A stretch of 64,000 nucleotides of DNA, taken from positions 124,001 through 188,000 of the forward strand of contig BMTG01000007.1 of assembly GCA_014649555.1 (NCBI GenBank). Reading direction: 5' to 3'. The translations under genes were made by a program, and so were the position numbers. This DNA comes from Streptomyces globisporus (GTDB lineage Bacteria > Actinomycetota > Actinomycetes > Streptomycetales > Streptomycetaceae). Positions within the stretch are counted from its first letter, which is position 1. Every line of letters starts with the position of its first letter. Positions 1 through 64,000 of the stretch are shown piece by piece. The notes under the pieces are model-generated. The model did not search any database. It was not told the origin of the DNA and worked only from the letters and a program-made list of their open reading frames with translations.

Positions 1-697
1 CCCGGCGCCAGAACGCGTAGTAGTCGTCGAGGTACTGGGTCAGCTCCGCCCGGTCCGGCAGGAAGGTGGACGACATGACCATCATCAACTGGGCTGCTGT
101 ACCCAGCAGTACGGTGCGCAGGTGGAGGTTCTTGGTGGCGAGGGCGTCGATCACCAGGTCACTGGAGTGCCGGAAGTGCCACTCGGCCAGCTCGATCCCG
201 GCGGCCCCGCCGTACTTCCCGAACTCCGGTTCGTACGGCTCCCGGTGGCGGGAGTTGTTGGGGCGCAGGTTCATCCGGCCCTGCTCGTCCGTGTAGTGGC
301 CGCGCTCGCTGCCGGGGAACTCGATCTCGAAGAGGGTGTTGTAGAAGTCGTTGAGGAACCCGGAGTCGACCTCGTACAGCGCGGGCCGCTCGGCGAGGAA
401 CGCGTCCACGGCCCGCTCGGTGCGGCGGGCGACTTCCGGCTCGGCGGCGGTCGTCGACGGCTTCAGGCGCAGCCGTACGTGGGGTCCCTCCAGCCAGTAG
501 TTGATGAAGAAGTACCCGGCGAGCAGGCCGTCCGCCTCCAGATCCGCGACCAGGGGGCGGACGCAGTTCAGGAGGAAGGGGCGGGGGTTGGCGGCGTAGA
601 AGACGTGGGTGGCCTGCCAGGCGCCGGTCGTCCCGGTCCCCGTCGTTCCGGTCCCCGTCGTTCCGGTCCCGGTCGTTCCGGTGGTGGGCGGTGTCAT
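1..697 (-). CDS. SpaB_C/thiopeptide-type bacteriocin biosynthesis protein (partial, 3' end outside window)
   Basis: The start is visible: ATG at 697 overlaps the stop of the dehydratase gene (ATGA). The 3' end lies beyond position 1. About 232 residues can be read. After a low-complexity Thr/Gly N-terminus (about residues 5-25) the protein has the features of the SpaB_C family, including FINYWLEGPHVRLRL near residues 65-79 and a downstream segment rich in Tyr, His and acidic residues. In split LanB systems this family removes glutamate from glutamylated Ser/Thr to give dehydroalanine/dehydrobutyrine. Close relatives act as [4+2] pyridine synthases or as peptide aminoacyl-tRNA ligases. Position directly after the LanB N-terminal protein favours the elimination role (TbtC-like), but the fold alone does not prove it. 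Confidence 0.85.
   Translation of the reverse strand, partial: MTPPTTGTTGTGTTGTGTTGTGTTGAWQATHVFYAANPRPFLLNCVRPLVADLEADGLLAGYFFINYWLEGPHVRLRLKPSTTAAEPEVARRTERAVDAFLAERPALYEVDSGFLNDFYNTLFEIEFPGSERGHYTDEQGRMNLRPNNSRHREPYEPEFGKYGGAAGIELAEWHFRHSSDLVIDALATKNLHLRTVLLGTAAQLMMVMSSTFLPDRAELTQYLDDYYAFWRR
627..682. repeat. 15-bp tandem repeat, about 3.7 copies, inside the SpaB_C gene
   Basis: Units of 15 bp (GTCGTTCCGGTCCCC and near-identical variants) begin at 627, 642, 657 and 672. On the coding strand they encode Thr-Gly-Thr/Thr-Gly pentapeptides at the extreme N-terminus of the SpaB_C protein. The unit length keeps the frame, so copy number could change without a frameshift. Confidence 0.85.
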
Positions 698-3450
698 ACG
701 GTCCTCCTGCGGACGGGTGCGGCCGTCTCCACGGCCAGTTCGGCGACATGGCGGCCGGGGCCCGAGACGGTGGGCAGCGCGTCCTCGTCCGGCAGCATCT
801 CCCGGAACACCACGCGGGCTTCCGGGGACTTGATCAGCGCCTCGAAGGCGGACAGGGACAGCGGGCTGTCGAAGTCGAGGTACTGCGGTTTGGCCCCGGT
901 GGCGCCCCGGGCCCCGGTGTCCGACACGGTCGCGAAGACCCGGTCGGGCAGCCCGTGGGTCCGCCGGAAAGCGTGCCAGTCCAGGAACCAGCCGTCCTCC
1001 GGTGTGCCCGGCCGGTGCAGCGGCAGGACGGTCGCCGGGGCGCTCCAGCTGCGCCGGCTCAGCACGAGCGAGCCGTGTCGCACCCGGGGCCGCCCGGTGA
1101 CCCCGCCGCGCGGCTCGGCCTCGGGAACGCCCGCCCACACGTTGAGCGGGGCCATCGAGGTCGGGGAGAGGAGGAGCAGGGTGCGGGGCAGTTCGGGCAG
1201 GGCGAGGGGGACGAGGTAGCCGAGGTAGACGGGGATCACCTCGCGGTCCAGGCGGGCCGAGCGCAGGACGAGCCGGTCGGCCCCCGGGTCGTGGACGAGG
1301 TGGAGATCGTCCAGATCGATCCTGAACTCCGGCTCCAGCGTGCCGCGTTCGCCGGGGCAGACAATCTCGTACGGGGTCAGCCGGCCGTGCAGGTTGAGGT
1401 TGCTGGTGACCGGACCGCCGGTGACCTCGGCGAGAACGGCCCCTTCGGGCACGAGCGTTCCCGTGTCCGCGAGGAGCTGTTCGCCGAGACCGTCGAAGAG
1501 CTGGGTGAACCGGCTGAACGGGAACGACACCCCGCCGTAGGACCGGTTGAGGACGACGAGCGGGTCGCCCAGGCGGTCGGCGATCTGGACGTGGTGACTC
1601 ATCGGGGCGAAGTCGGCCGGTGGGAGGTCCAGTTCACCGGCGACCGCGTCCAGGAACGCGTCGTCGAGCCACACCTCGACCGCCCCCGGCTCAGCCGCCT
1701 CCGCCAGTGCGGCCATCCGGGCGGTGAAGGTGCGGCGCGCGGCGTCGAGGGCGCGCAGCCGGGGCAGGCCGAGCCAGTTGACCTCCGGGACGTAGGTGCC
1801 GTCGGCGTCGTACGGGGTGCGGGAGGCGGTGAACGTCATGTACTGGTCGAAGAAGTCCTCGTGGAAGTCGTGGACCAGCTTCAGCAGGTCGTCGCAGCGG
1901 CCGCCGCGTCCGTAACGCGCCAGGAAGAAGCCCTGGAAGGTGATCCGCTGCGGGAGGGTGAGGTCGAAGGCGGGCAGCACCCGCTCCACGGCCGCCAGCG
2001 GCCCGGCGGCCAGCTCGCGCCAGGCGTCGGGGTCCAGGGTGACGCCTGGGCCGTCCGGCGTGACCACCGGGCCTCCGGGGGCGCCCCGGTCGTCCGGCGC
2101 ACGCTCCACGCCCGCCGCCGCGTCCTCGTACAACAGCGTCTGCGGGACCTTCGCGCGCGGAACCTCCAGCTCCTCCTCCTGCACCGCCCGCAGCCCGGCC
2201 CGCACGGCTGCCAGCAGGGCGCGCCGCTCGTCCGGGGCCGCGTCGGCGAAGCGGGCGGCGTGGGCGGCGGGCTCCTCCAGCCGGTCCGCGAGCCGGCCGG
2301 CCCAGGGGCGGTCCAGGCCACGCAGCGCGTCCTGGAAGGCCCGGAGCGGGTCGGTGTCGTGGACCTCGGTCCGCAGGCACGGCACCTGGACCATGCCGAC
2401 GTCCAGGAGCGCCCCGAGGTACTGCTCGCACTCCTCGCGCGCCGCTCCCCGGTCCCGCTCCAGCCAGGCCGCCAGCTCGCCGTAACGGATCGTGCCGCGT
2501 TCCTCGAACAGGCCGAGCAGCCGTTCCAGGGTGCCGCTGCGGCGCAGGAAGAACAGCCGGTCCTTCACGGCGTCGAAGGTGACGGCGGTGTCGTCGTCCC
2601 CCGCCGTGACCCAGCGCCGGACGTACCGGACCCGGTCGTCGTCGCGCCCCCAGCCGGAGGCCAGGGCGAGCGGCAGATCGGCCCGGCGCACCGGATCGGC
2701 GATCACCGCGTCGGCGAGCCGGCCGAGCGCCACGACGTTGAGCCGGATCTGCGTCCGCCATTCCTCCCCGACCCGCAGACGCAGGCCCTCCGAGCCGCCG
2801 AAGTGGCCGGGGGCGACGCCGGTGAAGGTGGAGAAGGGGCTGGTCTTGCACGCGGTCCGGTACACGTAGGAGAGCAGCGAGCGTTCGATCTTGCGCTGTT
2901 TGCGATCCGGCCGCGCCCCGGGGCGGGACGCCTTCTCCCGGTAGGCGTCGAGCTGGGCGTCCAGGGTCGGCGAGGCGAGCAACAGGCCCTTGCGCAGCCG
3001 CTCGTGACCCGCGATCCGGGCCAGCTCGGTGCGGGTGCGACCGGTCTCGTCCGCCAGCAGGGCGGTCCCCGCGTCCCGCTGGTCGGCGAGGGCGCGCCGG
3101 CCGGTCAGCCAGTCGGCGAGGGCCCGGGCGGCGGCCGGATCGAGGGCGCGGACCCGGGTGAGGGCGTCCTCGGCGGCGACGGGGTCCGGCAGCCGGTTGT
3201 TGAAGACGTCGCGGCGCAGCTTCAGCAGGGCGCGGCGCAGCGGTTCGTCGTCGCTGCCGCCGATCAGCCCGTGCAGCTGGTCGGCGGCCTTCCCGGCCAG
3301 CAGGGCCAGCTGTTCGGTGGTGTCGAGGACGTCGTCGGCCCAGCGACGGCTGCCGGGGCAGCGCAGGGCACGGACCTCGTCGACCGGGAGCCCTGCGACG
3401 CGCAGCATGAACGCGGGTGCGGGGGCTGGGGAGTTCGCGGTGTCGGTCAT
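694..3450 (-). CDS. Lantibiotic dehydratase N-terminal-type protein (split LanB, glutamylation enzyme)
   Basis: This 918-residue protein matches the lantibiotic dehydratase N-terminal family across its length. Recognisable features include the RRDVFNNRLP segment near residue 75, FSTFTGVAPGHFG near 210 and the late YGGVSFPFSRF segment. In thiopeptide and goadsporin-like pathways the family uses glutamyl-tRNA to glutamylate Ser/Thr of the precursor peptide. A separate SpaB_C protein then eliminates glutamate. The protein lacks its own SpaB_C domain, which the next gene supplies with a 4-nt ATGA overlap. The ATG at 3450 follows a GGGGA ribosome site by 8 nt and lies 14 nt after the dehydrogenase stop, so the genes form one operon. 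It is TbtB-like by position and length. Confidence 0.92.
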   Translation of the reverse strand: MTDTANSPAPAPAFMLRVAGLPVDEVRALRCPGSRRWADDVLDTTEQLALLAGKAADQLHGLIGGSDDEPLRRALLKLRRDVFNNRLPDPVAAEDALTRVRALDPAAARALADWLTGRRALADQRDAGTALLADETGRTRTELARIAGHERLRKGLLLASPTLDAQLDAYREKASRPGARPDRKQRKIERSLLSYVYRTACKTSPFSTFTGVAPGHFGGSEGLRLRVGEEWRTQIRLNVVALGRLADAVIADPVRRADLPLALASGWGRDDDRVRYVRRWVTAGDDDTAVTFDAVKDRLFFLRRSGTLERLLGLFEERGTIRYGELAAWLERDRGAAREECEQYLGALLDVGMVQVPCLRTEVHDTDPLRAFQDALRGLDRPWAGRLADRLEEPAAHAARFADAAPDERRALLAAVRAGLRAVQEEELEVPRAKVPQTLLYEDAAAGVERAPDDRGAPGGPVVTPDGPGVTLDPDAWRELAAGPLAAVERVLPAFDLTLPQRITFQGFFLARYGRGGRCDDLLKLVHDFHEDFFDQYMTFTASRTPYDADGTYVPEVNWLGLPRLRALDAARRTFTARMAALAEAAEPGAVEVWLDDAFLDAVAGELDLPPADFAPMSHHVQIADRLGDPLVVLNRSYGGVSFPFSRFTQLFDGLGEQLLADTGTLVPEGAVLAEVTGGPVTSNLNLHGRLTPYEIVCPGERGTLEPEFRIDLDDLHLVHDPGADRLVLRSARLDREVIPVYLGYLVPLALPELPRTLLLLSPTSMAPLNVWAGVPEAEPRGGVTGRPRVRHGSLVLSRRSWSAPATVLPLHRPGTPEDGWFLDWHAFRRTHGLPDRVFATVSDTGARGATGAKPQYLDFDSPLSLSAFEALIKSPEARVVFREMLPDEDALPTVSGPGRHVAELAVETAAPVRRRTV

Positions 3451-3464
3451 CGTCGTGTCCCCGC

Positions 3465-5051
3465 TCAGGCGATTTCGTAGCGGAAGTCGGCGGGGGCGGG
3501 GCGCTCGTTGCCGATCATCATGATCAGCAGGGGCGCCTCGCCCGTCCCTTCGAGTCCCAGCTCCTCGATGTAGGAGATGTTGTCGAAGCCGAGGGCGACC
3601 CCGCAGCCGAGCTCCACGGCCGCGGCGGCGGTGTAGACGGACTGGGCGACGGCTCCGACGGTGGCGTTGACCAGCCGGTATCCCCGGTCGCCGACGGCGT
3701 CGAGGACGGCGGTGGTGCGGACGGTCGGCACGAGGACGGCCCCGGCCTGCTCCAGGTTGTAGTTGGCGAGGAAGTAGTTCCGCTGGAGGAACTCCCCCGG
3801 CCGCCCCTCCTTCACCCGCCGCAGGCTCCGCCGCCCGGGGTCGTAGACGTACGAACCGGGTTCGACGCCCTCGACGTGGCTCACGAACGCGTACAGCTGC
3901 GCCAGCCGGACGTCACCGGTGTCGCCGCCGAGCCGCGACCCGGCCGAGGCGGCGGCCAGACATGCGGACAACTGGTCGGCGGTGAGCGGCTTCTGGGCGT
4001 CGAAGCGGCCGAAGCTGCTGCGCCGGGCGCGCAGTGCGGTGCGCACGTCGGCGTCCAGGGGCCGGGCGGGCGGCAGTGCGACCTCCGTGAGCCCCGGGTC
4101 GACGGGGTGGGCGGCGGCGGACCCGAGGGCCTCCGGGGCGGGGCGGGTGGTGGCGTCGGCGGAGGTGGCCGCCTGCATGCGCAGCAGCGCGTCGAAGGTG
4201 AGGACGGTACGGGAGCGCTCGACATCCGCCCGCCGGACGGAGACATCCGCAGTGGCGGCTGGACGACCCGAACCTGCTTGCTCACCGGCCCACTTGAGCG
4301 GAACGACGGCGAAGATCCCCTCCCGCGCCGGGTCCACGCCGAGCAGGGCGGCCAAGCGCTCCTCGTCGAACCAGAGGGCCGGTTCGACGGCCAGACCCCG
4401 GGCGGCCGCCCACATCCGCCAGGTCTGAACGCAGGCTCCGAGGTCCATGGAGACGGCGTGGAAGGAGAAGCTGTTGTACTTGAAGGAGTTCTGCCAGTAC
4501 TTGATGCCGAGCACCAGGTACTGATCGGTCCCGGGCCCCGGCGCGCCGGCGCCCAGCGCCTCGCGCACCTGCCCGGAGACATCGCCCGTGAGCAGCCGTT
4601 GCATGGCGTGGTGCCGGGTGGAGTAGTAGTGCACCCCCGGCGGTACGGGGGCGTTCGGCCCGGACACCCAGTGGATGCTGACCGGGTAGAGCCCGCCGCC
4701 GGAGGCGGATCCGCGCGACCAGTTGGCCAGCGGGTAGAAGGGCAGGGCGTTCAGGTCCGTGTTGGCCTGGACGCCGAGTCGACGCCCGGTCAGACCGTAC
4801 GAGTCGCGGAGCATGCCGGAGAGCGACGCAAGGTCGAACTCCCCCTCCGCCGGGACACCTTCGGGAAGCAGGCCCCGGCCGAGCGACGCCCCGGCCGGAT
4901 AGGAGGCGTCGGGCAGCGGGAAGCCGTCCGCGCCCGGGTGGTACTTCGCCTTGCGCGGGCCGTCCTGCCAGTTCGGTACGTAGTCGGCGGGGTCCATCGG
5001 GACCCGGCCGCGGTGCATGATCGCGGCGGCGTATTCATGGGCGTATCCCAT
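3465..5051 (-). CDS. SagB-type azoline dehydrogenase (nitroreductase family)
   Basis: The 528-residue protein has two nitroreductase-like halves. The first (about 60-260) contains SGMLRDSYGLTGRR and SRGSASGGGLYPVSI. The second (about 340-528) begins with TALRARRSSFGRFD and ends with an FMN-pocket-like segment. SagB/TOMM dehydrogenases are FMN enzymes that oxidise azolines made by YcaO complexes to aromatic thiazoles and oxazoles. ATG at 5051 is chosen because AGGAG lies 6 nt upstream. A GTG 24 codons earlier (5123) lacks a ribosome site. A 105-bp gap with short repeats separates it from the YcaO gene. In the pathway it acts after cyclodehydration, equivalent to TbtE. Confidence 0.9.
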   Translation of the reverse strand: MGYAHEYAAAIMHRGRVPMDPADYVPNWQDGPRKAKYHPGADGFPLPDASYPAGASLGRGLLPEGVPAEGEFDLASLSGMLRDSYGLTGRRLGVQANTDLNALPFYPLANWSRGSASGGGLYPVSIHWVSGPNAPVPPGVHYYSTRHHAMQRLLTGDVSGQVREALGAGAPGPGTDQYLVLGIKYWQNSFKYNSFSFHAVSMDLGACVQTWRMWAAARGLAVEPALWFDEERLAALLGVDPAREGIFAVVPLKWAGEQAGSGRPAATADVSVRRADVERSRTVLTFDALLRMQAATSADATTRPAPEALGSAAAHPVDPGLTEVALPPARPLDADVRTALRARRSSFGRFDAQKPLTADQLSACLAAASAGSRLGGDTGDVRLAQLYAFVSHVEGVEPGSYVYDPGRRSLRRVKEGRPGEFLQRNYFLANYNLEQAGAVLVPTVRTTAVLDAVGDRGYRLVNATVGAVAQSVYTAAAAVELGCGVALGFDNISYIEELGLEGTGEAPLLIMMIGNERPAPADFRYEIA

Positions 5052-5156
5052 GGCGGGCTCCTTGGTCACGGCAGGAGGGGGAAGGGAAGAAACGGGCATG
5101 GGATCGGTCAGGGAATCGGTCACGGGGATCCGTCATGGGACCCGCCATGGGACCCG

Positions 5157-7178
5157 TCACGGGAACGGGTGCGGGGCCGGGTTGAGGTCGGCGTCGGTGA
5201 GGTCCGCCGTCCGCAGGCCCGCCTCGCGCAGGGCGGTACGGAGCCGGGGCATTCCCAGGGCGCGCTGGCGTGTCCAGCCGAAGTCGATCGGCAGCAGCCC
5301 GGGCACGATCACGCTCACCGTGGTCAGCCCCAGATCCCGCTGTTCCGGCATGGTCTGGTCGACGACCACCACGTCGAACCCGGCGGCGGCCACGGCGTCC
5401 ACGCACCGGCGGAGGTCCTCGCGCAGATCGTCGGAGACGGGAAGGAGTGGCCGGGCGCCGGGCCCGGCCCCGTACAACTCCCTGAAGGAGCGCGCCGGTC
5501 GGCGTACGAGACCGGGCGCGCCGAGCAGGAAGTCCGCATGGTCGCCCATCTCCGGGATGCCGTACGCCAGCGGGTGGTCGTGCAGCGCCTCGACCCTGGC
5601 GAAGTCGGTGGCCATGGCGCGCAGCCGCTCCTCGTCCCGCTGGGTGCGGCCCTGGAGGTTGACGGCGTCGGTGGCGATCTCGCAGAGCGCCCCGGCCAGG
5701 GCCGCTTCCGGGTCGAGCCCGGCCCCCGCGCCGAAGCACATCCGGCCGGGCCCGCCGTCGGGGCGGACGGCGACCCCGGTGACGACGGGGATCGGGAAGG
5801 TGATCCGGGTGTCGAAGAACCGCGCCTCGTAGCCGTACATCTCCAGCCGGTCCACCATGTGCCGGGTGGCGGGGCGGCGGCTGGTGCGCGGGTCGATCTC
5901 GGGCAGCGTGGCCCGCCCGTACCAGGAGAGCAGGAACGCGTCCCGCTCCACGACCTCCATCAGCCCGAAGTAGGCGGCCTCCTCCAACGCGCCGCCGGAG
6001 GCACAGCCGTTGGAGCTCTCCTGCACGAACCGGTTCTCCAGGCCCGGCGCGTGGTAGTACGTGAGCACTTCGGGGACCAGGACGGTGTGTCCGTCGCGCA
6101 GCGACCAGCCGCGCACCCAGGGGATCTGCCGGTCCGGGGTGAAGGGCTGCACCCGGGGGTTGGCCCGGTGGAAGGCGTCGGAGTAGAGGCCGCAGACGCG
6201 CGGGTCCACGACGGCCCGGCCCTCGGCGCGCAGGGCGTCCAGGGAGGCGTGCACCTGGGCGTGTCTGGCCCGGGGCCGCATGCCCGCGTACCGCTCCAGG
6301 CCCTCCAGCACGCCGATGCGCACGCTGTCGGCGAAGGTGTCGGCGTGCCCGCCCCAGAACGTCTCGCGCAGATACGGACCCGAGCGCAGGGAGAAGCAGC
6401 CGATGGTGGCTGAGGTGGACGTGGAGGAGACGTCGTGGACGACGGAGGGGCCGAGCGACCCGCAGACGGGGTTGGCGTACGGCTCGACGGGCAGTTCGTA
6501 GTCCCGGAGGTCCCGGACCCGGAAGCCGCCGGGCCGCAGCTTGGGCGCGGGCTTCAGGGTGAGGGCGGCGGCCTCGTCGCTGTCGGGTTCGGGCTGCCCG
6601 CAGCCGGGGCACTCCGGGTCGGGGACGAGCGGGTAGTGGCGGACGGCCAGGGTCTGGAGGTCGACGAGGTGGACGGCGGGGAAGTCTCCGGTGTCCGGTC
6701 CGCCGCCGGCCAGCCGGGCGGCGATCACCCCGGCGACGGCCTCGGCCGCGAACGGGGTGACGTACGGGGACGGGCCCGCCGCCCGGGTCCCGGAACCGAG
6801 CTCCAGCGCCTCGCGCAGGGCGACGGACCGCACGGCCTGCCACCGGCGCTCCAGGCAGCGGGCGCAGGGGCGTCGGGCGGTGCCGGGCGGCGTCGGCAGG
6901 GGGCCGACGACGGCGTGCCGCCCGTAGTGGCGCACGGGCACGGCGTCGGCCCGGGGCACCTCCCCGTCCGACGCGAACGCGTCGCGTACGCCCAGGGGTC
7001 GGACGTCCGGCGACGTGGTGACCGCGTGCCGGGCCAGCCCCTGCCGCAGCAGCTCCCGGAGCAGCCGGGTGGACTCCCCCAGCACGGGAGCGTCCGGTGC
7101 GGCGGGTACGTTGGGCGCATCGGGCCCGTCCGGCGCGTCGGGCACGTTGGGCGCGCCCCGCAGCGTCTCAACGGCCAT
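5157..7178 (-). CDS. YcaO-domain cyclodehydratase with N-terminal Cys-rich extension
   Basis: The 673-residue protein carries a YcaO domain from about residue 245 to the end. The ATP-binding signature is visible near residues 386-413, with SSNGCASGG followed by EEAAYFGLMEVVERD. The C-terminus is proline-rich (PAPHPFP), as in azoline-forming YcaOs that need a C-terminal PxPxP-like tail. The family phosphorylates the peptide amide to cyclise Cys/Ser/Thr into azolines. The first 200 residues carry CARC and CPGC pairs like the zinc-binding part of TOMM E1-like partner proteins. ATG at 7178 overlaps the end of the ocin-ThiF gene by 11 nt. A longer frame upstream would lie inside that gene and is low-complexity, so it was rejected. 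Confidence 0.9.
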   Translation of the reverse strand: MAVETLRGAPNVPDAPDGPDAPNVPAAPDAPVLGESTRLLRELLRQGLARHAVTTSPDVRPLGVRDAFASDGEVPRADAVPVRHYGRHAVVGPLPTPPGTARRPCARCLERRWQAVRSVALREALELGSGTRAAGPSPYVTPFAAEAVAGVIAARLAGGGPDTGDFPAVHLVDLQTLAVRHYPLVPDPECPGCGQPEPDSDEAAALTLKPAPKLRPGGFRVRDLRDYELPVEPYANPVCGSLGPSVVHDVSSTSTSATIGCFSLRSGPYLRETFWGGHADTFADSVRIGVLEGLERYAGMRPRARHAQVHASLDALRAEGRAVVDPRVCGLYSDAFHRANPRVQPFTPDRQIPWVRGWSLRDGHTVLVPEVLTYYHAPGLENRFVQESSNGCASGGALEEAAYFGLMEVVERDAFLLSWYGRATLPEIDPRTSRRPATRHMVDRLEMYGYEARFFDTRITFPIPVVTGVAVRPDGGPGRMCFGAGAGLDPEAALAGALCEIATDAVNLQGRTQRDEERLRAMATDFARVEALHDHPLAYGIPEMGDHADFLLGAPGLVRRPARSFRELYGAGPGARPLLPVSDDLREDLRRCVDAVAAAGFDVVVVDQTMPEQRDLGLTTVSVIVPGLLPIDFGWTRQRALGMPRLRTALREAGLRTADLTDADLNPAPHPFP

Positions 7179-9459
7179 CGGTGCCGCCCTCGCCGTCCAC
7201 CGTGAGCAGCACCCGGGCCGTGGCGATGGAGCCGGAGCGCAGGTCCGCCGGGGTCGTCGGCACGTACAGGGCGTCACGCCCGGCGGCTCGCAGCGCCTCC
7301 AGCACCGCGTCGAACGCGGTTTCCGCCGCGTCCGCCACGGCGGACCCGCCGCTCACCGCGATCGCCCCGGGCGCCAGGTCGGACACCAGCGGGTCGCCGG
7401 GGTCGACCGCCGCCTCCGGGTCCTCGGCGGCGAGCTGCACCTGCCCGAGCAGGTCCCGCAGGGCGGCGGCGGCCGCCGTACGCCGGGACAGCCCGGCCCC
7501 GATCGCCCAACGCGCTCCGGCAGCAGGCCCGTTCGCCTCCCGGGCCAGCACCACGTGGGCCGTGCTGCGGTCCGCCTCGCCCAGGTCGAGGAGGTCCACG
7601 GCGATGTCCAGGTTGGCGGCGGACTTCAGCAGGAACACCAGCTCCGGGTCGCCGCCGACCGCCAGCGGGCTCACCGTGGTGGTGCCACGGACCGCGCGGA
7701 GCAGGGCGTCGTGGGCGAGCGCGGACAGCAGCCCCCGGCCCGCCGCCTCCGCCGCGCTGCCGCCCGCCCCGGCTCCGGCGGTGGTCGCCAGGTGCACCCG
7801 GTCGCGGTTGTACGGCCCGAACGGGCGCAGGGCGGCGGCCGGTACGCGTACCGGGTCCTTGCCGATCAGGGAGGTCGCCACCGTCCAGGCGGCGGGCGCG
7901 GCCCCGGTGCCGCCGCCGGTCGTCAGGGCGTCGGGCCCCAGCGTCCGCGGCTCCCGCGCAGCAGCGCCCGCCCGGTCACCGGCCTCGACGCCCTGGACGC
8001 CCTGCACGCCCGTCAGCGGAACCATGTGCTCCACATACGTCTCGGCCGCCGCGTACAGTGCCCGGGTCCGCGCCCCGGCCAGGTGGTGCACGTCGAACGC
8101 GGCGATCCGGCGGCGCGCCCCGCCTCCGAGCGCCACCTCGACCCGGCTGAGCTTCAACGGGGTCTGGGTCAGCTCCTCGTCGTCGTAGCGGCGAAAGGTC
8201 CCGGTGTACGGGCGGACCAGCGCGGTGCTGATCCGGTTCAGCTCCTCCACCAGCTCCTCCGCGTCCCGGGCGGTCTCCACGGTCGCGGTGACGGGCAGGG
8301 CGAGGGCCTCGGGCAGGGCGGCGGGTCCGTCGGCGTCCTCGGCGGGGAGCGCGGAGCAGCGGACGCACCGGGGGTGGGGCCGGACCGGTTCGGCCATCAC
8401 GTCCAGCGATTCCAGGTCCTGGACGAGGACCTGGCCGGCCGTCTCGGCGGGCAGCGCTCCGGTGGTCAGGCGGAAGACCTCGTAGCCGACGAGGTTGCCC
8501 ACCATCGCGGCGACCGGCCCGGACAGGGCGGCCCCGTCCGACCGTACGGCCCCGGCCGCCTCGCTCCACAGCTCGGCCGCCGTGCCGGGGTCGACGTTGC
8601 CGCCCAGGCGCAGCAGGGCGCAGGACCAGCAGCCGGTGGAGCCGGCGGTGGAGAGCGGGCCGACGACCAGACGGCGGCCGAACAGCCAGGCGGGGATGAG
8701 CGTCACGCCCTCGGGCACCCCGGCGGCCAGCAGCCGGTGCGTGCGCGCCCCGGCCCCGGCTCCGCTGACGACGACGATGTCGTATCCGTCCAGGTCGGCC
8801 CAGTCCGCGTCCGTACCGGCGGTGACCGTGTCGACGCGCGCCCCGTTGGCGGCGGCCTCGGCGATGACGTCGTCGGAAGCCGCCACCGCGCCGATGCCCG
8901 CGCATCCGTTGCGCACCAGGCTCAGCGCGCACCAGCGGGCCGTCTCGTCGTGACCGAGGACGGCGACACGGGTGGCGCGGTAGCGGGCGAAACGGGCGAG
9001 GGCGTCGTCGGTGTAGTGGTCGACGTAGGCGATCTGGGCGGCGAACCGATCGGCGGTCTCCGGGTCGACCGCGTCCCCGGCGGTGTCGGCCTCGGGGATG
9101 TCCCGGGCGAAGCCGCGCGCGTACAGCGTCTTGACCAGTTCGGCGGCCATCGCCCGCTGCGCGGGCCCGAACCCGGCGCAGAGTTCGGCCATGCGGTGCT
9201 GCCCGGTGAGGTGCGGGACGACGAGGGAGGCGAAGCGGTAGGCGGTGCGGCCGGTGAGGTGGAAGCCGCCGTCGGCGTTGTGGAACAGCACCCCGCCGGG
9301 GGTCTCGGTGAACAGCACGTCACGGCGGATACGCGGCCGGGTTCCGGCGAGCGCGTCGAACGCCGTGGTCGCGGTGGTCTCCGTCGTCGCGGCGGTCGCG
9401 GGCGTCGGTGCGGGCGTGGCGGGTACGGCGGGTGTGACGGGGGCAGCGCTCTCGGCCAT
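7168..9459 (-). CDS. TOMM precursor leader-peptide-binding protein (RRE plus ocin-ThiF-like)
   Basis: The 763-residue protein starts with an Ala/Thr-rich stretch. A winged-helix RiPP recognition element-like segment follows (about 40-125, with DVLFTETPGGVLFHNADGG). Then comes a degenerate E1/ThiF Rossmann region (VAVLGHDETARW) and two CxxC pairs (CWSC, CVRC) likely to bind structural zinc. The family captures the leader peptide and presents it to YcaO, as TbtF does in thiopeptide pathways. The start is ATG 9459, just 5 nt after the SARP stop. The same frame stays open upstream into the SARP gene, but that part is an Arg/Pro-rich shadow. The C-terminal 250 residues match nothing I can name. 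Confidence 0.88.
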   Translation of the reverse strand: MAESAAPVTPAVPATPAPTPATAATTETTATTAFDALAGTRPRIRRDVLFTETPGGVLFHNADGGFHLTGRTAYRFASLVVPHLTGQHRMAELCAGFGPAQRAMAAELVKTLYARGFARDIPEADTAGDAVDPETADRFAAQIAYVDHYTDDALARFARYRATRVAVLGHDETARWCALSLVRNGCAGIGAVAASDDVIAEAAANGARVDTVTAGTDADWADLDGYDIVVVSGAGAGARTHRLLAAGVPEGVTLIPAWLFGRRLVVGPLSTAGSTGCWSCALLRLGGNVDPGTAAELWSEAAGAVRSDGAALSGPVAAMVGNLVGYEVFRLTTGALPAETAGQVLVQDLESLDVMAEPVRPHPRCVRCSALPAEDADGPAALPEALALPVTATVETARDAEELVEELNRISTALVRPYTGTFRRYDDEELTQTPLKLSRVEVALGGGARRRIAAFDVHHLAGARTRALYAAAETYVEHMVPLTGVQGVQGVEAGDRAGAAAREPRTLGPDALTTGGGTGAAPAAWTVATSLIGKDPVRVPAAALRPFGPYNRDRVHLATTAGAGAGGSAAEAAGRGLLSALAHDALLRAVRGTTTVSPLAVGGDPELVFLLKSAANLDIAVDLLDLGEADRSTAHVVLAREANGPAAGARWAIGAGLSRRTAAAAALRDLLGQVQLAAEDPEAAVDPGDPLVSDLAPGAIAVSGGSAVADAAETAFDAVLEALRAAGRDALYVPTTPADLRSGSIATARVLLTVDGEGGTDGR

Positions 9460-9464
9460 GGGGA

Positions 9465-11474
9465 TCACACCTTCTCTGTGCGGCGGTCGCGGATCCGGGC
9501 GGTTCTTCGTACGTGGGCGCGGAGCAGATCGTGGATGCGGTACGGGCCCGGCGGGCCGTCCTCCAGCAGTCCGGCATCGGCGAGTTGTTCCCGTACGGCT
9601 TCGGGAACGGGTCCCTCGTCCTGGGGGCCCTGGTCGTCGAGCAGCGTCGGGGGGCCCTGCGCGAGGTGGGTGAACGCCTCGGACAGCCGGGGGTCGAGCC
9701 GGCCGAGCGCCCGGTCGAAGAGGCCGGTGACCGAGTGGTCCGGGGAGTCGGTCAGGGTGAGCCGGGCGAGCGGGTCGTCGCCCAGCCAGTCGGCGGCGTC
9801 CGAGAGCCGTAGGCCGGGCCGGGTGAGCAGCCGGGCCGTGAGGATGCGCAGGGCGGCGGGGAAGTGGCCGCACACGGCGGCGAGCCGGTGGGCGGCGCGG
9901 GGTTCGGCCTCCACCCGCTCGGCGCCCAGGGCGGTCAGCAGCAGGGCGTACGACTCGGCCTCGGTGAAGGTCGTCAGGCGCTGCACCCAGCCGCCGTGGG
10001 TCGCGATGAGTCCGCCGAGGCCCATCCGGCTGGTGACCACGACGGCGGGGCCCGGTCCGGCCCCGGCTTCCCCTTTCGGTGCGAGCAGGGGGCGCACCTG
10101 GTCGGCGTCGACCACATCGTCGAGGATCAGCAGCGCGCGCCCGTCGCCCGATGCCCCGAGCGCGGCGGCCACGTCGGCGGCCACCTCATCGGCCGGGCGG
10201 GGTTCGCCGTCCGCGCGGGTCATCCGGACGAGCAACTGCCCGGCGGGAAAGGCGTCCCGGACCAGCCGGGCGGCATGCTGGGCGAGGGCCGATTTGCCGA
10301 TGCCGGGGGCCCCGGACACCAGGACGGTGAGGGGCCGGTGGTCCTCGGGGCCGGGGGGCGGGGGTGCGGTGAGGCGGGCGGTCAGGGCGGCGGTCTCGGC
10401 GGCGCGCCCGGTGAAGTGCGGGACGGCGGGGACAGGCTCGATGCGGGACGCGGCGACCGGAGCGAAGGTCGTCCCGGCGGCGAGGGCGGGTGGGGGTGCG
10501 GCGACCGGGGTGGTGCCCTGGACCGGGGGGCCGCCCTCAGCCGGGGCCGGCGTGCCGCTCACAGCCACGACGGGCGAAGCGCCCTGGGGCGTGACGGACG
10601 CTGTGGCCTGAGCCGTGGCGGACGCCGCGTCCGGAGCCGTCGAGGGCGCCGCGTCCGGGGCCAGGGCCGGCCGGGCGGCCGGGAGGGGGACGGTCTCGCC
10701 CCGGATGACGCGGGGGGCCGCCGGGCCTGCCGGACCGAGGTCCTCGCCGCGCAGGACGGCCAGTTCGAGCCGGCGCAGGGAGGGCGAGGGGTCCACGCCC
10801 AGCTCCTCCAGCAGGAATCCCTTGACCCTGCGGTACTCGGCGAGGGCCTGCGACTGGCGTCCGCAGCGGTAGAGGGCCTCGATGAGCTGCTCGTGGAACC
10901 GTTCGTGCCCCGGGTGGACGCGCGTAGCGGTCCACAGGTCGACCAGCGCCTCGCCGCAGCGCCCGAGCCCCAGCAGCAGGTCGCAGACCCGCTCGACCGC
11001 ACGCAGCCGTTCCTCCGCGAGCCGGGGCACCTCGTCGCGGTGCAGGACGACGGACCGTACGTTGGCGAGCAGCGAACCCTGCCAGAGCGAGAGGGCGTCC
11101 CTGAGCGCGCAGAGCTCCGCCTCGGGATCCCGGTCCAGGCCGGCGGCCCGGCGCACCCGGTCGCGGAAACCGAGGAGATCCAGGGTGGGCGGTGCGGCGG
11201 TGATCCGGTAACCGCCGGGCACCGCCTCGATGGAGGTGGTGACGCCGTGCTTGGAGAACAGCCGGCGGAGCCGCAGCACACAGGTCTGGAGGGCCGCCCT
11301 GGCGGTGGCGGGCTGCTCCTCGCCCCATACCGCGCGCTGCAAGTACTCGGCGGAGACCGGGGAGTTGGCGTGCAGGAGCAGCGCGGCGAGCAGGTTAGCG
11401 GGCTTGGAGGGCTGAAGGACGACGGTATCGGGGCCGTCCGCGAGGGCGAGCGGCCCCAGAAGCTGGAACCGCAT
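9465..11474 (-). CDS. SARP-family transcriptional activator with NB-ARC-type ATPase domain
   Basis: The 669-residue protein has an N-terminal OmpR-like winged helix (1-95, MRFQLLGPL through CVLRLRRLF). A bacterial transcriptional activation domain follows (about 100-250, ending FLLEELGVDPSPSLRRLE), then an Ala/Pro/Thr linker. An ATPase module begins near 340 with P-loop GAPGIGKS and a Walker B-like LLILDD. SARPs activate antibiotic operons by binding direct repeats near the -35. A SARP also controls nosiheptide, a thiopeptide, so pathway-specific control of this cluster is expected. The start is MRFQLL at 11474; the upstream open frame overlaps the small secreted gene. The stop lies 5 nt before the leader-binding gene, so regulator and enzymes are probably co-transcribed. 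Confidence 0.9.
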   Translation of the reverse strand: MRFQLLGPLALADGPDTVVLQPSKPANLLAALLLHANSPVSAEYLQRAVWGEEQPATARAALQTCVLRLRRLFSKHGVTTSIEAVPGGYRITAAPPTLDLLGFRDRVRRAAGLDRDPEAELCALRDALSLWQGSLLANVRSVVLHRDEVPRLAEERLRAVERVCDLLLGLGRCGEALVDLWTATRVHPGHERFHEQLIEALYRCGRQSQALAEYRRVKGFLLEELGVDPSPSLRRLELAVLRGEDLGPAGPAAPRVIRGETVPLPAARPALAPDAAPSTAPDAASATAQATASVTPQGASPVVAVSGTPAPAEGGPPVQGTTPVAAPPPALAAGTTFAPVAASRIEPVPAVPHFTGRAAETAALTARLTAPPPPGPEDHRPLTVLVSGAPGIGKSALAQHAARLVRDAFPAGQLLVRMTRADGEPRPADEVAADVAAALGASGDGRALLILDDVVDADQVRPLLAPKGEAGAGPGPAVVVTSRMGLGGLIATHGGWVQRLTTFTEAESYALLLTALGAERVEAEPRAAHRLAAVCGHFPAALRILTARLLTRPGLRLSDAADWLGDDPLARLTLTDSPDHSVTGLFDRALGRLDPRLSEAFTHLAQGPPTLLDDQGPQDEGPVPEAVREQLADAGLLEDGPPGPYRIHDLLRAHVRRTARIRDRRTEKV

Positions 11475-11527
11475 CCCGGGAGGCGTCCCCGAAATGCCTC
11501 CCGCCGCGGCTGCTGGGCTCGACACGT

Positions 11528-11776
11528 CTAGTCCCAGCCGTTGACCAGCTTGCACATCTGGACGGGCGGCGATTCCGGGGGCAGTTGGCCGATGATCCCC
11601 GCCAGCTCCGTACAGATGACACGGGCGATCTCGTCGGCGGCGGGCGGGGGGCCGGCCGGAGTGGTGGCCGATGCGGGGCCGGTGGAGAAGGTGAGGGCGG
11701 CGAGGGCGATACCGGTGACGAGGGCGGCGGCTCTGGCCGGGCGGCGCTGCTTCTGCGCAAGCGGAGACCTTGACAC
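11528..11776 (-). CDS. Small secreted protein of unknown function, first gene of the RiPP operon
   Basis: This GTG-started protein of 82 residues has a clear Sec signal peptide: basic QKQRRPARA, a hydrophobic core (ALVTGIALAALTF), and probable cleavage after ASA near residue 37. The mature part is about 45 residues with two cysteines, ICTELAG and QMCKLVNGWD. AAGGGG precedes the start by 5 nt. Only 53 bp separate it from the SARP start, so they probably share a transcript. It has too few Ser/Thr/Cys at its C-terminus and the wrong leader type to be the thiopeptide-like precursor. I do not recognise a family. A role as exported signal, immunity factor or unrelated secreted peptide cannot be told apart here. 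Confidence 0.7.
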   Translation of the reverse strand: MSRSPLAQKQRRPARAAALVTGIALAALTFSTGPASATTPAGPPPAADEIARVICTELAGIIGQLPPESPPVQMCKLVNGWD

Positions 11777-11867
11777 GTGTTCCCCTTCGACGGTGGCGTC
11801 GGAGCCGGGGATCGTCCCGGCACGGGAGACGATGCCAGCGCGGAACGCGCCACAAGAGAGGCCGTGA

Positions 11868-11915
11868 TGTCAGCTTGCTGCACAGGAGGCCGCCGCCTTG
11901 TGCAGCAAGCTGACA
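11868..11915. promoter_or_regulatory. 17-bp perfect inverted repeat upstream of the RiPP operon
   Basis: Arms of 17 bp at 11868-11884 and 11899-11915 (TGTCAGCTTGCTGCACA and its exact complement) flank a 14-bp spacer. The repeat lies 91 bp upstream of the small secreted gene and after the terminator of the ABC operon, where the RiPP operon promoter should be. It may be a regulator operator or an RNA hairpin in the leader. Confidence 0.75.
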
Positions 11916-11956
11916 CGGTCCTCCGTGACCGACGGCCCGGGGCGGGGAACGGGCTC

Positions 11957-11990
11957 GGCCCCGGGACGTTTGGAGGAACGTCCCGGGGCC
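11957..11990 (-). terminator. Terminator hairpin of the ABC exporter operon
   Basis: A perfect 14-bp stem (GGCCCCGGGACGTT, 11957-11970, with 11977-11990) and a 6-nt loop lie 57 bp downstream of the permease stop. No U-tract follows, as is common in Streptomyces. Confidence 0.85.
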
Positions 11991-12047
11991 TGCCGGTCAT
12001 CCTACGGTGACGCTCTCGGGCTCATCCCCCGCCCTGCGGGTGCGGGC

Positions 12048-14633
12048 TCACCCGTCCGTCGCGATGGCGTTCAGGACGTTCATCCGGCCCGCCCGGAAGG
12101 CCGGGACGAGGGCGGCGAACAGTCCGACGAGGGCGGAGCAGGCGAAGACCGTGAGGATCGTCGGCCACGGGATCTCGAGGACCTCCAGGCCCTCCAGCGC
12201 CAGCAGCTTCTGGGCCGCGGTGCCCCAGCCCATGCCGAGTCCGAGTCCGAGCAGCGCCCCGAAGAGGGCGATGACCACGGACTCCAGCCGGATCATGCGG
12301 CGCAGCTGGCGGCGGGAGAGCCCGATGGCGCGCATCAGGCCGATCTCACGGGTCCGTTCGACGACGGACAGGGCGAGGGTGTTCACCACACCGAGGACCG
12401 CGACGATGATCGCCAGGGCGAGCAGGCCGTACACGATGTTCAGCAGCTGTCCGATCTGGTCCTTCAGCTGCTCCTTGAAGTCGGCCTGGTTCTGGACCTT
12501 GTAGACCGGGTACTCGGCGATGGCGCTCCTGAGGGCCGCGTACGCCTCCTTCTCCTTACCCTCCTCGGCCTTGGCGAACATGACGACGTTCTGCGGCATC
12601 CGGTCGGCCGGGACGTAGGAGGCCGCCGTCGTGAGGTTGGTGTACATCGCGCCGCGGTCGATGTTGGTGTCGTCGGAGGTGATGGCCGCGACCTTGAGCT
12701 TCGCGGTCTCGCCCGCCGTGAAGGCGACGGTGATCGTGTCGCCGACCTCGATCCCGTGCCGCTCGGCGTACCCGTCGCCGACCGACATGGCGTCCTTGTC
12801 GTACGCCTTCGCGAGGTCACCGGAGACGACCGTCCGGCGGACGTCCTGCTGGTACGTCGGGTCGGCGGCGACGATCCCCTCGTCCTCCGTCTTGCCGTTC
12901 GGCGCGGTGATCTTCGCCTTGACGAAGGTGTAGTCGGTCATGTGCTCCAGGCCGGGGACGGCGCGCACGGCGTCGGCGGCCTGGGGCACGATCGGGCGGC
13001 CGGTGCTGCCGTCCTGGACGATGAAGTCCGCCCCGACCGACTTGTCGAGCTCCTCGGTGGCCGAGGCGACCATGGAGGACCCGACGACGGAGAGGCAGGC
13101 CACCAGGGCGAGCCCGATCATCAGGGCCGCGCCGGTCGCTCCCGTACGCCGGGGGTTGCGCAGGGCGTTGCGCTCGGCCAGCCGGCCGACCGGGCCGAAG
13201 AGCCGCAGGACGACGACGCTCAGTCCGCGCACCACGACACCGGCCAGGAGCGGGCCGATCACGATGAAGCCGATGAGGGTCAGCAGCACGCCGAGGGCGA
13301 GGAACATGGAGCCCTCGGTGGCCTTGTCCGCCTGGGTCGTCGCCCACAGGGCCGCGCCGCCCGCCGCCGTCAGGAAGAGGCCGATACCGGCCCTGACCCA
13401 GCCGGAGCGGCCGTCGGCGGGGGTCCCGGCGTCGCGCAGGGCGGCCATCGGGGAGACCTTGCCGGCCCGGCGGGCCGGGATGTACGCGGCGAGGACGGTG
13501 ACGACGATGCCGAGCACGAGGCCGATGGTGGGCGTCGTCCAGGCGACGGTGAGATCCTCGGTGGAGAGCGTCATACCGACCGCGCTCATCATCTTCATCA
13601 GTCCGACGGCGAGGCCGACGCCGGCCGCGACGCCGAGCAGGGAGCCGACGATCCCGAGGAGGACGGCCTCCAGGAGCACGGACCGGTTGACCTGCTTGCG
13701 GCTGGAGCCGATGGCCCGCATCAGGCCGATCTCGCGGGTGCGCTGGGCGACCAGCATCGAGAAGGTGTTGACGATGAGGAAGATGCCGACGAGGAAGGCG
13801 ATTCCGGCGAAGCCGAGCATGGCGTACTTCATGACGTCCAGGAAGGCGCCCATGTCGTCCTTGTTGGCGTCGGCGGCCTCCTGCTGGGTCTGGAGCTTGT
13901 ACGCGGCGCTGCCGTCGAGGGCGGCGGCCACGTTCTTCTTGAGCTGGGTGTCGCTGACGCCGCTCTCGGCCGTCACCAGGATCTGGGTGAAGACGCCCGG
14001 GGCGCCCAGCAGGTGCTTCTGCGCGGTGGCGGTGTCGAGGTAGACGACGGTCGCGCCCGGGTTGGTGGCGGTGAAGGACGCGATGCCGCTGATCTTCGCC
14101 TTGAGGTCACCGGTGGCGGCGATGGTGCGCAACTCGTCGCCGATCGTGAGCTTGTGCTTCTTGGCGGTGTCGGCGTCGACCATCACCTCGGTGGGACCGC
14201 GGGGTGCGTGCCCCGAGGTGATCTCCATCGAACGCAGGTCGTTCTTGGTCCAGTTGCTCGCGATGGTGGGGGCGCCGGTTTCGGAGCCCATGTTCTTGTT
14301 GTCGCTGTTGACGACGGTGACCGCCATGGAGAAGGCGGAGCCCTCGGCCCGCTCCACCCCGTCGGCCTTCTCGACCTGCTGGACCACCGAGGCGGGCATC
14401 GAGACGGGCTTGCCGTTGTCGGGCTGCTCGCCTTCGTCGTCCGAGCCCTTCGGGCTGACGGTGACATCGGGCGAGGAGATGGTGAAGAGCTTGTCGAACG
14501 TGGTGTTCATCGTGTCGGTGAAGACGAGCGTGCCGCAGACGAACGCCACGGACAACAGCACCGCCACGGCGGAGAGGGCCATCCGGCCCTTGTGCGCGAA
14601 GAAGTTGCGCACCGAGGTCTTCCAGACGGTCAT
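12048..14633 (-). CDS. FtsX/MacB-like ABC transporter permease
   Basis: The 861-residue membrane protein has the duplicated FtsX architecture. There is an N-terminal membrane segment (FFAHKGRMALSAVAVLLSVAFV), a large extracytoplasmic domain, and a three-helix FtsX domain with the coupling motif TREIGLMRAIGSSRKQ near residue 300. A second set begins near 490 (ERNALRNPRRTGATGAALMIGLALV) and ends with another TREIGLMRAIG near 760. Such permeases work with a LolD/MacB-type ATPase in mechanotransmission or export of lipoproteins, peptides or drugs. Its ATPase is encoded just upstream, with overlapping ATGA. The pair lies beside the RiPP operon on the same strand but is separated by a strong terminator, so involvement in RiPP export is only a possibility. 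Confidence 0.9.
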   Translation of the reverse strand: MTVWKTSVRNFFAHKGRMALSAVAVLLSVAFVCGTLVFTDTMNTTFDKLFTISSPDVTVSPKGSDDEGEQPDNGKPVSMPASVVQQVEKADGVERAEGSAFSMAVTVVNSDNKNMGSETGAPTIASNWTKNDLRSMEITSGHAPRGPTEVMVDADTAKKHKLTIGDELRTIAATGDLKAKISGIASFTATNPGATVVYLDTATAQKHLLGAPGVFTQILVTAESGVSDTQLKKNVAAALDGSAAYKLQTQQEAADANKDDMGAFLDVMKYAMLGFAGIAFLVGIFLIVNTFSMLVAQRTREIGLMRAIGSSRKQVNRSVLLEAVLLGIVGSLLGVAAGVGLAVGLMKMMSAVGMTLSTEDLTVAWTTPTIGLVLGIVVTVLAAYIPARRAGKVSPMAALRDAGTPADGRSGWVRAGIGLFLTAAGGAALWATTQADKATEGSMFLALGVLLTLIGFIVIGPLLAGVVVRGLSVVVLRLFGPVGRLAERNALRNPRRTGATGAALMIGLALVACLSVVGSSMVASATEELDKSVGADFIVQDGSTGRPIVPQAADAVRAVPGLEHMTDYTFVKAKITAPNGKTEDEGIVAADPTYQQDVRRTVVSGDLAKAYDKDAMSVGDGYAERHGIEVGDTITVAFTAGETAKLKVAAITSDDTNIDRGAMYTNLTTAASYVPADRMPQNVVMFAKAEEGKEKEAYAALRSAIAEYPVYKVQNQADFKEQLKDQIGQLLNIVYGLLALAIIVAVLGVVNTLALSVVERTREIGLMRAIGLSRRQLRRMIRLESVVIALFGALLGLGLGMGWGTAAQKLLALEGLEVLEIPWPTILTVFACSALVGLFAALVPAFRAGRMNVLNAIATDG

Positions 14634-15418
14634 GACGTCCGCCCACGGGCGTCGAAGTGCTTCATACGGTCGAGGACCTGCTCGGCGGTCGGGTTCTGCA
14701 TCTCGTCGACGATGGAGCCGTCGGCGAGATACAGCACCCGGTCCGCGTAGGAGGCGGCGACGGGGTCGTGGGTGACCATGACGATGGTCTGGCCCAGCTC
14801 GTCGACCGACCTGCGGAGGAAGGAGAGGACCTCGGCCCCGGCGCGGGAGTCCAGGTTTCCGGTGGGCTCGTCACCGAAGATGATCTCCGGCCGGGCGGCG
14901 AGCGCCCGGGCGACGGCGACGCGCTGCTGCTGACCGCCGGAGAGCTGGGTGGGGCGGTGCTTGAGACGCTCGGCGAGCCCGACCGTCTCCACGACCTGCT
15001 GGAGCCAGGCGGCGTCGGGCTTGCGGCCCGCGATGTCCATCGGCAGCGTGATGTTCTCGATCGCGTTGAGCGTCGGGAGCAGGTTGAACGCCTGGAAGAT
15101 GAACCCGATCCGGTCGCGCCGGAGCTGGGTGAGCTTCTTGTCCTTGAGCTTGGTGATCTCGGTCTCGTCGAGGAAGATCTCGCCCGACGTCACCGTGTCG
15201 AGCCCGGCCAGGCAGTGCATCAGGGTCGACTTGCCGGAGCCGGACGGGCCCATGATCGCCGTGAACTGCCCGCGGGCGATGTCCACATCGACATGGTCGA
15301 GCGCGACGACCCGGGTCTCGCCGGTGCCGTAGGCCTTCACGACCTGTCGCGCCCGTGCCGCGACGGCCGTACGCCCTCCAGTGCCCCCGTGCCTGGGAAT
15401 GGTCACAGCCGTTGTCAC
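14630..15418 (-). CDS. ABC transporter ATP-binding protein (LolD/MacB type)
   Basis: The 262-residue ATPase has Walker A GPSGSGKST near residue 56, signature LSGGQQQRVAVARAL near 160 and Walker B IIFGDEPTGNLD near 182, plus an H-loop (VMVTHD). It belongs to the family that energises FtsX-like permeases. The gene ends in a 4-nt overlap with the permease start, so the two are translationally coupled. Its ATG at 15418 is followed by a Thr/Gly-rich leader of about 25 residues before the ABC fold. A later start is possible, but none has a better ribosome site. Confidence 0.92.
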   Translation of the reverse strand: MTTAVTIPRHGGTGGRTAVAARARQVVKAYGTGETRVVALDHVDVDIARGQFTAIMGPSGSGKSTLMHCLAGLDTVTSGEIFLDETEITKLKDKKLTQLRRDRIGFIFQAFNLLPTLNAIENITLPMDIAGRKPDAAWLQQVVETVGLAERLKHRPTQLSGGQQQRVAVARALAARPEIIFGDEPTGNLDSRAGAEVLSFLRRSVDELGQTIVMVTHDPVAASYADRVLYLADGSIVDEMQNPTAEQVLDRMKHFDARGRTS

Positions 15419-15755
15419 GGTTTTTCTCCTATGTCGGTCGATGACTGGACGTCGCTGGGTACGTTCCGAGTGTGCGTTCCGGACCGTCCCCCGCGCGATG
15501 GTGCTCAGCGCAGTCTTCAGGTGGGGTTTTCCCCACCCACCCCCCTGCGGTGAGCCGTAGCGGCGACGTAAGAAAAGGTTAAGGAGAGGCCCCCCGCCGC
15601 CACGTCCTCCGCCGGGAGGAACGGGCCCTGGCCACTATGAGGGGGCGTCCCCTAGGGGAACTCGTCCCTCGGGCGGAGACGGGGTCAGGGGCTCCCCCTC
15701 GGCGTCCCTGGATGAGACAGTGCCACCGGAGATACGTGCATAGGGAAGGAACCCG
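15419..15755. other. Divergent intergenic region between the ABC operon and the MFS gene
   Basis: This 337-bp stretch has no convincing coding frame. It must hold promoters for both divergent transcripts. The most structured element is a perfect 12-bp palindrome, TCCCCTAGGGGA, at 15648-15659. Just before the MFS start is AAGGA, 5 nt from the GTG. Confidence 0.6.
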
Positions 15756-17375
15756 GTGAGCGGCACAGACGGCAGGAGCGACGCGGACACGGGCGGCGGC
15801 AAGGCTGCGGCGGCACCGCCCGCCATCACCACCCCCCGGGGCCGCCGCCCCGTCGTGGCGGCGCTCATGCTCGGGATGGCGCTGGCCGCCATCGACGGCA
15901 CCATCGTCTCCACCGCCGTCCCCCAGATCGTGGGCGACCTCGGCGGGCTCACCGTCTTCTCCTGGCTCTTCTCCGGCTATCTGCTCGCCGTCACCGTCAC
16001 GCTCCCCCTGTACGGGAAGCTCTCCGACACCTTCGGCCGCAAGCCGGTCCTGATCACCGGGATCATCCTGTTCCTGGTCGGCTCGGTCCTCTGCGCGGCC
16101 GCGTGGAACATGGCCGCGCTGATCGCCTTCCGTATCGTCCAGGGGCTGGGCGGCGGCGCGCTCCAGGGCACGGTGCAGACCATCGCGGCCGACCTCTACC
16201 CGCTCAAGGAACGCCCGCGTATCCAGGCGAAGTTGTCCACGGTGTGGGCCACCTCCGCGGTCGCGGGGCCGGTGGTCGGCGGGCTGCTCGCCGGATACGC
16301 GGACTGGCGGTGGATCTTCCTGATCAACCTCCCGGTCGGCGCGGTCGCCCTCTGGTTGGTCGTCCGTCATCTGCACGAGCCCGCCCGCCCCCGTCCGGCC
16401 ACCCGGCCCCGGGTCGACTGGGCGGGCGCGCTCGCCGTCTTCGCGACCGGCAGCCTGCTGCTCACGGCGCTCGTGCAGGGCGGGGTGGCCTGGCCCTGGC
16501 TCTCGGCACCCTCGCTCGGCCTGCTCGGGGCCAGCGCGGTGCTGGCCGCGCTCACCGTCGTCATCGAACGGCGGGCGGCGGAGCCGATCATCCCGGGCTG
16601 GGTGTGGCAGCGGCGCACCATCGCCTCGGTCAACCTGGCGCTCGGCGCGATGGGGCTGCTGATGGTCGCGCCGACCGTCTTCCTGCCGACGTACGCCCAG
16701 TCGGTGCTGGGCCTCGGCCCGATCGCCGCCGGGTTCGTGCTCTCGGTGATGACGCTGAGCTGGCCGGTGTCGGCGGCGCTGTCCGACCGGGTCTACAACC
16801 GCATCGGCTTCCGGCGGACCGCGATGATCGGCATGAGCGCGGCGCTGCTGATCCTGCTGGCCTTCCCGCTCCTCCCATACCCCGGCGAACCCTGGCACCC
16901 GGCTCTCCTGATGCTCCTGCTGGGCGCGGCCCTCGGCCTGTTCCAACTCCCTTTGATCGTGGGCGTGCAGTCGACGGTCGGCTGGGCGGAGCGCGGTACG
17001 ACGACGGCGTCGGTCCTCTTCTGCCGCCAGGTGGGCCAGAGCATCGGCGCGGCGCTCTTCGGGGCCGTCGCCAACGGCGTCCTGGCCGCCCGCCTCCTGG
17101 ACGCCCCGGCGGACGGCCTCCCCGGCGACCTGGACGCGGTGACCCGCGCGCTGGAGGACCCGGGCGCGTTCTCCGCGGCGGCGACGGACCACGTGCGCCG
17201 GGCGGTCGACGCGGCGGTGGACTACGTCTACGTCGGGGCGGCCGGAGCCGCGGCCCTGGCCCTGCTCGCCCTGGTCACGCTGGCCCCGCGGCGCTTCCCG
17301 GTCATCACCGAGACCGCCGCCCCCGGGGCGGCCGAGACGGCCAAGGCGGCAGGCGGGCCGGAGACCGGCTCCTAG
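15756..17375 (+). CDS. DHA2-family MFS multidrug exporter (14 TM type)
   Basis: The 539-residue protein has about 14 hydrophobic segments starting near residue 28. Motif A-like LYGKLSDTFGRKPVL is near residue 88, and a motif C-like ATSAVAGPVVGGLL lies in helix 5. DHA2/EmrB transporters expel drugs in exchange for protons. The GTG start has AAGGA 5 nt upstream. The gene is convergent with a MarR regulator: both stop codons share the same CTAG. A MarR protein next to a drug exporter suggests ligand-induced expression, though the two are not divergently arranged. Confidence 0.92.
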   Translation: MSGTDGRSDADTGGGKAAAAPPAITTPRGRRPVVAALMLGMALAAIDGTIVSTAVPQIVGDLGGLTVFSWLFSGYLLAVTVTLPLYGKLSDTFGRKPVLITGIILFLVGSVLCAAAWNMAALIAFRIVQGLGGGALQGTVQTIAADLYPLKERPRIQAKLSTVWATSAVAGPVVGGLLAGYADWRWIFLINLPVGAVALWLVVRHLHEPARPRPATRPRVDWAGALAVFATGSLLLTALVQGGVAWPWLSAPSLGLLGASAVLAALTVVIERRAAEPIIPGWVWQRRTIASVNLALGAMGLLMVAPTVFLPTYAQSVLGLGPIAAGFVLSVMTLSWPVSAALSDRVYNRIGFRRTAMIGMSAALLILLAFPLLPYPGEPWHPALLMLLLGAALGLFQLPLIVGVQSTVGWAERGTTTASVLFCRQVGQSIGAALFGAVANGVLAARLLDAPADGLPGDLDAVTRALEDPGAFSAAATDHVRRAVDAAVDYVYVGAAGAAALALLALVTLAPRRFPVITETAAPGAAETAKAAGGPETGS

Positions 17376-17854
17376 TTGCCCTCGACATTGGCCACCATCG
17401 TGCGAAGCACCTTGAGCGCGGCCACGTACTCATCGTCGCTGATGCCTTGGTGGACTACGGCGCGTACCTCGGTCGCCAGCTCACGGAGCCGCTCTCTGGC
17501 GGCCTCCCCGGCATCCGTGAGGTGCAGGCGCTGCCCGTCGTCGATCCGCAGCCATTCGCGGTGGAGCAACTGGTCGACGACCCTGGCGATCTCGTGCGGG
17601 CCGTCGGCGAGGTGCGTCAGCTGCGCGACGACCTCCTCGCGGCTCGGCGCCGCAGGGCCGCCGTTCACGCGGTTGAGCACCCAGTACTGCGGCTGCGTGA
17701 CGTCAAACTTGGCCATCGTGTCGCGCAGATACCCCGTGACGGTCGCATGGGCCAAGCCGCTCCAGTAGCCGATCGGCTGAGTGGCCAGCAGGTCATCCGT
17801 CGCGGCCGGATTCGCCGGCGCCTGGTCAGTGGTGGTGCCCATCAGCGATTCCAT
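17372..17854 (-). CDS. MarR-family winged-helix regulator
   Basis: The protein of about 160 residues shows the MarR fold: dimerisation helix (YWSGLAHATVTGYLRDTMAKFDV), PSREEVVAQL around the recognition helix, and a wing (LLHREWLRIDDGQRLHLTDAGEAARERL). Starts at 17854 (MESLMG) and 17842 (MGTTTD) both have only weak ribosome sites; 17854 is given. The upstream open frame to 17905 has no ribosome site. It is convergent with the MFS exporter and overlaps its stop. The ligand is unknown. Confidence 0.85.
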   Translation of the reverse strand: MESLMGTTTDQAPANPAATDDLLATQPIGYWSGLAHATVTGYLRDTMAKFDVTQPQYWVLNRVNGGPAAPSREEVVAQLTHLADGPHEIARVVDQLLHREWLRIDDGQRLHLTDAGEAARERLRELATEVRAVVHQGISDDEYVAALKVLRTMVANVEGN

Positions 17855-18095
17855 GATCGCGACGCTACCTTCGCACTGGCGCACCGAACCACCGGAATGC
17901 GCCATTCACTGCAACGCGTCCTGAATGTGCGCCGGAACGCCGACCACTGTCACCCTCAGGGGTGCCGCAGCCTCACACGGCACCGTGCCACGACCCGACG
18001 TGGCGGCTACCGACGACCGCCCGCCCCCGCAGCCAGCGGGTAGATCGCGAACCCGTACTGGAGTACTGGACCTGGCCGCGTCACCGCCCCCGTTG

Positions 18096-18133
18096 CGGTG
18101 AGGCCGCCACGTTCCACCGCGGCGGCCTCACCG
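18096..18133 (-). terminator. Terminator hairpin downstream of the ALF-repeat gene
   Basis: A perfect 13-bp stem (CGGTGAGGCCGCC, 18096-18108, with 18121-18133) and a 12-nt loop lie 37 bp after the ALF-repeat stop on the minus strand. Confidence 0.85.
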
Positions 18134-18169
18134 GGTTCGGCCCGGCCCGGCCCGGCCCGCGCGATCCTG

Positions 18170-18760
18170 TCAGCCGTTGTCGATCTCGTACTGACCGGTC
18201 TCCAGGAAGTAGCGCAGGACCTCCGGGGTGCTGTCGTCCAAGGCCGCGCCGGCCGCCGCGCGCAGAGCGTCGCTGATGCCGGGGTCGGCGAGGATGCGGG
18301 CTATGGCCACGCGGTCGTCCTCGGCCTGGGCGAGCCGGTAGCCGGTCTTGAGCCAGGCGCGCACGGCGTCGGGGTCGTTGGCGTCGAGGAGTTGGTTGAT
18401 CTCAGCCGTGACGCGTCTCCCGCTGTCGGGGTCGGCGAGGATGCGGGCTATGGCCACGCGGTCGTCCTCGGCCTGGGCGAGCCGGTAGCCGGTCTTGAGC
18501 CAGGCGCGCATCTCCTCGGCGGTCCCACTGTCCAAGAGGGCGTTGGCCTCTTGGATCACTCGGCGGCCGCTGTCGGGGTCGCCGAGGATGCGGGCTACGG
18601 CCACGCGCAGATCGTCGATGTCCATGTCGTCGAAGGGCGAGGCGGCCACCGTGGCCGGGGCCGGCGCAGCGGGTGCGGCAGCCAGGGCGGGCGTGGAGAG
18701 CAGCAACGCCGGAGCCAGAGCACCAGCAGCTGCGACGAGGGCCCAGCGGGAGGAACGCAT
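18170..18760 (-). CDS. Secreted ALF-repeat protein
   Basis: The 196-residue protein starts at ATG 18760, with AAGGTGG 8 nt upstream; a GTG four codons earlier overlaps that ribosome site. It has a Sec signal peptide (RSSRWALVAAAGALAPALLLSTPALA). Three or four helical repeats of about 49 residues follow, of the form RVAIARILADPDSGRRV...AEEMRAWLKTGYRLAQAEDD, matching the ALF short-repeat family. This family is found in secreted actinomycete proteins and has no established biochemical function. Two repeats are identical at DNA level over 83 bp, pointing to recent internal duplication or gene conversion. The gene stands alone with its own terminator. Confidence 0.85.
   Translation of the reverse strand: MRSSRWALVAAAGALAPALLLSTPALAAAPAAPAPATVAASPFDDMDIDDLRVAVARILGDPDSGRRVIQEANALLDSGTAEEMRAWLKTGYRLAQAEDDRVAIARILADPDSGRRVTAEINQLLDANDPDAVRAWLKTGYRLAQAEDDRVAIARILADPGISDALRAAAGAALDDSTPEVLRYFLETGQYEIDNG
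18281..18510. repeat. 83-bp perfect direct repeat within the ALF gene
   Basis: Positions 18281-18363 and 18428-18510 are identical over 83 bp, spaced exactly 147 bp (49 codons) apart. They encode successive ALF repeats. Confidence 0.9.
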
Positions 18761-18854
18761 CAGGTCAACCACCTTTTGTTGTCACTCGGTTGGGAGCGAT
18801 CAAGGGTCTCAGCAGTCGGCGGTCCGGCGCATTGCCCGCTTCTGGCAGCGCACA

Positions 18855-19065
18855 GTGCCGTTCGTTGCCGACTACTGGCTACGGCCGCGAAGGTGCGGGA
18901 CCGGCTCACGGGACGGCTCCGTGCCGTTCTCCCCGTGGATGGCGTACGCGGCGACCCAATGCGCATCGCAGTTCGTGTGGCTGTTCTTCGGCGTCGAGGT
19001 CGCGTGGGCGATGGTCCAGCTGCTGCCTCGTGTCGGCCTCATCACGGGCCCCGCCGGCAGGGGGG
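18855..19065 (+). pseudogene. Possible gene remnant with hydrophobic coding-like frame
   Basis: The 347-bp gap between the ALF and ArsR genes has no intact gene. The frame read from GTG 18855 through ATG 18939 shows strong third-position G/C bias and a hydrophobic segment (QFVWLFFGVEVAWAMVQLL). It has no stop before entering the ArsR gene out of frame. It may be a decayed membrane protein or chance. No family is recognised. Confidence 0.2.
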
Positions 19066-19074
19066 CATCACTTG

Positions 19075-19098
19075 ATAGGCAAGTCATTGCTTGCCTAT
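19075..19098. promoter_or_regulatory. Palindromic operator upstream of the ArsR gene
   Basis: A perfect inverted repeat, ATAGGCAAG (19075-19083) and CTTGCCTAT (19090-19098) with a 6-bp spacer, ends 9 bp before the ArsR start codon. ArsR proteins usually bind such imperfect or perfect palindromes over their own promoter, so autorepression is the likely function. Confidence 0.85.
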
Positions 19099-19107
19099 TG
19101 TGGAGTC

Positions 19108-19428
19108 ATGGCGGACGATGTCTTCAAGGCCCTGGCCGACCCCACGCGGCGGCGCATCCTCGACGAGCTGACCGACCGGACCGGTCAGACACTGTTCGAG
19201 ATATGCGGACGGCTGGTGACCAAGCACGGCCTCGGGCTGTCCCGGCAGGCGGTCAGCCAGCACCTGGCCGTCCTGGAGGCGGCGGGCCTGGTCAGCACCC
19301 GCCGCGAGGGCCGCTACAAGTTCCACGACCTGAACACCGCACCCCTTGAGCACATCGTCACGCGATGGCTCGGACCGAAGACACCACAGACCCCGCAGAC
19401 CCCACAGACCCCGGAGAGCACCCCATGA
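19108..19428 (+). CDS. ArsR-family winged-helix repressor
   Basis: The 106-residue protein has a typical ArsR fold, with FKALADPTRRRILDELT at residues 5-21, recognition helix SRQAVSQHLAVLEAAGLV and wing STRREGRYKFHDLN. It lacks the ELCVCD metal-binding motif, so it is more like SdpR-type than metal-sensing members. The C-terminus holds a PQT repeat (about residues 93-102). The ATG at 19108 lies just after the palindrome at 19075-19098. Its TGA overlaps the ATG of the VOC gene, so the two are coupled. The inducing signal is unknown. Confidence 0.9.
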   Translation: MADDVFKALADPTRRRILDELTDRTGQTLFEICGRLVTKHGLGLSRQAVSQHLAVLEAAGLVSTRREGRYKFHDLNTAPLEHIVTRWLGPKTPQTPQTPQTPESTP

Positions 19429-19814
19429 GGATCAACCTGACCAGCGTCTTCGTCGAGGACCAGGAAAAGGCCCTGCGCTTCTACACCGACGTCCTCGGCT
19501 TCGTGAAGAAGCACGACGTCCCGCTCGGCGGCGAGGACCGCTGGCTGACCTTGGTCTCGCCGGAGGACCCCGACGGCACCGAACTCCTCCTGGAGCCGAA
19601 CAAGCACCCGGCCGTGAAGCCGTACACGACAGCCCTGGTCGAGGACGGCATCCCGGCCACCGCCTTCGCCGTGGACGACGTACGGGCTGAGTTCGACCGG
19701 CTCAGCGAGCTGGGCGTCCGCTTCACCCAGGAGCCGACGGAGATGGGCCCCGTCACCACCGCCGTCCTGGACGACACCTGCGGCAACCTGATCCAGATCA
19801 TGCAGAGCGCGTAG
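19425..19814 (+). CDS. VOC-superfamily (glyoxalase/bleomycin-resistance-like) protein
   Basis: The 129-residue protein carries a single VOC domain of paired beta-alpha-beta-beta-beta modules: VFVEDQEKALRFYTDVLGFVKK at the start and VTTAVLDDTCGNLIQIMQ at the end. The final Asn-Leu-Ile-Gln pattern and other candidate metal ligands resemble metal-binding members, but the substrate cannot be told. It is translationally coupled to the ArsR repressor (ATGA overlap), a common actinomycete pair. Confidence 0.88.
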   Translation: MRINLTSVFVEDQEKALRFYTDVLGFVKKHDVPLGGEDRWLTLVSPEDPDGTELLLEPNKHPAVKPYTTALVEDGIPATAFAVDDVRAEFDRLSELGVRFTQEPTEMGPVTTAVLDDTCGNLIQIMQSA

Positions 19815-19825
19815 GACGGGCGCCC

Positions 19826-20350
19826 TCACGCTCCGCCGGCAGGCGGGCCGGCCGCCACCTCCGCCCACACGATCTTGCCGATCGGGTTCCGGGGCTCCCA
19901 CCCCCACTTCGTCGCCAGGCACTCCACCAGGAAGAGGCCACGCCCCGACTCCTGGTCCGCCGGGGGCAGCGTCGCGTGCTCGGGGGTCCGGCCGAGCACG
20001 GCGTCCGAGACCTCGATGCGGAAGCGGCTCGCCGGGCCTTCGTAGTCCACCCGCACATGGAAGTTCCGCCCCCGCAGCCGCCCGTGGCACACCGCGTTGG
20101 CGGCCAGTTCCGCCACCACCAGGGCCACCGAGCACGACGCGTCCGTCATCGGCCCGAACCCCCAGTACCCCAGCTGCCGCACCACCGTGCGACGGGCGAG
20201 CCGCGCCCCCCGGGGCGTCGAGGGGAACTGCCGCGACAGGCTCCCGTAGCCGTTGGCCGTCAGCCCGAAGCGGCGCGGGAGGGGTGGGGGCTCTTGCTGC
20301 CTGTCGGCGTTGGTCGCCGCGGTCGTCCTCTTCCCGGTCATCCTGGCCAT
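19826..20350 (-). CDS. Histidine kinase-like ATPase (anti-sigma/RsbW-like)
   Basis: The 174-residue protein has a GHKL ATPase fold: N-box VVAELAANAVCHGRLRG, G1 EVSDAVLGRTP and G2 ESGRGLFLVECLATKWGW. It lacks a dimerisation/phosphoacceptor domain. Streptomyces encode many such RsbW-like proteins beside XRE/DUF397 pairs, as at abaA-like loci. Some act as anti-sigma factors. It is divergent from the XRE regulator at 20488, completing the usual triad. The start is ATG 20350; an internal Met at 20341 is possible. Confidence 0.88.
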   Translation of the reverse strand: MARMTGKRTTAATNADRQQEPPPLPRRFGLTANGYGSLSRQFPSTPRGARLARRTVVRQLGYWGFGPMTDASCSVALVVAELAANAVCHGRLRGRNFHVRVDYEGPASRFRIEVSDAVLGRTPEHATLPPADQESGRGLFLVECLATKWGWEPRNPIGKIVWAEVAAGPPAGGA

Positions 20351-20370
20351 CCGTTCACTCGACTCCTCTC

Positions 20371-20401
20371 ACGTCACCCACACGTGCTGGTTCCGTGACG
20401 T
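20371..20401. promoter_or_regulatory. Inverted repeat in the divergent ATPase/XRE promoter region
   Basis: ACGTCAC (20371-20377) and GTGACGT (20395-20401) form a perfect 7-bp inverted repeat with a 17-bp spacer in the 137-bp divergent promoter. It is a candidate binding site, possibly for the XRE protein. Confidence 0.4.
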
Positions 20402-20487
20402 TCCGTACTCAAGAGTCGGCCGTGCGTCCTAGCCTCGGAAGGTGACAGCGCCTTACCCCGCAGGCCGTAAGAATCGGAAGTAGCCCC

Positions 20488-21432
20488 ATGGCCAGAGCAA
20501 TTGACCCGCAGTCCTCCATGGCGGCCCTCTTCGGGTCGCGCCTGCGCAAGCTCCGCGTCGCGGCCGGACTCACCCAGGCCGAGGTGGGCACGCTCGCCCA
20601 CGTGGTCAGCAGCCGGATCGCCCAACTGGAGCGAGCGACCGGGGCGAAGCCCACACTGGAGCTGACCCGGGCCCTGGACAAGGAGCTGGTGGCGGACGAC
20701 TTACTGATCGACCTCTGGCCGTACGTGTACCGGGAGGCGTACCCGGACTGGTCGCGGGCGTTCATCGCGTACTCGGCCCGTGCGGCGGTGATTCGCGAGT
20801 ACGCCTCGCACGTCGTGCCCGGTCTGCTGCAAACCCCGGAGTACGCGCGGGCGTTGCTGAGCGTGGGCCACACGCTGCGGGACGCCGAGCATCTGGAGGA
20901 ACGCCTCGCGGCCCGGCTCGACCGACAGGTGCGGCTGACCGGCCCGGACCGGCCGGAACTGTGGATCATTCTCGACGAGGCCGTGCTCCGGCGGCCGGTC
21001 GGTGGAGCGGCGGTGATGCGCGGCCAGTTGGAGAAGCTCCTCAGGATGGCGGAGGAGCCCAACGTCACGATTCAGGTACTGCCGTTCGACCAAGGTGCGC
21101 ACGGCTCGTTGGGCGGTTCCCTCACCGTGCTGGTCATGCCGGACGGCACCGAGGTCGCCTACACGGAGGGTGCGCACTACGGCCAGTTGACCGAGGAACC
21201 GGACGAGGTCGAACGGTTCGTTCTCACTTACGATCAGCTCAGGGCGATGGCACTGCCGCCGCTGATGTCACTCGCCATGATCCGATCCGTACTGGAGGCC
21301 GATAACCGTGCAGCGAGCGCCCCGTCCCGATCTGACCGCCGCCGCCTGGCGCAGCAGCAGCTACAGCAACCAGGAGGGCGGCAACTGCGTGCAGGTGGCG
21401 GACGGATTCCCCGGCGTCGTCCCGGTGCGTGA
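20488..21432 (+). CDS. XRE-family regulator with DUF5753 domain
   Basis: The 314-residue protein has an N-terminal helix-turn-helix (about 15-70, LRKLRVAAGLTQAEVGTLAHVVSSRIAQLE). A DUF5753 domain follows (about 95-275, YASHVVPGLLQTPEYARALL). This is the architecture of Scr1/WhiJ-linked regulators of development and secondary metabolism. Codon 72 is TTA (20701-20703), so translation should need the bldA tRNA. The last 35 residues are Arg/Gln/Pro-rich and overlap the DUF397 gene by 125 nt out of frame. Relatives usually stop near the DUF397 start, so this tail may come from a lost stop or a sequencing frameshift. Confidence 0.88.
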   Translation: MARAIDPQSSMAALFGSRLRKLRVAAGLTQAEVGTLAHVVSSRIAQLERATGAKPTLELTRALDKELVADDLLIDLWPYVYREAYPDWSRAFIAYSARAAVIREYASHVVPGLLQTPEYARALLSVGHTLRDAEHLEERLAARLDRQVRLTGPDRPELWIILDEAVLRRPVGGAAVMRGQLEKLLRMAEEPNVTIQVLPFDQGAHGSLGGSLTVLVMPDGTEVAYTEGAHYGQLTEEPDEVERFVLTYDQLRAMALPPLMSLAMIRSVLEADNRAASAPSRSDRRRLAQQQLQQPGGRQLRAGGGRIPRRRPGA

Positions 21433-21514
21433 CAGCAAGACCCCCACCGGCCCCGCCCTCGTCGTCCCCGCCGCCGCCTGGAGCACGTTCATCGCCGGGG
21501 TCGTCACCGACTGA
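21308..21514 (+). CDS. DUF397 small protein
   Basis: The 68-residue GTG-started protein fits DUF397: LTAAAWRSSSYSNQEGGNCVQVADG, then VPVRDSKTPTGPALVVPAAAWSTFI. DUF397 proteins are partners of XRE/DUF5753 regulators and are thought to modulate them. The whole gene except its last 82 nt lies within the annotated XRE frame, in another frame. Its own codon pattern and family match make it the real product of this stretch. Confidence 0.9.
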   Translation: MQRAPRPDLTAAAWRSSSYSNQEGGNCVQVADGFPGVVPVRDSKTPTGPALVVPAAAWSTFIAGVVTD

Positions 21515-21975
21515 CGCATTGCGCGCGGCGTGACCCCCGCGCACATCGGCACCACTCCATTTACTGGTGTCACTGAGCATTTACCGGCGGTAAAATGGCC
21601 GAAAAGAATTCCTCGGCCTTCGAGAAATCACCGCTGCGCGGCACACCCCCCGGGCCGAGCGGCGGTCGCGGCGCATATGCCCCGACCATTACCCCGGGGC
21701 CCATTCCGGTCCGCCGCCTGTCAACGCGGCGCGCCATATCGCGAATACCACAACAGGCGCGCCCCGCTGGCCACTTCCCGACAAAATCACTCTGCCTGCG
21801 GACTATGCCGCTCACCGGATCAACCTCCGCACAAGCTTGTCTACGATGTGGTCGACCCCTGACAGGAAAGGCTGCTTCCGCTTTTCTCCGATTCGCCAGG
21901 TGAACTGCACCTTCTCGGAGCGGCCGCACACCTTCTGCTCGGTAGAACTGTCGGTAGAACTGAGGGACCGCATCC
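21515..21975. other. Intergenic region upstream of the conservon
   Basis: This 461-bp region has no frame with coding-like third-position bias and is AT-richer than its neighbours. It contains TTTACCG-G-CGGTAAA, a near-palindrome at 21580-21594, preceded by a related CATTTACTGG at 21559-21568. A 12-bp tandem duplication, TCGGTAGAACTG, at 21939-21962 ends next to the cvnA ribosome site (GAGGGA). It presumably contains the conservon promoter; no confident -10/-35 pair was identified. Confidence 0.6.
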
Positions 21976-23961
21976 ATGCCAGAACCCGTACCAGCCAGTC
22001 AGCGGCGGAGGCCGATGAAAGCGCCCGGGGCGGCGACGGCGCCGCTTGTGGCCGTGCTGTCCGTACTCGCCGTCGCCGGAGCCGTGGCCGTGTTCCTGGC
22101 CCCGGCCGGGGCGCGCGGCTGGGCGGTGGCGGTGGTGGTCACCGCCTGGGTGGTCCTGGCCGTCGCCCTTGCCGTCGCGCACACCGTCGCCCGGCGGACC
22201 CAGCGCGCGGCCTCGGCCCGCAACGCCGAGGCCGAACGGCTCAAGACCTCGCTGACCGCACTCGAAGCGGACACCGCCCACACCGCCGACGTGGCCCTGC
22301 CCGCGCTGCTCCAGCTGGTACGCGGCGGAGTACCGGCCGACGAGGCCCTCGGCCGCGTCCCGCTGCCGCGCGGGCCGCGTCAGCGCAAGCTGCTGCACGT
22401 CCTCGCGGCCACGGTCGAGGGGCAGGAGCAGCAGACCGCCGCCCTGCGCACCGAGGGCACGCGGATCCACGACGAGCTGGGCAGGGAGAACGCCCGGCTC
22501 CGCGAGGAGTTGCACGCCCTCACCTCCGAGGTCGAACGCTTCACCCGGGAGACCTTGCCGAGTGTGGCCGCCCGGCTCCGTGAGGGCGAGTCCGGCGCCA
22601 CGGTGCAGGCCGAGGTGTACCTCCCGGACCAGCCGCTGCTGCGCGCGTCCGTCGAGGCGGTGCTCCGGGAGCTCGCGCTCAGCGAACGCCGCGCCCTCGC
22701 CGCGCAGACCGCGTCCGCCAAGGCGCTCAGCCGCGTCCAGGCGAAGTCCGTCAGCATGCTCGCCGACCTGCGCAGCATGCAGGAACGTCACAGCGAAGAA
22801 GTGTTCGGCGATCTGCTGAAGCTGGACCACAGCACCTCGCAGCTGGGCCTGATGACGGACCGGCTGGCCCTGCTGATGGGGGGCCGGCCCAGCCGCGCCT
22901 GGAACAGGCCGATCGTCATGGAGAGCATCCTGCGGGGCGCGGTCGGCCGGATCGCCGCCTATCAGCGGGTCCGGCTGCACTGCTCGTCGAACGTCGCCAT
23001 CTCCGGCTTCGCCGCCGAGGGCGTCATGCATCTCCTCGCCGAACTGATGGACAACGCCGCGAACTTCTCACCGCCCATCGACGAGGTGCACGTCTACGTC
23101 GAGGAACGCGGCACCGGCATCGTCGTCACCATCGAGGACAGCGGCCTGAAGATGGCCGACGCGGCGATGCGGCGGGCCGCGGACTCCGTCGCCGGGCGGC
23201 TGACCGACCTCGCGGCCCTCCAGGGCACACGCCTCGGCCTCGCCGTGGTGGGGCAGCTCGCGCTCAAGCACCGGATCAGCGTCAACTACCGGCCGTCCTC
23301 GCGCGGTGGCACCGGTGTGGTCGTCCTGCTGCCGAGGCATCTGATCGCCCAGGAGTCCCGCGAGAGCCATGCGGTCGTCCCGAGCCTCCGGGAAGCCGCC
23401 GCAGCCGCGACGCCGACGCCCGCGGCCGTACCCGCTCCCGCCCCCACGGGCACGCTCACGCCGGAACCCGTGTCGCCGGAACCCGCGACTCCGGTGCCCG
23501 CGCCCGTAACGCCGCCGACGACGCCCGTACCCGCGACGCCCGCTCTGCCGGAGACCGTCGCACCCGCCGCGCCGATGCCGGCCCCCGCTCCCGCGACGCC
23601 CTCCCGCCCGGAAGCCCCCGCACCGGCGTCCCCGGCCACCGACCCCCTCGTCGTCCGCCCGCGTGAGCCGCAACAGCCCGCGGCCCGCCCGGCGCAGCCC
23701 CCCTCCACCCCCGGCGGCCTCCCCGTCCGCACGCCCGGCCGCACCATGGGCGAGGCCGAGCGCGGCCGGCACCGGGGCGCGCCCGCTCCCACCTCCGCGG
23801 CGAACCCGCGGGGCGACACACCGCGCGCCACCCCGCCCCGCACCGCGGGCCAGCAGTTCGGCGCCTTCCATCGCGGCCGGCGGCCCCAGGGCAACGCGGC
23901 GGCAGCGGAGCAGCCGGACGCCGGGACCGTACCGCCGCCGCCACCGTCCTCCGCGCCGTAG
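21976..23961 (+). CDS. cvnA: Conservon sensor kinase-like protein CvnA
   Basis: The 661-residue protein has two N-terminal membrane helices (about 23-43 and 48-68), a cytoplasmic coiled coil (about 75-270), and a GHKL ATPase domain (about 310-460) with N-box ELMDNAANFSPP and G1 IEDSGLKM. A long Ala/Pro/Thr-rich disordered tail follows. In conservons the CvnA-like sensor forms a membrane complex with roadblock, DUF742 and small GTPase proteins, likened to a eukaryotic GPCR-G-protein system. The extracytoplasmic loop is almost absent, so the signal may be intramembrane or cytoplasmic. A 114-bp gap precedes cvnB. Confidence 0.92.
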   Translation: MPEPVPASQRRRPMKAPGAATAPLVAVLSVLAVAGAVAVFLAPAGARGWAVAVVVTAWVVLAVALAVAHTVARRTQRAASARNAEAERLKTSLTALEADTAHTADVALPALLQLVRGGVPADEALGRVPLPRGPRQRKLLHVLAATVEGQEQQTAALRTEGTRIHDELGRENARLREELHALTSEVERFTRETLPSVAARLREGESGATVQAEVYLPDQPLLRASVEAVLRELALSERRALAAQTASAKALSRVQAKSVSMLADLRSMQERHSEEVFGDLLKLDHSTSQLGLMTDRLALLMGGRPSRAWNRPIVMESILRGAVGRIAAYQRVRLHCSSNVAISGFAAEGVMHLLAELMDNAANFSPPIDEVHVYVEERGTGIVVTIEDSGLKMADAAMRRAADSVAGRLTDLAALQGTRLGLAVVGQLALKHRISVNYRPSSRGGTGVVVLLPRHLIAQESRESHAVVPSLREAAAAATPTPAAVPAPAPTGTLTPEPVSPEPATPVPAPVTPPTTPVPATPALPETVAPAAPMPAPAPATPSRPEAPAPASPATDPLVVRPREPQQPAARPAQPPSTPGGLPVRTPGRTMGEAERGRHRGAPAPTSAANPRGDTPRATPPRTAGQQFGAFHRGRRPQGNAAAAEQPDAGTVPPPPPSSAP

Positions 23962-24075
23962 CCAGGAACGCCATCCACAGGGTGTCCGGGGCCACCGGAC
24001 GCGCTCGCTCGAACATCCGAGATTGGAGGTACGGGCCGTCGGCCGGATCCCGGCGCCACGGTCCCGTCACTCATC

Positions 24076-24522
24076 ATGCAGACAACGGACAACAGCCTCA
24101 CCTGGCTCCTGCAGAGGCTGCTGGAGCAGACCCCCGGCACGCGGCACGCCCTGGCCCTGTCCCGCGACGGGCTCAAGCTCTGCTGGAGCGAGCACCTCAC
24201 CCTCGACCAGGCCGACCAGCTGGCGGCCATCTGCTCGGGCATGCAGGCGCTGGCGCAGGGCGCCTCCATCGAGTTCGGCGACGGTTCCGGCGGCGTACGG
24301 CACTCGATGACCGAGTTCCACGGCGGCCTGCTCTTCATCGTCGAGGCCGGTGAGGGCGCGCATCTGGCCGTCGTCGCCACGGAGGAGGCCGACCCGAGCA
24401 TCGTGGGCAACCAGATGACGCAGATGGTCGACCAGATCGGCGAACACCTGCGCGCCGCACCGCGCGGCACCGTACCGGGGAGCGCTTCTCCGGGACGTAC
24501 GTCGCCGGGGAGTACCTCGTGA
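24076..24522 (+). CDS. cvnB: Conservon roadblock/LC7-domain protein CvnB
   Basis: The 148-residue protein has a roadblock/LC7 domain: LTWLLQRLLEQTPGTRHALALSRDGLKL, HLTLDQADQLAAICSGMQALAQG and LLFIVEAGEGAHLAVV. In conservons it is expected to act as a GTPase regulator, by analogy with MglB. The tail is Ser/Gly/Pro-rich. It overlaps cvnC by 4 nt (GTGA), so the two are coupled. Confidence 0.92.
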   Translation: MQTTDNSLTWLLQRLLEQTPGTRHALALSRDGLKLCWSEHLTLDQADQLAAICSGMQALAQGASIEFGDGSGGVRHSMTEFHGGLLFIVEAGEGAHLAVVATEEADPSIVGNQMTQMVDQIGEHLRAAPRGTVPGSASPGRTSPGSTS

Positions 24523-24878
24523 CCCCCCGGCGACCCGTCGACACCGGAGCCCCCGACCGGCTCTACACGGTCACCGGCGGACGCAGCCGCGCCGCGGACT
24601 CCTTCGACCTGGTGACCCTGGTCGTCAGCGAGTCCCGGCCGACCCCCGGCATGCAGTCCGAGCACGCGCGGATCCTCGAACTGTGCAGCCACCCGACCGC
24701 CGTCGTCGAGATCGCCGCCGAACTCTCCCTCCCGGTCACCGTGGTCCGCATCCTGCTCGACGACCTCCACGTCATGGGCCGGATCACCGCCCGCCACCCC
24801 CGCATGTCCGCCTCGCGGGCCGAACTCCCCGACTCCGAACTGCTGAAGGAGGTGCTCCATGGTCTCCGGAAGCTGTGA
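24519..24878 (+). CDS. cvnC: Conservon DUF742 protein CvnC
   Basis: The 119-residue GTG-started protein is a DUF742 member: RLYTVTGGRSRAADSFDLVTLV near the start, then HARILELCSHPTAVVEIAAELSLPVTVVRILLDDL, a winged-helix-like segment. It is an obligatory conservon component of unknown biochemical role. Its end overlaps the start of cvnD by 20 nt. Confidence 0.92.
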   Translation: MTPRRPVDTGAPDRLYTVTGGRSRAADSFDLVTLVVSESRPTPGMQSEHARILELCSHPTAVVEIAAELSLPVTVVRILLDDLHVMGRITARHPRMSASRAELPDSELLKEVLHGLRKL

Positions 24879-25473
24879 GCTCCCCGCCCAGCGCACCCCG
24901 CTGGCCGACGCGGCCGAGACCGGCCTGAAGATAGTCGTCGTCGGAGGGTTCGGCGTCGGCAAGACCACGCTCGTCCGCTCGGTGAGCGAGATCCGGCCGC
25001 TGAACACCGAAGAGATCATGACCCAGGCCGGTGTCGGCGTCGACGAGACGAGCGGCGTCGACGCCAAGACGACCACCACGGTCGCCTTCGACTTCGGCCG
25101 CATCAGCCTCAACGAGCGCATCGTGCTGTACCTGTTCGGCGCCCCGGGGCAGGAGCGCTTCTGGTTCCTGTGGGACCGGCTGTTCTCCGGCACGCTCGGC
25201 GCGGTCGTCCTCGTGGACACCCGCCGGATGGACGACTCCTGGTACGCGATCGACCGGCTGGAACACCACGGCACCCCGTTCGTGGTGGCGGTCAACCGCT
25301 TCGACGACGACGTCGCCCACCCCCTGGAAGAGATCCGTCAGGCCCTGGCCCTGCCCGAGCACATCCCGATGATCGACTGCGACGCCCGGGTCCGGACCTC
25401 CAGCAAGAACGTCCTGATCACGCTCGTCGACCATCTGCGCACGATGGCCATCGCCCGGGAGACGACACCATGA
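24859..25473 (+). CDS. cvnD: Conservon small GTPase CvnD
   Basis: The 204-residue protein is a Ras-like GTPase. It has P-loop GGFGVGKT at residues 29-36, a switch II region FGAPGQERFWFLW in place of the classic DxxG, and G4-like VAVNRFDD. Conservon GTPases are the proposed signalling output. Translation starts inside cvnC (ATG 24859, GGAGGTGCTCC upstream). Its TGA overlaps the P450 ATG. Confidence 0.92.
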   Translation: MVSGSCELPAQRTPLADAAETGLKIVVVGGFGVGKTTLVRSVSEIRPLNTEEIMTQAGVGVDETSGVDAKTTTTVAFDFGRISLNERIVLYLFGAPGQERFWFLWDRLFSGTLGAVVLVDTRRMDDSWYAIDRLEHHGTPFVVAVNRFDDDVAHPLEEIRQALALPEHIPMIDCDARVRTSSKNVLITLVDHLRTMAIARETTP

Positions 25474-26750
25474 GCACCTCCAGCCCCTCCTTCGACCCGC
25501 CCTTCGATCCGGGAGCCACCGCCCCCTCCGGCTGCCCGGTCGCCCCCGATGCCGTACGGCTGTCCGGCGCCTCCTACCAGCAGACGCCCACCGAGCTCTA
25601 CCGCTCGCTGCGACGGGAACACGGCGCGGTGGCGCCCGTCCTGCTCGACGGTGACGTACCGGCCTGGCTGGTCCTCGGCTACGCCGAACTCTCCTACGTC
25701 ACCACGCACGACGAGCTGTTCGCACGGGATTCGCGCCGCTGGAACCAGTGGGACAGCATTCCGCCGGACTGGCCGCTCCTGCCGTTCGTCGGCTACCAGC
25801 CGTCGGTGCTCTTCACGGAGGGCGACGAGCACCGGCGCAGGGCCGGGGTCATCACCGAAGCGCTGGAGGGCGTCGACCAGTTCGAGCTGGCCCGCGACTG
25901 CCGACGCATCGCCGAGCGGCTCATCGCGGACTTCGCCGGGAGCGGCCGGACGGAGCTGATGAGCAGTTACGTCCACGCCCTGCCGATGCGGGCCGTGGTC
26001 CAGATGTGCGGGATGCCGGTGTCGGGCTCGGACACCCAGCAGCTGGTGGACGACCTGCGGATCTCGCTCGACGCCGGTGAGGGCGACGACCCGGTGGCGG
26101 CCTACGGGCGGGTCGGCGACCGGCTGCGCCAACTGGTCAAGGACAAGCGGGCGGTACCCGGCCCCGACGTCACCTCCCGCATGGTGACGCACGGGGCGGG
26201 GCTCACCGACGAGGAGATCGTCCAGGACCTGATCTCGGTGATCGCCGCCGCCCAGCAGCCCACCGCCAACTGGATCTGCAACGCGCTGCGGCTGCTGCTG
26301 ACGGACGAACGCTTCGCGGTGAACGTCTCCGGCGGCAGGCTCAGCGTCGGCGAGGCGCTCAACGAGGTGCTGTGGCTGGACACCCCGACGCAGAACTTCA
26401 TCGGCCGCTGGGCCGTACGGGACACCCAGCTCGGCGGCCGGCACATCCGGGCGGGCGACTGCCTGGTCCTGGGGATCGCCGCCGCCAACACCGACCCGGA
26501 GATCTGGCCGGAGGCGTACGTCGGGGCCGAGAACTCCGCGCATCTGTCGTTCAGCAGCGGCGAGCACCGCTGCCCCTACCCCGCACCGCTGCTGGCCGAC
26601 GTGATGGCCCGTACGGCGGTGGAGACGCTGCTGGAGCAGCTGCCGGACCTAATGCTGGCGGTGGAACCGGCGGAGCTGACGTGGCGGCCCTCGATCTGGA
26701 TGCGCGGACTGTCGGCACTGCCGGTGCAGTTCAGTCCGATGGCGCAGTAG
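25470..26750 (+). CDS. cvnE: Conservon cytochrome P450 (CYP157-like), EXXR motif missing
   Basis: The 426-residue P450 is coupled to cvnD by an ATGA overlap. The heme ligand is Cys368 in FSSGEHRCPY, with Pro replacing the usual Gly after Cys. The K-helix position that should read EXXR is Glu299-Val-Leu-Trp302, so the conserved Arg is absent. The I-helix reads IAAAQQPTANW rather than AGxxTT. Loss of EXXR is known in the CYP157 family that accompanies Streptomyces conservons, so the protein is probably intact, not decayed. Redox chemistry has not been shown in general for these, and a regulatory or heme-sensing role in the complex is an inference. Confidence 0.92.
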   Translation: MSTSSPSFDPPFDPGATAPSGCPVAPDAVRLSGASYQQTPTELYRSLRREHGAVAPVLLDGDVPAWLVLGYAELSYVTTHDELFARDSRRWNQWDSIPPDWPLLPFVGYQPSVLFTEGDEHRRRAGVITEALEGVDQFELARDCRRIAERLIADFAGSGRTELMSSYVHALPMRAVVQMCGMPVSGSDTQQLVDDLRISLDAGEGDDPVAAYGRVGDRLRQLVKDKRAVPGPDVTSRMVTHGAGLTDEEIVQDLISVIAAAQQPTANWICNALRLLLTDERFAVNVSGGRLSVGEALNEVLWLDTPTQNFIGRWAVRDTQLGGRHIRAGDCLVLGIAAANTDPEIWPEAYVGAENSAHLSFSSGEHRCPYPAPLLADVMARTAVETLLEQLPDLMLAVEPAELTWRPSIWMRGLSALPVQFSPMAQ

Positions 26751-26754
26751 CGGG

Positions 26755-26796
26755 CGGGCGGCCGGGGCGGGAAGCGTTCCCCGGCCCGGCCGCCCG
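26755..26796. terminator. Bidirectional terminator between the two P450 genes
   Basis: A 12-bp perfect outer stem (CGGGCGGCCGGG, 26755-26766, with 26785-26796) encloses an inner 5-bp stem, GGGAA/TTCCC (26769-26773 with 26777-26781). It lies between convergent stops at 26750 and 26814. Confidence 0.9.
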
Positions 26797-26813
26797 TGGA
26801 CGACGGCGTGCCG

Positions 26814-28034
26814 TCAGTCCGACACCGGTGTGAAAAGCACCGGCAGGCTCTTCGGCCCCCGGGTGAACACCCCGTTCTCGACCGGGTCGAAGCCGTCGGC
26901 CAGCCGCAGATCGGGCATGGCGTCCAGCAACTGGCCCACGCCGGTCTCGACTTCGGACCTGGCCAGCAGAGCACCCACGCAGAAGTGCCGGCCGAGCGCG
27001 AAGGCGAGATGGTCGGCCGCCGCCGAGAACGCGTTCGTGGCGGTCAGGTCCTCGCGGAAGATGTCGAAGACATCGGGGTCGCGGTAGCGGTCCTCGTCAC
27101 GGTTGGCGGAGCCGATCAGACAGGTCACCGTGGAGCCCGCCGGGACGGTGCCGCCGCTCAGCTCCACGTCCACCGCCGACTGGCGCATGATCATGTGCAC
27201 CGGCGGGGTGTAGCGCAGCGTCTCGGCGAAGGCACGGGCTATCAGGCTCCGGTCGGCGCGGACCGCCGCCAACTGCTCCGGGTGCGTCAGCAGGTTGGCG
27301 AAGATGCCGGCGATGGCCTTGTCGGTGGTCTCGCCGCCCGCCGCGAGCAGCAGACTGCAGAACGCCTTGACGTCCTCGTCGCTCATCCGGACCCCGTCGA
27401 CCTCCGCGGTGCACAGCGTCGACAGCAGATCGTCGCCCGGCGCCTCCCGCCGCTTGCGGATGATCGGCAGCATGTACTCGGCGAACTCGACGCGCGTACG
27501 TTCACCGGCCCGCGCCACGTCCTGATCGCCGGAGAGATTACCGAGAAAGGCGATGACAGCCGTATACCAACCGTGAAAACGCTCATAGTCGGACTTGTCC
27601 AGACCGAGCATGTCCGCAATGACGTTCACGGGAAATCGGGTGGCGTAGTCGGCGACCAGATCGACGGAGCCGGAACCACGGAACCGGTCGATCAATTCGC
27701 GCGAATTGCGCTCGATGACCGGTAAGAACTTGTCCCGCAGGTCGGCGCCCCTGAAGGCGGGCGCGACGAGGGCCCGGCGTACGGCGTGCTCGCGCCCGCT
27801 GAGCTGGAGAATCGTCCGCCCGTGCACGGGCTCGATCTGCCAGTCGTAGTTCTCGGTGGTGAACTCACCGGCCTTGTCCTTGAAGACGCGCTCCACGTCC
27901 TCGTAGCGCGAGACGAGGTAACTCTTGGTGGCCTCGTGCCACAGGAGCGGCTCGTCCTGTCGCATCCGGCGATACGCCGCATACGGGTCTCTCTCGAACT
28001 CTGGCGACAGAATGTCCGGCGCTCGGACGGTCAT
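26814..28034 (-). CDS. Cytochrome P450 (canonical, TTA codon)
   Basis: The 406-residue P450 keeps all signature motifs: I-helix LLAAGGETTDKAI, EXXR as ETLRYTPPVHM, and heme-binding FALGRHFCVGALLA. ATG 28034 is chosen because GGGAG lies 5 nt upstream; earlier in-frame starts lack one. A TTA leucine codon (complement of 27723-27725, in KFLPVIE) should make translation bldA-dependent. The gene faces the conservon P450 across a shared terminator. In other conservons a second, functional P450 often accompanies the CYP157-like one, so partnership is plausible though this gene is on the opposite strand. The substrate is unknown. Confidence 0.92.
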   Translation of the reverse strand: MTVRAPDILSPEFERDPYAAYRRMRQDEPLLWHEATKSYLVSRYEDVERVFKDKAGEFTTENYDWQIEPVHGRTILQLSGREHAVRRALVAPAFRGADLRDKFLPVIERNSRELIDRFRGSGSVDLVADYATRFPVNVIADMLGLDKSDYERFHGWYTAVIAFLGNLSGDQDVARAGERTRVEFAEYMLPIIRKRREAPGDDLLSTLCTAEVDGVRMSDEDVKAFCSLLLAAGGETTDKAIAGIFANLLTHPEQLAAVRADRSLIARAFAETLRYTPPVHMIMRQSAVDVELSGGTVPAGSTVTCLIGSANRDEDRYRDPDVFDIFREDLTATNAFSAAADHLAFALGRHFCVGALLARSEVETGVGQLLDAMPDLRLADGFDPVENGVFTRGPKSLPVLFTPVSD

Positions 28035-28259
28035 GACCACTCCCTTGCAAGCAGAACGGGAAACTGCGAGGTGCATGACTTATTCAGCTCGTACCGGCGG
28101 ATATATGCAAGAGCCACGGGTCGCGAACTCCCGTGAGCCGCAACGGCACCTGGGCCGCTGCGACCTCCGGCTGTGATCGGTATCCCGGGCCAATGCGACG
28201 ACGGAAGACCGGACCGCTTCGCCGCGCTCGGGTGCCCGGGGCCTCGAGGGCTCGGTTGC

Positions 28260-29186
28260 TCAGGCCCCCTCGGCCTCGTTCCCGCCCTCGTTCCCGTCGC
28301 CGTTCGACGTCACCCGCCCCGTCAGCGCCGCCAGCGAGCTGCGGACGTGCGCCATGTGCGCCTGGACCTCCTCGCGGCCCTCCTCGTGCTCCCGCAGGAT
28401 CCGCTCCGTCTCCCGGACCACCCGCTCCTCCCGGACCCGGGCCTCGGCCAGCAGCTCCGCCGCCCGCGCCTCCGCGTCCTCCTGGCCGTGCCGGGCCGCC
28501 TCCTGCGTGGCGGCGAGGTGCCGGCCCGCCTCCGTGAGCAGCGCCTCGGCCCGCTCGGTCAGCTCCGTGTGCCGGGCCTCCAACGCGGCTTCCTCGGCGG
28601 CCATTTCGGCCTCGGCCGCCTTGAGACGCTCCGCGTGCTCCTGCTTCTGGTGGGCCAGCACGCTCGCCGTACGGTCACGGGTCGCCGCCATCGCCGACGC
28701 GGCGGCCTCCCGCACCCCCTCGGCGTCCTGCCGGGCCGCCGCCAGCAGCCCTTCCGCCTCCCGGACCGCCGCGGCCACCCGCTCCTCCGCCGCCCGGTCC
28801 GCCGCCGCACGCACTGCCTCGGCCGCCTCGCGCGCCGCGTCCCCGGCGGCCCGGCCCGCCGCCTCCGCCTCGTCCCGCAGCGCCTGGCCCGCGGCCAGCG
28901 CCTCGGCCTCCAGCGCCTCGGCCTCGCTTTCGGCCAGGGCCAGGATCCGCTGCGCCCGCTCCCCCAGCTCGGCGTAGTCCTGCACGGGCAGCGCCGCGAC
29001 GGTCTCCGCCAGCCGGGCCGCCTCGGCATGCAGCTCCTCGGCCCGGCCGGTCAGCCGCGCGATCTCCGCGAGCGCCCCGTCCCGCTCAGCCGTCAGGGCG
29101 GTCACCCTGCGGTCCACCTGGTCCGGGCGGTATCCCTTCCCCCGGACACCGACGACGTCGAACGCGGACACCGGTCCAGCACTCAT
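28260..29186 (-). CDS. Coiled-coil cellulose-binding/DivIVA-like protein
   Basis: The 308-residue protein is almost entirely alanine/glutamate/arginine-rich coiled coil (about 25-290). A short N-terminal head reads FDVVGVRGKGYRPDQVDRRV, which resembles DivIVA-type N-termini. Streptomyces proteins of this kind are annotated as cellulose-binding proteins and include cytoskeletal filament formers such as FilP. There is no signal peptide or membrane segment, so it is cytoplasmic. The gene appears monocistronic. A role in polar growth or scaffolding is inferred only from the architecture. Confidence 0.8.
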   Translation of the reverse strand: MSAGPVSAFDVVGVRGKGYRPDQVDRRVTALTAERDGALAEIARLTGRAEELHAEAARLAETVAALPVQDYAELGERAQRILALAESEAEALEAEALAAGQALRDEAEAAGRAAGDAAREAAEAVRAAADRAAEERVAAAVREAEGLLAAARQDAEGVREAAASAMAATRDRTASVLAHQKQEHAERLKAAEAEMAAEEAALEARHTELTERAEALLTEAGRHLAATQEAARHGQEDAEARAAELLAEARVREERVVRETERILREHEEGREEVQAHMAHVRSSLAALTGRVTSNGDGNEGGNEAEGA

Positions 29187-29349
29187 CCCTGAAGCCCTCT
29201 CTCCGACCTACCGGCACGCACCGCCGCGCCACGACACTCCGCGATACGTCAAGGATGCGGCAATTGGTGCCGGAAGTCGGAATCGATCAGCGGCATTCCG
29301 GCCGGAAGCGACCGGCATCACAGACCCGGTCGAACCGGCACACAGCGAA

Positions 29350-29378
29350 GCGCCCGAACCCGGGAAGGGTTCGGGCGC
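29350..29378 (-). terminator. Terminator hairpin of the SUKH/deaminase operon
   Basis: A perfect 12-bp stem (GCGCCCGAACCC, 29350-29361, with 29367-29378) and a 5-nt loop lie 54 bp after the stop of the deaminase/SUKH-4 gene. Confidence 0.85.
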
Positions 29379-29432
29379 CTCGGCCGGACCATGAAGCCTG
29401 ACCACCGGACCGGGCCGGCAGACCGGGTCAGA

Positions 29433-32063
29433 TCAGATCAAGCCGTCCCACATCTGCTCCAGCAGCACCGACCACCAGCTCTCCGGCGACGCCAGCGCCG
29501 CCGGGTCCAGCGCCACCAGCTGTGCCTGGAAGTCGACGGTCCAACGGCCCGCCTGCTCCGGGTTCAGCCCGTACCGCAGCCGCCACATCCGGCCCAGCAG
29601 CGCCATCGACCGCACGAACTCGGGCAGCCCCGTGTTCACGAACTGCGGCGGCACCGGCTGCCCGCCGGGGCCCGCCTCCACCGGGACGGCCACGATGTTC
29701 GCCGTCCCGTACTGCACACAGATCGCCCGGCCGAAGTCCGTACCCATCACCAGGTACGACCCCGCGTCCGGCGCAGGCTGCACCTGCCGCTGCGCGGCCA
29801 GCTCGGCCAGCGTCGGCACCACGGGCTGCCCCGGCTGCGCCCAGAAGAACGGCCCGAAATCGGCGGGCAGCCCCGCCCACACCAGGGTGCGCGCGACGAC
29901 CTCCGGCACCCCCTGACGGGACACCGCCCGCTGGTCGAACCGGAGGATGCCCTGCGGACCGAACGCCTGCGCCAGCTCCTCGGCGATCGCCTCCGGCGGC
30001 AGCGCGGGCGCGGGCGGCATCTGCGGCAGCGGCGCCCGCACCGGCGCGGGCCGCGCCGGGCCGTCCGCGACCTGGTGCAGCTCGCCCTGGTGCGTCAGCA
30101 GATGCTGCATGCCCTGCTGGCGGCTGGCGTGATCCGTACCGTACGGAGCGACGCTGGTGATCCGCACCTGCGGCCAGGTCTCCCGGATCATCCGCGCGCA
30201 GTACCCGCCCGGCAGCTCGCAGGACTCCAGCTCCGTGTGGAGCTCGATGACCTGCTGCGGCGGCACGTTCATCGCCCGCAGCTCGTGCAGCATCTGCCAC
30301 TCGGGGTGCGGGGTGCCCGGCGCCGAGCGGCGGATCAGCTGCTGCTCGCTGCCGTCCGGAGCCCGGAACCGCAGCACGGCCTGGTAGCCGGGGCCCACGG
30401 TCGGCTGACCGGTGGGCTGCTGCGGATAGCCGTACGCCGGAGGCGGCGGGGTGTGCCCGCCGGGCGGCGGACCGGGAGGACCGGGCGGACCCGGCGGCTG
30501 CGGTACGGGACCGGGGCCACCCACCGAACCGCCCGGGGTTCCGGGCGGGCCGGGCGGGCCGACCTGGCCCGGAGCCGCGAACATCGTCTCGGCGTGGTGC
30601 ACCCCGCCACCCGGAGGCGGCGTGGAACCCGGCGGCGGACCGGGGGGCCCGGGAGGCTGCGGAGCACCCGGGGCACCGGGCGGGCCGGGAGGCTGCGGGG
30701 CACCGGGCGGGCCCGGCGGCCTGGGCGCACCCGGGACGCCCGCACCGATGCTGCTCCCGTCGGCGAGCATCGTCGCGGCGTGGTGCACCCCGCCACCCGG
30801 AGGCCGCGTGGAACCGGGGGCCGCGGGCGGGCCGGGCGGAGCGGGCGGCGGCGTGGCACCCGGCGGCGGTCCGGGCGGGCCCGGCGGGGTGGCGCCGGGC
30901 GGGCCGAGCTGCGAGACGAGCTGCGTCGGGACGTACCCACCCGCGGGGGCGCCGGGCGCACCCGGGCCCGAAGGCGGCGGCGTCGCACCGGGAGGCATGC
31001 CGGGGATCCCCGGGGCACCGGGCGGCGGCGGGGTCGACGGACCGCCCCCACGCGCCCCGCGCGGCGGCACCACGGCCTTGCTGGTGGCCGCGTCGGCGAT
31101 GTCACCGGCCCCGTCGGACGCACCCTGCTGCGGCCGGAGCGCCGGGGCCACCTGCGTACGCGGCAGCTGGCTGCCACCCGACATCAGCGCGGTGGGCGCC
31201 TCCGCCGGAACGACCGGCGGCGGGGCCTCCTCGTCGTCCGTCCCCGACAGCGGCGGTGCGAACACCGTCGCGGGCAGCGGGACCGCCGCGTCGTCGGAGT
31301 CGGAGTTGGTGTCCGTACCGGCCCACGGGGTCGCCCCGGCGGGCACACCGTCGGAAGCCGTGGGCTCGTAGGCCGGGCCACCGTCGGCGGCGGGCCACGA
31401 AGGGGCGGAGGCCCCGGAAGAAGGAGAGGAGGGCGGCGGCGTCGCGTCCGCGCCGACGGGGCCGGGAACGGGGGTCCGGCCCGCCGCCGATACCGACGGG
31501 GACGGGACCGGGGCCGAGGGCGACGACGGGGCCTGCGACGCGACCGAAGGCGAAGACGCGGACGGGACCGGGGCCGAGGGCTGCGAAGGCGACGCGGACG
31601 GCGGCGACGACGGGGACGGCTCAGCCGCCTCCACATCCGCAGCCGCAGCCGCATCCCGGCGCTCCGCGCGGTGATCCGGAATCCCCAGCTTGTCCGCCGC
31701 CTCCTGGAGCCACTCCGGCGGCGTCAGCAGGAACGACGTCTGGTTCAGATCCACCCGCTGCGGCGGCTCCGGAGCAGCGGCGGGCGCACCCGCCGGAGTC
31801 CCGTACTCCTCCTCGTACCGCCGGATCACCTCACCCACCGGCAGCCCCGGCCACAGCGTCGCCTCACCGCTGTCCCGGGCGATCACCAGCCGCTGACGGC
31901 CCCCGTCCGAGACGGGTCCCTCCGGCCGGTCCTCGGCCCACACCACGAAACCGAGGTCGAACTCACGGACGCGCACCTCACGGTGCTGATACGCGGGCAC
32001 GTCACCGTTGACCCACTCGTCCGCCCGATCCTGTGCCTGCGCGAAAGTCACCACCGCGCTCAC
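29433..32063 (-). CDS. Multidomain protein: YrhB/Imm35-like, collagen-like linker, toxin-type deaminase, SUKH-4
   Basis: The 876-residue protein has four parts. Residues 1-90 (FAQAQDRADEWVNGD, LWPGLPVGEVIRRYEEEYG) resemble YrhB/Imm35 immunity domains. Residues about 130-560 are disordered, Ser/Pro-rich and then collagen-like Gly-Pro-Pro. Residues about 565-660 carry deaminase-fold motifs, His609-Thr-Glu611 and Cys615...Cys622, like the nucleic-acid deaminases of polymorphic toxins. Residues about 680-876 look like SUKH-4. There is no signal peptide. GTG 32063 overlaps the upstream TGA (GTGA); GTGs at 32054 or 32051 sit better relative to the GGAGG. The joining of a toxin-like domain to immunity-type domains in one cytoplasmic protein suggests a self-restrained effector, but deaminase activity is inferred. 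Confidence 0.8.
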   Translation of the reverse strand: MSAVVTFAQAQDRADEWVNGDVPAYQHREVRVREFDLGFVVWAEDRPEGPVSDGGRQRLVIARDSGEATLWPGLPVGEVIRRYEEEYGTPAGAPAAAPEPPQRVDLNQTSFLLTPPEWLQEAADKLGIPDHRAERRDAAAAADVEAAEPSPSSPPSASPSQPSAPVPSASSPSVASQAPSSPSAPVPSPSVSAAGRTPVPGPVGADATPPPSSPSSGASAPSWPAADGGPAYEPTASDGVPAGATPWAGTDTNSDSDDAAVPLPATVFAPPLSGTDDEEAPPPVVPAEAPTALMSGGSQLPRTQVAPALRPQQGASDGAGDIADAATSKAVVPPRGARGGGPSTPPPPGAPGIPGMPPGATPPPSGPGAPGAPAGGYVPTQLVSQLGPPGATPPGPPGPPPGATPPPAPPGPPAAPGSTRPPGGGVHHAATMLADGSSIGAGVPGAPRPPGPPGAPQPPGPPGAPGAPQPPGPPGPPPGSTPPPGGGVHHAETMFAAPGQVGPPGPPGTPGGSVGGPGPVPQPPGPPGPPGPPPGGHTPPPPAYGYPQQPTGQPTVGPGYQAVLRFRAPDGSEQQLIRRSAPGTPHPEWQMLHELRAMNVPPQQVIELHTELESCELPGGYCARMIRETWPQVRITSVAPYGTDHASRQQGMQHLLTHQGELHQVADGPARPAPVRAPLPQMPPAPALPPEAIAEELAQAFGPQGILRFDQRAVSRQGVPEVVARTLVWAGLPADFGPFFWAQPGQPVVPTLAELAAQRQVQPAPDAGSYLVMGTDFGRAICVQYGTANIVAVPVEAGPGGQPVPPQFVNTGLPEFVRSMALLGRMWRLRYGLNPEQAGRWTVDFQAQLVALDPAALASPESWWSVLLEQMWDGLI

Positions 32064-33037
32064 CCCTCCACCGGGACGGCGCGCGCGAAGCCGCCGTCCA
32101 CCATCAGGTTCGCCACGGTCTCCAGCTCCGGCGGATTGCCCGCCAGCCGCTCCAGGAAGGCGTCGAAGTCCGTGCCGCAGGGCAGCAGCAGCCGCTCCAC
32201 ACGCTCCTGGACGCTCCAGCCGTCCTGGTCCCGGGCATCGTCGTACGGGCAGAACCACACCGAACCGACGTCCTGGCCGCGTACCTTCACGGCGAGAATC
32301 CCGCCCTGGACGAACGCGACGCCCAGGTAGTCCTTGGTGAAGTGGTCCCGCAGACACTTGTTCACGTACACCAGGTCGTTCATCGCGGCCTCGTCACGCA
32401 CCGTGAAGAACGGCTGGTCCACCAGCAGCCCCAGTTCCGCGTCCAGCGCCGCGCCCACGGGGGCCGAACCGCCCGCCGCCTTGAGGAAGGAGCGGTACGC
32501 GCCGGGCAGCCGGTAGCCGAGGTCCTCCTCGACCCCCTGAACCTGCTGCTCGGTCACCGCGCCCGCGCCCTTCGGCAGCCGGAAGTGGGCCGGACGGGTC
32601 TCCTGCAACGGGCGGGTGCCACGCCGGTCCTGGTCGACGTCCGTACCCGCGAGGCCGCCGTGATGACGCAGCAGCGCCTTCACCTCGACCGGCACCAGCT
32701 CCATCCGCCGGCCGCCGGAGACGTGGTGCCACGTCCAGCCGTGCGGGGTCGCCACCGCGGGAATCGTGTCCCACAGGTCATGACCGCTCGCCGCCATCGC
32801 CGCGTTCGCCGACACGTAATCGGTCAGGCGCAGCTCGTCGATGCCGAAGCCCGGAGGCGGGTCGGCGATCTCGGCCGCGGCGCGCGCGTACGGCGAGAGA
32901 ACCGGGAGGCCGTCGCCGTCCATCCGCACCCCACGGGGGTGCCGGGACGCCCGGACCGGATCCGGGAAATTCACGACCTGCCCGGCATAGGCGGCGTTCG
33001 GTGGCGCGGCTTGCTGCCCGAGCCGACCTGTCGTCAT
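32060..33037 (-). CDS. SMI1/KNR4 (SUKH-1) family protein
   Basis: The 325-residue protein has a SUKH/SMI1-KNR4 domain in its C-terminal half (about 165-325): VTEQQVQGVEEDLGYRLPGAYRSFLKAAGGS, then the family's late DFDAFLERL. The N-terminal half holds a separate segment (YARAAAEIADPPPGFGIDELRLTDYVSANAAMA) I cannot assign. SUKH proteins are immunity partners of contact-dependent and polymorphic toxins. ATG 33037 is preceded by a GGGGG tract; a longer frame begins at 33121. The stop overlaps the start of the deaminase/SUKH-4 gene, so the two are made together. Confidence 0.85.
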   Translation of the reverse strand: MTTGRLGQQAAPPNAAYAGQVVNFPDPVRASRHPRGVRMDGDGLPVLSPYARAAAEIADPPPGFGIDELRLTDYVSANAAMAASGHDLWDTIPAVATPHGWTWHHVSGGRRMELVPVEVKALLRHHGGLAGTDVDQDRRGTRPLQETRPAHFRLPKGAGAVTEQQVQGVEEDLGYRLPGAYRSFLKAAGGSAPVGAALDAELGLLVDQPFFTVRDEAAMNDLVYVNKCLRDHFTKDYLGVAFVQGGILAVKVRGQDVGSVWFCPYDDARDQDGWSVQERVERLLLPCGTDFDAFLERLAGNPPELETVANLMVDGGFARAVPVEG

Positions 33038-33272
33038 GGCTGATGCCCCCTGCTGCGTCCGGTGTTCCGCACAGCCTAAGCGGTGGGGCAACAGGGGGTC
33101 CCGCCCCGCCGTTTCCGTCACGAACGGTCACAGTCGCGTGACCGTGAGGCGGCAGTTTCGCACCTTCGGGCGACACGCAGACACGTTTCCCCCACCCAGC
33201 TTCCCCACCACCCGGCACATTTGGCAGGCTGTCCCCGCAACTCGGGGGATTGCAGGGAGGGACGTCAGCACG

Positions 33273-33797
33273 ATGCATTCCACACAAACCGTCACATCAG
33301 GGGATCCGCGCCTCAGCTGGAGCACCACCGAGACCAGCCGTACGCCCCGACTGATCCACCGCCGCGACGGGATCCTCCCGGCCGTGGCCGCCGCGCTGTC
33401 CGTCCGCGGCGAGACGCTGACCTGCACCGCGGGCAAGGGGGACCAGCCGCCGGTGCTGCATCCGCTCGTCCAGGACTTCCTCGACACCCTCACCAGCGGC
33501 CAGCGCGAACGCTTCACCGGCCGCTGCCCCGAAGCGATACTGCTCTCCCGTCAGCTCACCGCCGCCGAGACCGGGCGCTCCAAACGGGCGCAGCGAAAAC
33601 CCCTGACCAACGGGGAGGCGCGGCGCGCGCTCAAGCACGCCCGGATCACCGCACGGCGCATCCGCGAGGACGGCGACCCGCTGCACGGCAGTTACGCACC
33701 GCCGTGCCGGTCCTGTTCCGCGCTCCTGTCCCACTTCGGCGTACGCCCCGTCGACCTGACCTCCACCGGCGCCGCGACCACCGCCGAGAAGGGCTGA
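33273..33797 (+). CDS. YwqJ-like deaminase-fold protein
   Basis: The 174-residue protein carries the YwqJ-type deaminase signature: GRCPEA with Cys85 and Glu87, then APPCRSC with Cys145 and Cys148, the usual zinc ligands and catalytic Glu of the cytidine-deaminase fold. YwqJ-like deaminases are mostly toxin tips. Here the domain stands alone and lacks a signal or trafficking domain, so it probably acts in the cytoplasm. ATG 33273 is preceded by GGGAGGGACGTC. It is divergent from the SUKH-1 gene (235-bp gap) and followed 10 bp later by a SUKH-3 gene, so it has its own putative immunity partner. Confidence 0.87.
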   Translation: MHSTQTVTSGDPRLSWSTTETSRTPRLIHRRDGILPAVAAALSVRGETLTCTAGKGDQPPVLHPLVQDFLDTLTSGQRERFTGRCPEAILLSRQLTAAETGRSKRAQRKPLTNGEARRALKHARITARRIREDGDPLHGSYAPPCRSCSALLSHFGVRPVDLTSTGAATTAEKG

Positions 33798-33807
33798 CCG
33801 CCCACCG

Positions 33808-34308
33808 ATGCACGACCGCCAGCAGCACACCTCCACCACCCGCTTCTCCGTCGCCGTCGACGCCGCCCTGCGCGAGGCGGGCTGGCAGCCCGGGCGCTGG
33901 GACATCCGCCAGGCGGAGGAATGGGCCGACGCCCTGCGCTCCCACGCCTCCCCGGCCGGCCACCGGCACGCCGTGTTCCCGGCCGCGGTCGAGGCGTGGG
34001 CGGAGTTCGGCGGCCTCCGCATCACCGCGTCCGCGCCGGGCCGGCACATCGCGCCCACGGCGGTACGGATCGACCCCCTGAGCGGGCTCCATCTGGCCCG
34101 CACGCTCGGGGACCTCGGCCGGGCCCTGGAGACCGAGGTCAGCCCGCTGGGGGCGGAGGGCGAGGAGCAGGCGGTGCTGGCGATCGATACGGAGGGGCGG
34201 GTGTACAGCATCGACCACACGGGGGACTGGTTCCTGGGCCGGGACATCGACGAGGCGCTGTCCACGCTGGTTACGGGCACGCAGCCCCCACGCCTGACGT
34301 CGGCCTGA
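33808..34308 (+). CDS. SUKH-3 family immunity-like protein
   Basis: The 166-residue protein matches SUKH-3: FSVAVDAALREAGWQPGRWD, AVEAWAEFGGLRIT and YSIDHTGDWFLGRDIDEALSTL. SUKH-3 members typically neutralise deaminase and nuclease toxins. The gene lies 10 bp after the YwqJ-like deaminase, so the two form a probable toxin-immunity-like operon. The repeat array at 34352-34700 lies immediately downstream. Confidence 0.88.
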   Translation: MHDRQQHTSTTRFSVAVDAALREAGWQPGRWDIRQAEEWADALRSHASPAGHRHAVFPAAVEAWAEFGGLRITASAPGRHIAPTAVRIDPLSGLHLARTLGDLGRALETEVSPLGAEGEEQAVLAIDTEGRVYSIDHTGDWFLGRDIDEALSTLVTGTQPPRLTSA

Positions 34309-34351
34309 GCCACATCCAGCCCGCCCGCCTGACTTCCGGCCCGCCCCGGCC

Positions 34352-34700
34352 GATCCCAGCCCGTCCGGCGCTTGAAGACGGACCCGGCCGATCCCAGCCC
34401 GTCCGGCGCTTGAAGACGGACCCGGCCCATTCCACCCCGTCCGGCGTTTGAGGACGGAACCGTCGCTCGGGACGGGCCGGCACCATCGTTCACCGCCGCA
34501 CGAGGGGGCGCCGCTCCCCACCGCCAGGGTTCCGTCCTCAATCGCCGGACGGGCTGGGAAGAGTGGGCCCGCCCCCACGCACCGGACAGGCTGGAGAGTG
34601 GGCCCGCCCTCAAGACGCCGGACGGGCCGAAAAGGTGGGCCCTCACGCTGCGGACGGGCTGAAGAGGCCGGCCCTCACGCGCCGCACAGGCTGAAAAGCC
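34352..34700. repeat. Array of ~35-bp intergenic repeats in both orientations
   Basis: The 404-bp gap between the SUKH-3 and histidine-kinase genes is filled with repeats of a core, CCCGTCCGGCGCTTGAAGACGG. Positions 34352-34389 and 34390-34427 are identical over 38 bp. A third, diverged direct copy begins at 34428. Inverted copies occur near 34530-34557, 34580-34596, 34616-34632, 34648-34664 and 34681-34695. This resembles the REP-like intergenic repeats common in Streptomyces. Paired arms could fold and terminate both convergent transcripts. Confidence 0.85.
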
Positions 34701-34712
34701 AGGCGCACGGGC

Positions 34713-36035
34713 TCAAGCGGGCGGCACCACCGGGAGCACCGCCGACACGCGGAAGCCCCCCGCCTCCGTCGGGCCGGAGACGAACACGCCCCCCAGCCCC
34801 AGAACCCGCTCCCGCATCCCCACCAACCCGTTCCCCCCGCTCGGCAACCCCGCATCCGCCGCGGCCGCGTCCGACGGGCCGTTCTCCACCTGCATCGCGA
34901 CCTCGGTCTCCCGATGCGCGAGCCGCACCCACGTCTTCGCGCCCGCCGCATGCTTGTGCACGTTCGTCAGCGCCTCCTGCACCACCCGGTACGCCGTCTG
35001 CTCCACCTCCGGCGGATACGGCCGCAGCTCGCCGTGGACCGTCAGCTCCACCACCATCCCCGCCTGCCGGGACTGTGCCACCAGCGCCTCCAGCTCGTGC
35101 AGGCGGGGCCCGTCCTCCGTCGCGGCGGAGGCGGCGGCCACCGCGGCCGCCTGCCGTACCGACGCCAGCGGAACCCGGCCCGCCGCGGCCGGCGCGGTCA
35201 GCGCCTCCCCCGTCCGCAGCACCCCGAGCATCTCGCGCAGCTCCGTCAGCGCCTGCCGGCCCATGTCCCCGACCAGCGCCGCGTTGCGCACGGCCTTCGC
35301 CGGATCCTTCGGGGCGACGGCCTGGAGCGCGGCGGCGTGCACCACCATCAGGCTCACCCGGTGGGCGACCACGTCGTGCATCTCCCGGGCGATCCGGGTC
35401 CGCTCCTCCGTACGCGCCCACTCGGCCCGCTCCTCGGCCCGGTCCGCGAGCAGGGACAACTCCCGCTCCAGCGAATCGGCCCGCTCCCGCAGGCTCTCCA
35501 TCAGACGGCGTCTGGCCCCTATGTAGAGGCCGAGGAGCACGGACGGAGCCGTGAGCCCCACCGCCATGAAGACGGACATCAGGGGCACGTACCAGTCCCC
35601 CGGACCGAAGTCCGCCTGCTCGGCCACGGTCTGCCGCAGCCGTACGTACGTGACGATGAACGTCCCCACCAGCGCCATGCTCGCCAGCACGACGGTGATC
35701 CGGCGCGGCACCTCGGACGCGGCCAGCGTGTACAGGCCGACCAGCGCCATCAGGAAGCCCATCTCGGCGGGCGTCATCGCGATCGTCAGCAGCACCACGA
35801 CGATCGGCCACCGCCGGCGCACCAGCAGCACCGAACCCGCGAGAAGCCCGAACACCACACCCACCGGCACCGGAATCCCGGTGTTCCGGGCGAACTCCAC
35901 CCCCTCCAGGCCACACTCCAGCGCCGATACCAGCGCCAGTCCCACGTCCAGGGCGACACTCCGTCGCCGCTCCCACCACCAGTAGCCGCGGGTGGTCGAT
36001 CCCGCCGCCTCCCGGTCTGCCCCCGTTGCGGTCAT
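34713..36035 (-). CDS. Orphan HisKA_3-type sensor histidine kinase
   Basis: The 440-residue kinase has about five membrane helices (28-175), a short coiled linker, and a HisKA_3 dimerisation domain with phosphoacceptor His220 (REMHDVVAHRVSLMV). A GHKL ATPase follows, with N-box YRVVQEALTNVHKHA and GGNGLVGMRERV. This is the NarL/DesK-type kinase class, which phosphorylates LuxR-type regulators. No response regulator gene is adjacent; the nearest LuxR-type receivers in the window are at 48409 and 55409. Confidence 0.9.
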   Translation of the reverse strand: MTATGADREAAGSTTRGYWWWERRRSVALDVGLALVSALECGLEGVEFARNTGIPVPVGVVFGLLAGSVLLVRRRWPIVVVLLTIAMTPAEMGFLMALVGLYTLAASEVPRRITVVLASMALVGTFIVTYVRLRQTVAEQADFGPGDWYVPLMSVFMAVGLTAPSVLLGLYIGARRRLMESLRERADSLERELSLLADRAEERAEWARTEERTRIAREMHDVVAHRVSLMVVHAAALQAVAPKDPAKAVRNAALVGDMGRQALTELREMLGVLRTGEALTAPAAAGRVPLASVRQAAAVAAASAATEDGPRLHELEALVAQSRQAGMVVELTVHGELRPYPPEVEQTAYRVVQEALTNVHKHAAGAKTWVRLAHRETEVAMQVENGPSDAAAADAGLPSGGNGLVGMRERVLGLGGVFVSGPTEAGGFRVSAVLPVVPPA

Positions 36036-36067
36036 GGCATCCAGCCTACGGGCGGACGCATCTCAAT

Positions 36068-36113
36068 TTCGGGTGACCGGCGACAGCACACTTCGGGTGA
36101 CCGGCGACAGCAC
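36068..36113. repeat. 22-bp perfect direct repeat upstream of the kinase gene
   Basis: Positions 36068-36089 and 36092-36113 are identical over 22 bp, with a 24-bp period. They lie 33 bp upstream of the histidine-kinase start and could be a regulator-binding pair. Confidence 0.85.
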
Positions 36114-36253
36114 GCTCCGCGGTCGAACAGGAGCGCCGGACAGGAGCGCCGCGCTCCGCCTCCCTTCTTCGTCGCGTAGAAGGCGCTTGGTACGGCATAG
36201 TGTTGGGTGCCGATCCGGTGAACCGATCCAATGTCCGGTTTAGCCGGGATTAA

Positions 36254-36326
36254 TCCCCCATGGTGTAATCAGGCAGCACTGCGGTTTTTGGTACCGTCTG
36301 TTCAGGTTCGAATCCTGATGGGGGAG
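36254..36326 (+). tRNA. tRNA-Gln (anticodon TTG)
   Basis: The acceptor stem TCCCCCA (36254-36260) pairs with TGGGGGA (36319-36325), with discriminator G at 36326. The T arm is TCAGG-TTCGAAT-CCTGA. The anticodon arm GCGGT-TTTTGGT-ACCGT gives anticodon TTG, reading CAA. CCA is not encoded. Confidence 0.95.
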
Positions 36327-36335
36327 CTTCGGTGC

Positions 36336-36366
36336 GCGGGCCCCGACCACACCGGTCGGGGCCCGC
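36336..36366 (+). terminator. Terminator after tRNA-Gln
   Basis: A perfect 13-bp stem (GCGGGCCCCGACC, 36336-36348, with 36354-36366) and a 5-nt loop begin 10 bp after the tRNA. Confidence 0.88.
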
Positions 36367-36435
36367 CCCCGTTTCCCCTGGAAACACCCCCGGTATCCTG
36401 CGGATGACCACCACCCGAAGCCGAAGGGCACATCC

Positions 36436-37884
36436 GTGAGCGCAACCAGCCCGGCAGCCGTCGTCGTCCTCGCAGCGGGTGAGGGCACCCGTATGAAGTC
36501 GAAGACTCCCAAGGTTCTGCACGAGATCTCCGGGCGCTCGCTCGTCGGACATGTCGTCGCCGCCGCCCGCGAGCTGGACCCCCAGCACCTCGTCGTGGTC
36601 GTCGGCCACGCCAGCGAGCAGGTCACCGCGCATCTGAACGCCGGCGACGCCCCCGTGCGCACCGCCTTCCAGGCCGAGCAGAACGGCACCGGGCACGCCG
36701 TCCGCATGGGGCTCGAAGAGCTCGGCGGGGCCGTCGACGGGACCGTGATCGTCGTGTGCGGCGACACCCCGCTGCTCTCCGGCGAGACGCTCGGCGCGCT
36801 CGCCGCCACCCACTCCGCCGACGCCAACGCGGTGACCGTCCTGACCGCCGAGGTCCCGGACTCCACCGGCTACGGGCGCATCGTGCGCGACCCCGCCACC
36901 GGTGCGGTCACCGAGATCGTCGAGCACAAGGACGCCACCGACGAGCAGCGGGCGATCCGCGAGATCAACTCCGGGGTGTTCGCGTTCGACGGGCGGCTGC
37001 TGGGCGACGCACTGGGCAAGGTGCGCACCGACAACAGCCAGGGCGAGGAGTACCTCACCGACGTGCTGTCCATCCTCCGCGAGGCCGGGCACCGCGTCGG
37101 CGCGTCCGTGGCGGGCGACCACCGCGAGATCCTCGGCATCAACAACCGGCTCCAGCTGGCCGAGGCCCGCCGGCTGCTGAACGAGCGGCTGCTGGAGCGG
37201 GCGATGCTCGCGGGCGTGACGATCGTCGACCCGGCGTCCACGCTGATCGACGCGACCGTGACGTACGAGCGTGATGCGATCGTGCACCCGGGGACGCAGC
37301 TGCTCGGCTCCACGCATCTCGCCGAGGACTCCGAGGTGGGGCCGAACTCGCGGATCGAGGACACCCTCGTCGGCACCGGCGCCCGCGTCGACAACACCGT
37401 GACGCTCTCGGCCGAGATCGGGCCGGGGGCGACCGTGGGCCCGTACGCCTACCTGCGGCCGGGGACCCGGCTGGGGATCAAGGCCAAGGCCGGTACGTAC
37501 GTGGAGATGAAGAACGCCACGATCGGGGAAGGGACGAAGGTCCCGCACCTGAGTTACGTCGGCGACGCGACCATCGGCGACCACACCAACATCGGTGCGG
37601 CGAGCGTCTTCGTGAACTACGACGGCGTCGCCAAGCACCACACGACGATCGGCTCCCACTGCCGTACCGGTTCGGACAATATGTTTGTGGCACCGGTCAC
37701 GGTCGGGGACGGGGTCTACACCGCCGCCGGATCGGTCATCACGAAGGACGTGCCCGCTGGTTCGCTGGCCGTGGCGCGGGGCCAGCAGCGGAATATCGAG
37801 GGCTGGGTGGCCCGGAAGCGTCCGGGCAGCGCCGCCGCGCAGGCCGCTCAGACGTCGTCGCAGGAGCCCGACGGGCAAAGCTGA
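36436..37884 (+). CDS. glmU: Bifunctional UDP-GlcNAc pyrophosphorylase / GlcN-1-P acetyltransferase
   Basis: The 482-residue enzyme makes UDP-N-acetylglucosamine for peptidoglycan in two steps. The N-terminal uridyltransferase has VVLAAGEGTRMKS at residues 10-22 and a later VCGDTPLL. The C-terminal half is a left-handed beta-helix with hexapeptide repeats (VGPYAYLRPGTRL, IGDHTNIGAASVFVNYDG, RTGSDNMFVAPVTVGDG). The length is normal for actinomycetes, with a hydrophilic Ala/Gln tail. The GTG start follows GAAGGGCACATCC. It precedes prs, as in other Streptomyces. Confidence 0.97.
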   Translation: MSATSPAAVVVLAAGEGTRMKSKTPKVLHEISGRSLVGHVVAAARELDPQHLVVVVGHASEQVTAHLNAGDAPVRTAFQAEQNGTGHAVRMGLEELGGAVDGTVIVVCGDTPLLSGETLGALAATHSADANAVTVLTAEVPDSTGYGRIVRDPATGAVTEIVEHKDATDEQRAIREINSGVFAFDGRLLGDALGKVRTDNSQGEEYLTDVLSILREAGHRVGASVAGDHREILGINNRLQLAEARRLLNERLLERAMLAGVTIVDPASTLIDATVTYERDAIVHPGTQLLGSTHLAEDSEVGPNSRIEDTLVGTGARVDNTVTLSAEIGPGATVGPYAYLRPGTRLGIKAKAGTYVEMKNATIGEGTKVPHLSYVGDATIGDHTNIGAASVFVNYDGVAKHHTTIGSHCRTGSDNMFVAPVTVGDGVYTAAGSVITKDVPAGSLAVARGQQRNIEGWVARKRPGSAAAQAAQTSSQEPDGQS

Positions 37885-38004
37885 CCGGAAACAGGTGCGC
37901 CGGTGACGGCGTACCGTGATAGATGCTCACCCCATTTCGGCTGGCTCGTTGCACATCGGGACCTATGCGTGCAGCGCCAGATACACGTCTGAGGAGACTG
38001 TGCT

Positions 38005-38982
38005 GTGACCGGGATCAAGACGACCGGCGAGAAGAAACTGATGCTCTTCTCCGGCCGCGCCCACCCCGAGCTGGCCGAGGAGGTCGCCCATCAGCTGGGA
38101 GTCGGTCTCGTGCCGACGAAGGCCTTCGATTTCGCCAACGGTGAGATCTATGTGCGGTTCCAGGAGTCGGCACGTGGCGCGGACTGCTTCCTGATCCAGA
38201 GCCACACGGCTCCGATCAACAAGTGGATCATGGAGCAGCTGATCATGCTGGACGCGCTGAAGCGCGCGTCGGCCCGCTCCATCACGGTGATCGTGCCGTT
38301 CTACGGGTACGCCCGCCAGGACAAGAAGCACAGGGGCCGTGAGCCGATCTCGGCCCGTCTGGTGGCGGACCTGATGAAGACGGCGGGTGCGGACCGGATC
38401 CTCACCGTCGATCTGCACACGGACCAGATCCAGGGCTTCTTCGACGGCCCGGTGGACCACCTGTTCGCGTTGCCGATCCTGGCGGACTACGTGGGCGCGA
38501 AGGTCGACCGCTCCAAGCTGACGATCGTGTCCCCGGACGCGGGCCGCGTGCGGGTCGCCGACCGCTGGTGCGACCGGCTGGACGCGCCGCTGGCGATCGT
38601 GCACAAGCGCCGCGACAAGGACGTGCCGAACCAGGTCTCCGTCCACGAGGTCGTCGGCAACGTCGAGGGCCGGGTCTGTGTGCTGGTCGACGACATGATC
38701 GACACCGGTGGCACGATCTGCGCCGCCGCGGACGCCCTGTTCGCGCACGGCGCGGAGGACGTCATCGTGACGGCGACGCACGGGGTGCTGTCGGGTCCGG
38801 CGGCCGACCGGCTGAAGAACTCGAAGGTGAGCGAGTTCGTGTTCACGGACACGCTGCCGACCCCGGGCGAGCTGGAGCTGGACAAGATCACGGTGCTCTC
38901 GATCGCGCCGACGATCGCGCGTGCGGTGCGTGAGGTGTTCGAGGACGGTTCGGTGACGAGCCTCTTCGAGGAGCAGGGCTGA
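38005..38982 (+). CDS. prs: Ribose-phosphate diphosphokinase (PRPP synthetase)
   Basis: The 325-residue enzyme transfers pyrophosphate from ATP to ribose-5-phosphate to make PRPP for nucleotide, His and Trp synthesis. Class I features are visible: catalytic flexible-loop region PFYGYARQDKKHRGREPISARLVADL near residues 92-115, ATP/Mg site DLHTDQIQGFFDGPVDHL, and PRPP-binding loop VCVLVDDMIDTGGTI near 225-240. The GTG start has GAGGAG 9 nt upstream. Confidence 0.97.
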   Translation: MTGIKTTGEKKLMLFSGRAHPELAEEVAHQLGVGLVPTKAFDFANGEIYVRFQESARGADCFLIQSHTAPINKWIMEQLIMLDALKRASARSITVIVPFYGYARQDKKHRGREPISARLVADLMKTAGADRILTVDLHTDQIQGFFDGPVDHLFALPILADYVGAKVDRSKLTIVSPDAGRVRVADRWCDRLDAPLAIVHKRRDKDVPNQVSVHEVVGNVEGRVCVLVDDMIDTGGTICAAADALFAHGAEDVIVTATHGVLSGPAADRLKNSKVSEFVFTDTLPTPGELELDKITVLSIAPTIARAVREVFEDGSVTSLFEEQG

Positions 38983-39025
38983 GCGGAGCAGGGCCGGCCG
39001 CCTGAGCGGTCCCTGTTGATCCACT

Positions 39026-39055
39026 TTGGGGTGCGGCCTCCCCGCCGGGTAGACT
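39026..39055 (+). promoter_or_regulatory. Putative vegetative promoter of rplY
   Basis: TTGGGG (39026-39031) and TAGACT (39050-39055), separated by 18 bp, resemble an HrdB-type promoter. Transcription from here would give rplY a leader of about 140 nt. Confidence 0.45.
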
Positions 39056-39142
39056 CAGTGAGTTGCTCGGCGAGGGAGGCCGTACCCGTGTGTACGGCGG
39101 TCCGTTATCGACGCGCTCTTCGTAGCAGGCCTGTCGTGGGCC

Positions 39143-39168
39143 GGGTGACCGTTCGAGTTCCGTCACCC
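39143..39168 (+). promoter_or_regulatory. Hairpin in the rplY leader
   Basis: GGGTGAC (39143-39149) pairs with GTCACCC (39162-39168) across a 12-nt loop, 34 bp before the rplY start. It may be a leader structure for autoregulation by the ribosomal protein, but no known motif is matched. Confidence 0.35.
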
Positions 39169-39202
39169 CCGACGGCTCTCCGTACCTGACGAGGAGTGCA
39201 CC

Positions 39203-39799
39203 ATGGCCGAGATCAAGCTCGCCACCGAGGTCCGTACCGAGTTCGGCAAGGGCGCCGCCCGCCGTGTCCGCCGCGCCGACCGTGTTCCCGGTGTCGTCTA
39301 CGGCCACGGCGCCGAGCCCGTTCACGTCACGCTGCCGGGCCACGAGCTGCTGCTCGCCCTGCGTACGGCCAACGTGCTGATCGGTCTGAAGATCGACGGC
39401 AAGGACGCGCTGGTCATCCCGAAGGCCGTCCAGCGTCACCCCCTCAAGGGCACCATCGAGCACGTCGACCTGCTCACCGTGAAGCGCGGCGAGAAGGTCG
39501 AGGTCGAGATCGCGGTGCACGCCGAGGGCGACCTGGCGCCGGGCGCCAACCTGCTGGAGTTCGTCCAGAACACCCTGCTGGTCGAGGCCGAGGCCACCCA
39601 CATCCCCGAGTCCGTCACGGTCTCCGTCGCGGGCCTGGACGCCGGCGACTCGATCGTCGCCAAGGACATCGAGCTGCCCAAGGGCTCCACGCTGGCCGGT
39701 GACGAGGACGCCATCGTGATCCAGGTCGTCGCCGCGCAGGCCGAGGAGCCGGCCGCCGACGAGGCCGCCGAGGGCGAGGCCCAGGGCACCGAGGCCTGA
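39203..39799 (+). CDS. rplY: 50S ribosomal protein L25/general stress protein Ctc
   Basis: The 198-residue protein has an N-terminal L25 domain (about 5-95: TEVRTEFGKGAARRVRRADRVPGVVYGHG, VQRHPLKGTIEHVDLLTV), which binds 5S rRNA. A C-terminal Ctc/TL5-type beta domain follows, with an acidic Glu/Ala-rich tail. The long CTC form is normal for actinomycetes. ATG 39203 follows GAGGAG by 8 nt. Confidence 0.96.
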   Translation: MAEIKLATEVRTEFGKGAARRVRRADRVPGVVYGHGAEPVHVTLPGHELLLALRTANVLIGLKIDGKDALVIPKAVQRHPLKGTIEHVDLLTVKRGEKVEVEIAVHAEGDLAPGANLLEFVQNTLLVEAEATHIPESVTVSVAGLDAGDSIVAKDIELPKGSTLAGDEDAIVIQVVAAQAEEPAADEAAEGEAQGTEA

Positions 39800-39911
39800 G
39801 CCTCTCCCCTCACCGTTCCACCTGCTTGACTGACGGGGTGGTGGTTCCCTTCCGGGAGCCGCCGCCCCGTTTCCCTGTGCCGTAAGCCGTATGTGAGGAG
39901 ACCGAGCGCTG

Positions 39912-40505
39912 ATGTCCGACGCCACCGACCCCTGGCTCATCGTGGGCCTGGGCAATCCGGGTCCCGACTACGCGGCGAACCGGCACAACGTCGGGTTCAT
40001 GGTCGCCGATCTGCTGGCGACCCGGATCGGCGGGAAGTTCAAGCGGGCGCAGAAGGCGCAGGCGCAGGTCGTGGAGGGGCGGATCGGTCCGCCTGGTCCG
40101 GCGAGCCGGCGGGTGGTGCTGGTGAAGCCGATGTCGTACATGAATCTGTCGGGCGGTCCGGTGACGGCGCTGCGGGACTTCTACAAGGTGCCGACGGACC
40201 ATGTCGTGGCGGTCCACGACGAACTGGACGTCGACTACGGGTCGTTGCGGCTGAAGCTGGGCGGCGGGGACAACGGGCACAACGGGCTGAAGTCGATGAC
40301 GAAGGCGATGGGTCCGGAGTATCACCGGGTGCGGTTCGGGATCGGGCGGCCGCCGGGGCGGATGCAGGTCGCGGATTTCGTGCTGAAGGACTTCTCGTCG
40401 ACGGAGCGCAAGGAACTGGCGTTCCTGGTGGACCGGTCGGCGGACGCGGTGGAGTGTCTGCTGGCGGAGGGTCTGGAGCGGGCGCAGAGCGCGTACAACT
40501 CCTGA
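39912..40505 (+). CDS. pth: Peptidyl-tRNA hydrolase
   Basis: The 197-residue enzyme releases peptides from peptidyl-tRNA dropped off ribosomes. All catalytic regions are present: [19 protein letters not shown] (catalytic His near residue 25), [40 protein letters not shown] and FGIGRPPG. It lies 112 bp after rplY. The start ATG follows GAGGAGACCGAGCGCTG. Confidence 0.96.
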
Positions 40506-40669
40506 GGACCCGCGCCCGCTTCGTCGCGCCGCTCCTCCGCCGCGCACGGCGCCTGAGCAGCGGGCGGCTCTTCCCCGCCGCGCACAACTCCTGACATTCC
40601 TGGTGCTGCTGGGGCGTTTTTCGGCCACAGGTTGACCGCGGGTGCGGGTCTGGCCAAGGATCTGCCCCC

Positions 40670-41140
40670 ATGAAGCGGAGCTCTTCCCACCGGGCGGCGG
40701 TAGCGGGGCGGCGGGTGGCCATGGGGCTGGTCGTCCTGGTGCTGCTGGTCGCGGGTGCGTGGGCGTCGTGGGACGCCGCGCACCACATCATTCTGGCCAA
40801 GGGCCGTGACCACGGGACCGTGACGGTCACGGAGTGCGGCGAGGAGAAGTGCACCGGGTCGTTCACACCCGACTCGGTGTCGCGGGAGCGCCCGCGGGTG
40901 ACCGTGGACCGGTCCGTCGCGGCGCGTGAGGGGGATCGTTTCCCCGTGGTGGTGAAGCCCGGTTCCGATGCGGTGGTCCGCACGGGGTTGCCGGGCTTTC
41001 TGCATGCCTGGGTGCCGCTCGCCGGGGCGCTGGTGCTGGCCGCGTTCGTGATCGGCGGCGGGCTGCGGATGGCGCGGACGGCGTGGGGTGCGGGAACGGC
41101 GGGGGCGGTCCTGCTGGTGGCGACGTTCGTCGCGCTGTAG
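40670..41140 (+). CDS. Small membrane protein of unknown function
   Basis: The 156-residue protein has three likely membrane helices (about 16-36, 112-131 and 137-156). Between the first two is an extracytoplasmic domain of about 75 residues, with two Cys in VTECGEEKCTG that could form a disulfide. I do not recognise a family. Strong third-position G/C bias and position between pth and ppc support it as a real gene. Confidence 0.75.
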   Translation: MKRSSSHRAAVAGRRVAMGLVVLVLLVAGAWASWDAAHHIILAKGRDHGTVTVTECGEEKCTGSFTPDSVSRERPRVTVDRSVAAREGDRFPVVVKPGSDAVVRTGLPGFLHAWVPLAGALVLAAFVIGGGLRMARTAWGAGTAGAVLLVATFVAL

Positions 41141-41168
41141 CAGGACCGCCCGTTCGTCCACGCGGTGC

Positions 41169-43898
<2,730 letters not shown>

Positions 43899-44297
43899 AG
43901 TGTGCGGCTCCTTGCAGTGAATGAGGAGGTGCGTTCGCTTCGCCGTCCCCCGTTGCGTGGCGGTGGGGGCGGGTGGCGGGGTCCGGGGCCCTGCGGCTGG
44001 CAGCGGTGCTGTCGCCACGCCCCGACGAGCGGGTGCGGACCGCGCTGTCCGACCCTCCCAGGATAGGTGTCGTCGCAGGCGGCGTGTCCGTTGCCCCGCA
44101 GGGGTCGCGGCCGCCGCCGCGGGCGCACCCGGGCGGTTACCCCCTACCCCGGTGGCGGGCGGGCTACCGCGAGGGACGGGCTGGAGCGGCCTCTCGTGTT
44201 GTGGGGCCCGTCACTGCCATACTTACCAAGCCGTAGGTTACGGAACCGTAGCCACGGCCGTCCGAGCCTTCTCCCTCACCCTCAGAGGTATCCCCCT
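43899..44297. other. Divergent intergenic region between ppc and the desaturase
   Basis: This 399-bp GC-rich stretch has no convincing gene. It must carry the ppc promoter on the left and the desaturase promoter on the right. The only clear element is the overlapping palindrome at 44231-44250. Confidence 0.6.
44231..44250. promoter_or_regulatory. Overlapping palindromic operator upstream of the desaturase
   Basis: Three half-sites, CCGTA (44231-44235), TACGG (44239-44243) and CCGTA (44246-44250), make two overlapping perfect palindromes sharing the middle half-site, 47 bp before the desaturase start. The co-transcribed TetR-family regulator is the obvious candidate to bind it. Confidence 0.6.
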
Positions 44298-45284
44298 ATG
44301 CCGAGCACTCCTCCTGCGATCGACGAAACCGATCCCCCCGGGGCGACGGCGACTGTGCTGCCCTCCGCCACGCTGGGCGGCGACAGCAAGCGGTCGATCG
44401 AGCAGTTCGCGCTGCTGGCGTTCATCGTGGTGCCGTTCGTGGCGCTGGTCGCGGCGGTGCCGCTGGCGTGGGGGTGGGGGGTGAGCTGGCTCGACATCGG
44501 TCTGCTGGTGGCGATGTACTACATCGGCTGTCACGGGATCACGATCGGCTTCCACCGGTATTTCACCCACGGCTCGTTCAAGGCGAAGCGGCCGTTGCGG
44601 ATCGCGCTGGCCGTGATGGGCTCGCTTGCGGTGGAGGGGCCGCTGGTGCGGTGGGTGGCCGATCACCGCAAGCACCACCGGTTCTCGGACGCGGAGGGCG
44701 ACCCGCATTCGCCGTGGCGGTTCGGGGAGAGCCTGCCGGCCCTGATGAAGGGGCTGTGGTGGGCGCACATCGCATGGATGTTCGACGAGGAGCAGACGCC
44801 GCAGCAGAAGTACGCCCCCGATCTGATCAAGGACCCGGCGATCCGGGCGGTCTCGCGCCACTTCCTGACCTTCACGATCGTCTCGCTGGCGATCCCGCCG
44901 CTGGTGGGCGGCCTGGTGACGATGTCGTGGTGGGGTGCGGCGACGGCGTTCTTCTGGGGTTCGCTGGTACGGGTCGCGCTGCTGCACCACGTGACCTGGT
45001 CGATCAACTCGATCTGCCACGCGGTGGGCAAGCGGCCGTTCAAGTCGCGTGACCGGTCGGGGAACGTGTGGTGGCTGGCGGTCCTGTCGTGCGGCGAGTC
45101 GTGGCACAACCTGCACCACGCGGATCCGACGAGCGCCCGCCACGGGGTGATGCGGGGGCAGATCGACTCCAGCGCCCGGCTGATCCGCTGGTTCGAGAAG
45201 CTGGGCTGGGCCTATGACGTGCGGTGGCCGGATGCCGCGCGGATCGACTCCCGGCGCACGTCCGTACCGGCCGACGCGGCATGA
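44298..45284 (+). CDS. Membrane fatty-acid (acyl-CoA) desaturase
   Basis: The 328-residue enzyme belongs to the delta-9 type membrane desaturases. Three histidine boxes bind the di-iron centre: HRYFTH, DHRKHHRF and HNLHH. Four hydrophobic segments are visible (about 37-58, 62-80, near 185-215). It would introduce a double bond into membrane acyl chains, adjusting fluidity. ATG 44298 has AGAGG upstream; earlier in-frame starts are Arg-rich shadow. Its stop overlaps the TetR start (ATGA), so enzyme and regulator are one operon. Confidence 0.93.
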   Translation: MPSTPPAIDETDPPGATATVLPSATLGGDSKRSIEQFALLAFIVVPFVALVAAVPLAWGWGVSWLDIGLLVAMYYIGCHGITIGFHRYFTHGSFKAKRPLRIALAVMGSLAVEGPLVRWVADHRKHHRFSDAEGDPHSPWRFGESLPALMKGLWWAHIAWMFDEEQTPQQKYAPDLIKDPAIRAVSRHFLTFTIVSLAIPPLVGGLVTMSWWGAATAFFWGSLVRVALLHHVTWSINSICHAVGKRPFKSRDRSGNVWWLAVLSCGESWHNLHHADPTSARHGVMRGQIDSSARLIRWFEKLGWAYDVRWPDAARIDSRRTSVPADAA

Positions 45285-45967
45285 TTGACGACGTGGCGAC
45301 GGACTCCAGCACAGGCAGCGACAAGAGCAGGACCTCCCCCTCCCGCCGGGCCCGGCGGGTCCGGATGACGGGGAAGGAGCGCCGCGAGCAGCTGCTGGAC
45401 ATCGGGCGCGCCCTGTTCGCCGACAAGGGCTTCGAGGGCACGTCGGTGGAGGAGATCGCGGCCCGTGCCGGGGTCTCCAAGCCGGTGGTGTACGAGCACT
45501 TCGGCGGCAAGGAGGGCCTGTACGCGGTGGTGGTCGACCGCGAGATGCGCCGGCTGCTGGACATGGTGCAGGGGGCGCTCACGGCGGGCCACCCGCGCGA
45601 GCTGCTGGAGCAGGCGGCGTTCGCGCTGCTGGACTACATCGAGTCGTACACGGACGGCTTCCGGATCCTGGTCCGGGACTCCCCGGTGGCGCAGTCGACG
45701 GGCACGTTCGCCTCCCTGATCAGCGATATCGCCACGCAGGTGGAGGACATCCTGGGCCTGGAGTTCAAGGCCCGCGGCTTCGACCCGAAGCTGGCCCCGC
45801 TGTACGCGCAGGCGCTGGTGGGGATGGTGGCGCTGACCGGCCAGTGGTGGCTGGACGTACGGAAGCCGAAGAAGGCGGAGGTGGCCGCGCACCTGGTGAA
45901 CCTCTGCTGGCACGGGCTGGAGAACCTGGAGTCGAAGCCGCGGCTGATAGGGCACCGGAAGAGCTGA
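45281..45967 (+). CDS. TetR/AcrR-family regulator coupled to the desaturase
   Basis: The 228-residue protein has a TetR N-terminal DNA-binding domain (about 30-80): RREQLLDIGRALFADKGFEGTSVEEIAARAGVSKPVVYEHFGGKEGLY. A C-terminal ligand-binding helical domain follows. The first 28 residues are a basic, Ser/Arg-rich extension. It is coupled to the desaturase and probably binds the palindromes at 44231-44250, sensing fatty acids or acyl-CoA by analogy with other lipid-responsive TetR proteins. Confidence 0.92.
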   Translation: MIDDVATDSSTGSDKSRTSPSRRARRVRMTGKERREQLLDIGRALFADKGFEGTSVEEIAARAGVSKPVVYEHFGGKEGLYAVVVDREMRRLLDMVQGALTAGHPRELLEQAAFALLDYIESYTDGFRILVRDSPVAQSTGTFASLISDIATQVEDILGLEFKARGFDPKLAPLYAQALVGMVALTGQWWLDVRKPKKAEVAAHLVNLCWHGLENLESKPRLIGHRKS

Positions 45968-46078
45968 TCGCGGCTGATCACGTAACCCTTCCGCACGTCG
46001 TCATCCGTGGTGATGCGCGTGCGGATTTCCCGCCGTAGGGTGGTCGGGAGGGCAGAGGATTCGTCCATGGGAGGAACC

Positions 46079-46669
46079 ATGACGACCACGCTCAGCTCAC
46101 GCTGGCCCGTACCCCCACTGGACGGCTACACCGTGGACGATCTGTTCACGTTGCCGGACCTCCCGCCGCACACGCAGTTGATCGACGGGAGCCTGGTTTT
46201 CGTGAGCCCGCAGCGACTGTTTCACAGCACGACTATCGACCTACTGGTGACGGGACTGCGCAGTACGGCGCCGGCGGAGGTGAAGGTGCGCCGCCAGATG
46301 ACCGTGGTGCTGGACCGGCGGAACGGGGCGGAGCCCGATGTCTCCGTGGTACGGACCGAGGCTGTCACCGAGCCGGACGTGAACCGGTACCGGGCCGCAG
46401 ACGTCCTTCTCGCTGTCGAAGTCGTCTCCCCCGACTCCGAAGCGCGAGACCACGGGGCAAAGCCACGTAAGTACGCGACCGCCGGCATCCCGCACTTCTG
46501 GCTGGTCGAGATGACCGGCACCGACCAGCACCCCGTCGTGCGGGTCTATGAGCTGGACCCGGTGACGAAGGCGTACGCGCTGACCGGGATCCATCACGAC
46601 CGGCTGAAGACGGGCGTGCCGTTCCCGGTGGACGTCGACATCTCGGCGGAGGCGCTCGCAGCGCTGTAG
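46079..46669 (+). CDS. Uma2-family putative endonuclease
   Basis: The 196-residue protein fits the Uma2/DUF820 PD-(D/E)XK fold: YTVDDLFTLPDLPPHTQLIDGSLVFVSP, then EPDVSVV and LLAVEVVSPDSEARDHGAKPRKYATAGIPHFWLVE, which holds the nuclease-like Asp...Glu-Val-Val...Lys core. These proteins are abundant in Streptomyces and their targets are unknown. Two starts are possible: ATG 46079 (GGGAGG 4 nt upstream) or ATG 46067 (AGAGGA 7 nt upstream). Confidence 0.88.
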   Translation: MTTTLSSRWPVPPLDGYTVDDLFTLPDLPPHTQLIDGSLVFVSPQRLFHSTTIDLLVTGLRSTAPAEVKVRRQMTVVLDRRNGAEPDVSVVRTEAVTEPDVNRYRAADVLLAVEVVSPDSEARDHGAKPRKYATAGIPHFWLVEMTGTDQHPVVRVYELDPVTKAYALTGIHHDRLKTGVPFPVDVDISAEALAAL

Positions 46670-46679
46670 AGCCGCCCGG

Positions 46680-47057
46680 TCACGCGCCCGGCTCCAGGAA
46701 CTCCAGGCGGTTGCCGGCCGGGTCGTGGGCGTAGAAGCGGCGGTGGCCGGGGAGGTTGTCGTCCCAGGTGACGGCCACGCCGTGGGACTCCAGGCGGGCC
46801 GCGTACGCCTCGATGCCGGTGACGCGCAGGCCCGGGTGGGCCTTCTTCGCGGGGCGGAAGTCGTCCTCGATGCCCAGGTGGAGCTGGACCGGTCCGGCGG
46901 CGAACCAGCAGCCGCCGCGGGCGGCGAGCACCGGGGGCTTGGGGATCTCGGTCATGCCCAGGGCGTCGGCGTAGAAGGTGCGCAGGGCGTCCTCGGAGCC
47001 GGGCGGGGCGGCGAGCTGGACGTGGTCGACGGCGGTGAGGCCGGCAGCGGCGGTCAT
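46680..47057 (-). CDS. VOC-superfamily (glyoxalase-like) protein
   Basis: The 125-residue protein has a VOC domain: LTAVDHVQLAAPPGSEDALRTFYADALGM, QLHLGIEDDF and the C-terminal RRFYAHDPAGNRLEFLEP with the metal-ligand Glu. His12, His near 60 and the final Glu could bind metal. The start at 47057 places AGGAG 5 nt upstream; an ATG at 47060 overlaps the tam stop and is nearly as likely. It is co-transcribed after tam. The substrate is unknown. Confidence 0.88.
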   Translation of the reverse strand: MTAAAGLTAVDHVQLAAPPGSEDALRTFYADALGMTEIPKPPVLAARGGCWFAAGPVQLHLGIEDDFRPAKKAHPGLRVTGIEAYAARLESHGVAVTWDDNLPGHRRFYAHDPAGNRLEFLEPGA

Positions 47058-47866
47058 CATTTCTCCTTGCGGGCTACGGCGAAGATCCGGCGGAACGGGA
47101 AGACCGTGCCGTACGGGCCCGGCGGGTAGGCCTCGCGGAGCAGGTCGCGGTAGGCGGCGAGGAACGCGTCGCGGGCGGCCGGGTCGTCGGCCAGCGCGGT
47201 GAGGACGGGGCGCAGGGCGGTGCCCTTGACCCAGTCGAGGACCGCGTCGTCGCCGTGCAGGGTCTGGAGGTAGGTGGTCTCCCAGACGTCGGCCGTGCAG
47301 CCGAGGTCGCGGAGGCGGCTGAGGTAGTCGGCGGGATCCAGGACCGAAGCGGTGCGGTCGCCGACGCCGTGGAGCTGGGGGCGCCAGCGGTCGGATTCAC
47401 GGAGGCCGGCCAGGAGTGTGTGGCTGGGGGCGGTGAAGTTGCCGGGGACCTGGAAGGCGAGCGTGCCGCCGGGCGCGAGGGCGTCGAGCCAGCGGGGGAA
47501 GTGGTCGGCGTGGCCGGGGATCCACTGGAGTGCGGAGGTGGAGACGATCAGGCCGTACGTCTCGGTGGGCTCCCAGGTCGCGGCGTCGGCCTCGGCGAAG
47601 TCGAGCAGGGGCGGCCGGGCGTGGGCGGCGGCCTCGGCGAGCATCTCGCGCGAGGTGTCGTAGCCGGTGATCCGGGCCTCGGGCCAGCGGTCGGCGAGGA
47701 GCGCGGTGACGTTGCCCGCGCCGCAGCCGAGGTCGGCGATGCGGGGTGCGGGGTGGCCGGGAAGGGCCCCGATGCGGGCCAGGAGGTCCTGGAAGGGGCG
47801 GGTGCGGTGGTCCGCGTGGCGCAGGTACTGCTGCGGATCCCAGGAGGGCTGGTGGGGTGCGGTCAT
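47057..47866 (-). CDS. tam: Trans-aconitate 2-methyltransferase
   Basis: The 269-residue SAM-dependent methyltransferase has motif I IADLGCGAGNVTALLADRWP, an acidic loop ITGYDTSREML, and YGLIVSTSALQWIPGH, as in Tam enzymes. Tam methylates trans-aconitate, an inhibitor of aconitase, keeping the TCA cycle running. It is divergent from a MarR regulator across a three-site operator, the arrangement described for tam/tamR in S. coelicolor. ATG 47866 is used; an upstream Met (47881) would extend it by 5 residues. Confidence 0.92.
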   Translation of the reverse strand: MTAPHQPSWDPQQYLRHADHRTRPFQDLLARIGALPGHPAPRIADLGCGAGNVTALLADRWPEARITGYDTSREMLAEAAAHARPPLLDFAEADAATWEPTETYGLIVSTSALQWIPGHADHFPRWLDALAPGGTLAFQVPGNFTAPSHTLLAGLRESDRWRPQLHGVGDRTASVLDPADYLSRLRDLGCTADVWETTYLQTLHGDDAVLDWVKGTALRPVLTALADDPAARDAFLAAYRDLLREAYPPGPYGTVFPFRRIFAVARKEK

Positions 47867-47892
47867 GGGGAACAGGATCACGCCGAGAATCT

Positions 47893-47934
47893 CTTGATGT
47901 CAAGACACTTGAATTCAAGAGACTTCATGTCGAG
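47893..47934. promoter_or_regulatory. Triple TamR-type operator between tam and tamR
   Basis: Three 12-bp sites sit at an exact 15-bp period: CTTGATGTCAAG (47893-47904), CTTGAATTCAAG (47908-47919, a perfect palindrome) and the weaker CTTCATGTCGAG (47923-47934). The consensus TTGANNTCAA is typical of MarR/TamR/PecS proteins. The third site would cover the -35 region of the tamR promoter. Confidence 0.88.
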
Positions 47935-47942
47935 GGACCCTC

Positions 47943-47948
47943 TACACT
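47943..47948 (+). promoter_or_regulatory. Probable -10 of tamR, leaderless start
   Basis: TACACT ends 7 nt before the tamR ATG (47956), so the transcript may begin at or next to the start codon. No ribosome site lies at normal distance. Confidence 0.45.
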
Positions 47949-47955
47949 GATCGAC

Positions 47956-48453
47956 ATGGAGGACGAGGTCGACCGACTGGTCGCTGCATGGCGCCGCGAG
48001 CGCCCCGACCTCGACGTGGAACCGCTCGAGGTGCTCAGTCGCGTCTCCCGTCTGGCACGCCACCTCGACCGGGCCCGCCGCATAGCGTTCTCCGAGCACA
48101 ACCTGGAGCCGTGGGAGTTCGACGTGCTCACGTCGCTGCGCCGGGCCGGCGCCCCGTACCAGCTCTCCCCCGGTCAGCTCCTCACCCAGACCCTGGTCAC
48201 CTCGGGCACGATGACCAACCGCATCGACCGGCTCACCAAGAAGAACCTCGTCGAGCGGCTGCCCGACCCGAACGACCGGCGCGGCGTCCTCGTCCGGCTC
48301 ACGGCCGAGGGGCGCGACAAGGCCGACCAGTCGCTGGCCGGGCTCCTCGCCCAGGAGCGCGCCATCCTCTCCGAGCTGTCCCGCGCCCAGCGCGGCGAAC
48401 TGGCCGGGCTACTGCGCCAGTTGACCGCCCCGTTCGACAATATCCCGACCTAG
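47956..48453 (+). CDS. tamR: MarR-family regulator TamR
   Basis: The 165-residue protein has an N-terminal helix (EDEVDRLVAAWRRERPDLDVEPLEVLSRVSRLARHLDRA) of the UrtR/PecS subgroup, a winged helix (LSPGQLLTQTLVTSGTMTNRIDRLTKKNLVERLPDPNDRRGVLVRLTAEG) and a C-terminal dimer helix. TamR of S. coelicolor responds to trans-aconitate and citrate and controls tam and aconitase genes. Divergence from tam and the matching operator support the name. The last 45 nt overlap the 3' end of the convergent LuxR gene. Confidence 0.9.
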   Translation: MEDEVDRLVAAWRRERPDLDVEPLEVLSRVSRLARHLDRARRIAFSEHNLEPWEFDVLTSLRRAGAPYQLSPGQLLTQTLVTSGTMTNRIDRLTKKNLVERLPDPNDRRGVLVRLTAEGRDKADQSLAGLLAQERAILSELSRAQRGELAGLLRQLTAPFDNIPT

Positions 48454-49194
48454 CGGGCCCGTTCCCGCATCGGCCGGGCCCACCCCCGCCCGGCGGGCCA
48501 GCGCCACCGCGGCCAGCGTCGAGTGCACCCCGAGCTTGCCCAGCACGTTCTGCATATGGGTGCGCACCGTGTGCGGGGACAGGAACAGCCGCTCCGCGAC
48601 CGCCTTGCGGCCCAGGCCCGCCACCATGCAGCGCAGCACCTCGCGCTCCCGGGGCGTCAGCGACTCCACCAGCCGCTCGCTGTCGGTGCGGTGCTTGCGG
48701 GCTGCGGTCAGCTCCCGCAGGACGCCGGTGAGCAGGGCGGGCGGCAGATGCGTCTCGTCGCGCAGCACGCCCCGGATCACCGACAGCAGCCGTTGCAGCG
48801 AGCAGTCCTTGGCCACCCAGCCCGAGGCCCCCGCCTGGAGCGCCCGGGCGGCCGCGCGCGGGTCGTCCTTCTCGGCGAGCACCACCGACCGCACGGCGGG
48901 CCGGGCCGCGCGGACCCCGGCGACCAGCGCGATGCCGTCGACGGCGGCCGTCTCCTCCTGCCGGGGCGCGGGGACGGCGGGCGGCTCGCCGCTCGTCAGG
49001 GCGCCCAGCTCGGCATCGACCAGGAGCACGTCGTAACCGCGCCCCTCGGCGGCCGCGCGCTCCAGGGCGCGCAGCGCGGCCGGGCCGCTGCCCGCGGCGG
49101 AGACGTCGACGTCCGGTTCGGCCGCGAGGGCAGCCGCGAGCGACTCGGCGAAGATGCGGTGGTCGTCCACCACGAGAACCCGGATACGCGCCAC
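48409..49194 (-). CDS. NarL-type response regulator (REC-LuxR)
   Basis: The 261-residue protein has a receiver domain starting ARIRVLVVDDHRIFAESLAAAL with phosphoacceptor Asp in VLLVDAEL. An unusual insertion after it (about 65-85, GEPPAVPAPRQEETAA) lengthens the receiver. A LuxR helix-turn-helix follows (about 195-250: LTPREREVLRCMVAGLGRKAVAERLFLSPHTVRTHMQNVLGKLG). No kinase gene is adjacent. The start is GTG 49194, preceded by GGGGG. Its 3' end overlaps tamR by 45 nt tail to tail. Confidence 0.88.
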   Translation of the reverse strand: MARIRVLVVDDHRIFAESLAAALAAEPDVDVSAAGSGPAALRALERAAAEGRGYDVLLVDAELGALTSGEPPAVPAPRQEETAAVDGIALVAGVRAARPAVRSVVLAEKDDPRAAARALQAGASGWVAKDCSLQRLLSVIRGVLRDETHLPPALLTGVLRELTAARKHRTDSERLVESLTPREREVLRCMVAGLGRKAVAERLFLSPHTVRTHMQNVLGKLGVHSTLAAVALARRAGVGPADAGTGPLGRDIVERGGQLAQ

Positions 49195-49441
49195 AGAACC
49201 CCCATCGGTGGGGGCGGATAGCTGCGGGTACGGCGTCCGGGGCCGCCGGTGGCCTGCCGCGCCGACGACCGCCGTCGTCGAACCGCCTGCCACCCTGCCC
49301 CGGACGCCGTACCCGACTTTCTCGCTCCCCTGAATCGACACCGGCCCCCACCGGTGCTGAGCATCAGCGTACGGGCGGGGGCCACGAGGGGAAGGCGATT
49401 CGGTGAACTGGTCGTCTCAGGTGGGTCTTAGGGTGTGCTTC

Positions 49442-49882
49442 ATGTTCCGTCTTGAGACAGAAGTAGACAAAGAACGTCGCATTCTGCTGAGCGGGCGTCT
49501 GCACGAGGACAACGTCGCCGCATCGGCCGGCCTGCGTGCGCTGCTCTCCACCTCCGCCGAGCACGAAGTCCCGCTGGAGGTTTGGGCGTTGGACGAGCAC
49601 GGGGCCCTGGCGGGCGGGCTGACCGGGCGGACCTGGGCGTACTGGCTGCACGTCGATCTGCTCTGGGTCGACGCTCCGCACCGGGGCCTCGGCCTCGGCG
49701 CGGGCCTGCTCGCCGAGGCCGAACGGACCGCCCGCACCGAGCGCGCCTGCACCCGCTCGCGGCTGGAGACCTGGGATTTCCAGGCCCCCGGCTTCTACCG
49801 CGGACAGGGGTACGAGGAGATCGGCCGGGTCGCCGACTACCCGCCCGGCGTCACCGAGTTCATCCTGGTCAAGGACCTGTGA
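49442..49882 (+). CDS. GNAT-family N-acetyltransferase
   Basis: The 146-residue protein has a GNAT core. The acetyl-CoA loop is HRGLGLGAGLLAEAERTARTERA, followed by LETWDFQAPGFYRGQGYEEIGRV, the usual beta5-alpha4 segment. The substrate is unknown. ATG 49442 lies 7 nt after a -10-like TAGGGT (49429-49434), so the message might be leaderless; AGGG in the same element could alternatively serve as ribosome site. Confidence 0.87.
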   Translation: MFRLETEVDKERRILLSGRLHEDNVAASAGLRALLSTSAEHEVPLEVWALDEHGALAGGLTGRTWAYWLHVDLLWVDAPHRGLGLGAGLLAEAERTARTERACTRSRLETWDFQAPGFYRGQGYEEIGRVADYPPGVTEFILVKDL

Positions 49883-49903
49883 GCGCGGGACACCGGAACC
49901 GGC

Positions 49904-51106
49904 TCAGCTCAGCCGGCGCGCCCCCGCGGACGGGACGGCGTCGAAGATCCCCGGGGCCGCGTGTCCGGCCGCCGCGAACGCCTCACTGACCGCCTTGGCC
50001 ACCGTTCCGGCCGCCGCCTCCTCCACCAGGACGACCGCGGAGCCGCCGAAGCCGCCCCCGGTCATCCGCGCGCCGAGCGCCCCGGCGGCGTTCGCCGCCT
50101 CGACCACGAGGTCCAACTCGGGGCAGGAGACCCGCAGGTCGTCGCGGAGCGAGACGTGCCCCTCGTTCAGGACGGGGCCCGCGGCGCGGACGTCGCCCGC
50201 GTCGAGCAGGGCGATGACCTGCTCGACCCGGCGGTTGTCGCCGACGACATGGCGTACGTAACGGATGACGGACTCGTCCGCCCCGGCGTCGGCGAGGGTG
50301 GCCAGCGCCGTGGCGAGGTTCTCGTACGGCAGATCGCGCAGCATCGGTATGCCGAGCAGCCGGGCGCCCTCCTCGCAGCCGGCCCGGCGCTCCGCGTACG
50401 CCCCGTCGCCGAGCGCGTGCTTGACCCGGGTGTCGACGACCAGGAGCGTCAGCCCCTGGGAGGCCAGGTCGAAGGGGACCTGGCGCAGGGAGAGGTCGCG
50501 GGTGTCCAGGTGGAGGGCGTGGCCCTCGGTGCAGCAGGCCGAGGCCATCTGGTCCATGATCCCGCAGGGCACGCCGACGAAGTCGTTCTCGGCGCGGCGG
50601 CCGATGACGGCGAGTTCGGCGGCGCTCAGGCCCAGGTCGAAGAGGTCGTTCAGGGCGAGCGCGGTGACGACTTCGAGGGCCGCGGAGGAGGAGAGCCCGG
50701 CGCCGGTGGGCACGGCGGAGGTCAGTGCGATGTCCGCCCCGGTGACCGGGTGCCCGGCCTCGCGCAGCGCCCAGAGGACCCCGGCGGGGTAGGCGGCCCA
50801 GCCGTGGCCGGAGTGCGGGGTGAGTTCGGCGGTGCGCAGCGAGACGACGCCGCCGGGGACGTCGGTGGAGTAGAGGCGCAGGACGCCGTCGTCGCGGCGG
50901 GAGACGGCGGCGACGGCGGTGTGCGGGAGGGCGAGCGGCATGACGAAGCCGTCGTTGAAGTCGGTGTACTCGCCGATCAGGTTCACTCGTCCGGGTGCGG
51001 CCCAGATGCCGTCGGGCTCGCTTCCGTACAGCTCGGCGAAGGTGGCGGCGGGGTCGGCCCGGTGCCCCTCGGCGGCGGTCACGGTCGGTTCGGCGTGCTG
51101 GGTCAT
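49904..51106 (-). CDS. galK: Galactokinase
   Basis: The 400-residue GHMP kinase phosphorylates galactose at C1. Family motifs are [21 protein letters not shown] near residues 36-56, ATP-binding [15 protein letters not shown] near 130-144 and [16 protein letters not shown] near the C-terminus. It is the last gene of the galT-galE-galK operon and overlaps galE by 4 nt (ATGA at 51106). Confidence 0.97.
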
Positions 51107-52101
51107 GGGGTGGTCGTGTCCTCTCGGCGGGCGAACTGCCAGGCGTCGGCGATGATCCCGGCCAGGTCGGCGCGGGACGGCTGCCACCCGAGGCGCTCGG
51201 TGGCGGTGGCGGCGGAGGCGACGAGGACGGCCGGGTCGCCGCCGCGGCGGGGGGCGGCGGTCTCGGGGACCGGGTGGCCGGTGACCTTGCGGACGGTCTC
51301 GATGACCTCGCGGACCGAGAAGCCGTTGCCGTTGCCGAGGTTGCAGATCAGGTGCTCGCCGGGGGCGGCGGCGGTGAGGGCCAGCAGGTGGGCCTCGGCG
51401 AGGTCGGCGACGTGGATGTAGTCGCGGACGCAGGTGCCGTCGGGGGTGGGGTAGTCGTCGCCGTAGACGTTGATCGACTCGCGCTTGCCCAGGGCGACTT
51501 GGAGGACCAGCGGAATGAGGTGGGACTCGGGGTCGTGCCGCTCCCCACAACGTCCGTACGCCCCTGCCACGTTGAAGTAGCGCAGCGAGACGGCGGCCAG
51601 GCCGTGGGCGGTGGCCTCGCCGCTGATCATGTGGTCGACGGCGAGCTTGGACGCGCCGTAGGGGCTGGTGGGGGCGGTGGGGTCGGCCTCGGTGATGGGG
51701 CTGGAGACCGGTTCGCCGTAGGTGGCGGCGGTGGAGGAGAACACCAGGGTGCGGACGCCGTGTTCGCGCATGGCGGCGAGCAGGGCGGTGGTGCCGCCGA
51801 CGTTGTTGACCCAGTACTTCTCGGGGTTCACGACGGACTCGCCGACCTGGGAGAAGGCGGCGAAGTGGAGGACGCCGTCGTAGGAGGGGTCCAGATGGCG
51901 GGCGGCGTCCTGGATGCGGCCCTCGATGAACGCGGCCCCGGCCGGGACGCCCTCACGGAAGCCGGTGGACAGGTCGTCGAGGACGGTCACGGTGTGCCCG
52001 GCCTCCAGCAGATGCTGGGCGACGACACTGCCGACGTATCCGGCGCCGCCGGTGACCAGGTACTTCTTGGGGTCGGCGGGGATGTTCCGGGGAGTGCTCA
52101 C
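51103..52101 (-). CDS. galE: UDP-glucose 4-epimerase
   Basis: The 332-residue short-chain dehydrogenase-type epimerase interconverts UDP-galactose and UDP-glucose. It has NAD-binding [16 protein letters not shown] near residue 17, catalytic Ser in SSTAATYG and YGASKLAVD with the Tyr-x3-Lys pair. It is the middle gene of the Leloir operon, with GTGA overlap to galT and ATGA overlap to galK. Confidence 0.97.
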
Positions 52102-53141
52102 TGGCTCGCTACCTCTCGCAGTCGCTCGGCCGCGGCCTCCGGCGGCACGTCGTTGATGAACACGCTCATGCCGGACTCGGACCCCGCGAGGAACTTCAGC
52201 TTGCCGGAGGTCCGGCGAATGGTGAAAAGCTCCAGGTGCAGGGCGAAGTCCTCCCGGCCGTCGGCCACGAACGGCGCCTGGTGCCAGGCGGAGATGTACG
52301 GGGTCGGCGGCTCGCCGGGTCCGAAGATCCGGTCGAAGCGCCTCAAGAGTTCCAGATAGACCTGTGGGAACTCTGTCCGCGCGCCCTCGTCCAGCTCCCG
52401 CAGGTCGGGGACGCGGCGGCGGGGGTACAGATGGACCTCGTAGGGCCAGTGCGCCGCGTACGGGACGAAGGCGATCCAGTGGTCGGTGACGAGGACGACG
52501 CGTGAGCCGTCCTTCTCCTCGCGGGCGACCACGGCGTCGAAGAGGTTGGCGCCGGTCTCCTCGCGGTGCCGGGCGGCCGAGCGGAGCATCAGCTCGGTGC
52601 GCGGGGTGACAAAGGGGTAGCCGTAGATCTGGCCGTGCGGATGGCCGAGGGTGACGCCGATCTCGGCGCCGCGGTTCTCGAAGCAGAAGACCTGGGTGAC
52701 CTGGCCGAGGGCCGCGAGGGCGGCGGTGCGGTCGGTCCAGGCGGCGAGGACGAGCGCGGCCTGTTCCTCGGTGAGGTCGGCGAAGGACGCGTCGTGGTCG
52801 GAGGTGAAGCAGACGACCTCGCAGCGGCCGGAGTCACCGGCGAGCGAGGGGAAGCGATTCTCGAAGACCGCGACGTCGTAATGGCCGTCGGGGATCTCGC
52901 CGTGCCGCCCCTCCCGGGAGGGGCAGAGCGGGCAGGCATCGGCCGGCGGGTGGTAGGTGCGGGCCTGGCGGTGCGAGGCGATGGCGACCGCGTCGCCGAG
53001 CAGCGGATCACGGCGGATCTCGGACGAGGTCGAGACCGGGTCCAGGGGGCGCTGGTCGACGGCGTCGCGAACGGTGTCCTCCGCGGCGTCGTAGTAGATC
53101 AGCTCACGCCCGTCGGCGAGGGTCGTCACCGTCTTCTTCAC
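52098..53141 (-). CDS. galT: Galactose-1-phosphate uridylyltransferase
   Basis: The 347-residue HIT-superfamily enzyme moves UMP from UDP-glucose to galactose-1-phosphate. Zinc ligands CPLCP are near residue 60. The active-site [11 protein letters not shown] holds the His-Pro-His triad near 160, and [21 protein letters not shown] lies near the end. GTG 53141 is selected because AGGA lies 5 nt upstream; a longer frame to 53180 has no ribosome site. It is first in the gal operon. Confidence 0.96.
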
Positions 53142-53377
53142 CAGGGTCCTCCACCCGATCCCTCCAACATAATCGCACATAACAAATCACAAGCAAACAC
53201 CTCCGTCAATGCCGAGAGCCGGGACGATCCAGCACCGAGCACATGGGGCACATACCCGGACATTCACTCGCACTCGATCACGATCGAACAAAGAACCCCA
53301 ACGAGACTGTTCATTTCTCGAACATGACGGCGTAAGTTCCGTCGGGTTAAGTTCGCGATACGAAGCGAGTACCCCCC
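53142..53377. promoter_or_regulatory. Divergent gal operon/symporter promoter region
   Basis: This 236-bp gap is AT-richer than its surroundings. On the minus strand, TGTGAT (complement of 53186-53191) and TGTGCGAT (complement of 53172-53179) lie 30-50 bp upstream of galT. TGTGAT hexamers have, to my recollection, been described in the operator of the Streptomyces galP1 promoter. The other side must drive the symporter. Confidence 0.5.
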
Positions 53378-55048
53378 ATGCAGACACTGGCCGAAGGGCT
53401 TCGGCTCCCCACGAACGGGCTCGACTACGCCATCCTGGCGATCTACTTCGTCGTCGTCCTCGGCATCGGCTTCATGGCCCGTGCCAGCGTCAAGACGAGC
53501 CTCGACTTCTTCCTCTCCGGGCGGTCCCTGCCCGCCTGGGTGACCGGGCTCGCCTTCGTCGCGGCGAACCTCGGCGCCACCGAGATCCTCGGCATGGCGG
53601 CCACCGGCGCGCAGTACGGCGTCGCGGTGGTGCACTGGTACTGGATCGGCGCCATCCCCGCCATGGTCTTCCTCGGCCTGGTGATGATGCCGTTCTACTA
53701 CCGCTCCAAGGTGCGCTCCGTGCCGGAGTTCCTGCTCCAGCGGTTCGACAAGTCCGCGCACCTGCTGAGCTCCGTGCTCTTCGCGTTCGCGGCGATCCTC
53801 ATCGCGGGCGTCAACCTCTACGCCCTGTCGATCGTCGTCGAGGCGCTCCTCGGCTGGCCGCAGTGGGTCGCGATCGTCGTCGCGGGCCTGTTCGTGCTGG
53901 TCTACATCACGATCGGCGGGCTCTCCTCGGCGATCTACAACGAGGTGCTCCAGTTCTTCGTCATCCTCGCCGCGCTGATCCCCCTCACCGTCCTCGGCCT
54001 GAAGCGGGTCGGCGGCTGGGACGCCATGAGCGACTCGCTGACGAAGCAGCACGGCGGGGACTTCATGACCGCCTGGGGCGGCACCGGCATCGGTGACCCC
54101 AACCCGCTGGGCGCCAACTGGCTGACGATCATCCTCGGCCTCGGCTTCGTGCTGTCCTTCGGCTACTGGACGACGAACTTCGCCGAGGTGCAGCGCGCGC
54201 TCTCCGCGAAGAACCTCTCCGCCGCCAAGCGCACCCCGCTGATCGCCGCCTTCCCGAAGATCTTCATCGTCTTCGCGGTGATGATCCCGGGCCTGGTCGC
54301 CGCCGTGATCGTGCCCAAGATCGGCACCCCGGACTCCGACCTGACCTACAACGACGCGATACCCCTGCTGATGCAGGAGCTGCTGCCCAACGGTGTCCTC
54401 GGCATCGCGGTCACCGGTCTGCTCGCCGCGTTCATGGCGGGCATGGCGGCCAACGTGTCCTCGTTCAACACGGTGTTCACCACCGACATCTGGCAGCGGT
54501 ACGTGGTGAAGGACAAGCCGGACGCGTACTACCTGCGGTTCGGACGGCTGATCACCGCGATCGGCGTGCTGGCCTCGATCGGCACGGCGTTCATCGCCGC
54601 CAGCTTCTCGAACATCATGAGCTACCTCCAGACGCTGTTCTCGTTCTTCAACGTCCCGATGTTCGTCGTCTTCATCATCGGCATGTTCTGGAAGCGCGCC
54701 TCGATGAAGTCCGGCGTCTGGGGCCTGGTCGCGGGCACCGCCGCCGCGATGATCAACTACTTCTGGATCTACAAGGGCGGGATCATCGACATCCCCTCCG
54801 ACCAGGGCGCCAACTTCGTCTCCGCGATCGTCGGCTTCGTCGCCGGAGCCGTCGTCATGGTCGTCGTCACCCTCTTCACCGCGCCGAAGCCCGAGGCGGA
54901 GCTGGCCGGTCTGGTGTACGGGACCGAGTCGCCGAGCCCCGACGAGGAGCTGGAGGAGGCCGACAAGGCCTGGTACCGCAAGCCGGCCCTTCTCGGCTGG
55001 GGCGCGATCGTGCTCGCCGCCGCGTGCTACATCCCCTACTCGTTCTGA
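53378..55048 (+). CDS. Sodium:solute symporter (SSS family), probable galactose uptake
   Basis: The 556-residue protein has about 14 membrane helices and SSS/SGLT features, including FFLSGRSLPAWVTGLAFVAANLGATEI near residue 45 and a conserved sodium-site region. It would import a sugar with sodium. Divergence from galTEK makes galactose the likely substrate, though this is inference. ATG 53378 is used. It is followed 15 bp later by a small membrane protein gene, probably the same operon. Confidence 0.92.
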   Translation: MQTLAEGLRLPTNGLDYAILAIYFVVVLGIGFMARASVKTSLDFFLSGRSLPAWVTGLAFVAANLGATEILGMAATGAQYGVAVVHWYWIGAIPAMVFLGLVMMPFYYRSKVRSVPEFLLQRFDKSAHLLSSVLFAFAAILIAGVNLYALSIVVEALLGWPQWVAIVVAGLFVLVYITIGGLSSAIYNEVLQFFVILAALIPLTVLGLKRVGGWDAMSDSLTKQHGGDFMTAWGGTGIGDPNPLGANWLTIILGLGFVLSFGYWTTNFAEVQRALSAKNLSAAKRTPLIAAFPKIFIVFAVMIPGLVAAVIVPKIGTPDSDLTYNDAIPLLMQELLPNGVLGIAVTGLLAAFMAGMAANVSSFNTVFTTDIWQRYVVKDKPDAYYLRFGRLITAIGVLASIGTAFIAASFSNIMSYLQTLFSFFNVPMFVVFIIGMFWKRASMKSGVWGLVAGTAAAMINYFWIYKGGIIDIPSDQGANFVSAIVGFVAGAVVMVVVTLFTAPKPEAELAGLVYGTESPSPDEELEEADKAWYRKPALLGWGAIVLAAACYIPYSF

Positions 55049-55063
55049 TCGGAGGCACTCACC

Positions 55064-55372
55064 ATGTCCGACCTGCACAAGGAAGTCTCCGAGCTGGAGC
55101 GCAAGTCCGCGACCGCAGCCCGTCTCTTCGACATCCGGCGGATCATCGGCGGCCTGTTCGTGGTCTACGGCGTGATCGTCACCATCGCCGGACTCAGCCC
55201 GTCCGACGCCGACCTGAAGAAGGCCGAGGGCGTCCACATCAATCTGTGGACCGGCCTCGCCATGCTGGCGCTCGGCCTGTTCTTCCTGGTCTGGATGAAG
55301 CTGCGCCCGGCCGAGGCCCCGGCGGCCCCGGAAGCGGAGCCGGAGCGGGAGCCGGGGTCCGGCGCGGGCTGA
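55064..55372 (+). CDS. Small two-helix membrane protein downstream of the symporter
   Basis: The 102-residue protein has two membrane helices (about 26-44 and 64-81) joined by a short polar loop, with a Glu/Pro/Ala-rich tail. GGAGGC lies upstream of the ATG. It is co-transcribed with the symporter and may be an accessory subunit; no family is recognised. Confidence 0.85.
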   Translation: MSDLHKEVSELERKSATAARLFDIRRIIGGLFVVYGVIVTIAGLSPSDADLKKAEGVHINLWTGLAMLALGLFFLVWMKLRPAEAPAAPEAEPEREPGSGAG

Positions 55373-55396
55373 CCCGCTGCCGCCCACTCCACGCTC

Positions 55397-55450
55397 AGGG
55401 GCCGTACGTCACCCGCGCTGCCCGGGTACGTACGGCCCCTGGCGCGTACC
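55397..55450. terminator. Long terminator hairpin after the symporter operon
   Basis: A 13-bp perfect stem (AGGGGCCGTACGT, 55397-55409, with 55438-55450) continues, after a one-base bulge, into ACCCG/CGGGT (55411-55415 with 55433-55437). It lies between convergent genes and covers the last codons of the LuxR gene. Confidence 0.9.
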
Positions 55451-56185
55451 GCCGGGGGTGTCCCCCTGGTGCGTTCCGCGCGCGCCCTCGGGGGCGTACG
55501 GGCCCTGCGGCGCACCCCCGTTCGCAGCGGCGCGCTCCAGCAGTCCGGTACGGGCGGCGAGGGCGGCCGCCTCCAGCCGGGAGCCGACCCCGAGCTTCAT
55601 CAGGACCCGCTGGACGTGAGTGCGGGCGGTGCTCGGGGCGATGTCCATACCGGCCGCGATCAGCCGGGTGCCCTCACCCTCGGCGACCCGTACCAGCACC
55701 TCGGCCTCGCGCGGGGTGAGCATCCGCAGCAGCCGCCGCCCCTCGTCGTCGGGCTGGGCCACCGGGTTGAGCAGCTCGGCGAAGGCCCCCCGCAGCAACT
55801 GTGGGGCGATGGCGCTCTCCCCCGCCCGCGCCTTGAGCATGGCCCGCTCGACGCCCTCGATGCGCTCGTCGTGCCGGACGTATCCCACGGCCCCGGCGGC
55901 GAACGCCGCGGCGATCCCGCGCGGGCTGGGCACCGGCCCGAGGACCACCACCGCCACCTGCGGGCGCTCCTGGCCGATGCGCGTGATCGGGTCGAAGACG
56001 CCGGGGGCGGCGGGCGAGGCCGTACCGAACAGACAGACCTCCGGAGCCCTGCTGACGACCAGTTCCGCGGCACCGGAGGTCGGTGCGGCCGCCGCGAGCA
56101 CCCGGTGCCCGCGGAGTTTCAGCGCCGAGGCGAGTGCCTCGGCGAGCAGACGGTGATCGTCGACCACCATGAGCCGCACGCCCAT
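55409..56185 (-). CDS. Atypical LuxR-type response regulator lacking the phospho-Asp
   Basis: The 258-residue protein has a receiver-like domain (VRLMVVDDHRLLAEALASAL). Where the phosphoacceptor Asp should stand, after beta3, it reads VCLFGTAS: Gly replaces Asp. The Asp pair VDD near the start remains. The C-terminal LuxR domain is intact (LTPREAEVLVRVAEGEGTRLIAAGMDIAPSTARTHVQRVLMKLG). A Gly/Pro/Gln-rich tail of about 45 residues follows. It is probably regulated without phosphorylation or by a ligand. The start is ATG 56185. Confidence 0.88.
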   Translation of the reverse strand: MGVRLMVVDDHRLLAEALASALKLRGHRVLAAAAPTSGAAELVVSRAPEVCLFGTASPAAPGVFDPITRIGQERPQVAVVVLGPVPSPRGIAAAFAAGAVGYVRHDERIEGVERAMLKARAGESAIAPQLLRGAFAELLNPVAQPDDEGRRLLRMLTPREAEVLVRVAEGEGTRLIAAGMDIAPSTARTHVQRVLMKLGVGSRLEAAALAARTGLLERAAANGGAPQGPYAPEGARGTHQGDTPGGTRQGPYVPGQRG

Positions 56186-56376
56186 CGGTCCTCAGCCCCC
56201 AAAAGCCCTGTACGCCCGGCCCCCCGGACTCCTGACCCGGCAAGGTACACGCTCGCCCGACGCCGCGCGGCGCTTACGTGGGAGAAGTCTCCGGGATTGC
56301 CGAATTCCGTTCCCTTCGGCCTTCGTTGACCCGCGCTCGGTGATCACGTCACGCGCAAGTGGGGCGGAAAACGATC

Positions 56377-56410
56377 GGCCCCGCCGGTCAGGAGATCGAC
56401 CGGCGGGGCC
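56377..56410 (-). terminator. Terminator of the beta-propeller genes
   Basis: A perfect 13-bp stem (GGCCCCGCCGGTC, 56377-56389, with 56398-56410) lies 27 bp after the stop of the first beta-propeller gene. A second small hairpin, CCGCCCC-GAA-GGGGCGG, lies just before it at 56417-56433. Confidence 0.87.
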
Positions 56411-56437
56411 TGTTGCCGCCCCGAAGGGGCGGGATGA

Positions 56438-58348
56438 TCAGCCGGTGCCGTAGGCGACGACGAGGTAGACCTTCTCGTCGGGGCTGTAGGAACTGGGCTT
56501 GTGGACCGCCGGGGCGGCCATGTAGAACTGCCCGTCGGAGTAGAGGAGTTCGGCCGAGCCGACGCTGAAGCGCTTCTCCGCCTTGCGGATGGCCTCGTCG
56601 TCCGGGTTCTCCATCAGCGTGGTCTGCTTGAAGGTCTCACCGTCGATGGAGACGACCTGGCCGCCCTTGTCGTAGGGGGCCTCCTTGTAGGCGATGATGC
56701 TGGTGCCGTCCATCCGGAGCGGGGTCAGGATGTTGCGGTCGCCCGCGTCCGCCCGGCCGCCGAGGAGCTTTCCGGTGTCCAGGTCGAAGGCGACGACCTC
56801 GTTCGTGTCGCCGTACTCGCTGGTTCCGTCGTGGCGCTCGGTCGGCAGGTAGAGCCGGTTGTTGCCGACGGCCATGTTCTGGCACTTCTCGACTTCGGTG
56901 GAGTCGCAGTCGCCCGCGTACTTCTCCGCGTCGGCGGGGATACGGACCTTCAGCTTGCCGGTCGCCGCGTCGAGCGAGAAGAAGTCGGAGATGCCGCTGC
57001 CGTCGCCGGCGGTGTCGCCGACGTCGGCCGCGACCACCAGCGGCTTGGTGGAGACGATGTGCGCGTACTCGACGCCGGCGGGCATCTGGTACGAGGACAG
57101 CGGTGCGCCGGTCGTCGGGTTCAGCGCCTGCACGGTGAGCTGCGGGCTGTCGTACGTACCGCACTTGCGGACCACGGCGAGGGCCTCGCCGCCCGCGTAG
57201 CCGCGGTCGTAGCAGCCGTCCGCTCCGGTCTTCGGCTTCCAGAGCTCGGCGCCGTCGGCCAGCTTGAAGGCCGCGCCGCCCGAGGTGCCGCCCGCGGCGA
57301 CGGTGGTCCCGCTGAGCGTGACCTCGTCGAAGGTGACCGGCCGGTCGCCGCCGGTGGCGGAGGTGACGCTCTTGCTCCACAGGAGCTTCCCGGCGGCCAG
57401 GTCGATCACGCCGACCTGGTCGCACGCCGGGTACTTCTTCTCCTTGGTCGGCTTCGTCTCCCGGAAGAGGATGGCCGTCTTGTAGTCCTTGCTCACGTGC
57501 CGGGACGTCGTGCACATCTCGCCGGGCAGCGGGACGGACCAGAGCTTGGTGCCCTTGTCCCGGTCGTAGCCGTTGATCCCGTCGATCCCGGTCTTCACGT
57601 ACGCCTTGTCGGTGAGCCAGGAGCCCTCGACCTGCACGATGTCCTTGACCACCGGCTGCGGCACCTGGAAGGCGACCTTGGACTTGGTGTTGGCGGGCAC
57701 CTTCTCGCTGCCGCCGGCCAGTCCGCTGTCCTCGCCGCCCTTGCCCTCGCCGCCGGTGGAACCGGACGAGGAGGCTTCGTCCTTGCCGCCGTCGCCGCTG
57801 GTGGCGGAGTAGATGACCCCGGCGCCGATGATCAGCACCACGGCGACGGCCGCGGCGACGATGATCTGCATCTGGGTGGAGAACTTCTTGCCGCCGGTGC
57901 CGCCGCTGCCGCCCGGCTGCGGGGCCCCGTACTGCGGCTGCATCGGCTGGGTCGGGTAGCCGTACGCCTGCTGCGGCATCCCCGGCCGGCCGTGCTGGCC
58001 GGGCCCCTGCGGGTAGCCGTACCCCGGCTGCTGGGCCTGGGGGTAGCCGTAGCCGTTGGGCTGCGGCGCGGGCGGGGTGGGGTAGCTGCCCGGCGCCGGG
58101 GGCGGCGGGGTTCCGTAACCCCCGGCAGGTGCGTCCTGTGGGGCTGCGGGCGGCTGCTGGGGTGCGGCGGGCGGCTGCTTGCCGAAGGGGTCCGCGGGCG
58201 GCGGAGTCGGCTGGCCGAAGCCGCCGGGCGGCGGGTCCTGCGGCGCGCCGAACCCACCGGCGGGCGGTGCCGGGGGTGTGTTCGGTGCTCCCGGCGGCGT
58301 GTTCGACGGCTCGTCGGGGTGGGGTGGCTGCTGCGGCGGCTGGGTCAT
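56438..58348 (-). CDS. Membrane-anchored PQQ-type beta-propeller protein (paralogue 1)
   Basis: The 636-residue protein has a cytoplasmic Pro/Gln/Gly-rich region of about 150 residues with YGYPQ repeats, one membrane helix (about 173-193, MQIIVAAAVAVVLIIGAGVIY), a Ser/Gly/Asp linker and an extracytoplasmic beta-propeller. Blades have the PQQ-like pattern of WSVPLPGEM, LLWSKSV and GKLKVRIPAD. It starts at ATG 58348. Two paralogues follow upstream in tandem. Such propellers can act as sensors or scaffolds. No PQQ-dehydrogenase catalytic residues are evident, so an enzymatic role is unlikely. Confidence 0.85.
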   Translation of the reverse strand: MTQPPQQPPHPDEPSNTPPGAPNTPPAPPAGGFGAPQDPPPGGFGQPTPPPADPFGKQPPAAPQQPPAAPQDAPAGGYGTPPPPAPGSYPTPPAPQPNGYGYPQAQQPGYGYPQGPGQHGRPGMPQQAYGYPTQPMQPQYGAPQPGGSGGTGGKKFSTQMQIIVAAAVAVVLIIGAGVIYSATSGDGGKDEASSSGSTGGEGKGGEDSGLAGGSEKVPANTKSKVAFQVPQPVVKDIVQVEGSWLTDKAYVKTGIDGINGYDRDKGTKLWSVPLPGEMCTTSRHVSKDYKTAILFRETKPTKEKKYPACDQVGVIDLAAGKLLWSKSVTSATGGDRPVTFDEVTLSGTTVAAGGTSGGAAFKLADGAELWKPKTGADGCYDRGYAGGEALAVVRKCGTYDSPQLTVQALNPTTGAPLSSYQMPAGVEYAHIVSTKPLVVAADVGDTAGDGSGISDFFSLDAATGKLKVRIPADAEKYAGDCDSTEVEKCQNMAVGNNRLYLPTERHDGTSEYGDTNEVVAFDLDTGKLLGGRADAGDRNILTPLRMDGTSIIAYKEAPYDKGGQVVSIDGETFKQTTLMENPDDEAIRKAEKRFSVGSAELLYSDGQFYMAAPAVHKPSSYSPDEKVYLVVAYGTG

Positions 58349-58433
58349 GGCGTGCGTACCTCGGGGGACGTGTGGGTGTGGGGGCGCGTGGGGCCGGGAG
58401 CGGCCGGCTGCGTTCGGGGGTGGGGGCGAACCG

Positions 58434-60317
58434 TCACTTCTCGAACACCAGCATCGTCGTCTGCTCCAGCTCTTCCTTGTCGTTGCTCGCACTCACGCGC
58501 GTGCTGAATACGAAGGAACGGCTGTCCTTGTAGAGGACCTTGGACGAGAAGAAGCCGTTCTCGACCCTGCCCGCCCCCGACGGGTGCTGGAGCAGCGTCT
58601 TGGGGGTGCCGCCGGTCGGCGGGAGAGTCACGATGGCGCCGGCGGTGTCGTACTTCGGCCGCATGTAGAGCAGGACGTCGCCGCCCTCCATGCCCAGCGG
58701 CTTCAGCACGCGCTCGGCCGGGGCGGGCGCCTCCCACTTGGGCTTCCCGGTGTTCAGGTCGAAGGCGATGACCTTGTTCGTCCGGGCGGTCCCGCTGCTG
58801 TCGTCCTCGGTCGCGATGTAGAAGGTGTTGGCGTCGGCGGCGACGCCGCTGCACCCTTCGAGCTTCTCGCCGAAGATCGCGAAGCTGTTGCCGCAGTCGG
58901 CGGTGAGCTTGTCACTCTTGCCCGGCACGAGTTGGGAGCGGAGCTTGCCGCTCTCGGTGAGCGCGACGATGGTGTATTGCTTCTTCTCCTCGTGCTCCAG
59001 CCGCACGACGAGCGGGGTGGAGGAGTAGACCTTGCTGACCTCCCAGCCGCGCGGCGCCTGGTACGTCCACCGGGGCTTGCCGGTGGCCGGGTTCAGCTCC
59101 TGGACCTGGTTCTGCGGGTTCTTGACGTCGTCGGTGCGGCAGCTGACCGCGGCGATCAGCTTGTCGCCCCCGGAGAAGGCGAAGGGCTTGCAGTTGCCCT
59201 CGGGGGTGCCGAACAGCTCCTTGCCGTCGCTGACCCGGTAGGCGTTGGAGTTGCCGGTGCGCCCGACGGCGACGGTGTCCCCGCTGATCGCCAGACCGAT
59301 GTCCGACAGGAAGTCCCAGTTCCCGTTCTTCTTGATCTCCTTCTTCCACCCCGCCTTGCCGGTGTTGAGGTCGACCATCTGGAGGACGGAGCAGTTGGCG
59401 CGGTCCGTGGTCCCGTTCTTCACCCCGAGGACGATCTTGCCGTCGGGTGTCGGGGTGTTGGGCGTGGCGCACACGTCGGCGGGGAGATCGAGCTTCCACT
59501 TCTGCTTGCCGTCGGCGACGGAGTAGCCGGACACGCTCCGGTAGATGGCCTTGGCGACGACGTCGCCGGCGAACCAGGGGCCCTGGACGGCGGAGCCGTT
59601 GCGCGGCAGGTCGATGTCGTTCTTCTGGAGCCAGGCGACCTTGGCCTCGCCCGGCTTGCGCCCGGCGTTGAGGTCGTCGCCGGCCTCGCGCCCGTCACCG
59701 CTGCCGTCGCCCTCGTCGACCGTCGGCGACTCGCTGGGGGCCTTGGGGTCGTTGCTGCCGGTGGCGACGGGCTTCTTCGGGTCGTCGTCCCCGCTGTCGC
59801 TCACGAGGAACCAGGTGCCCAGCCCGGCCGCCAGGACCACGGCGAGCGCCGCCGCGACGACGATGCCGGTCTTCCCCTTGAGGAACCCGCCGCCGGAGCC
59901 CGGTCCGCCGGGGGCGGGGGCGCCGGGGTACTGCTGCTGCGGATAGCCGTAACCGGTCTGGGGCTGCTGCCCGTACGGACCGGGAGCCTGCTGACCGTAC
60001 GGGCCCGGGGCCTGCTGACCGTAAGGCCCGGGCTGCTGGCCGTACGGTCCGGGGGCCTGCTGCCCGTATGGTCCGGGGGCCTGGCCGGGCTGCTGCGGGT
60101 AGCCGTAACCGGGCTGCTGCGCCGGGGGCTGCTGCGGATAGCCGTACGCCGGGGCGCCCGGCGGGGGCGTCTGCGGCGGGCCGGCCGGGGGCGGCGGCGT
60201 CTGCGGCGCATCGGCCGGATTCGGCTGGCCCTGGGGCGGCTGAGGAGCTCCGTTCGGCGGCTCCTGCGGAGCCCCGAAGCCTCCCTGCGGCGGTTGCTGG
60301 CTGGGCGGCTGGCTCAT
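58434..60317 (-). CDS. Membrane-anchored PQQ-type beta-propeller protein (paralogue 2)
   Basis: The 627-residue protein has the same plan: a cytoplasmic Pro/Gln-rich N-terminus with tandem PYGQQ repeats (about 85-130), a single membrane helix (about 150-175, GIVVAAALAVVLAAGLGTWFLV), an acidic Asp/Gly/Ser linker and a propeller. Blades include KQKWKLDLPADVC and GKPRWTYQAPRGW. ATG 60317 has GGGGGA 9 nt upstream. The gap to paralogue 1 is 85 bp, so they may be co-transcribed. The function is unknown. Confidence 0.85.
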   Translation of the reverse strand: MSQPPSQQPPQGGFGAPQEPPNGAPQPPQGQPNPADAPQTPPPPAGPPQTPPPGAPAYGYPQQPPAQQPGYGYPQQPGQAPGPYGQQAPGPYGQQPGPYGQQAPGPYGQQAPGPYGQQPQTGYGYPQQQYPGAPAPGGPGSGGGFLKGKTGIVVAAALAVVLAAGLGTWFLVSDSGDDDPKKPVATGSNDPKAPSESPTVDEGDGSGDGREAGDDLNAGRKPGEAKVAWLQKNDIDLPRNGSAVQGPWFAGDVVAKAIYRSVSGYSVADGKQKWKLDLPADVCATPNTPTPDGKIVLGVKNGTTDRANCSVLQMVDLNTGKAGWKKEIKKNGNWDFLSDIGLAISGDTVAVGRTGNSNAYRVSDGKELFGTPEGNCKPFAFSGGDKLIAAVSCRTDDVKNPQNQVQELNPATGKPRWTYQAPRGWEVSKVYSSTPLVVRLEHEEKKQYTIVALTESGKLRSQLVPGKSDKLTADCGNSFAIFGEKLEGCSGVAADANTFYIATEDDSSGTARTNKVIAFDLNTGKPKWEAPAPAERVLKPLGMEGGDVLLYMRPKYDTAGAIVTLPPTGGTPKTLLQHPSGAGRVENGFFSSKVLYKDSRSFVFSTRVSASNDKEELEQTTMLVFEK

Positions 60318-60554
60318 ATCAGCACGTCCCCCTTCGTGCGGCCCGGTGCGCGATCCGGTCTCCCCCGCATTCCCAAGAGGGTCAATCCCCCTCGGAAAGG
60401 AGCGAATCGGGCATGGCTTCCGCAGTTTTACGACAGTCGGGCGGGGCTTCTTTGTACCACCCGCCAGGTGCCGGGCACCGATTCGGGCCAACGCCTGTTC
60501 CCAAGGGAGAACCGGCTTGTGATGCCGTCGTTACGCCCCGGCCGGAGGTGATGG

Positions 60555-62126
60555 TCAGTCACCGAAGGCGATCATCGTCCGCAGCTCCAGCTCCTCCTCG
60601 TCGGTTTCTCCGGAGACCTGGGGAAGCATGAGGAGGGACCGTCCGTCGGCATGGAGGACGATCGCCTCCTCGAAGGCGCGCTCGGTCGCCGCGGCCGAGG
60701 CCGGGTGCCGCAGGACCGGTCGAGGGGTGCCGCCCTGCGGGCCGAGGGCCATGATGCCGCCGCCCACGCCCTTGGTCCTCGGGTCGGGCGGGCTCAGGTA
60801 CAGCAGCACCTTGCCGCCCTCGACCCGCAGCGGCATCAGGGTCTGCGTGGCGGGCGAGGGCACCTTCCACTTCTTCTTGCCGGTACTCATGTCGAAGGCG
60901 ACGACGTCGTTGGTGAACGACCGGCCCGCAGGCCGGGGCTTCGTAGCGACGTAGAGCGTGTCGGTGTCGGTGTCGACGGCCGCGCCCATGCAGATGTCGA
61001 GGTTCCAGCCCAGTTCGCGCTCCTTGCCGGGGCACCGCCCCTCCAGGGCGTCGCCTCCGGCGGCCGGCTGGGAGCGGAAGGTCCCGTCGTCGTTCAGGAC
61101 GGCGATCGCTGACGTGCCACCGACCAACGGGCCCTTCCGCAGGAAGATCACCGGCGGGTCGACGGAGTGGACCGCGTCGACGTTCCAGCCCTTCCTGACC
61201 TTGTACGTCCACAGGGTCCGGCCGGTGACCGGTTCGACGCGCCGTACCTCCTGGTCGACCTCGCCCTTCGACCGTGCGGGACAGTTGACGGAGGCGAGCA
61301 TGACGGATCCGCCGGCGAAACCCTCGACCTCACAGGGGCCGGGCAGCTTGCCCCACAAGCGCTTGCCGTCACTGACCCGATAGGCCTCGGCACGGCCGAG
61401 GCCCCCGATCGTCACGACGTCGCCGCTGATCGCCATGATCACATACCGAAGCATGTCGTTGTTCGGCGCGCGATCGATGGTCACGGACCAGCCCGCCTCA
61501 CCGGTGGCCAGATCGATCATCTGAAGCTTGTCGCAGTTCTCCTCCGTATCCGCAGAGGTATCGGTCAGGAGCCCGATGACGATCTTCCCGTCGGCGGTCG
61601 GCCGGGTGGGTGCCGCGCAGACGTCGGCGGGCAGGCGCAGGCTCCACTTCTGCGATCCGTCCTCCAGGGAATAGCCGGACACCGTGCGGTACATGGCCTT
61701 GGCCACGATGCCGCCGGTGGTCCAGGGGCCGAGGGCGGATGCACCCAGCGGCACGTCCACGCCGTTCTTCTGGATCCAGCGGACCTTCGCCTCGCCTTCC
61801 TTGCGCCCCTTGTTGATCTCCGCGGCCTCTGCGGCGGGCGTCTTCTTCCCGTTCGACTCGGCGCCGGGCTGCTCGGGTTCGGCGGTCTCCTTCGCGAGGG
61901 GCTTCTTGCCGTCGGAGCCGTCATCGCCGCCGACGGCGAACCAGACGCCCGCACCGATCACGAGGACCCCGGCGAGCACGGCGGCGAAGAGCCCGACGAG
62001 CCGGCCGTGGGAGCGCCCTCCGGAAGGCCGGTTCGGGGGCTGCGGCGGCTGCCCCGGATCCCCGTACACTCCCGGCCGTGGCTCGTACGGAGCACCGAAG
62101 CCCTGCTGCGGTGGCGGCTGCGACAT
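60555..62126 (-). CDS. Membrane-anchored PQQ-type beta-propeller protein (paralogue 3)
   Basis: The 523-residue protein is the shortest of the three because its Pro/Gln-rich N-terminus is only about 35 residues. The membrane helix (about 42-64, LVGLFAAVLAGVLVIGAGVWFAV) and propeller are retained, with blades such as QKWSLRLPADVCAAP and RTLWTYKVRKGW. ADVCA-P and the repeated Cys positions are shared with paralogue 2. ATG 62126 is used. A 237-bp gap with no gene separates it from paralogue 2. Confidence 0.85.
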   Translation of the reverse strand: MSQPPPQQGFGAPYEPRPGVYGDPGQPPQPPNRPSGGRSHGRLVGLFAAVLAGVLVIGAGVWFAVGGDDGSDGKKPLAKETAEPEQPGAESNGKKTPAAEAAEINKGRKEGEAKVRWIQKNGVDVPLGASALGPWTTGGIVAKAMYRTVSGYSLEDGSQKWSLRLPADVCAAPTRPTADGKIVIGLLTDTSADTEENCDKLQMIDLATGEAGWSVTIDRAPNNDMLRYVIMAISGDVVTIGGLGRAEAYRVSDGKRLWGKLPGPCEVEGFAGGSVMLASVNCPARSKGEVDQEVRRVEPVTGRTLWTYKVRKGWNVDAVHSVDPPVIFLRKGPLVGGTSAIAVLNDDGTFRSQPAAGGDALEGRCPGKERELGWNLDICMGAAVDTDTDTLYVATKPRPAGRSFTNDVVAFDMSTGKKKWKVPSPATQTLMPLRVEGGKVLLYLSPPDPRTKGVGGGIMALGPQGGTPRPVLRHPASAAATERAFEEAIVLHADGRSLLMLPQVSGETDEEELELRTMIAFGD

Positions 62127-62201
62127 CGGTGTGGTCCCCCTCGAACGTACGGTCACTGCCGTCCCGTTCTACCACCCGCCCCACCGGCCCCACGGGTCCG
62201 G

Positions 62202-64000
<1,799 letters not shown>

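Follow-up and report, generated by a model that had tools for sequence, protein, structure and literature searches.

What is made by a run of biosynthetic genes that leaves the analysed DNA at its left edge, and where is the peptide on which the enzymes act? The stretch under study (hereafter the window, 64,000 nucleotides) comprises bases 124001-188000 of the 411-kb contig C7 in a Streptomyces genome of 8.25 Mb and 58 contigs. A first-pass annotation of the window had listed an RRE/ocin-ThiF protein, a YcaO protein, a SagB dehydrogenase, a LanB half and the start of a SpaB_C protein. It read the set as that of RiPPs containing azoles and dehydroamino acids, and it noted that the choice between a macrocyclic and a linear, goadsporin-like product hinges on genes left of position 1. 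Both points hold: the five genes are present in that order on the minus strand, with scores over model cut-offs, the enzyme set is the one named, and of the two products the linear one is now favoured. We consider it highly probable that these genes are part of a complete RiPP cluster of Streptomyces whose product is a linear peptide with azoles and dehydroamino acids, made by the pathway proposed below.

We added the 40 kb to the left of the window, with genes called by script. Subtracting 124000 from a C7 coordinate gives the window position. From left to right the features are:

C7:116377-116649, minus strand: 90-aa protein, no family match, present in 19 of 62 relatives' loci
C7:116646-118157, minus strand: M20 amidohydrolase (TIGR01891, 241.6 bits, cut-off 153.75), in 57 of 62 relatives' loci
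C7:118232-118272, plus strand: direct repeats (SARP-like) upstream of the precursor
C7:118354-118530, plus strand: precursor, 58 aa (TIGR03892, 49.4 bits, cut-off 25; NF033400, 40.9 bits, cut-off 30)
C7:118531-118607: hairpin in the 77-base gap 3' of the precursor, folding at -51 kcal/mol
C7:118608-120635, minus strand: YcaO2, 675 aa (TIGR03604, 336.6 bits, cut-off 219.25)
C7:120632-121387, minus strand: ABC permease (PF01061)
C7:121476-122438, minus strand: ABC ATPase (PF00005)
C7:122482-123618, minus strand: M50 protease (PF02163, 36.7 bits, cut-off 27.2; NF041824, 85.4 bits, below its cut-off of 300)
Window 1..697, minus strand: SpaB_C protein, probably of the glutamate-elimination type (TbtC/GodG-like); full 360-aa gene C7:123615-124697 (TIGR03891, NF045556 and a tree)
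Window 694..3450, minus strand: LanB-type glutamylation half, 918 aa (TbtB/GodF-like; PF04738, 149.4 bits; PDB matches)
Window 3465..5051, minus strand: SagB-type azoline dehydrogenase, 528 aa (TIGR03605, 126.8 bits, cut-off 78.4)
Window 5157..7178, minus strand: YcaO1 cyclodehydratase, 673 aa (TIGR03604, 309.4 bits, cut-off 219.25)
Window 7168..9459, minus strand: F protein with N-terminal RRE, ThiF-like middle and degenerate YcaO-like C-terminus (TIGR03882, 60.1 bits, cut-off 36.9)
Window 9465..11474, minus strand: SARP/AfsR-type regulator with BTAD and NB-ARC domains (PF03704, 122.3 bits; PF00486, 33.1 bits; PF00931, 25.3 bits; all over cut-off)

Read beyond the window's left edge, the cluster is complete. 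It seemed incomplete because the edge cuts it, and the earlier description of an incomplete cluster without a precursor has to be given up: beside the precursor, the left flank holds the remainder of the SpaB_C gene, the M20 hydrolase, the M50 protease, another catalytic YcaO and the genes of an ABC exporter. On the minus strand the order runs SARP regulator, F protein, YcaO1, SagB, LanB half, SpaB_C, M50 protease, ABC ATPase, ABC permease, YcaO2. Past YcaO2 come the M20 hydrolase and the 90-aa protein, both on the minus strand, and the plus-strand precursor lies between M20 and YcaO2. These are not chance frames, since they pass curated model cut-offs and have homologues in the same order elsewhere. 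No TTA codon (bldA control) occurs in genes 26-43. A fixed chromosomal place was considered and rejected: mfd adjoins the cluster as it does here in 7 of 20 relatives, and in the other 13 none lies within the 12 kb fetched.

The precursor itself was sought by a scan for frames with at least 12 Ser, Thr or Cys residues, including 2 Cys, among the last 22. Between C7:115001 and C7:136500 the scan gave the true precursor, an out-of-frame stretch over the SpaB_C gene and no others, which agrees with the earlier statement that the visible part held no S/T/C-rich precursor. The test set at that time, a leftward extension in search of a short Ser/Cys/Thr-rich gene, thus ended in a peptide of 58 residues, encoded 5.5 kb left of the window on the strand opposite to the enzymes. 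AGGGAG precedes its start, and it passes both thiazolylpeptide-type precursor models, TIGR03892 and NF033400. An acidic leader, which would end after ...VVLAG, is followed by the core STSCSSTSTCSSTTSTTSCSA: 20 consecutive S/T/C residues and then Ala, with no other ordinary residue.

How widely is this arrangement shared? A search with the SpaB_C protein at E <= 1e-10 gives matches in 90 of 392 genomes of the genus. The cluster type occurs in 64 of the 392, about one in six, a count that comprises L040-L101 (61 genomes, as G302 has two), the own genome, L103 and L106. The carriers span many Streptomyces species; Streptomyces griseus NCTC13033 (L133), for one, has the cluster together with its precursor. 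Of 77 fetched loci, 56 have the full set of 11 cluster genes in the same order, the two YcaOs being separate. Of the other 21, seven are cut by contig ends (L042, L060, L071, L073, L081, L085, L094), one has no detected M20 (L106), and 13 are distant or different comparison clusters (L102, L104, L105, L107-L116). Among 394 genomes sampled from the class, 15 yield a precursor match at E <= 1e-6; these belong to 3 of 137 genera, one of them being the own genus. Eighty of the 174 loci found were kept, among them two from Micromonospora and one from Sphaerimonospora. Loci in other genera of the class (L230-L238) have related leaders and S/T/C-rich cores of their own, for example TTSTSSTSTCSSCTSCTSCASF, often several per stretch.

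Exactly 20 consecutive S/T/C residues followed by Ala are present in 129 of 135 precursor records (drawn from overlapping collections), in nine core versions; the other six have different cores, some with Ala or Asp inside the run. The collection yielded none for 26 of 157 loci (cut contigs, loci with moved precursors, distant clusters, and some unexplained, for example L147 and L203). In nine relatives (L088-L095 and L106) the precursor had appeared to be absent, a view we rejected when the gene was found at the other end of the cluster; these moved precursors (L118-L126) have Cys at other positions, CTSTSSTSTSSSTCSTTSCSA. Tandem precursor genes with differing cores occur inside one cluster in L074, L187, L131 and L101.

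Across 57 of 62 genus loci, mean pairwise identity is 0.919 for the core and 0.935 for the final 18 residues of the leader, compared with 0.57-0.72 for whole cluster proteins. These statistics omit L071, L073, L081 and L085 (contig ends) and L100 (different leader and core), and L101-L106 were not entered. Only 11 of 1944 21-residue windows of the cluster proteins match the core in conservation, and in all 1596 pairs from the 57 loci core substitutions stay within S, T and C. At several core positions serine is kept although its codon is TCN in some loci and AGC in others. The pN/pS ratio is 0.21 for the last 18 leader codons; the 0.72 obtained for the core is uninformative, because the method scores such serine changes as two amino-acid changes. 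To call this conservation 'extraordinary' would overstate it: in five cyclothiazomycin-type clusters, taken as a control, the 18-residue cores differ at no more than one position while enzyme identity is 72-94%. Conservation of the core suggests that the product matters, with no indication of what for.

Two catalytic YcaOs and an F protein stand in the cluster. YcaO1 matches LynD (4v1t) with E 3.5e-37, and the ATP motif of YcaO1 and YcaO2 (Ser, Asn, three Glu, Arg, Asp) is identical in 56 of 56 relatives, as are the HExxH and PxxDG motifs of the M50 protease; the former residues presumably bind ATP and the latter zinc. The C-terminal PHPFP end of the YcaOs is kept in 51-53 of the 56. The F protein matches PbtF (8t19) with E 8.8e-5 and scores 79.8 bits on TIGR03693, below the cut-off of 561.9; its YcaO-like part seems to be a pseudo-enzyme, because the ATP motif is lost. 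The dehydration genes are of the LanB type (PF04738/PF14028). Two PDB entries are structural relatives of the LanB half. One, at E 1.9e-44, is 6ec7 ('lantibiotic dehydratase domain protein'), which we take to be TbtB; the other, at E 1.7e-13, is 9jhq ('goadsporin biosynthetic protein'). The first-pass annotation had named two outcomes that would speak against its reading, a left side lacking a precursor and further cluster genes, or enzymes with inactivating mutations. The precursor and the further genes exist, and the YcaO ATP and M50 zinc motifs are intact here and in the 56 relatives.

Why two YcaO proteins? In G151 (L102), a relative at greater distance, the entire genome encodes a single YcaO and the core is rich in Cys, as against the few Cys and many Ser and Thr in the cores of two-YcaO clusters. 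This one comparison suggests that YcaO2 may serve Ser and Thr.

SARP operators consist of heptamers in direct orientation, repeated every 11 or 22 bp or so. Upstream of the precursor, TGTCAGC and TGACAGC lie 11 bp apart, with a third repeat 23 bp on; across 104 kb no other such pair at 11-bp spacing turns up when up to one mismatch is allowed. Upstream regions were surveyed for 60 of 73 loci, those with a start and enough upstream sequence found. Exact TGWCAGC occurs at least once in 43 of the 60, at least twice in 27 and not at all in 17, the background frequency being 0.019 per 220 bases. Spacings of 11 (16 cases) and 23 (11 cases) occur most often. A separate inverted repeat, TGTCAGCTTGCT, with arms about 40 bp apart, lies at window 11868-11915 (C7:135868 and 135909), about 400 bp upstream of the SARP gene.

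Two other loci on contig C3 of the same genome (G000) deserve mention. One (L219, 8622-19573) combines a YcaO, an S15 peptidase, a 44-aa candidate precursor, and FecCD and periplasmic-binding metal uptake genes, with genes for ribosomal proteins S14 and L31 nearby; this mix hints at zinc starvation as the setting, with a metal-binding peptide as a possible product. The other (L220, 3997-9456) is a class I lanthipeptide-like cluster in which a 60-aa Ser/Thr/Cys-rich candidate precursor is accompanied by a LanB N-terminal part, a LanC-like protein and a PCMT-type methyltransferase joined to a SpaB_C domain.

Which known system does the cluster resemble? In goadsporin, according to the portion of PMC5303826 available, GodD, GodE and the GodF/GodG pair give azoles and Dha in a linear peptide. 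The god cluster of Streptomyces sp. TP-A0584 is alike in its precursor, YcaO cyclodehydratase and FMN dehydrogenase (PMC5303826 and PMC4603692, both in part). It is also alike in combining a split LanB with one elimination protein and no pyridine synthase; there the product described is linear, whereas here linearity is predicted from gene content. The god cluster relies on GodD alone, in contrast to two full YcaOs and an F protein here, and on a transporter with a peptidase domain where an M50 protease stands here; moreover, the present core is an unbroken S/T/C run. No GodH-like N-acetyltransferase is found among called genes 27-40 (C7:115318-135474).

Coryneazolisins, as described in the available part of Cox et al. 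2015 (PMC4603692), are alike by architecture and description only: their clusters too have two D (YcaO) proteins and split dehydratases, lack a [4+2] enzyme and encode an S/T/C-rich core. They differ, in the same excerpt, by a C-fused form of one D beside a discrete one, by a core that Ile interrupts and by their Corynebacterium hosts. Dehydrazoles (carnazolamide) likewise join azoles and dehydroamino acids on one chain, but their dehydration is of the DUF4135 LanM type (PMC10676384, in part), unlike the LanB pair here, where the DUF4135/LanMbC test is negative. Thiopeptide clusters share most parts: a TIGR03892-type precursor, an F protein, YcaO, SagB, LanB and an elimination-type SpaB_C. They occasionally carry an additional fused cyclodehydratase, as the accessible text of PMC4603692 has it. 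They differ in the [4+2] pyridine synthase (TbtD/PbtD), none of which scores over cut-off here. The cluster would be of the goadsporin/LAP kind, and it stands out by its spread, its two YcaOs and its spacer-free core; its chemistry and function we infer from sequence. A 2020 survey of YcaO clusters omitted regions with lanthipeptide dehydratase genes (PMC7136475, seen in part), so the family described here would have been excluded. We found no description of the cluster, and no paper on the core fragment, in the open-licence literature searched; the family may be described elsewhere.

Could the product nevertheless be a macrocyclic thiopeptide, the single SpaB_C protein performing [4+2] pyridine formation (or elimination and cyclisation both), or a synthase being encoded elsewhere? 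We regard this as improbable. The precursor models are named for thiopeptides and not for linear peptides, the only meaningful PDB match of the SpaB_C protein among the five listed is the pyridine synthase TbtD (E 6.3e-7), and its best-scoring NCBIfam model is the pyridine-synthase model NF045556. The PDB comparison cannot separate the two activities, because no stand-alone elimination protein is among the five matches listed, and the score on NF045556, 92.7 bits, is far below the cut-off of 325. The controls were three same-genus clusters with two SpaB_C proteins after LanB and the core SNCTSTGTPASCCSCCCC, which we take to be the cyclothiazomycin core. In these the first SpaB_C proteins, in the elimination position, score the same as ours on NF045556 (96.8, 97.1 and 97.2 bits), but the second ones, the pyridine synthases, score about four times higher (411.6, 366.1 and 391.1). 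With TIGR03891 (cut-off 48.45) the window protein obtains 83.4 bits, the first control proteins 75-88, and the second 21.7 or no match. In a tree of 32 SpaB_C proteins, whose long branches leave the deeper joins unsure, three groups stand apart (96/96, 99/99, 100/99), one of the window family, one of elimination-position proteins and one of pyridine synthases. The leftward search for a second SpaB_C protein or pyridine synthase, proposed in the first-pass annotation, brought up none in the cluster. None in the genome exceeds the NF045556 cut-off (58 contigs, completeness given as 100, an assembly gap being conceivable); its one other SpaB_C protein is on another contig. A single SpaB_C match is present in 66 of 68 loci (the own locus and L040-L106), the gene being split in the other two, and the fetched stretches of the 67 relatives' loci (L040-L106) contain no second one. 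These comparisons indicate that the window SpaB_C is probably of the glutamate-elimination type; with one such protein in the cluster and no pyridine synthase over cut-off in the genome, the product is most likely linear.

A linear product might already be known. Streptomyces sp. CWH03 makes spongiicolazolicins, linear azole peptides of 28 and 29 residues (PMC8838263, in part), and this strain, Streptomyces pacificus CWH03, carries the present cluster type (L157, L055). The peptides resemble the predicted product in being linear and in joining azoles with Dha/Dhb. That the two families are the same is nonetheless very unlikely in our judgement. Spongiicolazolicins are reportedly built of triplets of Dha, azole and an unmodified residue (PMC11583998, in the part available), in contrast to 20 consecutive S/T/C residues here, with the last Ala as the only ordinary residue. 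Another CWH03 cluster, on contig 1 (L218), fits the reported triplets better. It encodes a YcaO, a leader-binding protein, an M50 protease, a SpaB_C and a SagB-like protein whose 77.7 bits fall slightly short of the cut-off of 78.4; an unassigned protein of 929 aa occupies the place of LanB. Its four tandem precursors have ordinary residues among S/T/C, and the two tested match the thiocillin-family model. Its SpaB_C is of the elimination type too (TIGR03891, 80.4; NF045556, 28), and L218 is probably the spongiicolazolicin cluster. A decayed or silent relic can be set aside with still greater assurance. Two relatives do have the SpaB_C gene split across two frames (L103 and L106, the genome of L106 being only 55% complete), but here the genes have their full length, the checked motifs of the YcaO and M50 proteins do not vary, and the core changes within S/T/C throughout the 1596 pairs.

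For the linear peptide we propose the following pathway. The SARP regulator would switch on the divergent precursor gene via the direct repeats. The RRE of the F protein would hold the acidic leader while the two YcaO cyclodehydratases convert Cys and some Ser/Thr of the 20-residue core to azolines, which SagB would oxidise to azoles. The LanB half would glutamylate the remaining Ser/Thr, and the single SpaB_C protein would eliminate glutamate, leaving Dha and Dhb. The M50 protease would then take off the leader and the Drr-like ABC transporter export the product; with no pyridine synthase, the chain would stay open. Predicted in this scheme are the residues that turn into azoles or Dha/Dhb, the point where the leader is cut, the task of either YcaO, control by the SARP, and the product's linearity and function.

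What, then, might the cluster mean for the genus? About one in six sampled Streptomyces genomes holds this RiPP family, and no product is tied to it in the papers found. One may speculate, at rather long odds, that it makes a single near-invariant molecule of some 20 adjoining azoles and dehydroamino acids, its YcaOs dividing Cys from Ser/Thr, and that this molecule serves Streptomyces as a shared signal or morphogen and not as a species-specific weapon. Since the core has no spacer residues, nothing but the order of S, T and C, or the enzymes by themselves, can decide whether a residue becomes azole or Dha/Dhb. The nine core versions in those 129 of 135 records make the rule for this choice directly testable.
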